Assembly: GCA_037043015.1 (NCBI GenBank)
Contig: CM073325.1
Span: 15,293,001-15,357,000 of the forward strand
Reading direction: 5' to 3'
From: Bryum argenteum
Lineage: Eukaryota > Streptophyta > Bryopsida > Bryales > Bryaceae
Length of the DNA stretch: 64,000 nt
The position numbers and the translations under genes are program-made. The notes below the pieces were generated by a model, which was not told the origin of the DNA, did no database searches, and was given only the letters and a program-made list of their open reading frames with translations. This document shows positions 1 to 64,000 of the stretch, piece by piece; the first letter of the stretch is position 1, and the number at the start of each line of letters is the position of its first letter.

Positions 1-604
1 GGCTCTCGATTTGCAGGACGGTGTTATGTTCACAACTGCTCAATTTGCCCTGTACGCTGGGCCTCCTGGACTCCAACAACAGACTCCAACAACAAGCGAG
101 CTTGTTATGTTCATATGTATATTAAACGCCACTGAACTGCTCCGACTTGGTGTTATAGCACACTGTAGTTTGAGACTTCCACATCTTACAGCTTAGAGTA
201 TGGACGAGAACTCAGAACAGGAGCTGAATAGCTCATTCTCAGATGAAAATTAGCGGCGCTTACAGTTGATACACATGGCCTATCGTGAGATGGAGACACT
301 ACTTTGAGCAAATCCAATGGAAAAGCTTGGTGACTGACATTCTTCTGAGTTGAGTCGCATTGATGGCCTTTTGAGAGGGTTATATGGACATAATCAACAT
401 GCGAAAGCCTTCAGAGGTTGTTCTTGGGTTGTATTAGCAAGTGGAAATGTTTTTTTTTTTTTCTTTTTTTTCTTTCTTGGAATGTGTATCTAAATCTTGT
501 ATTCCAGAAGTGAAACATTCCTACGACATCTATAAAGTTGAGTCATGGAGTGTGTAGATTAGACAACATCTTGACATCCAGAATAAAAAATCAAGATTAC
601 TGTA
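1..604. other. Unassigned leading stretch
   Basis: I see no convincing gene here. Short open frames are present, but none has a recognisable motif. A T-rich run lies at about 449-473. The stretch ends at the TA dinucleotide that borders the foldback element starting at 605. Confidence 0.5.
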
Positions 605-1539
605 CAGTCGGGTACAGAAATAATTCGAACTGCATTTGAAGGCACTTTTTGAAAAAAGTTTGAAATGTGCCTGTATACTCAAAAATGATCGGAATTGCAA
701 TCCGTAAAAAACATTGAAACCACATCAGAGTGTTTGATACTATCATTGCCAAAAATTGCTTCTTTTTTGTAAAAATTTTCAAAGAACTAAATCTCTACAT
801 GTTCCATCCATAATTGACCACTGTCACTTTGTGCTTCAATTACAATGTTCATTTTCACTTGCAAAACTGATATGAGTGCGATAAGTTGTTCATTAGATAC
901 TTGAGCATATGCTTATTGAATCATTGATGTGTTCCTTGTTTGTTTCTTGGGTAGGAGGGATGTCTAAGAATGTGCTTGTGACTATTCAATTTTTCTCAAA
1001 ACTTTGTGAAGCCATTCACACTACTAGAAATGTCCTACAAGGACTTAAAGGATGGTTTGATAAAGTTAGGGTGATTACTTTCATAAGCTCATTGCCAAAC
1101 TCGAATTCTTTTAGCATTCTCGAAGAGTTTAAATCAAAGTTCAATTTCCCACCTAAGTGTTGATTGGGAACTTATCACAAAACTACTCCAACTCAAAAGT
1201 TTAGAGGGAGCAAGTGTTTTTGAACATTCAACAATGAGCTCAAGTATCTAAAGAACAACTTATGGCACTCATATCAGTTTTGCAAGTGAAAATGAACATT
1301 GTAATTGAAGCACAAAGTGACAGTGGTCAATTATGGATGGAACATGTAGAGATTTAGTTCTTTGAAAATTTTTACAAAAAAGAAGCAATTTTTGGCAATG
1401 ATAGTATGAAACACTCTGATGTGGTTTCAATGTTTTTTACGGATTGCAATTCCGATCATTTTTGAGTATACATGCACATTTCAAACTTTTTTCAAAAAGT
1501 GCCTTCAAATGCAGTTCGAGTTATTTCTGTACTCGACTG
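605..1539. mobile_element. Non-autonomous Tc1/mariner-like foldback element
   Basis: Two arms of roughly 300 bp (605-904 and about 1234-1539) are inverted copies of each other with scattered mismatches and small indels. The outer ends read CAGTCGGGTACAGAAATAA and the complement of TTATTTCTGTACTCGACTG, and each is bordered by TA (603-604 and 1540-1541). CAGT-type termini with a TA target duplication are typical of the Tc1/mariner/pogo superfamily. The same 60-residue frame can be read outward from both arms, which is a by-product of the inverted repeat. The spacer (905-1233) holds one 84-codon open frame in which I do not recognise a transposase motif. It is probably a deletion derivative with long terminal inverted repeats. 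Confidence 0.75.
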
Positions 1540-1876
1540 TACTGTACATCTCTTTACCGAAAACACTTCAATCTCCTGTAACTCGATCAAGCACCAGCTA
1601 TCACAATCAAAAAGTTCCTAAATCAGTAACAAATTCGCTCGAGTTGCCACATGATAATTCATCGCTGAATCACTGATACTGTACCATCACTCGACCGAGG
1701 ATTCACGATCGGCATGTGCAGGTAGAGAACTTACACTTGGAACTCTCTTGAGAGCAACCTGATGTTAGAGATGTTTTACTCAAAAGAGAACAGAAATTTG
1801 ATTCATTGTAAAATGAGACAAGCAACATCAATCTCAAAGCTAATTCCATCAATCAATCAGATGTAAAGAAAGAAAT

Positions 1877-2143
1877 CTACTTCCACGAGGAGGTTCGGGT
1901 CACAAAAGATTTTGACTGTCCATAGTGTTGGACACGGGCATGCGCTACAGAGGGATTGTTGTACCTCTGCATGTTGTCAAAGTAAGCATTGTATTGGGAG
2001 TTTTGTGTGGGAGGCTGGACCTTGGGCTTGAACGCTGGATGGCATCCAGTGTGGACCGGTTGTGGTCGGCGAGTTTCAACGCGAACTTTCGGTTGAGATT
2101 TATCCCACGCTACACCTCCAGGCAGTGTTTTTTCTAAAGACAT
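1877..2143 (-). CDS. Hypothetical small basic protein or exon, 88 aa
   Basis: This open frame starts MSLEKTLPGGVAWD and is rich in Pro, Gln, Arg and Tyr, with a tail ending TRTSSWK. Its composition is more protein-like than that of most chance frames nearby, but I recognise no family. A second open frame just upstream on the same strand (2159-2377) is separated by a stop and a frame change, and I found no intron that joins them. A block of about 20 bp reading CCTCCAGGCAGTGTTT near 2117 recurs in inverted form near 2243-2262, so the two frames may share a duplicated segment. It could be the last exon of a gene whose other exons I could not find, or a chance frame. Confidence 0.25.
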   Translation of the reverse strand: MSLEKTLPGGVAWDKSQPKVRVETRRPQPVHTGCHPAFKPKVQPPTQNSQYNAYFDNMQRYNNPSVAHARVQHYGQSKSFVTRTSSWK

Positions 2144-2377
2144 GTGGCCCCAAGCCTGTCATCCCTTGATTGTTACATTTTTGGAGGGATACAAGACGAT
2201 TTGCTCCGGGTTGTCAAATCTGGCGAAATTTCGCCAGTAAAAGAAACACTGCCTCCAGGCTTGTGAACTGTTGCTCCCGTGTATCCCCTCCATGGTGCTG
2301 GTCGTTGCGTGCTCATAGTACAGGGGATCCATTGACATGAAACTGCATCTAAGCAAAAGGCGCAGCACAAGTTCCAT

Positions 2378-3335
2378 TGATTCTTCTAAGAATGATATGG
2401 TACTTCCACATTACGCTCTCAAATCAGAAGCTTAGTCAGGGTTCCGTGATCCATGTAACTAAGCTTTCAATACTGAATAATATAATATCAATCCTGTTGA
2501 CCTAACGGCATCAGGTGGATATAGAAAGCATCCCTGAATGCTAAGCGGCGTTCAATCACAACAACAATCGCCGCACGATCATGGATGTTGTGGTAAGACA
2601 ACATCATCTGCAAAGAATGCGGACGATCCTACTCTTTTTGAGAGCGGAATTCTCTGCGATCTCGCAAATTTCTGGATAGAATATTTTCCGCGATCCTGTT
2701 CTTGAAGACCCTGTTGTGTAGATGTGTCCATGAGTCGATCGATTCTGGAAAAGAAACATCGCTATCAGATCAAATTCGGAGAGGTGGGTACCGATTCTCC
2801 AAAGGAATTGTGATTCCAGTGATGCAGAATTTAGGTCTTGTGCTCCATCTCTGGACATGCATCAGGGCCACTTCATACTTGGGGCCGGATTGAAAGCCGG
2901 CCCCAATTCTTCAAATTTTAACCAATAGTTGGCTTGATTTTTTCAAATCGGGCCCAAGGGCTTTATACTAGGGCCCAACCGAAACTTCAATTTATCCTAT
3001 GTCACATCCTATGTGGCACTGTTTTGGCGCCAAAATGTTGGGACCCGAGTGATGCAAGTGGGACAAGGTTTACCCCGGCCCGAACTTCCCAACTTGGGCC
3101 CGAACTCTAGCCATTGAATCCGACTCGCTCTCCGGCCGGCCCCAGCCTGCGTATAAAATGGGCTTGAGGAGAAGCACTGCGGTCCCTTGCATTTAAGGGT
3201 TGAGCCACTGGCAAGCCAATTATGTGAAATCAAAACAAGTCTTTGGTGAATTTTCACCTTAAAATGAATCCCAAAATTATGATTTCAAGATGAATTCCAA
3301 TTTTTTTTTTTGTTGTTGGAAGATCGAAATCTAAA
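2378..3335. other. Unassigned stretch with a short GC-rich hairpin
   Basis: No supported gene. A compact perfect inverted repeat at about 2879-2905 (TTGGGGCCGG, an 8-base loop, CCGGCCCCAA) marks the start of a GC-richer tract that runs to about 3160 and contains several GGGCCC-type words. This tract may be an eroded repeat. Confidence 0.4.
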
Positions 3336-3339
3336 TAAT

Positions 3340-3850
3340 CCTAGTGTTGAATTTACTGTAGTGTTTTTAGAATGAAAAAACATAGAAAGTACATGGTTTT
3401 TGAGGAGCTGTAATTGCTTCATTCACCGTTAGATCTGAACTTCATATGTTGGTTTGAGTTTGGTTCTTGTGGTAAGAATATTTTCTCTAACCAAGATGTG
3501 AGGAAGATATGGTATTCATTTTAGTGCAAGGGGACTACTTTTTGACCTTTGTAAATCTTGTAGTTTTTTTCACAATTGCAAGGCTATTATTTGAGCCAAG
3601 ATACTTTATTTATGATTCTTTTGGGTGCAAGAGTGTTTTTGAGATGAAGATGACTGACTTTCTAGTCAATGGTTTATTTGCACTGTGGTAGCTTTGTTGG
3701 TAGAATTTTCACTCCAAAGTGAAAATGATGAACTTTCGTAGCCCGATCTGCTCACTTATATGCTACGATCTCTTAATCCATGAGGTGAAATGACTAAATT
3801 TTTGATCCACATAACCTAAAATAAGTTTACTACAAGTTTGTATGCTTGAA
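3340..3850. repeat. Dispersed repeat family D, copy 1
   Basis: This AT-rich tract resembles tracts at 12.9-13.76 kb, 48.55-49.44 kb and, in part, 57.72-58.02 kb. The shared landmarks, in order, are a clause about TTGCTTCATTCACCGTTAGAT, a run of GGTAGAATTTTCACTCCAAAG, then GTGAAAATGATGAA followed by ACGATCTC and CCATGAGG. No coding frame is conserved between the copies, so this is probably a non-coding or long-dead transposable element. Confidence 0.55.
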
Positions 3851-3934
3851 ATCTAGATGGTTTAACTATAACTTCATCTATAACACTTTCTTTGAAAATA
3901 TTTCAATTCTAATAATATATTATTGTTTAATATA

Positions 3935-5320
3935 TATACTAGTATAAGTGTGTCTTCCGGACACGCAAGACAAAAATAATTATTCTTGATTACTTTGTAA
4001 GTAAGGTCCCCTTTGTCCCAATGGGTGAGCTCTTTATTTGGTGTTCTTTAAAAACTACCCCCTATCCTCACTACCCTCGTTGATGGTCCCCATGCTTTTA
4101 AGATTTATAGCATGTCTCGGTTCTTGATGAATTATAGCATGTCCTCCGTTCCATTGTTCCTAGTTTCCCCTCTTCCGTTCTAATTTCACATTCTTCATTT
4201 TTTTTTGTTGCTGGTCCCTAATTCCAAACTCATGTTCCACGTTCCCATCATTTGTTTCATGTTCCTCGGTCCACAACTTCCCTTCTTGGTTTCCATCATT
4301 CGTTTCTGGTTCCCATCCTTTGTACCCTCCGATGTTCCTGTGATCTCCTGTTCACTTCTTTGCTCCCATTTTCATGTGCTTATTCCTTGTCCCTTTTACT
4401 TCTTGTTATATTATAAGATCTAAGAAACTCTTAATAACAATTAAATACCAATTATGAAACTCTTCAAAACCTTTAAAACTTTTCATATCCTCTATACATG
4501 ACCAAATGATGATGACCATGACCATTCATGTATGGACATATAAAGAGACCGATCGTGTTTTTTTACATATAGATTAGTATATACGCGTGTCTTGTAGACA
4601 CGCAAAAAAAAGAGAGATTATTTGTTTAATTTGTTAGTAAGGTCGCCCTTACTAACAACCCAATTGTCCCGATAGGTGAGCTCTTTATTTGATACTCTTT
4701 AAAAATTACCTCCTATCCCCGGTTCTCTCATTGGTCCCGCTGCTTTTAAAGATTTATAGCATGTCCTCCAGTTCCTCATTCCCTTCTCCCTAGTTCCCCG
4801 TCTACTGTTCTGGTTCCCCATTGTTAGTTTTTTGTTACTCCTTCCCTATCTCCAAATTCCCCTTCCCGCTTTCCATCCTTTGACCTCATTCACTGTCCCA
4901 CAACTCCCCTTCTTGGTATCCATCATTCGTTCCTAATTTCCATCATTCGTTCCTAGTTCCCATCATTCGTTCCTAGTTCCCATCATTTGTTCCTAGTTCC
5001 CATTATTCGTTCTTAGTTCTCATCATGCGTTTCTAGTTCACATCGTTTGTTCCTATTTCTCATTATTTGTTCATCGTTCCCATCCTTCACTCCCAGTTCC
5101 TGTCTTTTGTTCCTGGTTTCTAGTTCCCCTCACATAATCCCTTAATCTCCCGGTCACTCCTTCTTTGCTCCCATTTTCATGTTACATATTCCTTGTCCCT
5201 TTTACTCCTTGTTATATTATTAGGATCTAATAAACTCTTAATAACAATAAAATATCACTTACCAAAACTCTTCAAAAACTTTAAAACTCTTCATGCTGTA
5301 TATATAGCCAAGGCCCCTTA
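3935..5320. repeat. Diverged tandem duplication of about 0.6 kb
   Basis: The block at about 3950-4520 is repeated at about 4570-5310. Each copy opens with a short hairpin (GTGTCTTCCGGACAC in the first, GCGTGTCTTGTAGACACGC in the second), then a conserved GGTGAGCTCTTTATTTG, then a C/T-rich tract, and ends with AAACTCTTCAAAA. The sequence that follows the first copy at 4495-4520 reappears only at 5453-5480, so about 140 bp seems to be inserted at the end of the second copy. No gene is visible. The small open frame at 4205-4423 is low-complexity C/T sequence. Confidence 0.6.
4917..5095. repeat. Minisatellite, unit about 21 bp
   Basis: About eight imperfect tandem copies of a unit close to CATCATTCGTTCCTAGTTCCC lie inside the second copy of the duplication. 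The first duplicate has only two or three loose copies of this unit, so the array expanded after the duplication. Confidence 0.75.
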
Positions 5321-6527
5321 GCTTTATCGCTGTCTTTTTAAAATACTTATCGGTAAATTTCCGCTTTTAGAGGGGTTAGGGGCTCTGTGATTGGCTCATA
5401 GGGAATGGAAACTAACAAAAACGTATTCTATTAAAGTGTTAAGAGATATAGACATGACCAAATGATAATGACTTTCACCATGCATCGCCGAGGACGATAG
5501 ATTGAGTACGCCCGTGCAAAATTTTTGAAGCTTATTTGACTTTTAGAACCTTCATGTAGTTTATTTTTGAGAAAAGATATAAAAACAAGAATTTGACCGT
5601 CTTTAATTATTGTGAGAATGTGCATCTACAAGTTGACGAGTTTCGGCACAAAGTTTTTAAAAGAAATTCCTAAATCTTAAATTTTGACAAATTTTTATGA
5701 ACGAATTGGAAAATTACAAAAAACTATGAATTTAGCCTCGTTATATTTGACTTGTGTCGTTGCGAATTTTTCTAAAGCTTGAGTCACTTTGAAATCTAAT
5801 TAGGAATTTGATCATATAGAAATTCTAAAATAAATAAATAAATAAAATTTGAAAGTTTTAATTTTTTTGGGTTCGTTTTGGGCTTGAAAACTAAAATCTG
5901 CATTATAGAATTTAAATATTGGAGTTTAAAACCGCAATTTCTATAACAAGCACCTTGCAAATATAAGGAACATCTAGTGAATATATTGATCTTAACTACT
6001 TCATTTAGATTGCCCAAAATAGCATAAAGCCATTTTGGCTATCTTGGATCTGTAGGGGTTAATAGCATATCAATTCAGAATTGATAATGATGAGAATTTT
6101 GAATTATTTTTGAGTACCGATATAATCTGATATAACATTCTATACGACCTTACAACTCCAATTATATGATGCACATGATTTCTAACAAATCTATTACAAG
6201 ATTGTGCAATTGAAGTTCAAATATCTCACTTTCAATATCACTAATAATAGGGGTTAGGAAAAGAAGAGTGTTATTTTTCTCAAGAATAAGACTATAAAAA
6301 AGCAACTATTTCACAATTTGACAAGAACTTTGCAACCTATCTCTTATTTGCTAGTCATCAGAAGCTGAAATAAAACAGAAACCACTTCTAATTGCTATCA
6401 ATTCCGAAAAGGATTATAGAACTAAAGGAGTTAAAGAGGAGTTATATATCCAATATGTTTGATTTTGGAAATGAGCATTGACAAATCTTTGTCTTGTTGT
6501 AAGGTGTGCTTTATCTTGATTTTCTTT
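5321..6527. other. AT-rich stretch without a gene
   Basis: I see no exon, RNA gene or clear repeat beyond simple AT-rich sequence. It lies downstream of the HAD-fusion gene, which ends at 6806 on the minus strand, and may include its 3' flank. Confidence 0.4.
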
Positions 6528-6531
6528 TTAA

Positions 6532-6791
6532 CCCCTAACTCTCCTTAAAACCCAAAACGGGTTTTGGAGGTTCGCGCAAGAGAAAAACTCAGCCAACTTT
6601 GACCATTATAATCTCACAAATGAGGAAGAATGAACGGTTCATATTTGGTATGTGAAAAGAATGTCAGATGAACTTTGAGATCTTACGGTTGAATATTTTA
6701 AATAATGCTTGGATTGAGATTTTTTGAGCTTAATCTGAAGGAAGGTCAAATTTTGTGACTTAGACTGTTTTGCAACAAGGAGAGTTAGGGG
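6532..6791. mobile_element. TTAA-flanked MITE, family A copy 1
   Basis: This 260-bp element has perfect 15-bp terminal inverted repeats, CCCCTAACTCTCCTT at the left and its complement at the right. TTAA borders both ends (6528-6531 and 6792-6795). A TTAA duplication with CCC-initial termini is the signature of piggyBac-type transposition, so I infer mobilisation by such a transposase; none is encoded here. The element sits 14 bp beyond the stop codon of the HAD-fusion gene, so it is probably within that gene's 3' untranslated region. Confidence 0.8.
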
Positions 6792-6805
6792 TTAACAACT
6801 TATTT

Positions 6806-9800
6806 TTAAGAAGCAACAGGAATAGGAGGTGGGACTCCCGTTGAGGGGGTGGAATCATGACCCTGGGAACAAGCGTTCCCTGCACATGCCTCCTCGCCCA
6901 AGGCAATCCATAATGCAGAATCATGGTAATCTTGGATCAATACGGAAGCTCCATTGTCTCTCAACACCGGCCCCGGGTGCCCCGTGAGCAATCCTACGAC
7001 GGGTGACCCCGCCGCCCGTCCCGCCTTGATTCCCGACGGAGAATCCTACATTTCCATCAACTCTTATGTCAAATGTACATCTTTATGCTTAGATTGAGAT
7101 ATTTTACAAGCCCCTAACTTTCCTTAAAACCCAAAACGGGTTTTGGAGGTTCCCGCAGGAGAAAAAACTCAGCCAACTTTGACCATTATAATCTCACAAA
7201 TGAGGAAGAATGAACGGTTCAAATCTGGTATGTGGGAAGAATGTCAAGTGAACTTTGAGATCTTACGGTTGAATCTTTTGAAAAATGCTTAGATTGAGAT
7301 ATTTTGAACTTAATCTAAAGGAAGGTAAAATTTTGTGACTTAGACGGTTTTGCAACAAGGAAATTTAGGGGTTAAGAGTTTGAGTTGACGTGTTACCTCG
7401 AGGACAAAACATTGATTTGGTTCAACTCCAAGGAATTTGATGGCCTTCAAGTACGGATCGGGATACGGTTTAGGGTTGTCACATTCACTTCCCACCACAA
7501 CAATTTCAAAAAAGTCCGGAATTTTCAACGCTGCAATGACTTGCTCCGCATTTAATCTCGGAGAGTTTGTCACCGCGGCACGGCGTAGCCCGCGCTTAAT
7601 CACATACTTCGAAAATTCAAGGAACCCTGGTATGGGCTGGAGATCCTTTGCTGCTAGCCTGGTAAGGTAAGGACATTCCTACTTATTATTTTTAGATGCA
7701 TGTGCCATACAATGCTTTATTTGACTACATTACGACATATTAAGATTATTTGAATCAAAACTTTAATATGGTGAAACATCTTATATGCGGAGACTAACAT
7801 ATCCATGCAATGGGTATCCCCAATTGGCACAAATTTCATATTCAAGATGACATCAACCTACATTGATACATAATCCATTTTTGTCATGTGAAATCATGTG
7901 GGTGTATGCTAATTTGGATTTGAGATATTATTCCTAGTACTTTATGATATCTTTTCTCACAAACACACGATACTTTTTATGGAGATACCCTCGTAAGTAT
8001 CAAGAGTGGGTATTTGTGTCATTGAAGTACATACATTAAAACGTCTAGGAAATTGGATTTGTTGAGCGAGCTTACTTTCTATAGCGAGCTTCCTTTTCGT
8101 CCATCATAGCAATACGTTTTTTTTCCTCCATTTCGGGCATGAGTTCTTCGGCTATAACGTAGTTTAGCTTGCCACTCATTTGACGAATGAAAAACTCATG
8201 GCTGATGGGCACTCCACCATTGTATCCTTCCTGCATCCATATATCTGCACCCGTTTTATCATCATTCCACTTAGAAGCAAAATTACTCTTTGTACGAACT
8301 AATTATTTGGTCTTGCACAAGTAGAATTCAAGTAAATCGATTATTAGTTTAAGAAACTAACAAAAACTGACTTTTTAATCCCTAAAGATCCTTAAAACCC
8401 GAACAAAGTTCAGCCAACTTTGACTATTATTATTTTACAAATGAAGAAGAATCATTGGTTCAGATTTAGCATGCAGGTAGTATGTCAAGTTGACTTTAAG
8501 ATCGTATGGTTGGATCTTGTAGATAATATCTTAGATTGAATTTTTTTGGATCTTGAAGTAGAAGGAGTGTCTATTTTTGTTGGGTGAAGAATATACATAC
8601 CTCGGCAAGGACTTCTTGAAAGGCCAAGAAATGAATAGGATCAGAGTCAGCAATGGTGCCATCAATGTCAAACAAGATGGCCTTCAATTTATCACCCTGC
8701 GGAAGAGGCGAACACAATTTCTGATGCTCCTCCTGTTTGTGCACTGTTTCTGTAGGATGCTCACATGGCTTCAATGAGCCGCCTGGTTCTTGAGATTCTT
8801 GAGTTTCGGCCTTCTGCTCTGCAAAATCAACCTCTTCCTTTTATAGCTTGCTTGCTTCATTAACAACAAATCAAGTCTACTCAAATTATCATTGCATACA
8901 AGTCTTATGAATAAGGTACAGAAGTATGTTAGGAGCTTGTTGTATGTAGAACATTGTTGAGCTTTATTCCACTGACAAAGAGCTAGTTAACCAAACCAGA
9001 ACAATAATTCATGCCTTTGAGTTTTATTCTAGAACCCTAATTATGATTAGTAGTTGGAGCAAAGTGTGCACAAAATAATTTCAAGTGTAAATAAGTTACT
9101 GCACTAGTGGAAAGGTGGTGTGAGAAAAGTCATAGTGGTGTTTAAAGTGTTGCTGCCAATACCTGTTGTTGGGGTATTGGCATTACAAAGACTTTGATTC
9201 TCCAAGTTAAGGAGTGCACAAGAAGAGAGAGAAATTACCTGAGCGGGGCGAGCCTTTTGGGGAGTCTTTGTTGGGGTCAAAGAGAACCAAAGAGGTGTCT
9301 TTACCGCCATCACAAGTACCGGAGAGAGGATATTGCTCGCGATTTTCTTTCTTCACTTGAGGGCCTTCCAAGAGTGCAGGGCCATGGCATTTGCCATCAG
9401 TAACTAAACCAACATTGGTCGGGTCAGCAGCAGCAGCACCTGTGGGAAGCTTACATGATCCATCGGAGCAGTCTACAGGATTTGCGCTCTTGCAATCTGC
9501 AGGTTTACCTCCACTTTGTTTATTAGACTTGCATTGGCAGCTGGTGCCACACTTGCAACTCTCTTCATTGCATCCCTCGTCTCCTATATCACCACACTCC
9601 ACTACGTTATCAAAAAGAAGAAAAACAACAACATTGTACATATCAGCAATGTAGGACTAGTAATCCCCCAGGTCTTCAAAAACACACAATGGAGCACTCC
9701 TATTGGATCTAAAGACCGCATTTGGATAGGTTTAAGAAGACTCAAAGAGTGAGGTTTTTGTTTCTGTGCAATCTTTAGTAGAACAATCTAACTTCAATAT

Positions 9801-10557
9801 GCACAGATGCAGCAGTTGTACTCTACGTGAGGATTCCCCATATGGTTTTCTTTGAAGGTTTTGATAAATGCATGGGAGTTCAGAAATATTTAAAGCCTTC
9901 ATAGTAATTGTATTACATATTTATATGTGGGGATACTATGAGACAATAATATTTCAATGGACGCAATTTCACCGCCACTGAGACGTGAACATCTATCCTC
10001 TAGGAAACTAGATCAGCTCTTATGCTAGTGACAACCAAGTGTGACATTGTCGGTACGCGATTCGAAGCAAAGTATCAAATGAAAAGGATGCCTCAGATAG
10101 TGATAAATGATGATGCCACAATCAACAAGGGCTCCATGTTAGAGGAGCCCAAATACAGCAGCCTCACTGCCTCCCTCAAGCAAATAAAATGGACCTAGAG
10201 TTGTACAGATGATTGTCACTCATGGCGATGATGAATGCTGAGGAGCTGTAGGAAACCAATGCCCACCCCCCCTCCAAAACTGAAAAATACGGTTGGCTCT
10301 CTGATTCACATTGCTTACAACTTCCTAATGGTATTACCTGGGCACTCGCACTTCCCATCTACTGAAAGACACTGTTGAGTTGGTGAACCTGTAAAAGCGG
10401 ACTGTTGTACTGCTGGATTGATTGAAGGAACAGAAGTTCCTGCATTTGTAGGATCAGCTGAGGCAGCGAGCTCTAGAGTTGGTGCAGAAGCTGCAACAAC
10501 AGGCTGTTGAGTTGGGGGAGAAGCGGCAACGGCAGACTCATCGGTAGGGCTTGACAT
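6806..10557 (-). CDS. Metallothionein-like domain fused to HAD phosphatase
   Basis: Six exons (10338-10557, 9239-9601, 8601-8818, 8076-8230, 7397-7658, 6806-7045) have GT/AG borders and matching phases and join into 485 aa. Residues 1-195 are Ala/Pro/Thr-rich, then Cys-rich, with CxC and CxxxCxC spacing (DGKCECP, then ESCKCGTSCQC) like metallothionein. From about residue 240 a haloacid dehalogenase domain follows: nucleophile and acid/base Asp245 and Asp247 in DIDGT, motif II Thr349 in VTNS, motif III Lys382 in NPKPYPDPY, and motif IV Glu406-Asp407 split across the last intron. A cap region lies between motifs I and II. The HAD part resembles the plant SGPP/GPP sugar-phosphate phosphatases, so dephosphorylation of small phospho-sugars is likely. 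Metal binding by the N-terminus is inferred. MITEs lie in two introns and just after the stop. No targeting peptide is obvious. The HAD identity is firm; the fusion rests on splice phase. Confidence 0.82.
7111..7371. mobile_element. TTAA MITE, family A copy 2 (intronic)
   Basis: This is a 261-bp relative of copy 1, in the last intron of the HAD-fusion gene. The right border is TTAA (7372-7375) but the left border reads CAAG, so one side of the target duplication is mutated or was replaced. The 30 bases before it resemble an internal part of the same family, which suggests a nested or recombined insertion. Confidence 0.7.
8379..8585. mobile_element. TTAA MITE, family A copy 3 (truncated)
   Basis: A family A copy in intron 3 of the HAD-fusion gene. 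The left end is preceded by TTAA (8375-8378) and reads TCCCTAAAGATCCTT. The internal landmarks CAGCCAACTTTGAC and GGTTGGATCTT are present. The right terminus is lost near the exon 3 donor. Confidence 0.6.
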
Positions 10558-12037
10558 TTTGTTACTCGCAATCTGCAATAAGCTCAAACTGCAGTTTGCC
10601 AAACACACCCCTGTTCGCACATTTCAGACCTTGCTAGAAAATCCTTACATACCCATACCTCAAACCCGTGCATAACAAACAAAGACGAAGGGTATCACGA
10701 AGAGAAAGCAGTAAATCAAACAGAATCCATAGTACTGCATTATGATCACAATGGCAGCAAACGAATAAGCAGGAAGCATGAAATGAGCATCTCAAATAAA
10801 TCAGTAGATTAGCACGGCCTGTGTCGGTATTATCCAGAAAATGCGCTCTGTTTCATGTAGCAATCTTGACTCTCTCTCATGTATTAGGTCGACGAGCAAG
10901 CTTTCGAGTCCCATTCAAAAATGGTTATGAACAGCAATCATGTGAGCATTTGACCCGAATGCTCACGGGGACCACTCTTTGAATGAGAGAGGATTCAAAA
11001 GAAAGGAACAGGAGAATGCTTACGATCTGAAGAAAGTCGGTTGAAAAATGGTTGGAAGTGCGAACAATACCACGAGATTTTCTCCCTGCAATTCGTGCAT
11101 TGAAAGGGGCAGTGCTGCGTGTGTTGAATATAAGGAGGAGCGTTTACTGCTGTGAAGGTGGCCCGTTGAATCTGAAAGGCGCCCATTGACAGAGCGGTGC
11201 CCTGTAACCGCTGCTTCTGGTTCCGGTGACCATTCGCTTGGAAACCTATCACCGCTGGTAGGAGTCCATCCATCACATTGACCATTGTACCGTATATACG
11301 CTGCCTAAGATTCAAAGTATATGATAATTGTACACACATCATTCAACTGATTGTTATAGAATCAACACTTCTCAGAAGATGTTGCCTCCGCCGTAGTAGG
11401 GCAGCACAAGCTAACACTATACCCTCAGAACATACAAAGTGTACTCAGAATGAGCCAGCTACTCCAAAATAGCTCATGTTAACGAAACTCAGACTTGATA
11501 CACAGAAAACGATCGGGTGAAAGACCTTCTCGCGGTAAGAAAGGTGCAGAACATAAAAGTTGGTCTTTGAAACGAGACAACTCTTTTGTTCATTTATTTG
11601 CAAAATTTTAGTGTATAAGTAACGCTAACGATTTTCGCAAGATATAATTACAAAGGCATAGGACGCGATAAGTAAAAAATGAGAAGCAATGAGACCAGTT
11701 GAATGAATGACATATCCAGATTAAACGCCTCGGAAGCAACACCTTCACCAAAAGCCCGCAATAACATCGTAAACCTGTGGAGATGCCAAGAATGCATGCG
11801 AAAATCCACCAAATCCTTACGCGTTTCTGCGTTTCAATTTCCAGTAACTCTATTAGAAACCCGGAGAAAGAGAATCGCAGCTACATACCAGTAAGATTTG
11901 TACAATCCGCTCCAAAACCCTGATCCTCTGCAATTGCCCAAGGCTCTAGCGCATCAATGCGGTCCCGAGAGGAAATGGAGAACATTATTTGTTGCAGGAG
12001 CAACCTAAAGAGGAGAAATTCTAGCTATGTAAAGAGG
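10558..12037. other. Spacer: 5' flank of HAD fusion, 3' flank of ESSS
   Basis: Both neighbours are transcribed leftward, so this stretch should hold the promoter and 5' leader of the HAD-fusion gene and the 3' end of the ESSS gene. A 115-codon minus-strand frame at 10995-11342 shows no motif and could be leader sequence. I see no RNA gene. Confidence 0.4.
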
Positions 12038-12361
12038 CTATTCCTCTGCCTCATCGTCGGCAGCGGCCAATCGTTCGAGCGCCTGTTTGTGCGCCCAGGT
12101 CTCGATACGAGTGTCGGGCTTGGCGGAGAGGCCGACGGTGAGCATGAGCGTGGCCAGAACGCCGGTCAAGTAGTAGGGCGCCTCCCAATCCTCCCACTTG
12201 CGCTTCTGGCCGGGGGCAAGAGGCGTCTCTCCGAACAAGACGCCATTGGGACCTTCCTGCGTGCCTGGCGCGAACCAACTTCCTCCGCCTCCACTGCTGC
12301 CCCGCTGCCGCTGCATCTGCAGCACCCTCCGCACTAGCCCGCCTCCTCGCGCCATCGCCAT
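12038..12361 (-). CDS. Complex I ESSS-type subunit (NDUFB11-like), 107 aa
   Basis: This single-exon gene encodes an accessory subunit of mitochondrial NADH:ubiquinone oxidoreductase. The plant ESSS signature is clear: an aromatic segment (KWEDWEAPYYLTG), a single membrane helix (VLATLMLTVGL), then LSAKPDTRIETWAHKQALE and an acidic tail. I prefer the start at 12361 (MAMARGGG), which gives about the usual family length and an Arg-rich N-terminus suited to mitochondrial import. An in-frame ATG at 12409 would add 16 residues. The protein is expected in the membrane arm of complex I. A Ser/Gly-rich linker (residues about 22-28) sits before the conserved part. The family call is firm, the start less so. 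Confidence 0.85.
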   Translation of the reverse strand: MAMARGGGLVRRVLQMQRQRGSSGGGGSWFAPGTQEGPNGVLFGETPLAPGQKRKWEDWEAPYYLTGVLATLMLTVGLSAKPDTRIETWAHKQALERLAAADDEAEE

Positions 12362-12409
12362 GCCTCGAGCTCTGTCAATCAATCGATGGAGAATGCCAAC
12401 AATGGGCAA

Positions 12410-12879
12410 AGCGAGCGTGCACCAAACCCTAATTTCCTCTCTGTTCCGTATAGTCTACAGGGTTCGAAGACAAGAGCCCTCTATTGGCGCTCACTCTCTA
12501 CTTGCACATGTAAAAGGTATCTAGAAGACCATCCATAAATTGGAAGGAGAAGAAGAACTCTAGAACAATTTTGAGGTGGGCGTGAATTGAGCGCTCATTC
12601 AACCTATATTTGGATGTATATTCAAATGTTATAGTACCAATGGTGGGAGTAGTAAACCCTCTCGGGCTGAAAATTGCGCTAGTTCCTACTTAGCCACTAG
12701 AACGGTAGATATGAGAGAGGGCTATTTCCAGAGAGGACTTTATAGTATTTATACAAGGTTCAAGAAAAACTTCCTACCATAATTGGGTGAACTATGGTGG
12801 TGAGTTAAAGAAATGCAAGAAAGACCCGTTCTCTGTCTAGTTAAAGGGTTGCAAAGGGGCCAAAAGTGCAGAAAGGGTA
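12410..12879. other. Promoter-side flank of ESSS gene
   Basis: No gene is seen. This is the upstream side of the leftward ESSS gene and should contain its leader and promoter. The local open frames on the plus strand are antisense overlaps. Confidence 0.35.
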
Positions 12880-13760
12880 GAGTTAAGCTCTAAACACTTT
12901 GAATATCAAAAAAATGACATTTTGGATGACAAGCTGAAACTTTGAATAGCCATGACTTCTTCATACAGAGTCCAATTTGAATGAAATCACTTGGATTGGG
13001 TCTCAAAGCACTTGGATTGTGTGGTAAATATTGCAAACCCATATAATGAAGTACGAATTTATGATATGCATTTTAGTGAAGGCAACTTTTGGATTTTCAA
13101 ACAAGGGTCATATTTTACCATTCAAAGTCATTTATGTGAAATCTTCTATGAAAGAATGTGCACGAGTATGATTTTAATATAAAATCCAACAACTTTGTAG
13201 TTGTAAGTTGTTTAATATGAATAATTTGGATATTGGATTTGCAATAATCTTCCTATGTTGAAATAATTGAGTTTTATATGGGTCTTGAGAAGTTGTTTCT
13301 CCATCACCCATTGTTGGATTGCAACTTTGTTTGTTGGGTTGAATCCCAATTTAATTCTAGCTTTATGGTAGAAACCTCAAACCAATTCAAGACGTAAAGA
13401 AGTTATGGCATTTATTTTTGTGCAAGGAGTCTGGATTTGGACATTTTTTCCTTTGTAAACTTTGGGGCAAATTTTAACATTGCAAGGCCATTACTTGTGC
13501 AAAGAAATTATTTTCATGGTTTTTTTAGTTCAAGAACATTATTAAAATGAAGGTAAAGAATTCTTATTAGAGTTACTCTCTTGGTAGCATTTTCACTTCA
13601 AAGCGAAAATAATACAATTTTGAGATTTTTTTTAGTACGTATACATTACGATCTCTCCTCTATGGGGCCTCATAACTCTCTCCTCTATGAGGCCTCATAA
13701 CTCAAAATGTGACCCACATGACATATACGAAGTCAATACCATTGTTACTTTTCTAAGACA
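12880..13760. repeat. Dispersed repeat family D, copy 2
   Basis: This tract is clearly related to 48548-49440 and to 3340-3850. Shared segments include TTTTGGATG near the start, a clause around GCATTTTAGTGAAGG, the TTTTACCATT/GCAAGCC region, a duplicated CTCTCCTCTATGAGGCCTC at the end, and the final GTGACCCACATGAC. The copies differ by many substitutions and small indels. No conserved reading frame is seen. Confidence 0.6.
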
Positions 13761-14133
13761 ATACCATCATAGACTCACACAGACGCATCTCTTGCGACAA
13801 CGTTGATCACTTATAAAAAAAAATCTTTATATACAGAAGTCAGTATCATCACGGCAGCCTGCTTTCTAACTCCACGAAACATCTCACACTACAGTACAAT
13901 AGCACTAGTTCTGAGCACATATCAAGTGCTTGCAAACGTCTGGACAACTACTAGACTTACAACAACGTCTACAACTTGTAGCTACCAGATTCCACCCGCC
14001 TCCTTATAACTTACATCATCCACAGCCATTCCAGATCAAATGAAGTAACAAGAGCTGCTCAATAATCACGCTATTTTTCACCACATTGCATATGACCCAC
14101 CATATCCTTGACTCTGAACTGGAAATCCTGCTT
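13761..14133. other. 3' flank of CCDC61 gene
   Basis: The stretch directly follows the CCDC61 stop codon on the minus strand and probably holds its 3' untranslated region and terminator. A 68-codon plus-strand frame here has no recognisable content. Confidence 0.4.
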
Positions 14134-17100
14134 CTACTTTTGGGCTGTTCTGGCTTTAGCAGTCCTGAGAAAATTCTTGAGAGCATATAGTCTTGAATCT
14201 ATGTCCCTAACTTCCTGGTCATCATCGTAGGGAGTCTCTGTCATGACATCAAACCTCCCTGCATCATATTTGCAACCACATGTCAACAATTCAAGAGATA
14301 GTTGGAATATCATGTAACTTCACACAGCTAATTATTGGTATTCATGCTAAAGTGATATTGTGGGCGTTTGTTTCCAGTTGGTTGTATTGATATAACAGTA
14401 ACAAACGCCTTCCTGTTCTAATGATTCAGATTAAGTTTAAGTCAACTGAGCATGGAGATTCATGGTAAGAAAAAGTGGCTCTGGGGTCTGAACTTTCTCA
14501 CCTGACTTATCTATGGACGATGAGTCCCCGTGGAAGTCCCTTGCGCCACGCGACTCTGTGTCACTCATATCATAACCTTCCATCCTTGCATATCTGTAAC
14601 CAGCCTCACTTTCCCTACTGAGCACATGTTGAGTAGTTTAGACTTCCAAGTATAACTTTATTCGGCGATTTGTCAGCATACGAATACGGTTCTGATTCCT
14701 CTACAATGCTAGAAGTGGTTCCGATAGACGATTCTCCACCAGACTGTAATACAGACTCATCCTCAACCAGAGAGACTTACTTGTGGAGTTTTTCTTTCAC
14801 GCCTCTCAAGACAGTGCCTGGAGAGCTGGCCCGTGAACCTCGCCTAGAACCAAGGTGTTCCACTACCTGCAAACAAGCAAGCATGAGCAGCATTCTACAT
14901 TAAAAAAGGATCATATAATAAACCTGTGGATCATATAATAAACCCGAGTTTACGATTAGCGTTGGAAAACATGGTGGTAAGTCTAATGTTCCACTACAAA
15001 ATACTGGATTTGATTCAAGTTTGAATTGACAACAGGTAGTAGAGTTGCTCACAGGCTCACGCTCATCATCGGTAGTGAAGCCGCGTGGAGAAGACGCAGG
15101 ACCCGAGCCTTTGCTCCCCGCAAGTCCCCGCATTGATTGGAGTCCAGAATTTCTATTCCTGCACAAATCGTGTGGCTAATGAGCTTGGCAATCTCAAAAA
15201 GCTGCAAGCACCTTTAAGTTAGTTATACTCTTACCGAACAGGTGAGGGACTGATGTTGTAACGGCGGCTCTCTCGTGATGTTGAGCTTCTTCCTGATTTC
15301 AGGGTCTCCTGAGCCTAAGGCACCAATTGCAATGAAATCAGTGATAAAATGTGGACCATGTTAGTGAGTGTAGAAGAAGGATGAAGTACCTCAACTCGAG
15401 ATGGAGAGGCTGATCTCTTTGAGGAGGCGCTCAACTCAACAACTTCACGACGAGAAGTATTTGTCACAACCCGGCGCTGCCTCCCAATTCCGGCAATGGC
15501 TCTGCTAACATGTATAATTTTACCTCCATGTTCAAGAATTGCTCTCATACTGCACCCACAAGAATTGAAGTACAGCACAACATGGTTTCACCAATGCACC
15601 TGGCGTATGGATCATCCGATCTTGCTGACAATGAGCGGGAATATGTTTCACGAATGGGCCTGGACTCCCCTGGAGAACGTCCTCTTACATTGATGCTCCC
15701 CTCACGAGACTGGTTGCGTGAGTTTCTGAAAGACGGGCACGAGGATGGTCGGGAGGATGGTCGGGAGCCTGTGCAAAATAGCCATCATATAAATTAGATC
15801 CCGAGTTCATGGTAATCTTAGCATGTAGAACTTGATCGAAGGGAGGGTGGAGTGCAGGTTCTTCGGTTAATGCATTTTAATATTTAGACAGTTTGCTCAC
15901 CCTGTGGAGTTTTTCGCCGTTTCTCTGTTGGCGTGACAGTACGAGTGGAGAATGGCGATGGTCTTCGGAGTCCATTAGGAATTCCACCACCCGACCTGGT
16001 CGATGGCACTGAGAACGTGTCCCTGTACACCAATACCATTTGTAATTGCTAAAAAATCACCCATTCCTCCTTGATTTCAGTAGAAAACGAGATTAAGTCG
16101 GTGCCTGCTCAAAAATTTAACCTGGGTCGTGTGCGAGATGGAGGTAGATCTCTGGAGCCTTGAAGCCTCAACCTGCACCCAAGCAGTTTAGCTTACAGAC
16201 ATTGTCCACAATTAATTGACAGTTCGCCCCCTGTTTAATCTTCGATTAGCGAGGTCTGATAGAATGCTCATCTTTGAGAACACATACCTCCTTTTTAATA
16301 TGTCAAGTTCACTTTCTGATTCTCGTGCCTTCACTCGCAACTTTTTCTCGGCATCTCGTAGTTGCCTCATCTAAGCAACCCACATTCCTGAGCACTCAAA
16401 ATATTGTCTCCCCACTTGGAATGGGCGTGAAGATACACATTAATACGGAAATAAAAGAGGACTACAGATGTATGCATGTCAATTTGCATATGGTATTTGC
16501 ATCTAGTTTTACATGCCACTACCTGTTCAGTGAGAGTAGTATTGTCTCTTGCTAACCGAGCTACCGCTTTCCGATGCACGCTCCGCTCAGTTCGTAATTC
16601 GTCCTACACCTCCACAGAACAGTCACATCACAGAAGTTTTCATATTGACTCAATCTAGTCGGCATAACTTAGTTGCAAGATTATAGAAGAATAGAATGAA
16701 AGTGAAGTCAAACAAGGTCAATGAATTGCAAATCAATTCAGGTCAGGACCAGCACATCATCAACAATGATGGTGCAATACCTACACGTTCCCAAAGACGG
16801 CGAAGATCAACTAACCTTGATTATCTTGAAGTTAACGACCCCAAAGACCGGCAGAGATTTTCAGTACGAACGCACAGAAAGACGACTGACCTGTGAAAAT
16901 CACAAACACAAAATGACCATGTGTGTGACTCAATTGAAGTGTCGAGTATCCTTCTTGTATTAGTGCAAGTCACAACTTATGATTGCCCTCATTTAAGGTG
17001 CCGAAAAGATAGGTTCTAACCTGTAATTGATCTAGTCTTGCGCGCAACATCTGTGTTTCCTTTTTCACATCTTTCTGCAATCCATGCTTCCCTATCAGTA

Positions 17101-19097
17101 GGTTGAACTACACTCATCACCAAGAACAAGCATAGGATGGTGTAAACAGACTTCTGTTCTCTCCTACCCTCGACAAAAGTTTCACATTAATCATTTTCAT
17201 TGCTTAAAAGCCGGGGCAAGACGACCAACCTTAGCTTCAATTTTAGAGAAGAGAAGATCGCACTTCTTTTGAGTGAGAGCAAGTTCTTTCTGGAGCTTCA
17301 TCCGGTCCTCATCATCCTCTCTGCTCGGCAAACAATGAAGTCACTGACAATCCGGAGAACAATGCTAATAAGCAAGACAAGAAACAGAATTACTAAGCAG
17401 CGTCAGCCACTGAATTAGTGGAACTAATTCAAAAGTAACCGGAATCGAACCTCTAATTTGCAAAATGCAAGCCTAGGGGACATTGCACTTAGCGAGATGA
17501 TGTACCTTCGGTCACCTTGGGTGCCAAAACCGAACAATCTGTATGAGTCCTCCATGCACGAAAGCTGTATGAAATGTTAACACGGCATTAGGACGATTAT
17601 CAGAGTTAGTGCATTAGAGTGCAAAAATCCATATGAAATAGCTTTCACCTGAGTTGTGAGCAAAGAATTTTCCTCTCTGAGCCTCTGAATCTCCGAACAA
17701 TCACGGTCACTGCGAATGGGATCACAGTCATCAAGCAATCCATGACGACTATGGTCCATCTTCTTTTGTAGCTGAAGCTTAACGTCTTCGAGTTCATCTC
17801 GTAGACGACGGATAGTTCGTTTCAATGCCTCTGGGTCGGGGTTATCCTCGTGCAATAGAGGTAGAGGGTAATGAACTCTGCATGACAAGGATACCCGAAT
17901 TTCGAATATAATGTATCAAATGACAACTTTCAAGGAAGGTAGGAACACACACACATAGAAAAAACCGTGTCTTACATCATCGAATGTCATAGTATGTTTC
18001 TTTAGTTACTACAAATGGCTCTGAGCTTCTATGCTTTACTTCAGATACTGAGAGCTTGTTACGAAAACTGCCACGAAGCGAAGCTACTCAACAATCAGAT
18101 CGGGGAAAAAATTAATAGACTTAATGGAAAATACCGATCAAACTCCCCATTGTAGGTGAGAATGAGATAACGTTTATTACTTGTCGCGCTTCGGAGAGCC
18201 TGGGATCCCGCATCTCGCAACTTCCTGCTTTTAAAACCCACGACTTAAGATCAGTTAGAGTAGAAGCAACTGCATATGAAGGGATTACAACCAATTTGGA
18301 GAAATAAAATTCTTCCAGTGTACATCTTCGTCGTAGAGGACTGCAAGCATTTATGCGTAATTCTCAAAAACTGCACTTGAAACTAAGTAATGACCCTGGT
18401 TCTGATTCTATTACTAACGCAATTCGGTCAATTTATTATATTGAAATGGTTAGCTCAGTAACGAGAAGTGGGCCTCCTCATTTGCATCTTACATCACCAA
18501 ATTCGAAATGATTTGCAGCTCTAAGCTGAATATCTCACCTGTTCTTCAGCATTTCAAAGTCCTGATAAGTTAACAGGTCCACAAATACGGAATCTGATTC
18601 CTGTAATATGGCTGACCGCAGCATCTTCACGAATACAGAGAATTTCTTGAAGTTTCCTGTCTTCTGAGTAATCTCTTCTATATCTGCACAATCAGCCCAA
18701 CAACTAACCTTCTCTCACAAACTGCACTCACCATCAACTCGTAAGCGCCTAAATGGTCGAACGAATGTGACATGCATGATGGCTTCCAGGAAGATACGAA
18801 ACAGATCAGCTGGAAAAAGAGAACAAATTCTACAGACAGAGTGTTCTCTTTTCGAAGTTACTACGATACCCTGATAGCTTCCGAAGGGAACTCGAGGATC
18901 AAAGTACTTCTTATAAGGAATTTTTTTGAGTTCTTACATCTGGCCGTGAAGTCACCACGCCACCGGGAACCATCAGTTTTGTGCTCCGCCTCCACACACA
19001 GAGTGTTACCAGGAGCCAAAGAAACGGTCAGCAGATACTGCACATTTTGAAACACAAGCTCCACCACCTGCTCGAACTCCGACCCGTGGTTACTCAT
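14134..19097 (-). CDS. CCDC61: CCDC61/VFL3 centriole and basal-body protein
   Basis: I join 18 exons into 651 aa: 18938-19097, 18539-18683, 18135-18224, 17649-17877, 17506-17564, 17230-17320, 17021-17074, 16523-16603, 16288-16370, 16122-16172, 15901-16022, 15600-15768, 15390-15504, 15235-15308, 15053-15158, 14781-14866, 14502-14617, 14134-14258. The N-terminus is the XRCC4-like head fold: WRGDFTAR, then KTGNFKKFSVFVKML, a LTYQDFEML strand, and HYPLPLLHEDNPDPEALK, a hallmark of CCDC61. A coiled coil follows (about 160-360), then an Arg/Ser/Pro-rich tail and a conserved C-terminal helix (DIDSRLYALKNFL). In green algae VFL3 governs basal-body number and orientation; in a land plant it would serve the blepharoplast or basal bodies of motile sperm. 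All phases agree. A very short extra exon between 16370 and 17021 cannot be excluded. Confidence 0.88.
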
Positions 19098-19812
19098 TTT
19101 GTCAACGAAAGAGTGCAATTAGGTCTTCCTCGTCAGCTCCATTACGGCTTCCGATGTTCTTTTAACTCCCTGGTCTTGAATGTTGAGCAATCCTTAAAGA
19201 GACTCCATCACGATGCAGTTCAACTCACGGCCCATCGGCATTTGAAACTATAATCGATGTCAAGAGTTCATTCAAATCCATTATAACCCTCATGGTATAC
19301 AAACAAACTCAGCTGCAGACCTTTCCTGCCAGCTTAAAAAAAATCCCCTGATGCCTTCAAGAAAGGAACAGTCAAATAAAGCAATGGCAAGAAAATGGAG
19401 AAGGCACCAAGTTCACACTGCTAGAAAAGTAAGTATTCAAAGCATTAGGTAACAGCCACGTACAGCGGTAGCTTACCAACTGCAGAAGGTTATAAAAGCT
19501 CCCAAGCTTTCATATGAAATTGGTGAAATTAGCAGTCTCCACAAAAACCTGTAGAAAGACAAGTCTGTCGGAACTAATAATATCATATTTATGTCTATGA
19601 AACATTTGAGATGTACAAGGCAGAAAACACTGTCGAAACAATGAAACGCATAGTCGCTAGACTAGATTCTCAGACAAGGCTCAGCAGACTCTGCAGATAG
19701 GACCTGAAAGGAAATTTCCTCAAAAAGATGGCTAATTGGGATCAACATATATATTAAGTGGTATACCCTAGCACAGGAATAATCTTACAATAAACTGGTT
19801 CTACAAGCACTC
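19098..19812. other. CCDC61 promoter side and PLAC8 gene 3' flank
   Basis: This lies between two leftward genes. It should contain the 5' leader and promoter of CCDC61 and the 3' end of the PLAC8/DUF2985 gene. I see no further gene. Confidence 0.4.
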
Positions 19813-21943
19813 CTAAGCTTCCACATGTTGTGTGGGTGGCGGAGTCAAAATGGTCTGTTGAGTGCGTTCAGGGTGGTGTAATTTCTCTACATCAGTTTCA
19901 AAGTGGGGTTTCACTTCTGAAGCTGGAACAGGGTTTAACAAAACATCTGGTGCAGGTTTTGTTTTGTCTTCATGCCCAGGTGAATGGGGCCTTGGATGCT
20001 CCTTGTGATAAAACTTGTCGTCTACCACATTGAAGGCCTCAGCAGTGCGAACTTCCTGGCATAATGAGCACAGGCTACAGAAAAACCACTGCGTACAATC
20101 TGTCATGTTTGGCTGCCCGCAGCACCATGTACTTCCAGGTAGATGAAACCTCTTTCTTATCTGAATCCTCCAGTAGCCTCCGTAGAGTAATCCGAACACA
20201 CAGAGCACTATGCCGGATCCTCCTAGAGCTTTCTGAATAGTGCTGAAATCACAAACAAACACATCAAGTCAATACTAAAGATTCAATGCAAATGCTCTGA
20301 TCTGAAATTAAAGTACTTGGGATGAAAAACCAGAACTATCATATCATTTGTACGGCAAGATTTAGAAAAACAAAACGAGCAACTGATAATTGCTATCCAG
20401 AAATGAGACATCCACAACAGGAGATGCGGAGCACCAACTAGCAGATAACTTCTTCAAATTGCAATATCAAACTAAACGTGATAACATCAAAGCATTAAAA
20501 GGTGGACCAGCAAAGCAATTCATCCAGATAAGTTCCTGGAAGACAGTTGTTTGACGAATACATTGCAAGCAGACTGCACAGATGGTACCGAAAAGAAGCG
20601 TGGTACCTGTTATCTATGTTGAGTGCAGCAATGACGAAGACCAGGAAGGGGGCAAAGATGAGCAGTAGGAATGTGACAATATGGACATAACGGTTGCCGA
20701 ATCCAAGTCTCTCAAGGTTGTATCCCAGTACACATGAGAAGCAACTGGCAGTAATGCAGGTGATCTTGGGAGTTTCGAAACAGCTACAGAGATCTCCTTG
20801 CCATTGAGGATCGTCAACCAATTTCCCCTCCCTCGAAGCAAACGTCATTCCTCGTTCAAGAAGCCGATACTTCCTCGGTAAATGAAACAGTGTAGGCTGA
20901 CTCTTCACTTCTCCTCTCTCAGCCCGACTACTGGCAGCTTCAGCAGCTTCGTCAATATCACTTTCCGGTACGAAGTCTTTCCCGAGGGGGCTGAGACTGT
21001 TGTAAATTCCTGCGGCACATGCCGCACCTAAGGCCACTACTAAGCAGAGTGCTACAGCATAGAATGGCCGATCTGCTCTCCTGTATCCCCAGTTCAATCC
21101 AGCGAGTGCAAATGTACCATAACAATTCAGGTGCAGGAGAAGAACCACCACAAGCATGTGCGACCACTCATGTGGCTTTCGCATGCCTTTCTTGCAATAA
21201 ACTGCTCGAAGCTTCAGGATATCCTCCGGTCTCCAACGTAACAACCACACAAGATGTATAACTCGTGTTGGGAACACATACAATACCATGAGGACGAAGA
21301 GTGCATTAATGACTTGATTGGAGACTTCAAACCATATGTCTCGGTCGGACTTCTTCGGAAGGACTTTGTTTAGCATGCCCACCAGAACCATGAAAAGAAT
21401 GGCGCCAGAGACGATGACTCCAATCAACCAGAAAGAGAGAGCAATGTTCTTGGGGTTACGCAGCCAGTCTTTCGCCCAGTCCTTCAAAGTTCCTAACGTC
21501 ACTTCACCTATGAATGGTAGAGTCATACTTCTGCTCCGGAGAGGGTGTTCTTTTGGTGTAGGAGTCATTGCTGAAATTTCCTCCCTCTCCATTTGTATTC
21601 TTGCCAACGTTTTTGATGGAGACAAAGCTGCGCCCATGGGTTTAACGAGTCGGGGTGGAATCGCCATCCCTCCTGGTGGCACGTTGCCGATTCCAACGTT
21701 GATCCCTGCCGGTGTTGTTGCTGAAGTATAATCCCCTGAGCCATTCTCTGCAACTAATTCTCCTCTGTTTGTAGGACTCCGGATAGGAGTGCGAAGCTCC
21801 TCTTGTCTTGGAGACCGAATCTCTTCCTGTTTTGGAGAGCGAAACTCCTCCTGTCTTGGAGAGCGAACCATGTCCTGTCTTGGAGAGCCTCTGACCTCAC
21901 CATTACCATTCGCACCATGAGCTTCTTCCCCGGCGCCAGCCAT
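19813..21943 (-). CDS. PLAC8/DUF2985 multi-pass membrane protein, 588 aa
   Basis: Two exons (20607-21943 and 19813-20242) join in phase. The product starts with a charged, disordered region carrying four or five near-repeats of RSPRQEE (residues about 19-55). A basic stretch follows, then the DUF2985 region with several hydrophobic helices (about 165-335). The PLAC8 domain comes last, with Cys-rich motifs on both sides of the intron: LCSCFETPKITC and, after two membrane helices, CCGQPNMTDCTQWFFCSLC. The tail is Pro/His/Lys-rich and cytosolic-looking. Plant relatives are integral membrane proteins, mostly of unknown role; some PLAC8 proteins influence cell size or divalent cation handling, but I do not assign either. 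SPRQ sites in the N-terminus could be phosphorylated by proline-directed kinases. Confidence 0.88.
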
Positions 21944-22738
21944 CGCTAAACTACTTACTGGCTTCGGCAGTGCGAATGATAGGTAGGTCTAGCTTTCACT
22001 ACGGTACAACAGTACCACAATCCGGAGAAGTACAGTCCCTCATCTTAACTCCGACACACTTGAACTGCAACAGCTGCATCATACAATACTGAACTCAGAC
22101 GGCGACTCAAAACTGCAACGATCACGATCAGAATCTCAGGCTTCTACGTACCAATAGCTGACATAGCAAACTCCACTCGATCAAAAACGCTCCCGCCAAT
22201 CAAGAAACCTCTGCTCCGTGATCATACAACTAATACGATACTCGCCTACGATTGAATACTGAAACTCTCAATCTAGTAGGCAGAATCGAAAACTTCACAA
22301 GACATGCCCATCGTCCGCAAACTAGAGCCACGACAAGTAACACAGCTGGAGCCGACGAGGGGACAAGTGCCACTAGGATTCACCCCGCGCAAACGAAGGC
22401 TACAGTGATGCTGACAGGAATATCTAAAATAGTGATGGGTTATAAGATAGCTAAGATCCCGTTTGTCCACGGGAGTGCTCTAGGGTTCCATTCAAAGGTG
22501 GGATAGGATCGATCGACAGAGTGACGTAGTTGAAATGAGAAGTGACTGTTGAGTGCGAGAGAGTTACGCGAACGGAAGCTATGATAGAGAGATGGGTAAA
22601 TGGGTTGTAGACTCTAGAGTTCCAGATGTGCGAAGGAAAGTGCTAATCATCGAGGAGGGTGGCGATGGCGGACATGTGGAATGTGCCGTCCCGCGCGAAG
22701 CGCGACACCTGGGGGATCCAGGGATGTCGGCGAGGCCA
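21944..22738. other. Upstream region of PLAC8 gene
   Basis: No gene is seen. It should hold the promoter and leader of the leftward PLAC8/DUF2985 gene. Several short open frames on both strands lack motifs. Confidence 0.4.
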
Positions 22739-22834
22739 AGTTCAAGAGGCAGCCAGGCAGACATGGCCAGTGAGCTGGTTCAAGGCTCAACAGTCACGCT
22801 GGCCATGTCTGCCCCTGTGGCCCCTCTTCGAACT
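22739..22834. ncRNA. Candidate small-RNA hairpin
   Basis: An imperfect inverted repeat of about 35-40 bases per arm surrounds a loop of about 20 bases. The arms begin AGTTCAAGAGG and end CCTCTTCGAACT, with a fully matched core GGCAGACATGGCCAG. The size and near-complete pairing fit a plant microRNA or siRNA precursor, but also a short foldback element. No expression evidence is available, so the RNA call is a candidate only. Confidence 0.35.
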
Positions 22835-23160
22835 CTTGAAGACTGGCGATTTGGCAGGACATCCCCCAAGCTGGGACTTACTTGCCTCCCTGCCCCCAAA
22901 CCCTGCCCGGCCATATAAAAATTTGGGAGTAAATTTGCCCCCTATTTTTTACACATTCCTCAATGTTAAAATGAGGTCTTAGATTTCATTTCAGAACTCA
23001 AAATTTCAAAAAAAAATAGTTGTGGGCCTCAAAAAATGAAAAATAATAAAATTGTCGTTTTTTGGCTGAATAGGGAGTATGGGCGGGCAAGAGCTGGGGT
23101 AAGTCCCAGCTTGAGGGATGTCTTCTCCACGCCAAAGACCGGATCCTCAAATGGTACTTT
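22835..23160. repeat. Small inverted-repeat element
   Basis: The 23-bp arms at 22858-22880 and 23100-23122 are inverted copies with one mismatch (core AAGTCCCAGCTTG). Weaker symmetry extends outward for several tens of bases. Total length of about 300 bp and the absence of a coding frame suggest a MITE-like element. I could not fix its exact ends or a target duplication. Confidence 0.45.
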
Positions 23161-24360
23161 ATCAAGTGGACTTTAGAGGGAGTGGACTTCAGATGGGGAC
23201 TTCAAAGGAGATGGCTAATTGCCCTATAGTGGAACCGTGCGGCCCGAGTTACCCTGCCCCGATTTTCTCACAGGAAAACCGACCACATGTGTAACCCCAA
23301 CGATTTTCACAACTTCCGTCTGCGAGACACTAACACACCCATCGTATGCCATCCATATCTTCCCCCACCCATGCCATCTCCATCCAGTGTCACAAAACAA
23401 CCTCACGCCAGCTTCCCAATCTTGGTCTTCCATGTTGTGTCACCACTTCCTCCCACTCTCGAATCTCCGCCACCAATTTGCTCACCAATCAATGAGGTGA
23501 GGGGAGGAGTCTTTGACATTCATCCGCCTCCAATCTCAAGAATCATACACTTATTGATATGAAAAAACGTCATGATATCCATCTCTATTTCGTCAGCAAA
23601 TGCATTTTAGGTTTGTCCAGTAATCACAACCAATTCTTACGGTCCATTATTGTTTTCGCGAGCTCCGTGACACTTGCTAACCGTGCCATTCAACGATTGT
23701 ATTATGTATTTGCACTGGAGGCTTTTGTTACGGGGTGACACAATAGACTTGGTCGCTCATATCCCCAAATCTACTTCGAATCTGTAATCCGTTCACTGCC
23801 TACTAGAGGGAGCAAGCTAGGCAACGTTGAGGTTCAAATCTTAGTAGACATAGAGCAATTGATCGAACACCCACCTCAATTTCTTTTAATCTGTAAGGTC
23901 GTTATTGCGACTTCGAGGAGCCCAACGAAGGCATATCTTGCCAAGCAGAAGCGTGTTGCACAAATACCCCAGAAATTGAAGCCTCAAAAATTGTTTACAA
24001 TCTCAATTGATTACACACACCTGCTACCTGCTACGTCTGAATCTCCCATAGAATCCTCCCAAACTAGCAAGAATGAGACTTCCAAGTGGTAACGCAAATG
24101 GTACAACCATGGAAAAAAGGGTCCCGAAAGCAACCTCAAGACGTTGTTTTTAATGTTCACGATACGCCGCAGTCATGCATTTGACACCGGTAAATGCGTC
24201 ATTGCCCTATTCTAGATCTCAACGAGACCTCCCAATCGGTTGATTCTAGTAATGCATCTAAAAATTTGTCTTCAATGTTGGAAGAAAATAAAGCTACAAC
24301 AGTCACTCTGAGTTGTATATATTCCGCGTAACAAATTCTAGATGATTTGACACACTTTTT
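23161..24360. other. Unassigned stretch upstream of transposase remnant
   Basis: There is no firm gene. A plus-strand frame at 23859-24092 (Lys/Ser/Pro-rich) may be a decayed 5' part of the transposase-like pseudogene that follows, but it carries no diagnostic motif. Confidence 0.35.
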
Positions 24361-26225
24361 GCAGGTGTCAAGTTTGATGATTCGTTAACTAAATGGACTA
24401 TTGTCTTGGATACTTTACGACCTCATAGTGCTACTCACGTTATTTTATATGTGGTCGAGCAGTCCATGAAGATATTGGTGGGAGACAACAATAAGGACCA
24501 ATCAAGCCTCAAAACTAGGGACTCTTGGAAGCAATGGCGGATGTCCGTAAAACAAGGATGCTAGGCACAGTCCTCTGTTAAGATTATTTTGCAGGCGCCG
24601 CACATTGCTCAGATCTGTGTCCTTCAAGATCAACATGTAAACATGGAAGGCAGTGAACGGATTACAGATCAGGACGGATTACAAATTCACCATCAGAATC
24701 CAAACTCTATGGCAAAAGGAGATGATGGTTAAATATAGGCATGGCGGTAGTGTATCCATAAACGCCACCTTCGATGCAAATGATAAAAAGGTGTGGCAAG
24801 TAATTTAATGTATGTCTTATTCAATCTTACGGCCTCTTGTACCACTGTGACAATCACATGTGGCATTTGTAGCGTGTCATGTGACCGGTGCTTAAATCTT
24901 ATACACGGGCCTCGTGTTACATAGTTCTCCTTGTACACTCTCATAGTATTTTATGAATGGGACCAAGACATTTTGCTCTTGGAGATTCTCACTTCTAGGT
25001 GTGCCGAAGATGACCTCACTCTATAGATGGGTGATGTAAATGTCTGTATGAAGTTTGAATGTCCTGGTTGGGAGCCTTTGATTCGTGTTTATCATTGGTT
25101 GTGCTCAAGGCAAGATTAAGCCACTAAAGTGAGTTGTAACATTGTTGTAACACTGAGTTTTACATTTTTTGAATAGAATTGTACAACAACTGTTTTTTAT
25201 ACTAACAACCATCAATTGTTGTTATGGCTTTGTTACAATAAGACTTGGCCCTCCATTGCAATCGTCCTATGCCTTTGGCATGTCAGAGGTGCTTCGTGTA
25301 GCATTTGTGTCACAAGATTAAATATGTTCTTAAGCGAGCAAAGGTATTGCGTGACATTGATTAAATGATGTACGATCATTCGACGTTGTCTGGACTATAT
25401 TTCCAAAGTTGGGCAACCAAGAGGATTAATGTGCTGAGTCTCAAATATACCGGCGAGGTAGAACTCTAAGACGACATGAAGACTCAGTGGTTGAAGAAAG
25501 TGCACATGTGGGTGGTGGGGTACAGAAATTTACCGTATCCATACCAAGATACTAACGCTGCTATAGAGGGTTATCACAAATTTCTAAAATTTGTGCTCAA
25601 TTGGAACGGTTTGGATCCTTGAACGCCGCGTTGATTGAAGTATTACAACTATCACTGAAGACGTCCATCACCATTTTTTCTACAAGCGATTACAAAAGGA
25701 GAGTGGTTTCGTGAACAACAAGAAGTTCTAGGATATTGCAGCATCTGCATTCCTAAAAGCACAAATTATCTGTAACTCAAATGATTCTCTCAACTAGGTT
25801 CCAGGTAATTGTGCTCTTATGACATCGCAAACACATGAAGATCATACCCGATACATGGCTTACAATCGAGGAGAGGAGTGGGTTGGATGCAATTGCATGT
25901 GAACTCAGCGGAGAGTAATTTTTGAGCATTTGGTTAGAGTGTTACTAATGCTTTGTCCAAATATCTTGGAAGGTACTACTGCTCGCTTTTATGTTAAGCA
26001 AGCAGGTAATGCAGGAGGAATGGGACGTATGTTGAGTAGTGTATTAGAGGAGGAAAAATTCTATATCGCTCCGTTGCGAGTTCCATTGCCAATATAGACC
26101 CCTACAAAGAGGAATCCTGCAACGACAGACATTGCCGAAATATTGCGCCATTTGGTTGGTGTTGTCCAACGAGGTGACTCAGGACCCCGTTTTTATGGAG
26201 CATCTCATAGCGGAAGTTAATTGTT
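24361..26225 (+). pseudogene. Decayed MULE-type transposase with SWIM-like remnant
   Basis: Fragments in shifting frames recall the MULE/SWIM transposase family in the expected order. An LCLWHVRGA block near 25265-25300 matches the conserved WH(V)xRA motif. A block at about 25535-25580 reads QDTNAAIEGYH, like the family's NAAxExxH segment. Near 25870-25935 comes a SWIM-like CNC followed by EHLVRVLL, in which the third zinc-binding Cys is replaced by Phe. In-frame stops and frameshifts (for example after the CNC) show it is inactive. I did not find terminal inverted repeats, so the element's limits are unknown. It could instead derive from a domesticated SWIM-domain gene, but the decay argues against function. 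Confidence 0.65.
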
Positions 26226-28093
26226 AGAAATTTGCAAATGCAAAGCTTATGACATTTAACAACCTCCAAAGTCTCAACAATTGTATGCTGAGTAAACTTT
26301 CTTCATTCCTAATATTACTATCTTGGATTGGGTGCCGGCCACTGTGAGTCTATTTATAAAATAGTGTGGCTTTGTATTCACATGTAATAGTTGCCTAGAC
26401 TCCATTCTTTCTCTTTTGTTTTTCTCTTTTGGTAGTTTCCTTGTCATGAACGTTGATAGTCTAGTAGACCTCGAGAATGTAGTTCTAGACTTCCTTCTAA
26501 GCTGGAGCTCTAATTCAACGAATGTTAGTGACATGCATGAACACGATGCCGTTATGGAAGTTTTACAGAGGTGTGTTGAGAATCCATTGTAGAATGTAGG
26601 TTACTTATAGAGAGAGGCAGTTATAGTACAAGAAATAAGAAAACGTTGCCTTACCAGCGTATCGGATCGACAACCAACCCAAAATGGACTTCTTGTGGAG
26701 CCAACATCGCCAAACGCTTATTGGCGAATGAAGGCAAGTATGGCAAGGTTTTGAGGCGGTCGAGCTTTAGTCAGTATTACCATCCACAACTAAGAATTCT
26801 AGTACTCAATATACTGGAAGTGACACTACAGCCAGCTAACGATTCCGTGACACCTGTTTGAACGGATAACAAACTACTATCGTGTGATCTTCATTGGCAT
26901 TTTGTGTTTTATGTTTCATCATCACCAGTAGATTAGCAATGTTTTTTGGCACTATCAAGCAAAGTCTATAGTGATAGTGTCTGTCGGACGACGGTAATAA
27001 CCAACTTTATGCCGTCACAATCCTTTTTTTAAATGGTACTTTTAGTTGAAATTAGTCATATGAATTTGTGTAATTGTAATCGTAGTATCACTAGTAGTGT
27101 CATTGATACCGCGCAACCGGTACACGCCACTTGTTCAACGGATTTATGTTGTCATGTATATGCTATTTTAATAGATCCTCATGTCTAATGATATAGTCAT
27201 ACTTTGTTTACACCTGTCAAAAGCTTGGATGAAGCTTCTACAATATTCAACGCCAACTATGGTTATGTAAGTACACTAGGAAACTTGAATGTTCTCTACA
27301 TGTTGCAAAGAAAGTTGTGGGGTTTGAATTGTATTATGTTCTTGTTGAAATCCTATCCCTATGTGCCAGGTTATCCTTACTTGACTTTCTACATTACAAA
27401 CATTTTGTACTATATTGTATTACATTCAGATTGATTCAATGAACTTGACATTCAATAATTCATGTATATACACCAACAATGCGATTACCTACTCCAATCC
27501 AAGTTCTTGACTTACAAAGAATACCAAATTCCCACATGCAATCTGTTAATAGACACCCATTACTACAAACATTGAGCACATAAAAAAAAGTAAAATGTTT
27601 TTCTAACATAAATGACAAGTGTTGGAACATCCGAGCACACAATTGCAGCTGGTAAAAACTGCTCATACCAGAAATAACATCGCTTCATATGAGCTTAATT
27701 CAGCACATTCCAAAAGAAATTACAATCCATGGCATAGAATACAGTAGACCACCCAGGTAGCTGAATCTCTACTAAAACTTTCATAACCTTACAGAAATCT
27801 TTCATAGGCTTTTCTTACAAGCTGGACATCTCACAAAAGGTTACAAAATTCATATACAAATGTGGTAGTCTACATGAATTTCTACAATACTTATCACCAA
27901 ACATATCAAGAATTCTAGGACACAATTCAAATCTGTATCACTCATATCTGTTAATTAAGAAGGAGATGAAAGATTGCATATAATCCAGTGAGTATCATGA
28001 GCTAGCTGAATTATCAGGTTGATGTTACAGAGAGCGTTGAGAGTGCACAAAAGATGCAGACTACCTTGAGTCGATCTTCTCAGTCACTTCTTC
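26226..28093. other. Stretch without a confident gene
   Basis: I see no exon or RNA gene. The frames at 26274-26534 and 27204-27434 lack motifs. The right end (about 27700-28093) is probably the 3' flank of STN7, and its low-complexity A/T sequence fits an untranslated region. Confidence 0.4.
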
Positions 28094-31000
28094 CTAGTTT
28101 TGCCAACGGTTCCACCAGTTCACACGTTTGGCAACATCACCGGTCTGGATTTCGTCCACGGTTGCTGCAATTGTCCGTGCTGCTTTTCGCTGAAACCTCA
28201 ATGCTTGGGCCATGGCGTTGCGCTGAAGTGAGCCCTTCCTCTTTGGTTCCTTCTCCTGTTAAAAAGAAATGCAAATCGAAACAATAAGCTTCCGTAATGG
28301 TAGCATACAAAACCATTGCTGGCCATTCAATACAAGCGTATTGAGCATGAAGGAAGATGAGAATAGTACCCGCATGTCTTGTAATTGAGCCTCAGTAAAA
28401 CCTCCCACGCTCTTAGTTCCAGACTTGGCCATGAGTGACGTCACCCAGTCAAAGCCTTCATTCTCTACTTGTGCACCACGCGCCAAACGAAGTCTCAACT
28501 GTTGCATAAAAGAGAGTCCAAGTATTCCAGCTGTATCGAAGTAAGGGTGTGCAAGTGCAGCATTTGCACTTATCCGTTTGCGGCCTTTAAACCGCACCAT
28601 GTCTTTTACAAGCTCCCATCCCACACCTCCATCCATATCCAAAATCTCAAACCCCTGCCTAATATCCTTATTCTCCTTAGCCTCTACTAAGTTCCGCCAT
28701 TGCACCATGTTGTACTCTTGGCGTTTCAGCTGCCGGTTGAAGGAAATAAGGCCGCTATCATTGCGAAGATTCGGAAAGGCCATTTGTAAGAAGATCAAAC
28801 CCAGGCTGTAAATATCAAATCTATCTGGAAGATTCATCTGCCAAAGAACAGGAGAAAGTGCAGCTGCTATTATAGGAGGAGGGGCAGAGGGTGTTTGGGT
28901 GCTCATAATGTACTGCTCTGGGGCTGCGTATCTAGGATCTAATAAAAACTCTTTCGGAATATAGTTTATTCCCACTCTCAAATCCGCTGCAGCTCCCAAA
29001 TCAATAATCTTGAAAGTCTTTGTCTCTGCAAGAGAGATCCAAGTAAGAAAACAAGTGATAACATTCTCAAAACGTAGGTTGCTTTCTCGGCCCAGTAGAT
29101 AGTCAGAGAAAGCATTGATAGTAACTCGCAAATTATGAATAGTGGTAGATTGAGGAAGAACAGAAAGATCAGGTTAAGATACCTTCTGAAAATATGATGT
29201 TCTGAGGTTTAATATCACGATGTACAATCCCAGTTGAGTGCAGCTGGGCAAGTGCGGTCAAAATCTGTTTCATGATCGTCCGCAGAATCCTGCTCTGACG
29301 TTCAGGGCCCCGGGGCATATCGTCCGCCTTTCCTGACCCAAGAATCATACCCTCTACATTGTAAGGGAAATCCCTGTTAGACATCAGGTCAGCCAAAGTT
29401 GCTTTCCCTTCGAACCTCCATAACAACCAAAACTCCTCCTTTCCCTTGGGTGAAGTATCGTCAAGAAATCCAGAAACGAAATCTGCACAACTCCTGCGAC
29501 ATGCGCGACGTACACGCTCATTCATCCAAGCCTCCACGGCTCCATACTCATTCGCTTTCTTCACCACCAACGGACCGTCCTTCTTCAGTAGTTGCTTGTT
29601 AGCCAAAGATGCCATGTACACAGTGCCGAATGCACCTTCCCCTAGCTTCTTTCCAAGACTAACATCATCCTTCCGGAACTTAGGACGAAAGAGATTCTCT
29701 AAGGGGGTAAGCACAAACATGTCCCAGAAGCCCGGTGCAACTCCTGCAAAAGATTGAGCTCCGTAAATATTAGCGCCTACAACACAGAATCTGATCTGAA
29801 ATAGAAAATTGAATCATATCTTCACTGTTACAATCCAGACTCGAAGGGTTCATGAATAAGGCCTACTAGCTCAACGTCCCCTCACTGATGCGGTTAAGAC
29901 AAACTTGTTATCTGGTTCGGAGCAGCATATCCAGATATTTACAAATATTCACATGAAATGTAACTATGCTATGAACCTCTAATAAAGGAGATTAAATGGT
30001 ATTCCACCCTCCAGAAACTCCCAACCTCAAGCAGACAGGTCTTCCTCTGATTAAGTGACTTTAATACGGACTTGAACCTGATCAACGTTTGTATGACGTC
30101 ATTACCACCACTGCACCAATGAAAGCAGCAAAGCTACAAAAGTTATATTCACTAAAAATTCCAAAACATCAGGCCCGTAACACATAATCTTAAGAAACTG
30201 AATAAAAAATGGCAATGACCACTGCAGTCGAAATATATTGCCTCTACATACATGCGATGCTCAAGAGGGGACTTCAGCCACTACACTACAATTTGTTCGT
30301 CATCAAGATACCAGCTTGCCGTTTCAATAATATAGTAAGCGCTCATTCCAGGTACAGTCCACAAATTGGCGAAAGAATCAGATACAATCAATCAGTTTGA
30401 TGAGCTCCGCCATCAAATAAGATTCACTCTAATTGATTGCAAACTCTATTAGTGAGACTCCACAAGAAAGTGAAACTTTCGTGCTGCAAAATTACAATAG
30501 AACTTATCTACCAGCACACTCCGTCAATTCTAATATTTCAATATACAATAGTTGAACTACACTTCCAAGATGGAGCTGAAATACCTTCCCTAAATTATTC
30601 TCGCAAGAGCGTCCTAAAACTTATGCTATCTATTTTCACATTTCTGATCACAAGAATCTAATCGCAAGAAAAGAGTACTACAATACAATACAAATCAAAA
30701 TGGATTCATAACTGTTCCAAAGCTCCAATTCAGTACCGCTTCTCACTATTCGAATCCAAGAAGCTAAGATAAAAAACAATCACTACTACAATGTGTCCGT
30801 AGCTGGCTGAATTCCGCTATCTCACTGCACAATGAAGCAAAAAATATCATCGCAACAAAAATTGATTCAACTGACCTGGCGTCGACCAGAGGTACGCAAC
30901 GATGAGCACCGTCAATGCGACACCAGGGGCAGTAATTTGGAATCCCTGCCGTGGCAAGGTACTCCGATATACAACATCACCGCATTCCATGACGGTGCAC

Positions 31001-31233
31001 GGCAATCCGACACCGACTCCAAGGACGAGGCCATGCAAGTGGTCGACGAGCTCGAAACTGGCGCGACATCCAACTTTCCGACCACACCTCTGCACTCCGG
31101 GCCATTTCACGACCAATTTGCGCCCGGATAATAATCGACCGCGATTTCCATTAAGCTGCAGACTAGAACCGCGCACATCGGTAAGAGGTAACAATCCTCC
31201 TCCGGAGCTCGTGCACGCCATGGCCGCTCTCAT
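28094..31233 (-). CDS. STN7: Thylakoid state-transition kinase STN7
   Basis: Four exons (30876-31233, 29183-29743, 28370-29025, 28094-28255) join to 578 aa, close to the length of Arabidopsis STN7. The N-terminus is a plastid transit region rich in Ser/Gly/Arg. Then comes GLPCTVMECGD, the two lumenal Cys needed for redox control of STN7, and one membrane helix (APGVALTVLIVAYLW). The kinase domain shows the Gly loop (GEGAFGTVY), the VVKKA lysine, HRDIKPQN, a DLG in place of DFG, and APEQ. The C-terminal exon ends VNWWNRWQN. The enzyme phosphorylates light-harvesting complex II when plastoquinone is reduced and so drives state transitions. An ATG 12 bp downstream (31221) is an alternative start. 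Paralogue STN8 is less likely given the N-terminal sequence and length. Confidence 0.95.
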
Positions 31234-31573
31234 GGCTCCTTCTTCACCATCGTTCTTTGAGGCTCAAGCTCTTCTCTGCGGGCGAACAGCCCCTTTGACG
31301 TATCCGGGCTCTTGCTATACATGGCTCACAAGCTTTGACGTCCACACACTCAACCGCCTTAGTTCTCTCGTGTGAACGGGGTTCCTTTTAGTGAGAATTG
31401 AAATTGGATTGGTGAGTTACGCACTTACGCGTTTGTTCGATTGGTAAGTTACAGGTTGCAATCCTTTTCCCGCTTTTTATTGGTTCTTGCCATATGTCAT
31501 CCACTCTCATCCAACTACATGTTTGTTTGCATGAGAAGAATCAATAGAAGTTTTTGTAGTTTCTCATTTAGTG
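31234..31573. promoter_or_regulatory. STN7 upstream region
   Basis: This is the 5' flank of the leftward STN7 gene. It must include the leader and core promoter, though I cannot point to a certain TATA element. It ends at a T-rich low-complexity tract. Confidence 0.35.
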
Positions 31574-31671
31574 GATGAATTTATTTTTTTTTTTATTTTT
31601 TTTATTTTTTTTATTTTTTATTTTTTTATTTTTTATTTTTTATTTTTTATTTTTTTTTATTTTTTTTTTTG
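31574..31671. repeat. T-rich microsatellite-like tract
   Basis: About 100 bases consist almost only of T runs broken by single A, close to (TTTTTTA)n. The Phe/Leu-rich frame read across it is an artefact. Confidence 0.85.
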
Positions 31672-31714
31672 GTTTTATGTGCTTGCGTGATTGGAATCGT
31701 GTGGTGCTGTCTAA

Positions 31715-31885
31715 GGGACGCTTTACATGGGGAGTCAAGCAGTACTTGAGGCTGATGGAGAGCAAAAATCTTCTCAACGTGATTGGTTCATTTTTTGAAT
31801 TAGAAGTAATGAACCAATCACATTGAGAGAATTTTGGCCCTCCTTCAGCCCCATGCTTGGCTTGACTCCCCATGTAAAGGGTCCC
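31715..31885. mobile_element. Harbinger-like foldback MITE, 171 bp
   Basis: The element is almost a complete palindrome. Termini are GGGACGCTTTACATGGGG and the complement of CCCCATGTAAAGGGTCCC. The arms also pair internally through GTGATTGGTTCATT and AATGAACCAATCAC around a short centre. TAA flanks both sides (31712-31714 and 31886-31888). A 3-bp TAA duplication with GGG-initial termini suggests the PIF/Harbinger (Tourist) group. Confidence 0.75.
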
Positions 31886-31984
31886 TAAGATTTGTAAAGA
31901 GTTTGGAGGTTGATTTTTAACATTGTAACAAATCGTTTGTTTACAATAAAATCTCTGTAGTCAAAACCTCAATCACACATTACG

Positions 31985-32115
31985 CTCAGAAAGATTCAAT
32001 CGTAGAATCTTAAAGCTAACTTGACATATCAAAATTTTATTATTAAAATAATTTCTTTATCTGTGAGATCAGAATGGTGAAAGCCATCTCGAGTTTCAAG
32101 GAAAGTTAGGGACTA
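31985..32115. mobile_element. Family A MITE fragment
   Basis: A degraded piece shares the family A words GATTCAATCGTAGAATCTTAA, then GTGAGATCAGAATGGT, and ends GAAAGTTAGGGACTAGG, an altered right terminus. The left end and TTAA border are not recognisable. Confidence 0.5.
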
Positions 32116-34897
32116 GGACAAGGTGCATTGTCTACCTTTATGTATTTTGGGAAATGTAATTGTAGTATATGATTCCCAACGGATTGGCTTAAAAACTAGC
32201 TTAATGTAGCCAGAGAGGAGGGTTGCTGAAAATTACAGCCCTTTGGAACCTCACTCTTTTTCAACTGAACGGCGAAATAACCATGTTATATTTTCTCTTC
32301 AACCACACAATAACACAAACTCAAAGTACTTGAAGTCCAAAAGTCCAAAAATTTTGAGGTTTTTCAATAAGCGACATCAAATTTTCTAATTGTCAAGTTA
32401 ACTTGAAGTAAACGGCGTGTTTGAGTAGGAGTTGGATGGGTAGCTAGGTTAGTGGGGGGTTGCTATCTAATGGGAATGAAGCGTATCTCTCGCGAGCGGC
32501 CAAAGATGGCGTGTCGTATAGCCAATACGTTGGGAAATAAAAATGACCTTTCCATATATAAATATAGTCAGTTTTGTAACTCTTGTACAATGAACTAGTC
32601 TATTGGGAATGCCCTAACTTACTAGTACATATACACGTACATCAAATTTTAGGTTCACATTCATGACTATGAGTGAGATCATAATGGTAAAAGTACTAAT
32701 AAATGATCTTTTCCCGGCTTTTAGAATGGTAAAGGGGTATTGCGGGAGCCGATAAAAGTGACTTCTAGAAGTAATATACTTTGAGGCTCTTTGAACTCTT
32801 GTTCCAATGTGAATTAGGAATATATCTACAAATTGTTTACCCTCATTGGGCCTATAAAACCTATTGAAATGCTTGATTTTTCACATCAAGGTGTAGTAGA
32901 ATTAAACTTCTTAAACTCCTTGAAATTCATATACAAAAGCACGTATTCTACAATAAAAATGTCACTTGAAAATCACTCAAAGTGAGAATCTAAACACTAG
33001 AAACACACCTTATATTGGGTCGCTTAGGGGCATAGATATAAACCAGTTGCTTTTTAACATAACCATCAAATAGGTAGTACCTCAAATTCCTCCTTTTTTT
33101 AAAAGAGAAAGTTAACTCCAACCTATTTAGAGGTCGGCGTAAATACATGAGTAGAGTGTTCGTTCAACTTATCCTCGAATGTATCCTCAGAGGTCATCAC
33201 ATCAATGGCAAGACCCACTTTTTTTAATTACTTAGGATAGAAGCAAGGATCACCCATGATTCTTTTAACCTCTTCCAACACTTTCATTCTCTTAAAGTCC
33301 ACAAAGTATAATCAAACTTGTTTTCTTTTCGAAGTCAATTGAGCACATCTATCCCTCCTCCATTTCATTATCATGCTTTCCTTTCCCAATTATGTTTCCC
33401 ATATGTATTACGAAATGTTGTTATCTTCTATACTTTTGCTCATGGCAAGGCTCACTTATGAATTTATAAACATCAAATGATTCCATATTGCAATAGTTCT
33501 TAAAAAAGCTTAATATTTTAGATGATGTAGTGCTTCTTCAAAGTGTCTACCCCTAAAAAATTTGAGTTGCATGTTTTCCATCAAATATTGGGATCTTCTT
33601 ATCTCTATGGTGAGCATGTTTGTAGATTCCAGTAAAGCTTGCTATACTGATATCTTACAAGAGCCTACAATTATTTGTTTTTGAATTATATTCTAAGAGG
33701 TTTCTAAGTTGTTTATGAATTGCTAAAGTAATAGAGGATGGGCACTAAAGTGATTTCAAATCTTGTTCACCTTAGTCCTCATATATTTTGGCTCAAATAG
33801 TTTTTAATATTGGACACTATAAAATGAGTACAATCAAAATAATGTGGATCTTGCATAGATCAATGTTAACAACCCTTAATGGGTACAACTCCGCTTTTAT
33901 AATATAGTGATGACGTGGAACAAAGTAAATTATTTAAATCGAGAAATCTTACAACTCTGATTTACTACATCATATACCTATCATGCAATAACATGCAATC
34001 ATGTACATTACTAGTGGGACCCGTGCCGTTGAGCACGTTCAACTTGGTTTAGAAGGATGTATGGCAAATAATGTTTGGAGGATGGACCAAAGGACAACTT
34101 GTGGCATTGTAATTGAGCGGCTGGTTGAGCGGGAAGTGTGGATACAGGAGGCAAGTCTCCACGACGGATTCCAGCGCGGAACGGTCGTGTGAGACAAAGC
34201 CTCCTGTATTGTAATATAGATAGTAAACCAATAGGCTACTTTTATTAATTTGACTTGGAGGGATTTACATCATATTTTTATTTTCTCAATGTTAGTTGTC
34301 ATTGTATATATCCAATTTATGTATTTCTATCATTGAGAAGACACCAAATTAAACATATGTTCTCAATTACCTATTCAAAAACATCATTTTTAGAAAATCA
34401 TTTGTGAGCAAAAGAGAAGTTTATTTGAGGATAAAGGATCTCAATATTCTACATATTATGAAGAATTCTTGATACTTCAAAAAGTGTAAGTGGCACTAAT
34501 TGCAAGCATATCCTCCTCGACATAGTATTATAGAAGACCTAACCCTAATTTTTTGATAGAATAATTGAATTCATCGAGAATCACTTTATCAAATAGTTTA
34601 CAAGTTTTGACAAAGTGTTTAAATATGAGCATTAACTAACACATAAGAAACTTAAATTTGTGATATAGATGTTAGATGAGCTTATTCCAAAAGTTATAAG
34701 AAGGGAAATACTTTTTTTTTCATGTTTTCAGATAAATTTGGCATTTATGTATAAATTCCTAATCCTAATCTAAAAATTTATCCGACACAATAGGATGTCA
34801 AACACCGTTTGAAGAAAATAAGTTGAAAACGCCTTTTTCTCTTATGTAGAGAATTGCAATGAAGTAGCAACTTAGATTATTTATAACCATTATCAAG
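32116..34897. other. AT-rich spacer before formin gene
   Basis: About 2.8 kb without a supported gene. A small open frame at 34001-34192 has no motif, although the local base composition there is higher in G/C than its surroundings and the words GAGGCAAGTC and GACAAAGCCTC frame it. The last few hundred bases should contain the formin promoter and leader. Some of the AT-rich sequence may be old repeat. Confidence 0.4.
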
Positions 34898-35378
34898 ATG
34901 ATTGATTCAAATGACAAAATATCTGTTGAGGATATGTCCACTACGACAATGAGTTTCATTGGCTTACAACGAGCAACAAGCTACTTGATTGCAACATGTA
35001 AGTCCTTACCTTGAATATGAATATTAGATTTTTTATGTTATCTTATGTAATAATATTGCAAACATATCATGTAGAAATTGTTAGCATCAATCAATATTTT
35101 AAATTTACACATTGCAAACTTTGGTGATACAGCTACTAAAGTGAGAAATTTGTTTTCTATTCCAATACGGTGGGAAGATGTTCTTGATGTAAGAAAATGG
35201 TTCACACGCCTTGATGTTCATGGTGAGAAAAAACCAAATATCCTTATGAGCATTAAAACCCTTGTGGAAATTTATAACATGGTGATGAATAACAATTCAA
35301 ATTGAGTTCTATTTTCACTTATTTTGAGTTAAGATCAAAGTAGAGTATATAATTTGTTGTAATATGGTTACATTAGTG

Positions 35379-35409
<31 letters not shown>

Positions 35410-38400
35410 ATGGACATATTTATATTCAACCAATATCTTGCACCAGTTTGAAAGTTCTAAACTTACTTCAATCTCTTTTGTAGACAATCAATACATTATG
35501 ATGAGGCATTTAGATCCTCACATTGTAGCAGCAACCATCTTGTTATACCTTAAAGAACTCGATGGATTCCTTTTCACATATTCATTGCACAATAATTTTG
35601 TTGCATCTGCAGGTTAAGTGCTTTTTTTAAACAGATATTTATAAACCTGAAGTCTAAAAGCAACATGACCCTTATCTATCTTGTCACTACTAATACTTTT
35701 ATCTAATTATCATACTAATATAAATGAGTCAATTTTTGTTATGGTCATTGATTGATTTTCGATGAAATGTCTAAATATATATTCTACAATAAGCTTTTAT
35801 CATTTTTACAATCCTTGTACATGTTTATTGAAATATTCAAATCTTGTTGGTGTATATCAGCAATTTCAAAACCACAAGCGCGAGCATATGTACTTCGTAT
35901 ATTACTACACCGCCTTCCACCATCAAACTTTGCATTGCTAAAAAATCTTATATACCTATTTTCCTGTGCTAGTTCTACAGAAAATAATACCAAGTCCTAT
36001 ACCTCACAACTTATCGATATCTTGGGCCCTCTTCTATTGAGAAGATCCCACAATGATGACTCGTATTATAGGTAACATAATTTTTTCTCTAAAAATCACA
36101 AATCTTTTATTGATCTCTCGAATTATATTCCATATCATAAAGCATTATCATATTAAAAATGATCATTGTTAACAATAAGTATATTCAACCCGACAACGTA
36201 CAATTTGCAATCTTATCAACCTCAATTTGATCTTATAGGAAATTACCTTTCATTCAAGTATCAAGAGCAATAGCATCAACTCTAATAGACCAATGGAGTT
36301 TTTTATTTGGATTAAATCACATGCTACAAAAAGATGTTCTTCTACTCAAAATGTCAAAATTTTCATCAAGTCTTAGTTGTGGTACTGTACGTACTATACA
36401 TGTTGGAAAATATTGGATTGTATAGATTATTTAACCAAAATTTAGAGTGTTAGAGTTGATAAAATTGATGAGCAAAGAGACGTATATCTAATATAAAGGT
36501 TAAATATTTCGGTCTGATTTTTTTACAAAAATATCACTTGAGTAAAATATTGTCATTCTTATAATTATGATAAACTATCTCAAATTCGCAGAATTGTTTG
36601 AATGAGTGTCACCTCAAGAAGGAATACGAGTATTTCAATGATAAACCAAAATTTCAAGATAAGCCCTCATCAATCTTGAAGACTATCGAAAAATCCAAGT
36701 TTTTCAAAAGAGATGTTTGCAAAAGCAAAGATGATCAAATGTATATGCCAAAGCTATGCATTCTTCAAGATTACACAAGTATCCAAAAAAAAGGTAAGCA
36801 TATGTGTAGACTGTTGACTTCTATGTTCATAAGCATAAGAAGCCCAAGAATAATATGAGCCCCTATTTTAATTGGTCATAATATAAAATTGTTTGAGACT
36901 TTGAGAGGTTCTCCGTACATTGTTTTTGTATTATAAAAATTGATTCTCAAACATCTATCTCAAAGTCATATTACTAAATACTAGTGTTTTAATGATATAT
37001 TGACACAGTAAATAATATACAAGATTTTGTAATGCAGTTTTCTTATAGATATCAAATATGAACCTAAAGAAATCTGCAAATCATCTCAACACTTGGAATA
37101 CATGAAAAACAATCAAGAAGTAAACATATTGTGTTATTTTGATGAACATTCTCTTAAAAGTGATGAAGGCATCAAAGAAAAAGATAAGATTCTCCATGCA
37201 CATCACATCAATAACAATTGTTCAACAAGGAATCCAAAAGAAAATGAGACTACTATGAACAACTCAAATACTTTTAGCTCGAACGAAAATGGATGTGATA
37301 GTGAGATCAATTGTTTTATGCCAAACTATTGGAAGCATCAATTTGATGTGCAAGATGAATTCAACTTTGGAGAATGTCACATTGAGAAGAAAATTTGCTC
37401 CAATCTACCAAGCGTAAGTAAAAGCAATATCATATGTACCAGAAGTGGTACATCAAAATCGTTCGTTAATCAGAATTCTCAACTTACACACACTTTGCAA
37501 CCCCATTTATATACGTTATCTCCGAGGAATATGAATATACATAACTCATATAGGTATGAATCAGAACGATACTCAAAACAATCAACCAGAAGTTGGAAGC
37601 ATCGACAAAGGTTTTTACATGATTATTTGAAAGTTAAGAACTTATGTGAATGCAGATCCAAAACACTGATTAATACAAATAAGAAAAAAATACAACGACT
37701 TTCAAGCCACCTCACTAGAGAACATACAGACTTGCTCAATAAATCTTATGATAAGATTTATAAGAAAGAAGCAACAACATATGGAACAAATTTTCATTGC
37801 CACAAAAACATAAGAAGTTCAACAATAGTAAAGGGTTTTACTAGGTCTACTGCCTTGGGTTTTAAACATCACTCTCGAATGGCAAAATTTGCTTCATTTG
37901 CATACTTATTTACTAGGTATTCAAAAAGTAAATATGGAAAACATTGTATCAAGGGCCTGCATGAAATAAAAATAAATGAAGAACAAAAGAAAGACAATGT
38001 TATAGATATTTTAGCTTCAAACGTCAATTTTATTGGTAAAAATCAACACATGCAAGGCAATGTTGCAATCATCAGTGAGAACCAATATTGTACATTAGCA
38101 AGACATGACTCAATAGAGAATGATGAGGTTGATGAGGTTGATGTATTCAAACAATTTCCTATCATAGAAACCACATGTGGAAAAGATAAAACGTTGGTAA
38201 CAATACCACCATCACAAAAACAAGTTGGTTTCTTTGTAAAACCACTAATTGACAACAACCACTTTTATGTTACAAAAGATTTCACTACATCCATGAATGC
38301 AGAGTGTCAAAATGGTGCATATTGCACGTATGTAGAACATGAGGACAACAAGCCTCTTGAAAAAGAAAAGATTAGAATATTTTCAATTATGAATGAAAAT

Positions 38401-41400
38401 ACAATAAATGAGAGTTTAATGACTTCGATAAATTCCAGTCAATTAATTTTGGGGATAAATAATGAGAAATTAATAGAAGATGCTCAAGAAGATAATTTTT
38501 GGATGAAGAACGATTATTTGAATTTGAAAGAAACCAAAAAATCGATAAAAGACAATGATCTAACATCTTATACAAATAAGAGTGAAAATAATATAGCATC
38601 AAATATTCTATCTTCACTTATCAAGGATACAATTTGTGCAACTCAACATGTGCAACACATGAGGCGTCCTTACACATCTTCATATCCTATTAATAGTACT
38701 CAAGATGCACCATTGTCCATCATAAAACATTGCAACCAAATAAACATCATTCGTAATAAAAAGTCTCAAGCAAACACTGAAGAAAGTAATAGGAACAATA
38801 TCAAAAAGTGCTTGAACGCCAATGATGATGAAATTCTACAAGATGTCGATGGTTCAAAGAATGATAATGATTCATCATCACTGAATACAATATTCATTGA
38901 TGAAGCATCTATTAAGGCGACGGAAGCAGTTGAATCTAGATTGAATTTTAATACTGATACATCAACAACTATGTTGAAAGACGAGGAAAATGAGAATTCT
39001 TTGAGATCATCAACTTGCATACCACCTCCTCTTCCACCTCCTCCACATAAGCCAAGTCCTCCTCCACCACCACCTCCACCTCCGCCACCTCCAGCATCCA
39101 TATCGTCCTCCCCAACTTCACAATCACATTTTTTATTACAACCGGTTTTATCCTCATCGCACCTTTCTACCCTTGATCCCCCCGATTCACATTTGCCTAC
39201 ATCAACTAAATTAAGCCCATCATTATCATCTCATACGATTTCACATTCAAATTCTAATTGTTCAATTCCACCATCTCCACCTCCTCCACCACCGCCACCA
39301 TGTACGCGTAAACGTATAGTATTATCATGGAAACCTCCATCATCTATTCAATGCCGAATCCAATCATTCAATGAACCACACTTAGACTCGCCTCCACCCC
39401 CGCCCCCGTCTACAGCACCGCCTCCGCCTCCTTCTCTCCCGCCACCACCGCCACCACCACCACCCCCTCCTCCAACTCCACCTCCGCCTCCACCTCTTAA
39501 ACAATCACTAAAAAATAAACTGAAAATCAATTTAGATATCACCAAATCTGATCCTATCGCACCTCCAATACCAAAATCTAAAGACCCTATAACCACAAGT
39601 GCCATAAAAAAACCAAAACTTAAACAACTAATATGGGACAAAATAACTACAACACCAACCCATAAAACAGTATGGTCTAATACAACATTGGAAAATGTGA
39701 AGATGGATCTTAAAGAACTAGAATCTCTTTTTGCCCTCAATGAATTAAGTCCAAGAAATATTCCAAAGAAGGTTTTACAATCCAGTCTCTTTGCATTTAG
39801 TGTCATCATATTTTGTAGTTTTCCAAAAAGAATAGAAATATAAGTTCCTACTATGATAAGTAAAAGTTTATTTAAGATGTGCATGTGGTCTGACCATATG
39901 AAATTTGAATGAAAGTAGGAAAAGACTCCAAGAACCCAAAAACCAAAAGTAGTTAGTATATTGGATTTAAAACGTGCTCACAATGTAAGTATACAACTAC
40001 GAAGTTTGCGCATATCACTGCCAAAACTTTTAGAAGCCCTCCAAGTTGTTGATTACACTATATTGACTTCGGAGGTTCTAATGGTCGTGTTCAACACATT
40101 ACCAAATGAAGATGATACAAAATTATTAAAAAATTATACTGGAGATACAACTTCATTAGCAGAAATTGAAAAGTAAGGATGTTCCTTCTGGATAGAGAAA
40201 TATCTCTTACTTCAAGAGTATTTAGTATAATTCTCATATTATGTTATTTAGAGGAATATAATCATATAAGTTGCATATATATAAACATTCTATTGTGTTT
40301 GTTTATGCACTTTGAAAGTACTAAAAACCTCATAATATAAACTCAAAATAGGTATTATTTGGAACTATTGAAGATTTCTAGGTATACAAATAGAATAAAG
40401 TCTTTAATATTCAAACAACAATATAAGACAACATATGAACAGGTTCATTTCACTAAATCAATCACATGCTTTTATAAAACAATCAATGCAAGCATAATTG
40501 GAATATTCAATCTATTATTTTCATATTTGAGGATTCAATATCATAATTTTATACTTGCATTCATATCTTTGCCCAATATAAATTTCAACTAGAAGCTTAT
40601 TTTCATTGAGCATCATTAATTGATAGGAATCAATAGTTCATGAATATTGTACTCAAGATATATTTTGTACTTTGAGATAAACTTAAACATAGCAAAGCTA
40701 ACTAGTTAGATTTGTATTGATGTTATTACAATTACATTACTTGTTTGATCTTTGACATAAAAGGTTGGTATTGTAGACTCAACAAGATTTGGAATTACTA
40801 AACAAAGCATGTGATGAATTAAAATCCAGCCAAAGTCTAGTCAAAATCTTAGAAATGGTTTTAGTCATAGGCAATCATTTAAATGGAGGATCATTCCGTG
40901 GAGCAGCAAGAGGTTTTAAGCTTAATGCGCTCTTAAAACTAATGGATGTTAAAGGTCGGCAAAAAAACACAACATTGCTTCATTTTGTTGTTACAGAGTT
41001 GCTGAAGACTGACGAACAAGTAAGAAAAAATGCATTGAGATATATTTATGATCTGCGTATACAATTGTGTATATTATTGTGTAGGTATGTGTTATTCAAG
41101 AGAAAGTTGGTTGTGTATATGACGTCTAGATAAAAATTTATGTCACATGTAAAATCAATTGTCTTTGTTATGATTGTGATTTTCAGGTTGGAAAGTTATC
41201 GGAGGAAATGAAAGAAGTAAAATTGGTAGCAAATTTGAGCCTTGATAGAATTCATATAAATTTAAAAGACCTTGAATCTGGGATAGAATTTGTCAATAAA
41301 GAGATACTAGAAATGCAAGCATGTAAAGAAATGAACTTTCTTGAAACAATGCTTCCATTCGCGAATGCATCAAAGACTGAATTTGGTAAGTTACAAATAT

Positions 41401-42494
41401 TGGCAAGAATGACTTTGGATAAATTGAAAGACGTAGCCGTATACTTTGGTGAACCTATTAAAGAAGATCGGCAAACTGACCTATTTAAGACGATGCGAGA
41501 ATTTCTATTTATGTTTGATTGTGTGTGCAATGAAATAAAAAACACCAAGAAGCGCAAAGATGATGTAGCTTCAAAGAATCATCTAGAGCAAAGGTTTGCA
41601 ACATTTAGTTGTTTGTTAAGATGTGCGCTTGCCTTCTTTTCATCAATTTACTAATCATTAGTAAGCATGAGGTTGATGTATCAGATGTTATCTGGAGATT
41701 TTTGTATTCCAACATTTGATAATCTGTGAACTTGTAAATGTCAATAAAAGGTCAAAAAGCTTCATAATATTGAAAAAAGATTCTCCACCAATTTCAAATG
41801 AAGAAACTAAGAAAACCCCATTGTTTCAAATTGAGAAAAGAAAGGAACGAAGCATGTTGCAACATTTAGGTAAACAATTTCTATGAACATACTACATCGT
41901 GAGAGTTTAGATTGAAAAAACCAACTACACTTCCTTTTAGAACTTTACACTCTAGGTTTGTAACTTCCTAACTTTTTTATATGTTAAAATATCTTCTTAC
42001 TGTGTATAACATGTGAAATAGATACAAGCAACCAAAAAAATTGGTATGTTAAAACAGTAATTTCATAACAAAAAGATAAAGTATAAAGTTGAACAACTCT
42101 TGATGTTAGACATGTAGAGAAAAAATTCAAGAGTATATACACATTTTATTATGATGTTATATTGTATATCGAATTCCAAAAAAATGCAAATTGACAACCA
42201 TAATGGACTACAGCGATGATTTTTACATAATCAAAAGATTCAAAAACACATGCATTATGTATACAAAACTTGCTACTATGTTGTTAACAAACTTAAATTC
42301 TTTCAATGGCAGAAAGACCTGAAAGTGCACAAGAAGAGAGAAGACCAAGCAGTGCATTCAAGTTCACCCCTCCAAGGACCAATACATCCTCGCCTACAAG
42401 CATAGGTATAGTAACAAGGGCCCGTGAAAAATTACTCCAAAGTATCAGAAATCAATCAGAATACTACGACCCTAGTTGGGCCACCAACCAATAA
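34898..42494 (+). CDS. RhoGAP-like/FH1/FH2 formin (class III type), 1648 aa
   Basis: Thirteen exons join in phase: 34898-34997, 35085-35222, 35484-35612, 35861-36071, 36239-36386, 36592-36793, 37049-39771, 39919-40172, 40352-40442, 40777-41019, 41187-41593, 41751-41869, 42313-42494. Residues about 20-250 resemble RhoGAP (TATKVRNL; DPHIVAATILLYLKEL; LHRLPPSNFALL; GPLLLRR). An Asn/Ser/Lys-rich linker (about 310-965) has no domain I recognise. FH1 (about 968-1128) holds several polyproline runs for profilin-actin delivery. FH2 (about 1165-1545) starts LKQLIWDKI and includes VLDLKRAHN, GNHLNGGSFRGAARGFKL and YFGE, so actin nucleation and barbed-end binding are expected. The RhoGAP part appears to lack the arginine finger, which suggests Rho/ROP binding without GAP activity. 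This architecture is known from moss and lycophyte class III formins. The exact N-terminus is the least certain part. Confidence 0.88.
35384..35410. repeat. (TA)n microsatellite in formin intron
   Basis: About 13 TA units lie in the intron between the second and third formin exons. Confidence 0.9.
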
Positions 42495-43453
42495 ATATTG
42501 GTGATCTCCAACATCAAAAAATTATGACAAAAATGTGTAAATTCTAAAAATGTGTAAATTCTATAGTACGATCTTATTACACAATATATAAACCATCAAA
42601 CTTTAGGCACAACAGTGTTTTTTACTAGTTTGTTTAAACTAAAAATTAAGGATTGTTGACTTTGTAAATTTGTAAGGTATAAAATGTCATATTCAAGATG
42701 TTTCAAGATGAGTATCTCTAAAAGGTAGTATCTATAGATTTTATGGAATATTAGTAATGAAGATTTTTTGGAACATTTAAAAAATCTTCTATAAACTTCT
42801 ATATACTCTAAAGCTCAAAAGTGTGCATTGCTACTATTTCCTCAAACTTCAAGGCTTGGTTATCTTCAAAGCCAACTCATAATGAATTTCATGAAATTGC
42901 AATCTTACATGCATTTAGTCTTTACAAACTCTCTCCATCAACCAAGAGAGGAAAATCTACTTCTACCACATGTGGATTTAACCCTGTGGATGTGTAGTTG
43001 ATTAGCCAAGAGAACTTATTTTTGAAATTTCACTTATAATAGTTGAAGTCTATATGATTCTTTAGAATTTTGGAAGTCCAATTATCATTAACATGTGAAT
43101 GCAACTCTTAACTTATACCAAACTAACCACAAATGAGTTGGTGATACTAATGAATGAGTGCTAGAAAAAGAACTTGTAGGAATATTGAAATATGAACCTT
43201 CATTGATTAAAGTGAAATTCATAAATTCACCCCGCAATCCTATGATTCAAAAACTGTATGCATGTACTATAGCTAACAGATTCTATTGACATTTGCCACG
43301 ACAAAACAAGTGTTACAACTTATAAGTGGAAGATTTAGTAAAACATGGTTGCCACATCTTGTCAATATTGGCTCATTATTGATGCATAATTGAGGCTTCC
43401 AGGTTTGCTATCACAATAGCGAAGTATTGCGTGTTATGATGAAAGCTACAATA
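42495..43453. other. Formin 3' flank
   Basis: AT-rich sequence follows the formin stop codon and probably contains its 3' untranslated region. No other gene is seen before the small element at 43454. Confidence 0.4.
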
Positions 43454-43615
43454 CAGTGGTGCTTGGATTAGATAAACATTTTCGGACAAACAAAAACGTT
43501 GATCTTATCCATGCATTGACCATAGTGAAACAATACCTCTTTGCATAATAAAGGGGCAAGGACAGCGTTCTTAACTAGACGTCTTAACGAGGTTGATCTT
43601 ATCCAGGTACCACTG
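43454..43615. mobile_element. Pogo/mariner-like MITE, 162 bp
   Basis: The ends read CAGTGGTGCTTGGATTAG and the complement of ATCCAGGTACCACTG, with TA at each border (43452-43453 and 43616-43617). About 20 bp per end match with few differences. CAGTGG termini plus a TA duplication are typical of pogo/Tigger-type Tc1/mariner derivatives. There is no coding capacity. Confidence 0.7.
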
Positions 43616-43970
43616 TACAAGATATCCATTTAGCAAAATTATTGTATTGTTGAGTGTGCAGTTCACTCACCAATGTCCCATATAACTCTATATGCACTCT
43701 AATCTGCTCCCTTTACACTTCCGAGAGCACTCGGATGCAATCTTTTCCTAGTCAACATGCAATTCAGAGACCCGATTTAAGCGCACTCTACCTTAGCCTT
43801 AAAGACTTTGAAGAAAAAATCAAGGATAGTAATGAACAATGACTGTTTGAAAAACAAGCGTGATGAGAAATGAAAGCTCGACCCACCAAAAAGGAGACCA
43901 AGTGTTCAATAAAAATTAAATGCTTATTGGAACTAATAAAGCCTTCAAAAAACAGTGTGAGGCAAAAATC

Positions 43971-46900
43971 TTAAGCCAACTCCACAACCCAGTTGAATTT
44001 ATCGTCAGAAATACCCATTTGTAAGCTTGTGAGAGCTTCATAGAGCTCTTGAGACACTTCTCCCACAGCTCCTCCGTTATACAGCACCCTGAAGAAGGAC
44101 AGTAGAATGAATGTTAGGATGATGTAAACACCTCATGGAGTAAGCCAAATGAACAAATTTATCTTGACAGAAATTAACAAACCTGCTTTCGCCATGCGTG
44201 ATACTTCCTACGGGATTCAGAACCACAGCCGTTCCGGTACAGAACACCTCATCAGCTTCTATCAGCTCATCAACAGCCACTGGCCGTTCATTCACCTGAA
44301 AATGAACAAAATCAGTAAAGATCAGTTTTGGAAGTAAGGCTCCTGTTGAATGCTCTACATATTGACTATTGATGCTTGTAATGAGATAAAAGGTGGAATG
44401 AACAGTACCTCGTAACCACGGCTGCGTGCTAATTGAATAATGCTTTTTCTAGTGATTCCAGGAAGGATCGTTCCAGCTAATTCTGGGGTTGAGATAACTT
44501 TATCCTGCACATGTTCAACAATTGCTTAGCATGTACAATGTAACTTTCCAACCACTAAAAGTTCATCACTATCGACTAAGGAAGTCAGGTTAACCGATAC
44601 TGCAACATTCATAATGAGATGAAAATTGTACCACTGGAGCGATTACAAGGAGAAATCGCGAACCTTGACCATGAAGATGTTGCAAGATGAAACCTCCTCC
44701 ACGTACTTGTTTTCTACAGAATCTAGATACAGAACATCTGCATAACCTTTACCTTTGGCTGTCAATTGAGTTTTGAGTACCTGAATTTGTGCCATAATCA
44801 GTGTTCAAGCTGAAAGAAAAGAATCAGTGTTCAAGCTGAAAGAAAAGAATCAGTGATCATGAATCAGCTGGAATTCAGCAAGTATAAGAACATTAGGTGA
44901 GAGTAATTAGGTTCAGTTCATACTGGAGCGTAGTTTGAAATCGTTTTCACTGCACCCGTCCCACCAGGAGCAGCACGATGAAAATAAGTCTCCACCTTCA
45001 GATCAATTGGAGATAAACCACCCTGAAACACATCGGAGAGAAACGCTTGTGTCAGGGATAGAAGTTTACACAAATTGCAAGAGTCAGGCTCTTAAACCAA
45101 TCGAGAAGAAACGTTTGAACAGAGAGCGAAAAAAGTACTAACCTTGAAATAAGCCCCCACAGGCGATACATAGATTAGGAAGGTATACTCTGGTGAAGGT
45201 GCTAAGCCCAAGATAGGGCCAGTGCCGATGAGCAACGGACGAATGTAAAGTGAGCCTTTGCCGGCCGGAGGAATCTGTCATGACAACGTAGAGCCTCGTT
45301 GTCAACTATCGAAGCCATGAATCTTGAAACATGCTATAACCATGAAGACGGCTTACGCCTCAAAAAGAGACTTGAAAATAAGTACCTGTGGCCACAATTC
45401 ACGAAATACTATATGTGCCAAGGACTCGCTCATTGGCACAAGAAATATGAACAGAATCAGTGTTAAGATGTAGCTGTTAGTTTTTGAAAACATCAAAAAC
45501 TTCCCTTTCCAAGCTATTGAACGAAATGGATCCTAGAAAACTGAGAGAGAGTAACAGTCTGGTCATTTACTTACCCAACGTTTGTTGGCCATCACAGTTT
45601 GCTTTACGGCTTTGACAAAGGTGTCAAGGTCTGGAGAAGGCATGCTCATTCGCTCGGCGCTCTGAGCCATTCGCGCAGCATTTTCCTCTGGACGGAACAT
45701 TAATATGCGGTCATCAGCTGTCCTATACGCCTTCATGCCTTCAAATACACCCTGTTCCGAATCACCATGTTAGGTACAGCAAATGTTATTTCGATGCAGT
45801 TCATTCTCATACACTCAAGCTTCAAGTTTACAATATCTTGCTGTCAGAAACTGTATGTTCTTTAAAAGGACACACATTCTCTAATATGCGAGAAATGCTT
45901 CGGTAAAAAACCCGAGCTTATGTCACGCTCACCTGACCATAATTCAAGACTCCAGCAGCAGGGCTGACATCCAAATTGCCGAATGGTTGAAGCTCCCCCA
46001 TTTGCCAATTGCCGTCGAGATCGCCCTTCATAACGTACATGAAATCAGTAGGACGCAGTCCAAATCCAAAGTTGTCCCAGTCAACTCCTTCCAAGGTGTC
46101 CGAATCACTGCCAGCAACACTGAAACATGAGTATTCACGGCCAGAAGCTGCTATATCAAGTACAGAACATCATCTGGCCATAAAAACCATCTAAGCAAGA
46201 ATCAGTATGGACCGTCGGAAAGTGGACCGTCATGAGGAATCATTCCATATGGACCACTTGACAAATGTTTCATGAGAGACATAGAGACATGCAGACATGA
46301 TATATATACATGATGCAGAGTAGCATACATTAAGGATGGATATCGTAACAGAGATGCAGGCTTTCCTGCACCAGCCTTCATATTTTTAACTTCAATGTTC
46401 ATAATATTATATTAGGTGCCTACCGCTTTGCCGCTCTGCATTTCTTATCAATACATGCAGCATTCCCCTTCATCCGCACAGAACTGTTTTCTGCTCATTT
46501 ATAAATGGTGAGCAGGAGATCTTCATAAACACTACATCTATTTACATACAGTACGATGTAATGTAATGATGTTAGATAGAAAAACGTGAAATCTCACGTC
46601 TTTGTGCCGGTAAGTGACTCATTCTTATTATCCTTATCTTGCAGAAAAATTAGAAACCTAGACAAATGCAGGTCTTCCAAGTCTTACTGTGATGAACTAA
46701 CTATGACTAGTACAACTCCCTACTGCATACCACAAATTACAGAAAGACGAGCAGAGTCAACTTCTACATTAAGCGAAAGGAAAAGGTAGGTCTTCTACGA
46801 AGCATTGTAATCCGCAAACCTCCGGATTTCAATTTTACACCACTAAATCCTTATAGTCGCAGTAAGAACTCATGCTAATAGCAAGATTAAAGATAAATGT

Positions 46901-47579
46901 CAGCAGGATAGAGAAAAGATAAGCCAATTGACAGACAGGGATGAGACCCGCACCTGGTTTGGCTCATAGAGTTAGCAACTGAATTGACATGATGCACTTT
47001 GGAGCCTCGTCCAAGGCAGATTAGGTTAACTGGAAACGACGACCTATTCTCTTCTGTCTGCACACAGCAATCCAGATTCAGCCAAACTAGCACGAAGTAA
47101 TCACAATCACCTCTTCAGTTGTGAATTGTTAACCAATGATAAAATGATTAGAAAAATCAAGTCAACGAGACCATGAAGTAACTTATATACTCAACTACTG
47201 CACATTATTCTCAAGGAAGCCATGCGTGACCACTCGCATTTACTATCATGCCTTACACAGTATCCTGTCAGTGTGCTCCAAGCATAAATGCTCGAGCAAC
47301 AAAGTTATCAATCTCCAATGAACCGGAATTCAATGTACACTTGAATCTAATCCTTCAACGATGCTAAAACCCTAACACCACAAAATTACCACAATTCGAC
47401 TCGCTCGTACAAAACCAATGGAGCGTGATAATGCAGCATGATAGACGCACCCTAAACGTCCTCCTCATTCCGAGCTGCGTTGACGACGGTACGCGCCATG
47501 CGTCAGTTCTACCAGCCACACTCAGAGAAGAGTCTTGCAACAAAGACGTCGCCAACCGGCTGCCGCACGCCATCGCCAT
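43971..47579 (-). CDS. BCAT: Branched-chain amino-acid aminotransferase, 423 aa
   Basis: Ten exons join with consistent phase: 47451-47579, 46954-47057, 45933-46119, 45575-45751, 45143-45274, 44924-45022, 44664-44780, 44409-44504, 44183-44295, 43971-44088. The first two exons encode an organelle targeting region rich in Ser, Arg and Val. The fold-type IV PLP enzyme follows: [21 protein letters not shown], then [18 protein letters not shown] with the PLP-binding Lys269. Next come [32 protein letters not shown] and [18 protein letters not shown]. It interconverts Leu, Ile and Val with their 2-oxo acids using glutamate/2-oxoglutarate. Plastid location, for the last step of synthesis, is likely, but a mitochondrial role cannot be ruled out from sequence. 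All catalytic motifs are intact. Confidence 0.95.
44799..44850. repeat. Short tandem duplication in BCAT intron
   Basis: A unit of about 26 bp ending AAGCTGAAAGAAAAGAATCA occurs twice in direct repeat within the intron between 44780 and 44924. Confidence 0.8.
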
Positions 47580-48547
47580 TGCGCTGCAAAAACGCAAGAG
47601 TTCCTCGACTAAAAAGTGCCAAAAATAGGCTCTAAACGGTGGTGAGAAGCGCCGGCAGAATTTTGGCACAAGAAATTGTCCCTGGCAATGCCAACATTTG
47701 TAAACCTTCGAGCCTGTGGGGCGGGTTTTGCGGTATCGTCAGCGTCGTTTTCCCTACAAGTCACCAGTTACAGCTCCAATTCTCGCAAATTTCTCAAACA
47801 AGTTTCGGTGTTTCGAGCATTATCGCAACTTGAAGTGCAGATTGAGATTGAATGGGAGGATTTGGATGATATGAATCGGAATCAGGCATGCTAACCCTAA
47901 TTCGATGGCAAGTTTGACATTCTCGTGTTCATATGAGCACTTCACCTGAATTGGATAGTGAGAATCATATGAGGATTTCATTCGTTATCACACTTATCAT
48001 CCATAGTCACTTATCATCCATCGTCATCACCCTACACTACCTATGAAATATAGGATTATGGTAAGTTAAGTGGCTCAAATTTGAGATTAGCAAATTAGTT
48101 GGGGGAGTTCTCAAGGGAATCAATTTTGGAAGACGTGTCAATCGTGTAAGAGATTGGATTAATTGAAATCATAACTTTTGGATTAAAATTTAGTTTAATA
48201 ATGAATTTTGAAAGGGAAAGTTGTGGTAGTACCCAAAATCATTCAGCCGAAAATGTATATCATGAGTACAATGAAATTTAGAGTCGGAAGTTCTATCATC
48301 CCTCTTGTTTTGACAGGTCTAGCGAGTGGTTCTTGATGTTGTGTGGGTTTTAAACCACTTACTATAACCGTAGTAGATAACTCATAAATGTAGTAGAATT
48401 TTGCTATGTATGTATGTATATATAAGTTGAATATTTCCTCTTAGATCAATTTTGTATACACATCAATTCAGTCCAAAAGAACACACAATTTCACATCGAT
48501 TATTGACCAAATATTGATTGTTGTAAATATAAGTGAAGCCTCGTCAA
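47580..48547. other. BCAT upstream region
   Basis: The left part should carry the BCAT leader and promoter. A plus-strand frame at 47676-47894 runs divergently from BCAT, but it lacks recognisable motifs and I do not call it a gene. The rest is AT-rich. Confidence 0.4.
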
Positions 48548-49440
48548 TGCTATAGTTGACCCCTAAACGCGCCGAATGTAAAAGAACAACGTTTTGGATG
48601 GAAGGCATCAACTTTGAAGAGCCATAATTTCTTCATTTGACGTCTATTTTGGATAAAATCACTAGGGTTAGGTCCAAATCAGGTCTATTTTGTGCTGTAA
48701 AAATTGTAGACCCCTACAATAAAGTATGAGTTAATGGCATGCATTTTAGTAAAAAGAGCTTTTGTTTTTGGGTTTCCAAGTATAGGGCATGTTTTACCAC
48801 TGCAAGCCAAATACGTGATATCAAAAATAGTTTTTCATAAAAAAAAAAATTAATGATCTTGATCTCAACAAATTTCTAGTTATTAGTTTTTTGATCCAAA
48901 TACTTTTGCTATTGGATTTGCAATGATGTCTTGTCAATTAAAAACGTGAAATAATGGATGATATTTGAGGAGCTATATCTCCTTCATCCTCCACCGTGAA
49001 ATTTCAACTTAATTTTTTGGGATAGCTTCCAATTAGAGTTTAGTTTTAGTAGTAGAAATCTTGACAAGATTAAATATGCTTTGAAGATAAGGCATGAATT
49101 TGAGTGCAAAGTTTCTACTTTTTGACAATTTTTTTCATTTATAACATTTTTGGTAGTTCACTATAGCAAGGCTGTTTTGATGACTCTTTTTTGGGTGAAG
49201 GTTTTATTGGGATGAAAGTGAATAGCTTTGCAGTTGGTGATTATTTAAATTGGGAATGGTTTGGTGGTAGAATTTCCACAACAAAGTGAAAATGATGAAT
49301 TTTGTGGTTTGTTTTTAGTACTGATACGTTACAATCTCCGGATCCATGAGGCTTTATGACTCAACTTGTGGTCCACATGACCTACAACAAGTCTATTACA
49401 AATTTGTATGGTTGAGATCGTAATAGCTTGTTTTCATTTT
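48548..49440. repeat. Dispersed repeat family D, copy 3
   Basis: This is the longest of the related tracts and shares ordered blocks with 12880-13760 and 3340-3850. The left edge reads GACCCCTAAACGCGCC, similar to the ends of the TTAA-flanked elements elsewhere in the window, so family D may be a large relative of those elements or carry one at its edge. No conserved protein frame is seen. Confidence 0.6.
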
Positions 49441-50520
49441 TATCTATAACACTTATTTTGAATTTGTGTTTTTTGTCTACAAATAGGCACACAATGTAAT
49501 GTAATACGCACAATTTTGAAATTGTGTTTTTTGTCTACAAATAGCCTCTACCGGGTTTTGCTATTGTGAAAACAAAACAATTATTGCTTTTCGCAAATAG
49601 ATTTCATCATTGTGTTATTAGAGTGTGTTGTTCTACATTTTTTAGACCTAAAACTTTCAAAAATATAGAGCTGAAAAATATAAAGTTTTTGAAGGGATGA
49701 AATGTAATCACATGCAATTTTTAAAGATTTTGGTTTCCTATCATCATAAAGTTGAAGACTTTCGTTTTTTGAAATAACTAATTACTAATTGCCAAAATAT
49801 GGTAGATGCTACGTTAGTAGTTTTATGGTACTAAAGAGTCTTGGTCTAATGGTCAAACTCATGAGCAATGTACTAATAATGATATTTAGTGGTATAGGGG
49901 TGATACAATTAGTTTTTGTTATCCTTGGTTACTATGTTTGTAAATTGGTCAACAAATGATGTAAGTCTTTTTTTTAAATCTAAACTTTTCTCTTCCTTCC
50001 CGCATTGGGTTGGCGGACTAGCCTTAAGTCAAGTTGGTGGCTAGTAGGTATTCTCAACTTTGGTTCACTTATAAATCAAACTTAAATAAGGCCACTCAAT
50101 TAATAATGCCAAGTGGGTCTTTTCGTTGAAAACTTTGTCATGAGTTGCTAGACATGTCTTTTTTTGTTTCAAGTTATCATGTTCTTTCATACAATTCAAG
50201 CAACTTGACAACACCAACGGCTCGACTACACAAGAGCGTTGAGACAAATGAAAGTCTGCCATTAGTCTGTGCTTGCATTCATGAACAACTTTATTATTGT
50301 AACAACCCTCTAATAGGTTTATTACCAACTCACAACAATTTAGCTAGGAAGACAAAACCTAGAACTTTATTAAGCTCAACCTCCCAACCATAGAGAAGAG
50401 CTCACTACCAAAGAGAGCCTCTACCTTCTCACCCCCGAGCTTATATATGAGTTCCTTCCCAAAAGGAACTACAGTCTATCTTAGGCTATGTTCCAGAGTC
50501 TAGCCTATTCATAAATCATT
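49441..50520. other. AT-rich stretch with local duplication
   Basis: No gene is seen. A segment of about 35 bp ending TGTCTACAAATAG occurs twice (about 49455-49487 and 49513-49546). The frames near 50065-50393 are chance overlaps of both strands. Confidence 0.4.
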
Positions 50521-50524
50521 CTAT

Positions 50525-50945
50525 CTTCTTTACTCCTATATCTGGAGTAAAGATAATCCATAGATCGTTCTAGATCCTTCTATCTCTTTAACTCATAGAC
50601 TCTTCTAGATCTTTACTCCTATATTTAGAGTAAAGACAATTCATCACGATCTTTACTCCTATATTTAGAGTAAAGTTAATTCACTACTATCAGTAATCTA
50701 ATTCTAGTGTACCTCATCTTGAGTTGTCTAACTCTTGTACACATGTTCTCAATCTTGGAGTGGTCTGACTCCAATGCACTAAATATAGAGCTGTCTAACC
50801 CCAGTGCACATGTTCTCAATCTTGGAGTGGTCTCGACTCAATGCACTAAATATAGAGTTGTCTAACTCCGATGCACATGTTCTCAATGCTGAGTTGTCGA
50901 CTCCGGTCCATCCATCCTCAACTGGGAGTTGTCTGACTCCTTTCA
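50525..50945. repeat. Two adjoining tandem arrays
   Basis: At 50525-50690 the near-palindromic word TTTACTCCTATATTTAGAGTAAAG and its variants recur three times. At about 50716-50945 a unit of 66 bp recurs about three times, marked by CATGTTCTCAATCTTGGAG at 50741, 50807 and 50873, and by GAGTTGTCTAACTC. The arrays could belong to a terminal repeat of a larger element, but I could not find a second copy. Confidence 0.7.
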
Positions 50946-51202
50946 TCCTCTGCTTACACACTGTCCAATGTGGTTAGAAGATTTCATTCATCCATCTATC
51001 AATGTAAGTTACCTTACAATTATGCATGAAAAGGATTTGAAAGTATGGACCTAGATGATTTTCATAAGCGTAATAGTTTAATTAATTGCATTGCAAACCC
51101 ACCTCTACAATTGAAATATAATTATTTAGATGTAATTATAGCACAACCTTAACGCATTTATTTTCAATGAAACATCCATAATGCATGATTGATAATACTT
51201 AA

Positions 51203-51630
51203 CCCCTAAACGCCCAAGGGGGGGTAAAGCTCCTAACAATTGGTAATAATGCTGATTTTTTCAAAACTGCGTAAAAACAAATAAAAGATGAAAATGGAAA
51301 ATCCAACCGTAGGATCTTCTTTGGAGCATGGCAATTAGTATGACCCCTAAGTTGCATGCCATTTGGAGGTATGGATTTCAAGATCCATGCAAAAAAGGGG
51401 TGAATATCACACCACCAAAACTTTCATGAAAAATCTCTTTCGCCCACTCTCACAAATTGAGGATCAAGGTTTTTACTATTTATCCAAGGAGGGAGTGAAG
51501 TAAACCCACCGAGGAGTTGAGCAAAAAAAAACGGCGGATGAAAAATCGATGGGATGAAAGCGGGGTTGTGCACCAAAGACGGAGCCTCACATCGAAAATG
51601 TCGAAAAACGACACCGTGGGCGCTTAAGGG
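51203..51630. mobile_element. TTAA-flanked MITE, family B, 428 bp
   Basis: TTAA precedes the left end (51199-51202) and follows the right end (51631-51634). The termini CCCCTAAACGCCCA and the complement of TGGGCGCTTAAGGG form imperfect inverted repeats. The interior contains the family A word ATCCAACCGTAGGATCTTC, which suggests a shared ancestor. No coding frame spans it. Confidence 0.7.
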
Positions 51631-51634
51631 TTAA

Positions 51635-53396
51635 TGTCATACTATTATTAAAAAAATACTAGAATATGTTAACAAAGTTGACAGATAGTACTAGCATTGA
51701 CATTCTACATTGGTTACGGTATGGTGTACATGGCAATTTGTGTTAGAATTTGTATTTTTTATATGAATGTTGAATACCGTTGTTTGTGTACTTTGGTGGT
51801 TGAGGCTTAACCCCCTCAATTTCAAATGCTATATACCACTACAAGTAAGATACTTATTAAATAACACGTGCGGCGTGATCAACTGAGTTGGTCGCAATTG
51901 CCCCTCTTTTTTGCTTGGTAGTGGGTGAATACGCTTATGTATATACAAATAAAACAAATGAATACCAATTATTGAAAATCAACCAATCGCAGCCCTTAAA
52001 AGGTCGACCAATCACGGTCACACATAATTGTAATACTTTTTTTTGCTTCAGCACTAAAAAGTAAAAAGAAAAAACGTGATATCTTAATATGTTTCTCTAT
52101 TGAAATGCATATGTTTGCAATGCCATAAAAATGAGTCAAAATTTGACAACACTCAACATTCTAAAAAGCTTGCATTAGTAGAAATAATGCTCATAGATAT
52201 TTCATGTATAATGTATTCATTATGACATAGAAGTGCATATTTAAATCACATTTTGAATAATATTTATACTTGTCAATTTTTATCAAATTTCTACTAGTGT
52301 AGTAGGCTCTACTAATGCATATTATACTAGTAGAAATCTGGAAAAAGTGAGGAATAGAACTATCTATTTGATGCTACAAAAGAATAATTTACAAGAAAGT
52401 TTTTTTATTAATATGTATAGGTTATTCCAGACAAACTTTTGACCACCAACATCATCCGGCCTATTCTTTTGCATACAAGGAGTTGTTATAATTACCCACA
52501 AGAAGTCAAATATAAAGAAATTTCCTTGCCTAAAAAGAGATATATATATATATATATATCTAACACATTCGAGTTTAAAATACACAAAATTTTGAAAAAT
52601 TAAATGAATTTTTCTATTGATGGTATTCATATGAACAATAGTTTCATCGTGACCAACAATTTGTATGAAACGTTTCAAAATCGATGCAGTCTTGGTCACT
52701 CCGCCATCTTAAAATTTGCACATGGTTCACTTAATGAGATTTCTTTAATGAAGGGTGCAATAATTTTGAAACTTAAGCCTTTTGAAATATAGATAAAATC
52801 TATCAAAAACCGTTGTACTCATATAAGTAATCTCACCAAACAATAAGTCCTCATGGTTGGCGTTACATCACGATAAATTGTGTTCAAACAATTGTCCAAG
52901 ATGACTTGTTTGTGATAACAAAGAGTGCTTATTTAAATGAGGCCTCTAAAAGCATCAAAATCAATTATTATATTTTTCTTTTTTCTTTTTTCCTTTTTCT
53001 TCAGATTTCTACTAGAGTAATAGGTTTTACCGTTGCTTATTATACTCGTAGAACTTTGAAAAAATTTGATGACTCAAATCATTTTTTAAAGTGTCATTAG
53101 AAACATGAATCATGCAAGTGTTCCACTATCATTTGAACAACTAGTTGTTAATGAATTCTTGAATACTATTTTGCTACTATATCTTGCAGTGTACTATTAA
53201 GGACCTCAAAGGTAAACTCGGTCATCATTAGCGTCTCATCTCACCTTTGCTTGTCATAATATCTTTGAGAAATTATAATGGTTATAGATTGTGCATGTTA
53301 CAGTGGGGTCAAGTTTAATCAAGAATCTTGAATCAAGAATACTTTGTCTAATGTGAATGTAAGAGCAATGGAGAATTCTATGAATTTTGCAAAGTA
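51635..53396. other. AT-rich stretch without a gene
   Basis: No supported gene is present. It contains a (TA)n run at about 52540-52560 and two related fragments with the words ATTTCTACTAG and GTAATAGG/GTAGTAGG near 52285-52345 and 53003-53055, possibly pieces of a decayed repeat. Confidence 0.4.
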
Positions 53397-53400
53397 TTAA

Positions 53401-53660
53401 CCCCTAAATTTCCTTGTTGCAAAACGGTCTAAGTCACAAAATTTGACATCCCTTTAAATTAAGCTTAGAAAATTTCAATCTAAGAATTATTAGAGAGATT
53501 CAACCGTAAGATCTCAAGGTTCACTTGAAATTCTTCTCACAAACCAAATTTGTACCGTTCATTCTTTCTCATTTGTGAGATTATAATGGTCAAAGTTGGC
53601 TGAGTTTTTCTCCTGCGAAAACCTCCAAAACTCGTTTCCGGTTTTAAAGAAAGTTAGGGG
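53401..53660. mobile_element. TTAA MITE, family A copy with intact borders
   Basis: A 260-bp element runs opposite to copy 1: it begins CCCCTAAATTTCCTTGTTGC and ends AAGTTAGGGG. TTAA is present on both sides (53397-53400 and 53661-53664). The conserved middle ATTATAATGGTCAAAGTTGG is intact. Confidence 0.8.
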
Positions 53661-53664
53661 TTAA

Positions 53665-56215
53665 CTATCTCAAAGTAGTTATTGAAAATATACAAGAAGT
53701 CTCAAAAATGTAGAATTGCTTGAACACAACAAATGAGGTCATAATCTAAAAAGTATGTATCACATGACTTATTTTTTTGAAAGTTTATCTTTTTAGAATC
53801 ATATATTATTAACATTGGATTCATGAAACTTGTATGGGCATCCTCATCAACCTTTCAACATTAATAACATGTCCATTGTATACACACCACATGCACCAAC
53901 CAATAAATAAAAACTAAAATTAATGACCAACCTCAAACAAACTTAATGGTCTTACGACAATAATGTTATGTTCGGTGAACATACGCATCAAGAATCATGT
54001 CACAACAAGCCCGCTAGAGTACATCAATTACAATGATGGGGATGGGTGTGTGCATCATATTGTCTATTCCTTCCACAAGCTGGGAGCCAAGAATGAGTGA
54101 TATGTACGCATGAGAAACCAACATGGGAGGGTACATAACAAGGTCATAATGGACGGGACTCCCGAGAAACCACAAAACAAGATCATAAAATCGTCGAGAT
54201 CCCGGACGAGGTGAACACACTCAAAGTGTGAACAAAAGAAAACAAAAAAACAAAACGTTAAATCAATGCTCGAAGAACAACACGTGGCAACTCATGATGT
54301 GAGTAAGTGTTGTGTGAATTGAATCCCACAATCTTTTGATGGAGAACGTTTGTATGGGCTTGTTCTATTGTTGACATGTGGATTCCGGGACCATTTCATG
54401 TCCTCATCACGTTATGAAAACATTGAGACAAAGTTTCCCGGGGCTAAATTGGTGTTTAAGTGTTGGTCGAATATGGTGTTTGTTCTTGTCCATCGTCACA
54501 AACTTAGGGGCATTTTACATGGAGAGTTCACGTTCTTTTGAAGCTTGCAAACACTAGTGACCTTATTTTTAATTTACATCCTAAAGTGCGTGAATCTTTC
54601 TTCTTGCATCAATTTCTTCGGTAGTAGAATTGTGGTTTGAGTGAACTACGTGACACCCAATATTGGCAATTTACAGCCACGGTGGGTTTGAACTGCAAGA
54701 GTGGGTGTAGTGGTTGGTTTACTCATACCATCTTTCTACTTGTGCCATGAACCCGATTCAGAGCCAAAAGGCTCAATATTACGAGCTTTGACACATCTAC
54801 CCAGCCTTGTTTAGCCAGAAACATAGTTCAATTTTTTTGTGTCATAAATGGAAATAAAGGTAAAATATCCAAATCTCTACTGTACAATCTCATGTATACT
54901 TATTGTAGGTCACGTGGATCAGATTTTGAGTCATAAGGCCTCATAGACTGCGAGACCGTGACATATTAGAACTTAGGAAAAAAAAATCACAAACTTTCTA
55001 CATGATTTTCACTTGCCAAAATCTCTCTCCTGGTTCATTTCTTGAATTTTGAGAAATGAACCAATGACACGTAAGGAACTTTTTGCCCTTATGAACTGCT
55101 TGACTCCCCATGTAAAGAAAGCATCCCTCACTAAGAGTACACCCAATACCAACAAAATATCCTAAAACCGATGATATTCACACACTAAAAAATTAATTGC
55201 CTAGGAAAAGTTAAGACATGCACCATCAAATTACATTCTCTTTTTGGAAGTACATATTGTTGACATTAGGTACAACATTTGTGCGAAAGCTTGTCGTGAG
55301 TACAAGAGGCAAGGAAATGTGGTTGCAATGCGACAAAAATACTAGCGAAATGTACAATGATTACAATGTTCGAGTAGTATGACGCACATGAAAGCGTGGA
55401 CTTGTATTTACTCAAGTACAAGGGGGAAAATATTGCTCCGAGCGGACTAAATTTCAAGTATGGTGGTAGATCTTTTGCACCCCGTAGTAATGGTCAGGTG
55501 TTTTTTACGATGAAAAAATGTATGTGTACTATTCTTGCAAGTCAAATACAAATGAAAAGAGACACAAAAGTGCGTGATTCCCTCACCTTCCAATCTGACA
55601 AAGTACTTCTACTGAGTTTTTTCATCTTTACCAAACCATGATAATATTCAAAAGGGGACTCAAGAGTATCAAGAATTCAAGATAGGCGGTAGCATTTTTT
55701 TATTCTCTTTAACATTTTTTAAGCTTAATATTTTAAAGGGGAAGGTAGTAAATGAAGAATAAATAAATAGCAATAAGAAATATTTTGAGATTTTTGTAAA
55801 GATGGATCCATAATGATTATGATGTGTAACAAAGTATCAATGGGTCTTCAACAAACTCAAACCATCATTGTACTATCGAGCTTGCATGTGCACTCGAAAA
55901 CATTTGCTATGGCCAAGAATCTCTCCGTTGTTGTACATGAACCACCCCTCCGTGGATCACCGTTCATTTGGTGGATTGATTATTTCCGGTAATCGGCGAC
56001 CACTAATAGTGTGAAACGGAATTGTTGTCATGTCCCGTGGGCATATCATCAAGGTAGGTCAAACAGGCATTTTATTCACGCCAGACCTACAAGGGTTTGG
56101 TGTTCTTATCTATCTTAACTATCGGTGAAACAATATTATGAATTTCTTAGCATATGATGTTCATAGATTTACGCTTGTAGTTTACATTGCACGATCACAT
56201 CCTTGTTGAAAATTA
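53665..56215. other. Repeat-rich stretch, no confident gene
   Basis: Short frames at 54350-54541 and 55396-55641 share protein-like words (both are preceded by TTTGTATGGG- or GTATTTACTC-type sequence), but neither shows a known domain. At about 55020-55130 lies a partial copy of the Harbinger-like foldback seen at 31715: a GGTTCATTTCTTGAATTTTG palindrome, then CTTGACTCCCCATGTAAAG. Confidence 0.4.
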
Positions 56216-56216
56216 T

Positions 56217-56440
56217 CCCCTAAACTAATCTTCCTTCCTTGATACAAAATTGCCTATATTACCAAATTTGAGTCCAAAAGACCCAGTCTAAGTCTAAGCA
56301 TTATTTAGAAGATCCAACCGTAGGATCTCAAAGTTGACTTGACATCAGGCTACTCACATGTCAAAATTTGAACGGTTGATTCTTCTTCATTTGCAAAATC
56401 GCAATGGTCAATTTTTCTCATGGGGGAACCTCTTGAACCT
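56217..56440. mobile_element. TTAA MITE, family A, degraded copy
   Basis: The left end reads CCCCTAAACTAATCTTCC, preceded by TTAT in place of TTAA. The interior words GATCCAACCGTAGGATCTC and AATGGTCAATTTTTCTC are present. The right terminus is not intact. Confidence 0.55.
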
Positions 56441-56658
56441 ATCTCTTTAACATTCTCCCTCATCGTTGGGATGTTTATTTTGTAAATCCTTTCTTCGCTA
56501 GGGAGTGCGTGCGTTCTATCATATACTTCAACGTACCTTTGGGGTGTCAACAATGGTATCTTTTGTACTCGTTCAAATAAACGACGACCGGACCGGACCA
56601 TTCTTCGTTTATTATTTGGTTGAGACAATGGACGGACCGACGATGATTGCTCTCATTA

Positions 56659-56682
56659 GCATGGCATGGCATGGCATGGCAC
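56659..56682. repeat. (GGCAT)n pentanucleotide microsatellite
   Basis: Four to five direct copies of GGCAT. Confidence 0.85.
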
Positions 56683-56931
56683 TGTGGTGATGGTTTTTTG
56701 GTTAGCCAGGTTTTTGTTTCCTGTGGAACTGTAGATGGATATTTGGATGTGTGGGGCCAATTGCGCTATTAGCACTTACAGTTATGCAAGGCTTTGTGAC
56801 CATGATATTTTCCTATGTACATAGTACCCGGATTACACGTGTCCGTCCGTTTGCGGAATGTAACTTGCATAACGTCGGGTTTTGGGAAGTCAAAGTGATG
56901 CAGACTGCTTCTCCGTCTTTATAACCCTTAA

Positions 56932-57354
56932 CCCTTAAAGGCGCCTGTCAGCCCCTCGGGCTGTTTTCCAACAGAATCTTGCGTGTAACTCCTTTGATTC
57001 TCAATTTTTTACTTATTTTTTTATATCATTCTGGTCACCTTTTTGCGATGCATCTACAGACTGAAATCCTACAATTCAAATCGCAATTTGTATGAGTGAT
57101 TTGTGCTTTGAAAGGATTGTGGTAGGTAGGTTGGGATTGCACAAAACCTTGTAGGAGGTTGCAAACTCATCATTGATTGGTTCATTCATGTTGCCCAAGT
57201 TCAAAAAGTGCACTATTCATGTTGCCCAAGTTCAAAAAGTGCACTATTCATGTTGCCCAAGTTCAAAAAGTGCATTATTCATGTTGCCCAAGTCCAAAAG
57301 ATGGTGAGATCCAATTTCGGGCTGCCCATTGAGGAGTGGAAGGACCTTTAAGGG
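56932..57354. mobile_element. TTAA-flanked MITE, family C, 423 bp
   Basis: TTAA borders both ends (56928-56931 and 57355-57358). The termini CCCTTAAAGG and CCTTTAAGGG are exact inverted repeats of 10 bp. The interior carries a direct array of about four 29-bp units built on CATGTTGCCCAAGTTCAAAA (about 57188-57300). Confidence 0.7.
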
Positions 57355-57364
57355 TTAAACACCT

Positions 57365-57715
57365 AAGTTGACTGAAACGGGCAGCCCGAAATTGGATCAC
57401 AACATCTTTTGAACTTGGGCATCATGAATAGTGCACTTTTTGAACTTGGGCATCATGAATGATCTAATCAATGATGAGCTTGCAACCTCCTACAAGGTTA
57501 TGTACAACCCCAACCTATCTATCACAATCCTTTCAAAGCACAAAATCACTCATACAAATTGTGATTTGAATTCTACACTTTCACTTTTTGAATGCATCAT
57601 AGGAAGGTGACCAGTTTGACATCAAAATATAAGTGAAAATTTGAGTACATTGAGAGCTACAGAGGAGATTCTGTTGGAGCATGACCCCTCGCGTCACCTT
57701 AGGCGTTTCAGGGAT
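57365..57715. mobile_element. Inverted partial second copy of family C
   Basis: The sequence is the inverse of the family C element just to its left, with about 85-90 percent identity by eye. It carries only two of the 29-bp units and ends near CTTAGGCGTTTCAGGGATAA, an altered outer terminus. It lacks the inner terminus. Together the two copies form an inverted repeat with arms of about 330 bp and a spacer of only about 30 bp. Confidence 0.7.
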
Positions 57716-57719
57716 AAGT

Positions 57720-58020
57720 GGTCCACCATGTTCGCATAAAAAATTCACTTGTCTTTGTGCAATTTTGCATAGATTTTGTTCATTTACTAGGAAGCGTTTT
57801 GAGTATGGAGTTTTGAGAATGTTTTGGAGAATGCATGAATAGAATGAGTTTCCACAAATTGCAAACCCATTTAGGGTGTTAAGAAATTATGGCATGCATT
57901 TTAGCGCATGCAACTTTTGTTTTGGGGTATTGAAAGATGAAGAATGTTTTTTCTCATGGCAAGCCAATTATTTGGATTTTTAATGTAAGAGAGATCTTAG
58001 GGTTAAGCCCAACAACTTCA
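57720..58020. repeat. Dispersed repeat family D, partial copy
   Basis: It matches part of the family D tract at 48.6-48.85 kb, for example the words GGCATGCATTTTAG and TGGCAAGCCAATTA. Only about 300 bp are recognisable. Confidence 0.45.
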
Positions 58021-58369
58021 TCTAAGATTTCAGGTAAGTAGTATGTTTTGTTTTGTGACGTTATGATCTGGGGTCGGCCGGTTGGTTGGATCGAGCCGCA
58101 TGAGGTGTTGTCAGTAGCAGATTTTTTTTTGTAGAGTTGCGGAAAACAACGGGTCGTTGCATTCCAAATTTTGAAGTATTTATGGCCAGGAGATTACAAA
58201 ATTGGAAACAAAATGAATTCTGTGAGATTAGATACAATATAATCAAATTTTTAATATATTCTACAAACAGTTGTTACAATCTGCGTTAATATGTCTAAAG
58301 ATGTTATTCTCCTTTTATTCTTGAAGTTCAAATATTAGAAGTTAGGTTCATACTTTTTAATCCCAATTC

Positions 58370-60910
58370 TTTCATTATTTCGACGCTCATAAGATTCACG
58401 CTAGAACGGCTGTCAATTTGAACTTCATGAATTAAAGTTCCATCGATCATAACATCAGCTATGGAGGTTCCAAGATCTTCAAAAGATTTGGTAAATATTT
58501 ACCGGTTTAACCCTTTTGCTAACTAAGGAGGTACTTAACCCCTAAAGGTTCAAGAAAGCGGAAATCGCTTTTTGGAATTTCCGCAGGGAGAAAATTCAGC
58601 CAACTTTGACCATTATAATCTCAAAATTGGAGAAAAATTAACAGTTCAAAGTTGACATTTGTGAAAAGGGTCAAGTTACCTTCAAGATCCTACGGTTGGA
58701 TCTTCTAATCAATGCTTAGATTGAGTTTCTTTGCACCTAAAGTAGAAGAAGGTTCTTTTTGACAATTTTGTATCAAAGACCTTTAGGGGTTAATTCACTC
58801 TTACAGTTTGGTGATATAGCCAACAGTGGTTGGTTCACAGTGATTTGACATTGAATAGTATCAAAATTTACTAATAAATCATAGAATTCCATTCCATATC
58901 CTAATTTCATCATCCGTTTTGGTGGAGGTTGAGTATTTCCTATAGCATTGGCTCTTTTAGCCGGTATCTGGTAAAAAGTTGGTAAAAGTTGGGGGTTTGA
59001 TTATGGTAGAACATCTACAAGGGTAGTGACGTCCAAATTTGGCTAGTGATATTGGCTAGGAATTTGTTCTCTAGTTTTATTCTTGTCTTTCTTTCCATGT
59101 TATTTCTTCATGGGATTGTGCTAATTTTTCACTAGTTTCTTCTAGTTCTATTTCTCGACGTTTTTGTTTTCGAAATGATAGATACTCAGTTTCACTATGA
59201 GTGTCATTTGGGATTCACAATCTTTTACGTTCATCTTAGCTTTCTCAGCTTTGGTAGTTGCAAAGACAGTTTTTGGATAGAATTGTCTTTACAAGTAGTA
59301 TACTATGATAAAGATTGTTTGAAGGCCGAGAATTATCTTAAACTAGGAACTGTACATGTGTAGTCTACAAATAATCTCCTTCATAGGAATTACATTTTCT
59401 ACGTTGAGTAGTACAATCTTCTAATAAATGTCTTATTTGGCAGCATCTACTACACAAAGATGTGTCATCCATTGGTTTTTTTGGATTAGGGCATTCATAA
59501 GAATAATGTCCTAATTCTCCACATCCGTAGCACACTATGTACATTCCTCTCGTAGGGGACCATAACAATGAGTATTTGGATTGGTCGAAGGACCATTCAA
59601 AACTGGACGGGCATTATAAGTATTGTTCCTTCTAAGACAATTATCATTTTTTCCGGTATGATGGATTCACTCTAGGTGTTGTAAAAGGTCTTCTATCACA
59701 ATTAGGTGGTCCTTTTTGAATCCACGGTCGAGGATTAGGATTTGTCTTGACTTCTTTGACATTTTGTAAATTCCAACACTTTACAATGTCATGATTTCCA
59801 CGACAATAAGAATACTTAGGTCCTTGTTGAGGGGATGATGGATATTCAGTAGCCATATGTACTTTATCTTTCCAATTTGCACAAGAGACATTCATCCATG
59901 TGTTGGTTGGTTTTCGAATTTTTGTAGGTGCATTTGTGACTTGAATTTGTTCATGGGATTGGTTAATTTTGTAAGTTCATCTTGTAGGTGAGTGACTTTA
60001 TTTGGTTCAATTTCAAATTTTTGATTTTGTTGAATTGATGGTTCGTCAGGAGTTGGAGCAACAATTTTGTGGGGGAGTCCCATTTAAATAAACTGGTGTT
60101 TGCTTTTGTGGATATGAGACTTGCTATATAACAATGAGATTATATAGCGGTATCGAGATTAATGCACACACAATTTCAAACCGTGCAATATGTTGATCCG
60201 AGTTTGTACTCGCTTGACTTGAAAATTGGGGGTAGTCGAACCAAATTTAATAGTCTCCGTTGAGTCATTATATTTTTCAACTCAATTTTCTCTAATTGGA
60301 AAGTTTCTCTCAATTTGTCAGCAAGCAACGTTTGAATATGTTTGTTTTTAATTCACTTGTATCATATGAACTTTTGGATTGACTTTCACCTAGCTGCAAC
60401 AAGAATCGGTGTCTAGAAATTTCTAAGTGATGTGGTTCACTAGAATATTCTAGAGGAGAATTTTCACCATGCAACAGGTGACCCAATTTTTCCTGATCAC
60501 TTTGACATGATTGGTTCCAACTTTTCCAAGCTATTCGTTGAGAGGTTTTCAAAACTAAGTTTAGTTGGTTGTGAAAATAAGTACTCAATGGAGTTGTAGT
60601 TTTTGTAGAACTAATTGAAGTTTGTCCTGGTTCAAATGCCACAATAGGCACCAATAGGTTAGACTTTTGTTAAACACTACATTTGGTTCTATTGGTGAGT
60701 CACAAGGATTTATAATTCTAGAAGATTTTGTCATAGAATTGGTCTCACGGTTCTTTGAACTCCGACTTTTTGGGCTTAGAAGTCTTACTCCGACCGATAT
60801 TCTTGGATGTGATATATTTCTACGGGTGTTTTCAGTGTTAACTCTCTCCTCTCTTTGAATTTTCTGCACTGCCCGTTCTAATAAATTTTCATCTCTACTT
60901 TGCAACATGT
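58370..60910 (-). pseudogene. Decayed gag/protease region of an LTR-type retroelement
   Basis: Reading leftward, a Gln/Lys/Ser-rich region (about 60900-60300) is followed by a gag-like part. It has a CCHC zinc knuckle, CYGCGELGHYSYEC, at about 59510-59550, and imperfect Cys/His clusters on both sides. A retropepsin-like block (about 58400-58480) reads DSRSSVNLM where active enzymes have DSG or DTG, so the glycine is lost. Stops and frameshifts divide the frames. A 251-bp MITE splits the region between protease and gag. I see no reverse transcriptase, integrase or long terminal repeats. The arrangement fits a Ty3-type element, but the superfamily is uncertain. Confidence 0.6.
58539..58789. mobile_element. 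TTAA MITE, family A, inserted in retroelement
   Basis: A 251-bp element with termini CCCCTAAAGGTTC and the complement of GACCTTTAGGGG. TTAA flanks both ends (58535-58538 and 58790-58793). The surrounding retroelement sequence continues on both sides, so the MITE is younger than that insertion. Confidence 0.8.
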
Positions 60911-60973
60911 ATTTTGCCTATTGGCCCCATTAATTTTATCTTTTCAATTTATTTTACGGTTTCTTTTATGGGT

Positions 60974-61108
60974 GCGAGTAGGTCACCAGAGGTTGATAGG
61001 AGAGTGCTCAAAGAGGCAAGTAGGTCTCCAGAGGTTGGTAGGAGAGTGCTCAGAGAGGCGAGTAGGTCACTGGAGGTTGGTAGGAGAGTGCTCAAAGAGA
61101 CCGGTAGG
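60974..61108. repeat. 45-bp tandem repeat, three units
   Basis: Three copies of a 45-bp unit marked by GAGTAGGTC and GGTTGGTAGGAGAGTGCTC. The unit length is a multiple of three, so an open frame (60914-61135, plus) carries a 15-residue repeat around ASRSPEVGRRVLRE. I do not call it a gene. Confidence 0.75.
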
Positions 61109-61326
61109 CCGCGGACTGTGTGTCCGTGGCTGTGAAGGCAAAGGACCAGGCAACCGACAGTAGCAAGGGTAGATGGAACGCGGCTCTGCTCGTTGGCAGC
61201 CATAGGTAGGCTCTTCCCAGGCTATGCACGCGGACTTGGCTAGCCAAGCTTGACGCCCAATACCGCTCTTCCTAGAGTGGCCATGGGGATATAGGAGTGC
61301 GATTGCTACTTTACAAGGGTTACTAA

Positions 61327-62191
61327 GGGCTACGTTACACGAGGACGAAGCCATTGATGGGACCAATTGATGGCCAAATCCTCTCTTGTGATTGGTCGAA
61401 TTCTTGGAATTGGCCCGAAAAACTTTACATTGGGAGTCAAGGTCAATTTCTTGAAATAAAATAATAATGGGTGGGGGACAAGGTATGACACAACCCATGC
61501 TCCAAAAGTTGGGAGATACAAGAATGAAAGGCCAATTTATGCCCTAGAGGCCATCGCTTGATATCTATACAAAATTATTATTTCACTAAAATAATTTCAT
61601 GTGAACAAAAACTGATATTTGACTAATTATGGACAAATTCATAGTCCAGAAATAATGTCAGCTGTCCACCGATATCACCTTTAGATTCCATCACTAATCT
61701 TTCAAAGGTCATAACTCAGTCAAATTTTGTCCAAATTAAACATATGAGGTGTTTTCTGATATCTACGAGAAATGTAGATGTCAAAAAACACCTTATATGT
61801 TTGATTTGGACAAAATTTGAGTGAGTTATGGCTTTTTGAAAATCGTTGATGTGGGGATGTATCGGCTGACTGCCGATAAAACCAAGGTTCTTCATTAGTT
61901 GCAAAAAGTCCATAAGTTGCAAAAAGTCCATAAGTTGCAAATAATTCCATAATTAATTAAATATCAGTTCAAATTAAAAGCATGGAATGTAGATAACAAT
62001 ACAAATTGGCCTCATGGCCTTGTTTTCCTTCTACAAATCGGTCCCAAGGTCTTTACACAAGAGGGAATTGGCCCCCACTCTATTCATTGTTTAATGTATT
62101 CTTGAAGCGGCCCATAGAGCCAATTGGGCTCATATTACGAGTAAATTGGCTTAAAGATTTGTTTGCATGGACTCCCCATGTAATGCGTCCC
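61327..62191. mobile_element. Possible larger Harbinger-like element, about 865 bp
   Basis: TAA lies at both borders (61324-61326 and 62192-62194). The right terminus is a clear relative of the 31715 element (GACTCCCCATGTAATGCGTCCC). The left terminus GGGCTACGTTACACGAGG matches its complement only in part. No transposase frame is visible. The pairing of these two ends is a proposal. Confidence 0.45.
61703..61838. ncRNA. Strong hairpin, arms of about 60 bp
   Basis: The arms pair almost completely: CATAACTCAGTCAAATTTTG with CAAAATTTGAGTGAGTTATG, and GAGGTGTTTTCTGATATCTAC with its near-complement, leaving a loop of about a dozen bases. Its length and pairing suit a small-RNA precursor, but it lies inside a possible transposable element and may be just a foldback repeat. 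Confidence 0.4.
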
Positions 62192-62315
62192 TAATTGTTA
62201 CCTAAGGTCACTGAGTCTCAGTGAGGTCTTTAGTAAAAGCACATAAATTTCCTTCTCCAAGTAGTGCGCTACTTCTATTCATATTTGTATTGATGTCAAT
62301 TAATTAATACATTGA

Positions 62316-62832
62316 GGGTCCCCTTACACTATGGACTAAGAGCCAAGACCAAGAAAATTGAAATCATTTTCATGGTCATGGCTCTTGGCCAAGAGCGGCG
62401 ACCATAATAAATCAAAAATGAATTTTTGAGTGGCTTGGTCATTCTTAGCGTGTAAAGTGGATTTGGACCGCAACAAGTTTAAGCTCAATCCTCTAATATA
62501 AATCCTCATCATTCTCTCTTTTACCTTCCCCTTCTTTCCTCCTTTCTCATTTAATAACTAAACTCTAGCCAATCAATGATTTCTGAGCCCAAATGTCTCT
62601 TTGATTGTAGTCGAGCGAAGGTATCTGCTGCGACTCAACTATAACCAAGGAGACCATGTAAACATTATCCACTAAGGAAAATTTAGCATACATTGGGGAC
62701 CTCAAAGTTAGTGGCCATTCTCCTTTTTGCAAAGTAGTGTAAAGCCAAATGGAAGCAAGAGCACTTTACTCTCCAATCACAAGTTTTAGAAGGCTGTGGT
62801 TAATCTTCATGATTCATAGTGTAAAGCGACCC
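62316..62832. mobile_element. Harbinger-like MITE with TGA duplication, 517 bp
   Basis: The termini GGGTCCCCTTACACTATG and the complement of CATAGTGTAAAGCGACCC match with two differences over 18 bp. TGA flanks both sides (62313-62315 and 62833-62835). A second internal symmetry, AAGAGCCAAGACCAAG against TCATGGCTCTTGGCCAAGAG, lies near 62340-62395. The terminal GGGxC...TTACA pattern links it to the 31715 and 61327 elements. Confidence 0.65.
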
Positions 62833-62835
62833 TGA

Positions 62836-64000
62836 TTGTTTCAAAAAGAGGGAAAAAATTGGTTTTGTCGTTTGTTGTTCAAACAAAGGAAGGAATGGTG
62901 TGGCCAGTTACTTACTGAGTGGCCTGACAGTGAGAGAGAGAAACCAGGATCTAGGAATCCAGCTTTAGTTTCCCAATGTTGATCAGCCAGGCCCGTTGAC
63001 ATGCCCACCCACCGACTCCCCTAATCCACCACCACCCGTCACGCCACCTTTTGTCGATTATCAACGGCACCATTACCCACCCGTTCAATTCCTGTAGTAG
63101 TGTAAATCCCAGGCAGGCAGGCAGGCAGGCAGGCTCCAACGTATTTGTCCCGAAAAAAGAAAAAGAAAAACTAAGTCAAGGGAATGCTTAATGAAATGCT
63201 AGGGAGTAGCTGATCCGTGCCACGGGCATGATGAGCGCGCATTGACGTCGCGGAGAGCACGCCGGGTCCCTTTCATCAACACCGAGGTGCCTGTCAATGT
63301 GGGGGTCGAGCTCTTGCGCGTGGCTGGCATGGCATTTGACTGTCAGCCGACGACAGACTCCTCTGCCTTTCTCACTAGTTAGCTATATATCGTGGTTTGT
63401 TTAATGGTTTGGAGGAGCACGGTAATGGCGAAGGTTTGGAGGAGCCATAAAACTATCGTTTCTGCAGTCGCTTTCGGCGCCTGAAGCTGGACACATGTCG
63501 GTACTCGCGTTGATCGATTGAGGTGTTGAAATAGAGCGGGCCGGCCCCAGTGAACACTCATTTGATCGCCGCACTTGAGCAAGGCCGGACGCTTGTTGCC
63601 GAAGGCACGTCCAAGCGTGTCATGTATGAGTAGCTTCCTTCTCGATCATCATTGCAGCCAACAACTTTCCTCTCCAGGTTGATGATTTGACTCTTGGCCC
63701 TCATCGGTACGCAGTCAATCTGTGTGGAGGTTTCACATCCTCGACGTTCTGAAGGTTTGGAGTCAGCCGGTTGAGGTACGTAAAGCGGCGGGCGCTTGAG
63801 TGCTCCGGCCCACATGCTGAAGTGGGTCTTTGCGCTTTTGGCACCGACGGGTGCGAATCCACACTACGAGTGTAGTAGACGGCTCTCTGGCAATGTACAC
63901 AAGTGTAAAAGGAAGAAGCAAGCGTAATCATAAAGCTTTTCTCTCCTGATTGGTGTCTGACCACGCGATGGGCTTCAACATTGAGGGTGAGTCTGGGAGC
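62836..64000. other. Terminal stretch without a confident gene
   Basis: A (GGCA)n microsatellite lies at about 63112-63134. The right end is richer in G/C and carries overlapping minus-strand frames (63379-63964) without recognisable motifs. This may be the flank or first exon of a gene that continues past the window, but I cannot support it. Confidence 0.35.

Follow-up and report, generated by a model that had tools for sequence, protein, structure and literature searches.

Does one gene of the moss Bryum argenteum join a Cys-rich, metallothionein-like segment to a complete HAD phosphatase, and what would such a segment do there? Metallothioneins are regarded as free-standing metal buffers. 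The locus occupies positions 6806-10557 of the window, the 64,000-nucleotide stretch of DNA that was analysed (C5:15293001-15357000), and it was compared with the moss's own genome, which comprises 258.8 Mb in 25 contigs, with family libraries and with published work. The introns, the SGPP-like relatives and the short two-exon metallothioneins described below are in keeping with a land plant.

Six minus-strand exons can be joined in frame, giving a predicted protein of 485 aa that ends at a TAA stop codon (Table 1). All five introns have GT-AG borders, and the junction phases, derived from the exon lengths, are 1, 1, 0, 2 and 0. If exon 4 used an alternative acceptor 12 nt further upstream, the protein would have 489 aa instead. 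The equivalent exon is 155 nt long in a paralog on contig C3, which corresponds to the 485-aa version, and 158 nt in a second paralog on contig C2.

The coding character of the exons was scored by codon usage. For training, five open frames outside this gene supplied 1216 codons; four of them lie in the window (three match Pfam families, the frame at 12041-12454 only weakly) and one in the C2 paralog locus (L007). In all six exons the predicted frame ranked first among the six possible frames. Exon 1 scored +6.4, above all 208 segments of the same length taken from this gene's introns (maximum -2.1), and exon 2 scored +8.2, above all 194 such segments (maximum -10.2). A chance open frame was rejected on this scoring. 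Exon 6 has a score of -6.3, below zero though still the best of its six frames, and the 125-nt linker that opens exon 3, before the HAD domain, ranks second only. The original prediction had described six exons with good splice borders and matched phases, a segment with about 14 Cys and a complete HAD domain with all four catalytic motifs. All three descriptions are confirmed, with 14 Cys and three CxC counted in residues 1-194.

Table 1. Features of the phosphatase locus, its repeats and the C2 paralog (window positions, except where locus L007 is named).
Feature	Position	Strand	Basis or remark
Exon 1: ATG, Pro/Ala/Ser/Thr-rich leader, end ..CLSVDGKCECP, donor phase 1	10338..10557	-	220 nt; codon score rank 1/6
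Exon 2: Cys-rich, 363 nt = 121 codons, phase 1-1, skippable in frame	9239..9601	-	splice model, codon score
Metallothionein-like cluster GCNEESCKCGTSCQCK, residues 83-98	9528..9575	-	own-genome metallothionein profile; pattern search
Exon 3: linker and HAD motif I (DIDGT), without in-frame ATG	8601..8818	-	splice model, motif reading
Exon 4: cap region, motif 5 MSGKL	8076..8230	-	splice model, paralog comparison
Exon 5: HAD motifs II (VTNSP) and III (NPKPYPDP), 262 nt	7397..7658	-	splice model, paralog comparison
Exon 6: HAD motif IV (LEDSPSG), C-terminal tail, stop TAA	6806..7045	-	splice model, paralog comparison
MITE-like repeat copy inside intron 5, outside the protein	7107..7375	.	repeat comparison
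MITE-like repeat copy just past the stop codon	6528-6795		terminal inverted repeats TTAACCCCTAACTCTCCTT / AAGGAGAGTTAGGGGTTAA
MITE-like repeat copy in intron 3, more diverged	8371-8527		repeat comparison
C2 paralog (SGPP-like), leader exon then HAD exons	L007 4372-4534 and 5111-6954		start codon uncertain

As for the phosphatase half, the four catalytic motifs (DxD, T/S, K and ED) are present as DIDGT, VTNSP, NPKPYPDP and LEDSPSG, which start at residues 245, 348, 380 and 405. Pfam HAD_2 matches residues 242-424 (E 1.4e-29), and NCBIfam HAD-SF-IA-v3 reaches 58.3 bits against a cut-off of 29.4. A sequence search of the PDB returned 58 distinct sequences, with a phosphorylated-carbohydrate phosphatase (TM_1254), inorganic pyrophosphatases and beta-phosphoglucomutases at the top. 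This half reads as a sugar-phosphate phosphatase of HAD subfamily I and of the SGPP type, a provisional group placement that leans on family background and on motif 5 of the cap.

Motif 5 is MSGKL in the window protein and ISGKH in both paralogs. In AtSgpp of Arabidopsis the same motif is IAGKH and is reported to be involved in substrate choice (PMC6956230), and because of this difference the substrate range of the moss protein may not be the same. AtSgpp (At2g38740) is described as a phosphosugar phosphatase of HAD subfamily I with a C1 cap, 244 aa long and with 3 introns (PMC3607736). It shares the four HAD motifs with the window protein, and both have three introns within the HAD part, without shared positions being implied. 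In contrast, the window protein has 485 aa, and a Cys-rich part is not mentioned for AtSgpp in the sections consulted. By analogy with AtSgpp, Mg-dependent chemistry is expected for the window protein.

The N-terminal half, termed here the Cys-rich tail, has low complexity and is rich in Ser, Pro, Ala, Gly and Thr. This composition suggests a flexible tail; by charge-hydropathy, however, it sits just past the dividing line, towards folded proteins (0.440 vs 0.430). Pfam and NCBIfam gave no family for it, and neither the tail nor its core, used as queries, matched anything in the own genome except this locus. Exons 1 and 2 share a weak ADPTN-G stretch, with 17 of 2000 shuffles scoring as high. 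When the tail was shuffled 200000 times, its three CxC were near chance (p 0.055), unlike CxCxxxCxC (p 0.003) and the rare CKCGxxCxC (p 2e-5), all for patterns picked after viewing the sequence.

The likeness to metallothioneins lies in residues 83-98, which follow the N-terminal cluster of plant metallothioneins, GCxxxxCxCGxxCxC, also found in those of the own genome. A genome-wide DNA search with the pattern CKCGxxCxC gave 9 matches, and the reversed pattern, used as a control, gave 0. Four of the matches share a single identical sequence; the remainder are the present exon, three exons of metallothioneins and a place on C10 around which no metallothionein was seen. This pattern search, together with a protein search (6 matches, E up to 10), supplied the set of own-genome metallothioneins (C7:9509535-9510000, C7:12723940, C4:996881 and C6:5575900), all but one of which were read as separate exons. 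The metallothionein match at C6:5575900 (L040, L043) and another at C6:5608823 lie 33 kb apart with equal score and identity, perhaps after a recent duplication.

A profile of the N-terminal cluster was built from four own-genome metallothioneins (two on C7, one on C4 and one on C6) and searched against 4532 records, made up of the tail, 1000 shuffles of the tail and 3531 open frames obtained by six-frame translation of the window and of six loci. The tail obtained a full score of 29.3, with 24.3 bits for the domain at residues 83-98, while the best shuffle reached 21.2 and 0 of 1000 came as high; such scores count only comparatively because the null2 correction was off. The only records above the best shuffle were the tail, the frame of its exon and eight frames of metallothionein exons, among them the profile's own members. 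A profile of the second cluster gave the tail 20.5, on the same comparative scale, and 1 of 1000 shuffles was as high (22.5), thus a second, C-terminal cluster is not supported. In the pairwise alignment with exon 2, a 44-aa metallothionein joined by hand from the own genome aligned over 41 columns with a score of 91, which was reached by 0 of 2000 shuffles and by 6 of 2000 shuffles with the Cys fixed.

Other features set the tail apart from this metallothionein, which has 13 Cys (29.5%) in two dense clusters, a phase-2 intron between the clusters and no enzyme domain. Metallothioneins have a size limit of about 10 kDa; the predicted protein has 485 aa and its Cys-rich part alone 194 aa, of which 7.2% are Cys. 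The tail has no match to the Pfam metallothionein families, which says little because two own metallothionein sequences, one whole and one N-terminal part, also fall under the cut-offs. A complete metallothionein domain in the tail was rejected on its Cys content and on the unsupported second cluster. The simple capture of a metallothionein exon was also rejected, given that the metallothionein carries a phase-2 intron whereas exon 2 is a phase 1-1 exon without it. The tail therefore reads as a low-complexity stretch with one metallothionein-like motif, not as a whole metallothionein. The name "metallothionein-like" in the original prediction applies to a cluster of 16 residues and goes too far for the segment as a whole, in terms of its 7% Cys, its Pfam result and its second cluster.

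A search of the own genome with the HAD part found at least 14 places, namely four exons each of the window gene, the C3 paralog (L006, from 29149664) and the C2 paralog (L007, from 16071110), plus two single places on C6 and C8 with 26% identity. Over the HAD columns, the window protein is identical to the C3 paralog at 117/218 (54%) and to the C2 paralog at 104/218 (48%). The two paralogs agree with each other at 159/218, and because they are closer to each other than to the window protein, it is the window gene that has diverged from the group. The three genes do not differ in their HAD intron phases; every equivalent of exon 5 has 262 nt, and the leader is joined in phase 1 in each case.

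Apart from motif 5, the paralogs differ from the window gene in their leaders. The C3 leader exon has 22 nt, encodes 7 aa and ends in phase 1. The C2 leader exon, as modelled, has 163 nt (about 54 aa, phase 1) and may resemble a transit peptide; an in-frame ATG inside the HAD exon of this paralog is another possible start. No CxC cluster is found in either leader. At this position the window gene has two exons, exon 1 and exon 2, and at the other end its exon 6 extends the C-terminus by about 30 aa relative to the paralogs. Because both SGPP-like paralogs carry other leaders, the Cys-rich part would be a leader added to one paralog, and the simplest history that we infer is that leader exons were exchanged, or grew, at a phase-1 intron.

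In terms of its surroundings, the gene is accompanied by three copies of a repeat unit of about 265 bp. A genome search with this repeat gave at least 40 places with 93-100% identity, the query included (40 of 2046 first-look candidates were scored), and the repeat probably represents a numerous, young MITE-like family. No tandem repeats were found in 5500-12500, no match was returned by a plasmid search of the locus, and Rfam gave 0 matches over the whole window. Elsewhere in the window, a possible formin gene lies at 37033-41651 (+), where a 936-aa polyproline frame, which has no Pfam match, precedes an FH2 match at 41130-41651. Two protein-kinase frames at 28262-29813 (-) match Pfam Pkinase, one slightly under the cut-off, and may resemble the thylakoid STN kinases. 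Finally, a DUF2985 frame (20498-21988) and a PLAC8 frame (19816-20268) on the minus strand, within 19816-21988, are perhaps one gene; one abstract links PLAC8 proteins to cadmium resistance in plants (PMC12467093).

Whether the tail and the phosphatase belong to one protein can be judged from the possible start sites. The stop-to-stop frame around HAD motif I (8840-8571) contains no Met, therefore the phosphatase requires an upstream exon. Introns 1 and 2 were scanned for alternative leaders using a short set of strong donor hexamers of our own choice. Of the 12 ATGs in intron 1 and 7 in intron 2, none reads into a phase-1 donor on this short list, and no strong replacement leader was seen in these introns, though 4 and 2 of them, respectively, reach some phase-1 GT. 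Since exon 3 has no in-frame ATG and no strong replacement leader was seen, the simplest view is that exon 3 is spliced to the Cys-rich exons, and a single transcript of exons 1-6 is favoured as the best reading. The intron 1 ATG at 9641 continues in frame straight into exon 2, and a possible transcript starting there, without exon 1, would again encode cluster and phosphatase in one product. We consider it improbable that there are two transcription units or alternative transcripts, with exons 1-2 giving a small Cys-rich protein and the phosphatase using another leader. Exon 2 left unspliced would indeed soon meet a stop, about 10 residues beyond 9239 (..NFSLFLCTP), and the metallothioneins that were found are encoded apart from the two SGPP-like paralogs, but this arrangement has to face the missing ATG before motif I, the want of a strong phase-1 leader in introns 1-2 and a fitting phase-1 donor at the end of exon 2. 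An error in the gene model, with exons 1-2 non-coding and an unrecognised exon (upstream of exon 1, or non-consensus in intron 2) as the true leader, appears highly improbable. The exon model is a prediction from the DNA sequence, and the C3 leader shows that 22 nt can suffice; exons 1 and 2, however, outscore every sampled segment of this gene's introns and their phases fit. The claim that both parts lie in one protein thus stands as the best reading, with the phase-1 leader junction of the paralogs on its side. The original prediction had also stated that relatives in which the two parts are always encoded apart would refute the fusion, and within the own genome the result leans partly that way, with both SGPP-like paralogs found lacking the Cys-rich part and true metallothioneins encoded by separate genes.

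Taking exons 1-6 as one gene, we give roughly an even chance to the explanation that it encodes an SGPP-type phosphatase whose short leader was replaced by the two exons of the Cys-rich tail, with an effect of metal or redox state on the phosphatase. The thiolate cluster would be formed by residues 83-98, with C70, C72 and C76 nearby. Such a tail would bind Zn, Cu or Cd as soft metal ions or become oxidised, and in its loaded or oxidised form it could alter how active or stable the attached phosphatase is, or where it is located. Since exon 2 has 121 codons, is phase 1-1 and is frame-neutral, a removable module is possible: when it is skipped, the frame is kept and the product has 364 aa, and skipping in the living moss may produce one form that has the cluster and another that lacks it. 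Cys-rich or redox parts also occur in other HAD-fold enzymes, such as P1B metal ATPases and SOQ1. They offer a functional analogy only, as a metal- or redox-sensitive part on a HAD fold, and they differ in their families and parts, with no homology to the window protein claimed. A serious competing explanation, though a less likely one, accepts the fusion and takes the tail for a fast-evolving, low-complexity extension without metal function on a plain SGPP phosphatase, with CKCGxxCxC present by chance or as a vestige. It agrees with the low Cys content, the near-chance number of CxC, the unsupported second cluster and the Ser/Pro/Ala/Gly/Thr-rich composition. What it explains poorly is the exact cluster, which is improbable from composition, even if its pattern was chosen afterwards, and which ranks with metallothionein exons in the profile search.

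A metallothionein-phosphatase fusion is not described in the open-licence PMC literature among the matches listed, as far as titles and the starts of abstracts tell. In a broader proposal, which we put forward as speculative and expect rather not to hold, the cluster would be derived from a metallothionein and act as a built-in metal or redox switch that splicing can remove, and the SGPP genes of this genome would swap leader exons at one phase-1 intron and so change their targeting and control. If true, one set of catalytic exons combined with different leaders in three SGPP-like genes would make a clean case of leader-exon exchange. An enzyme with a metallothionein-like cluster in cis would likewise be a simple example of a metabolic phosphatase that responds to metal or redox state, and in this moss the heavy-metal or oxidative state would be tied directly to the balance of sugar phosphates and Pi.
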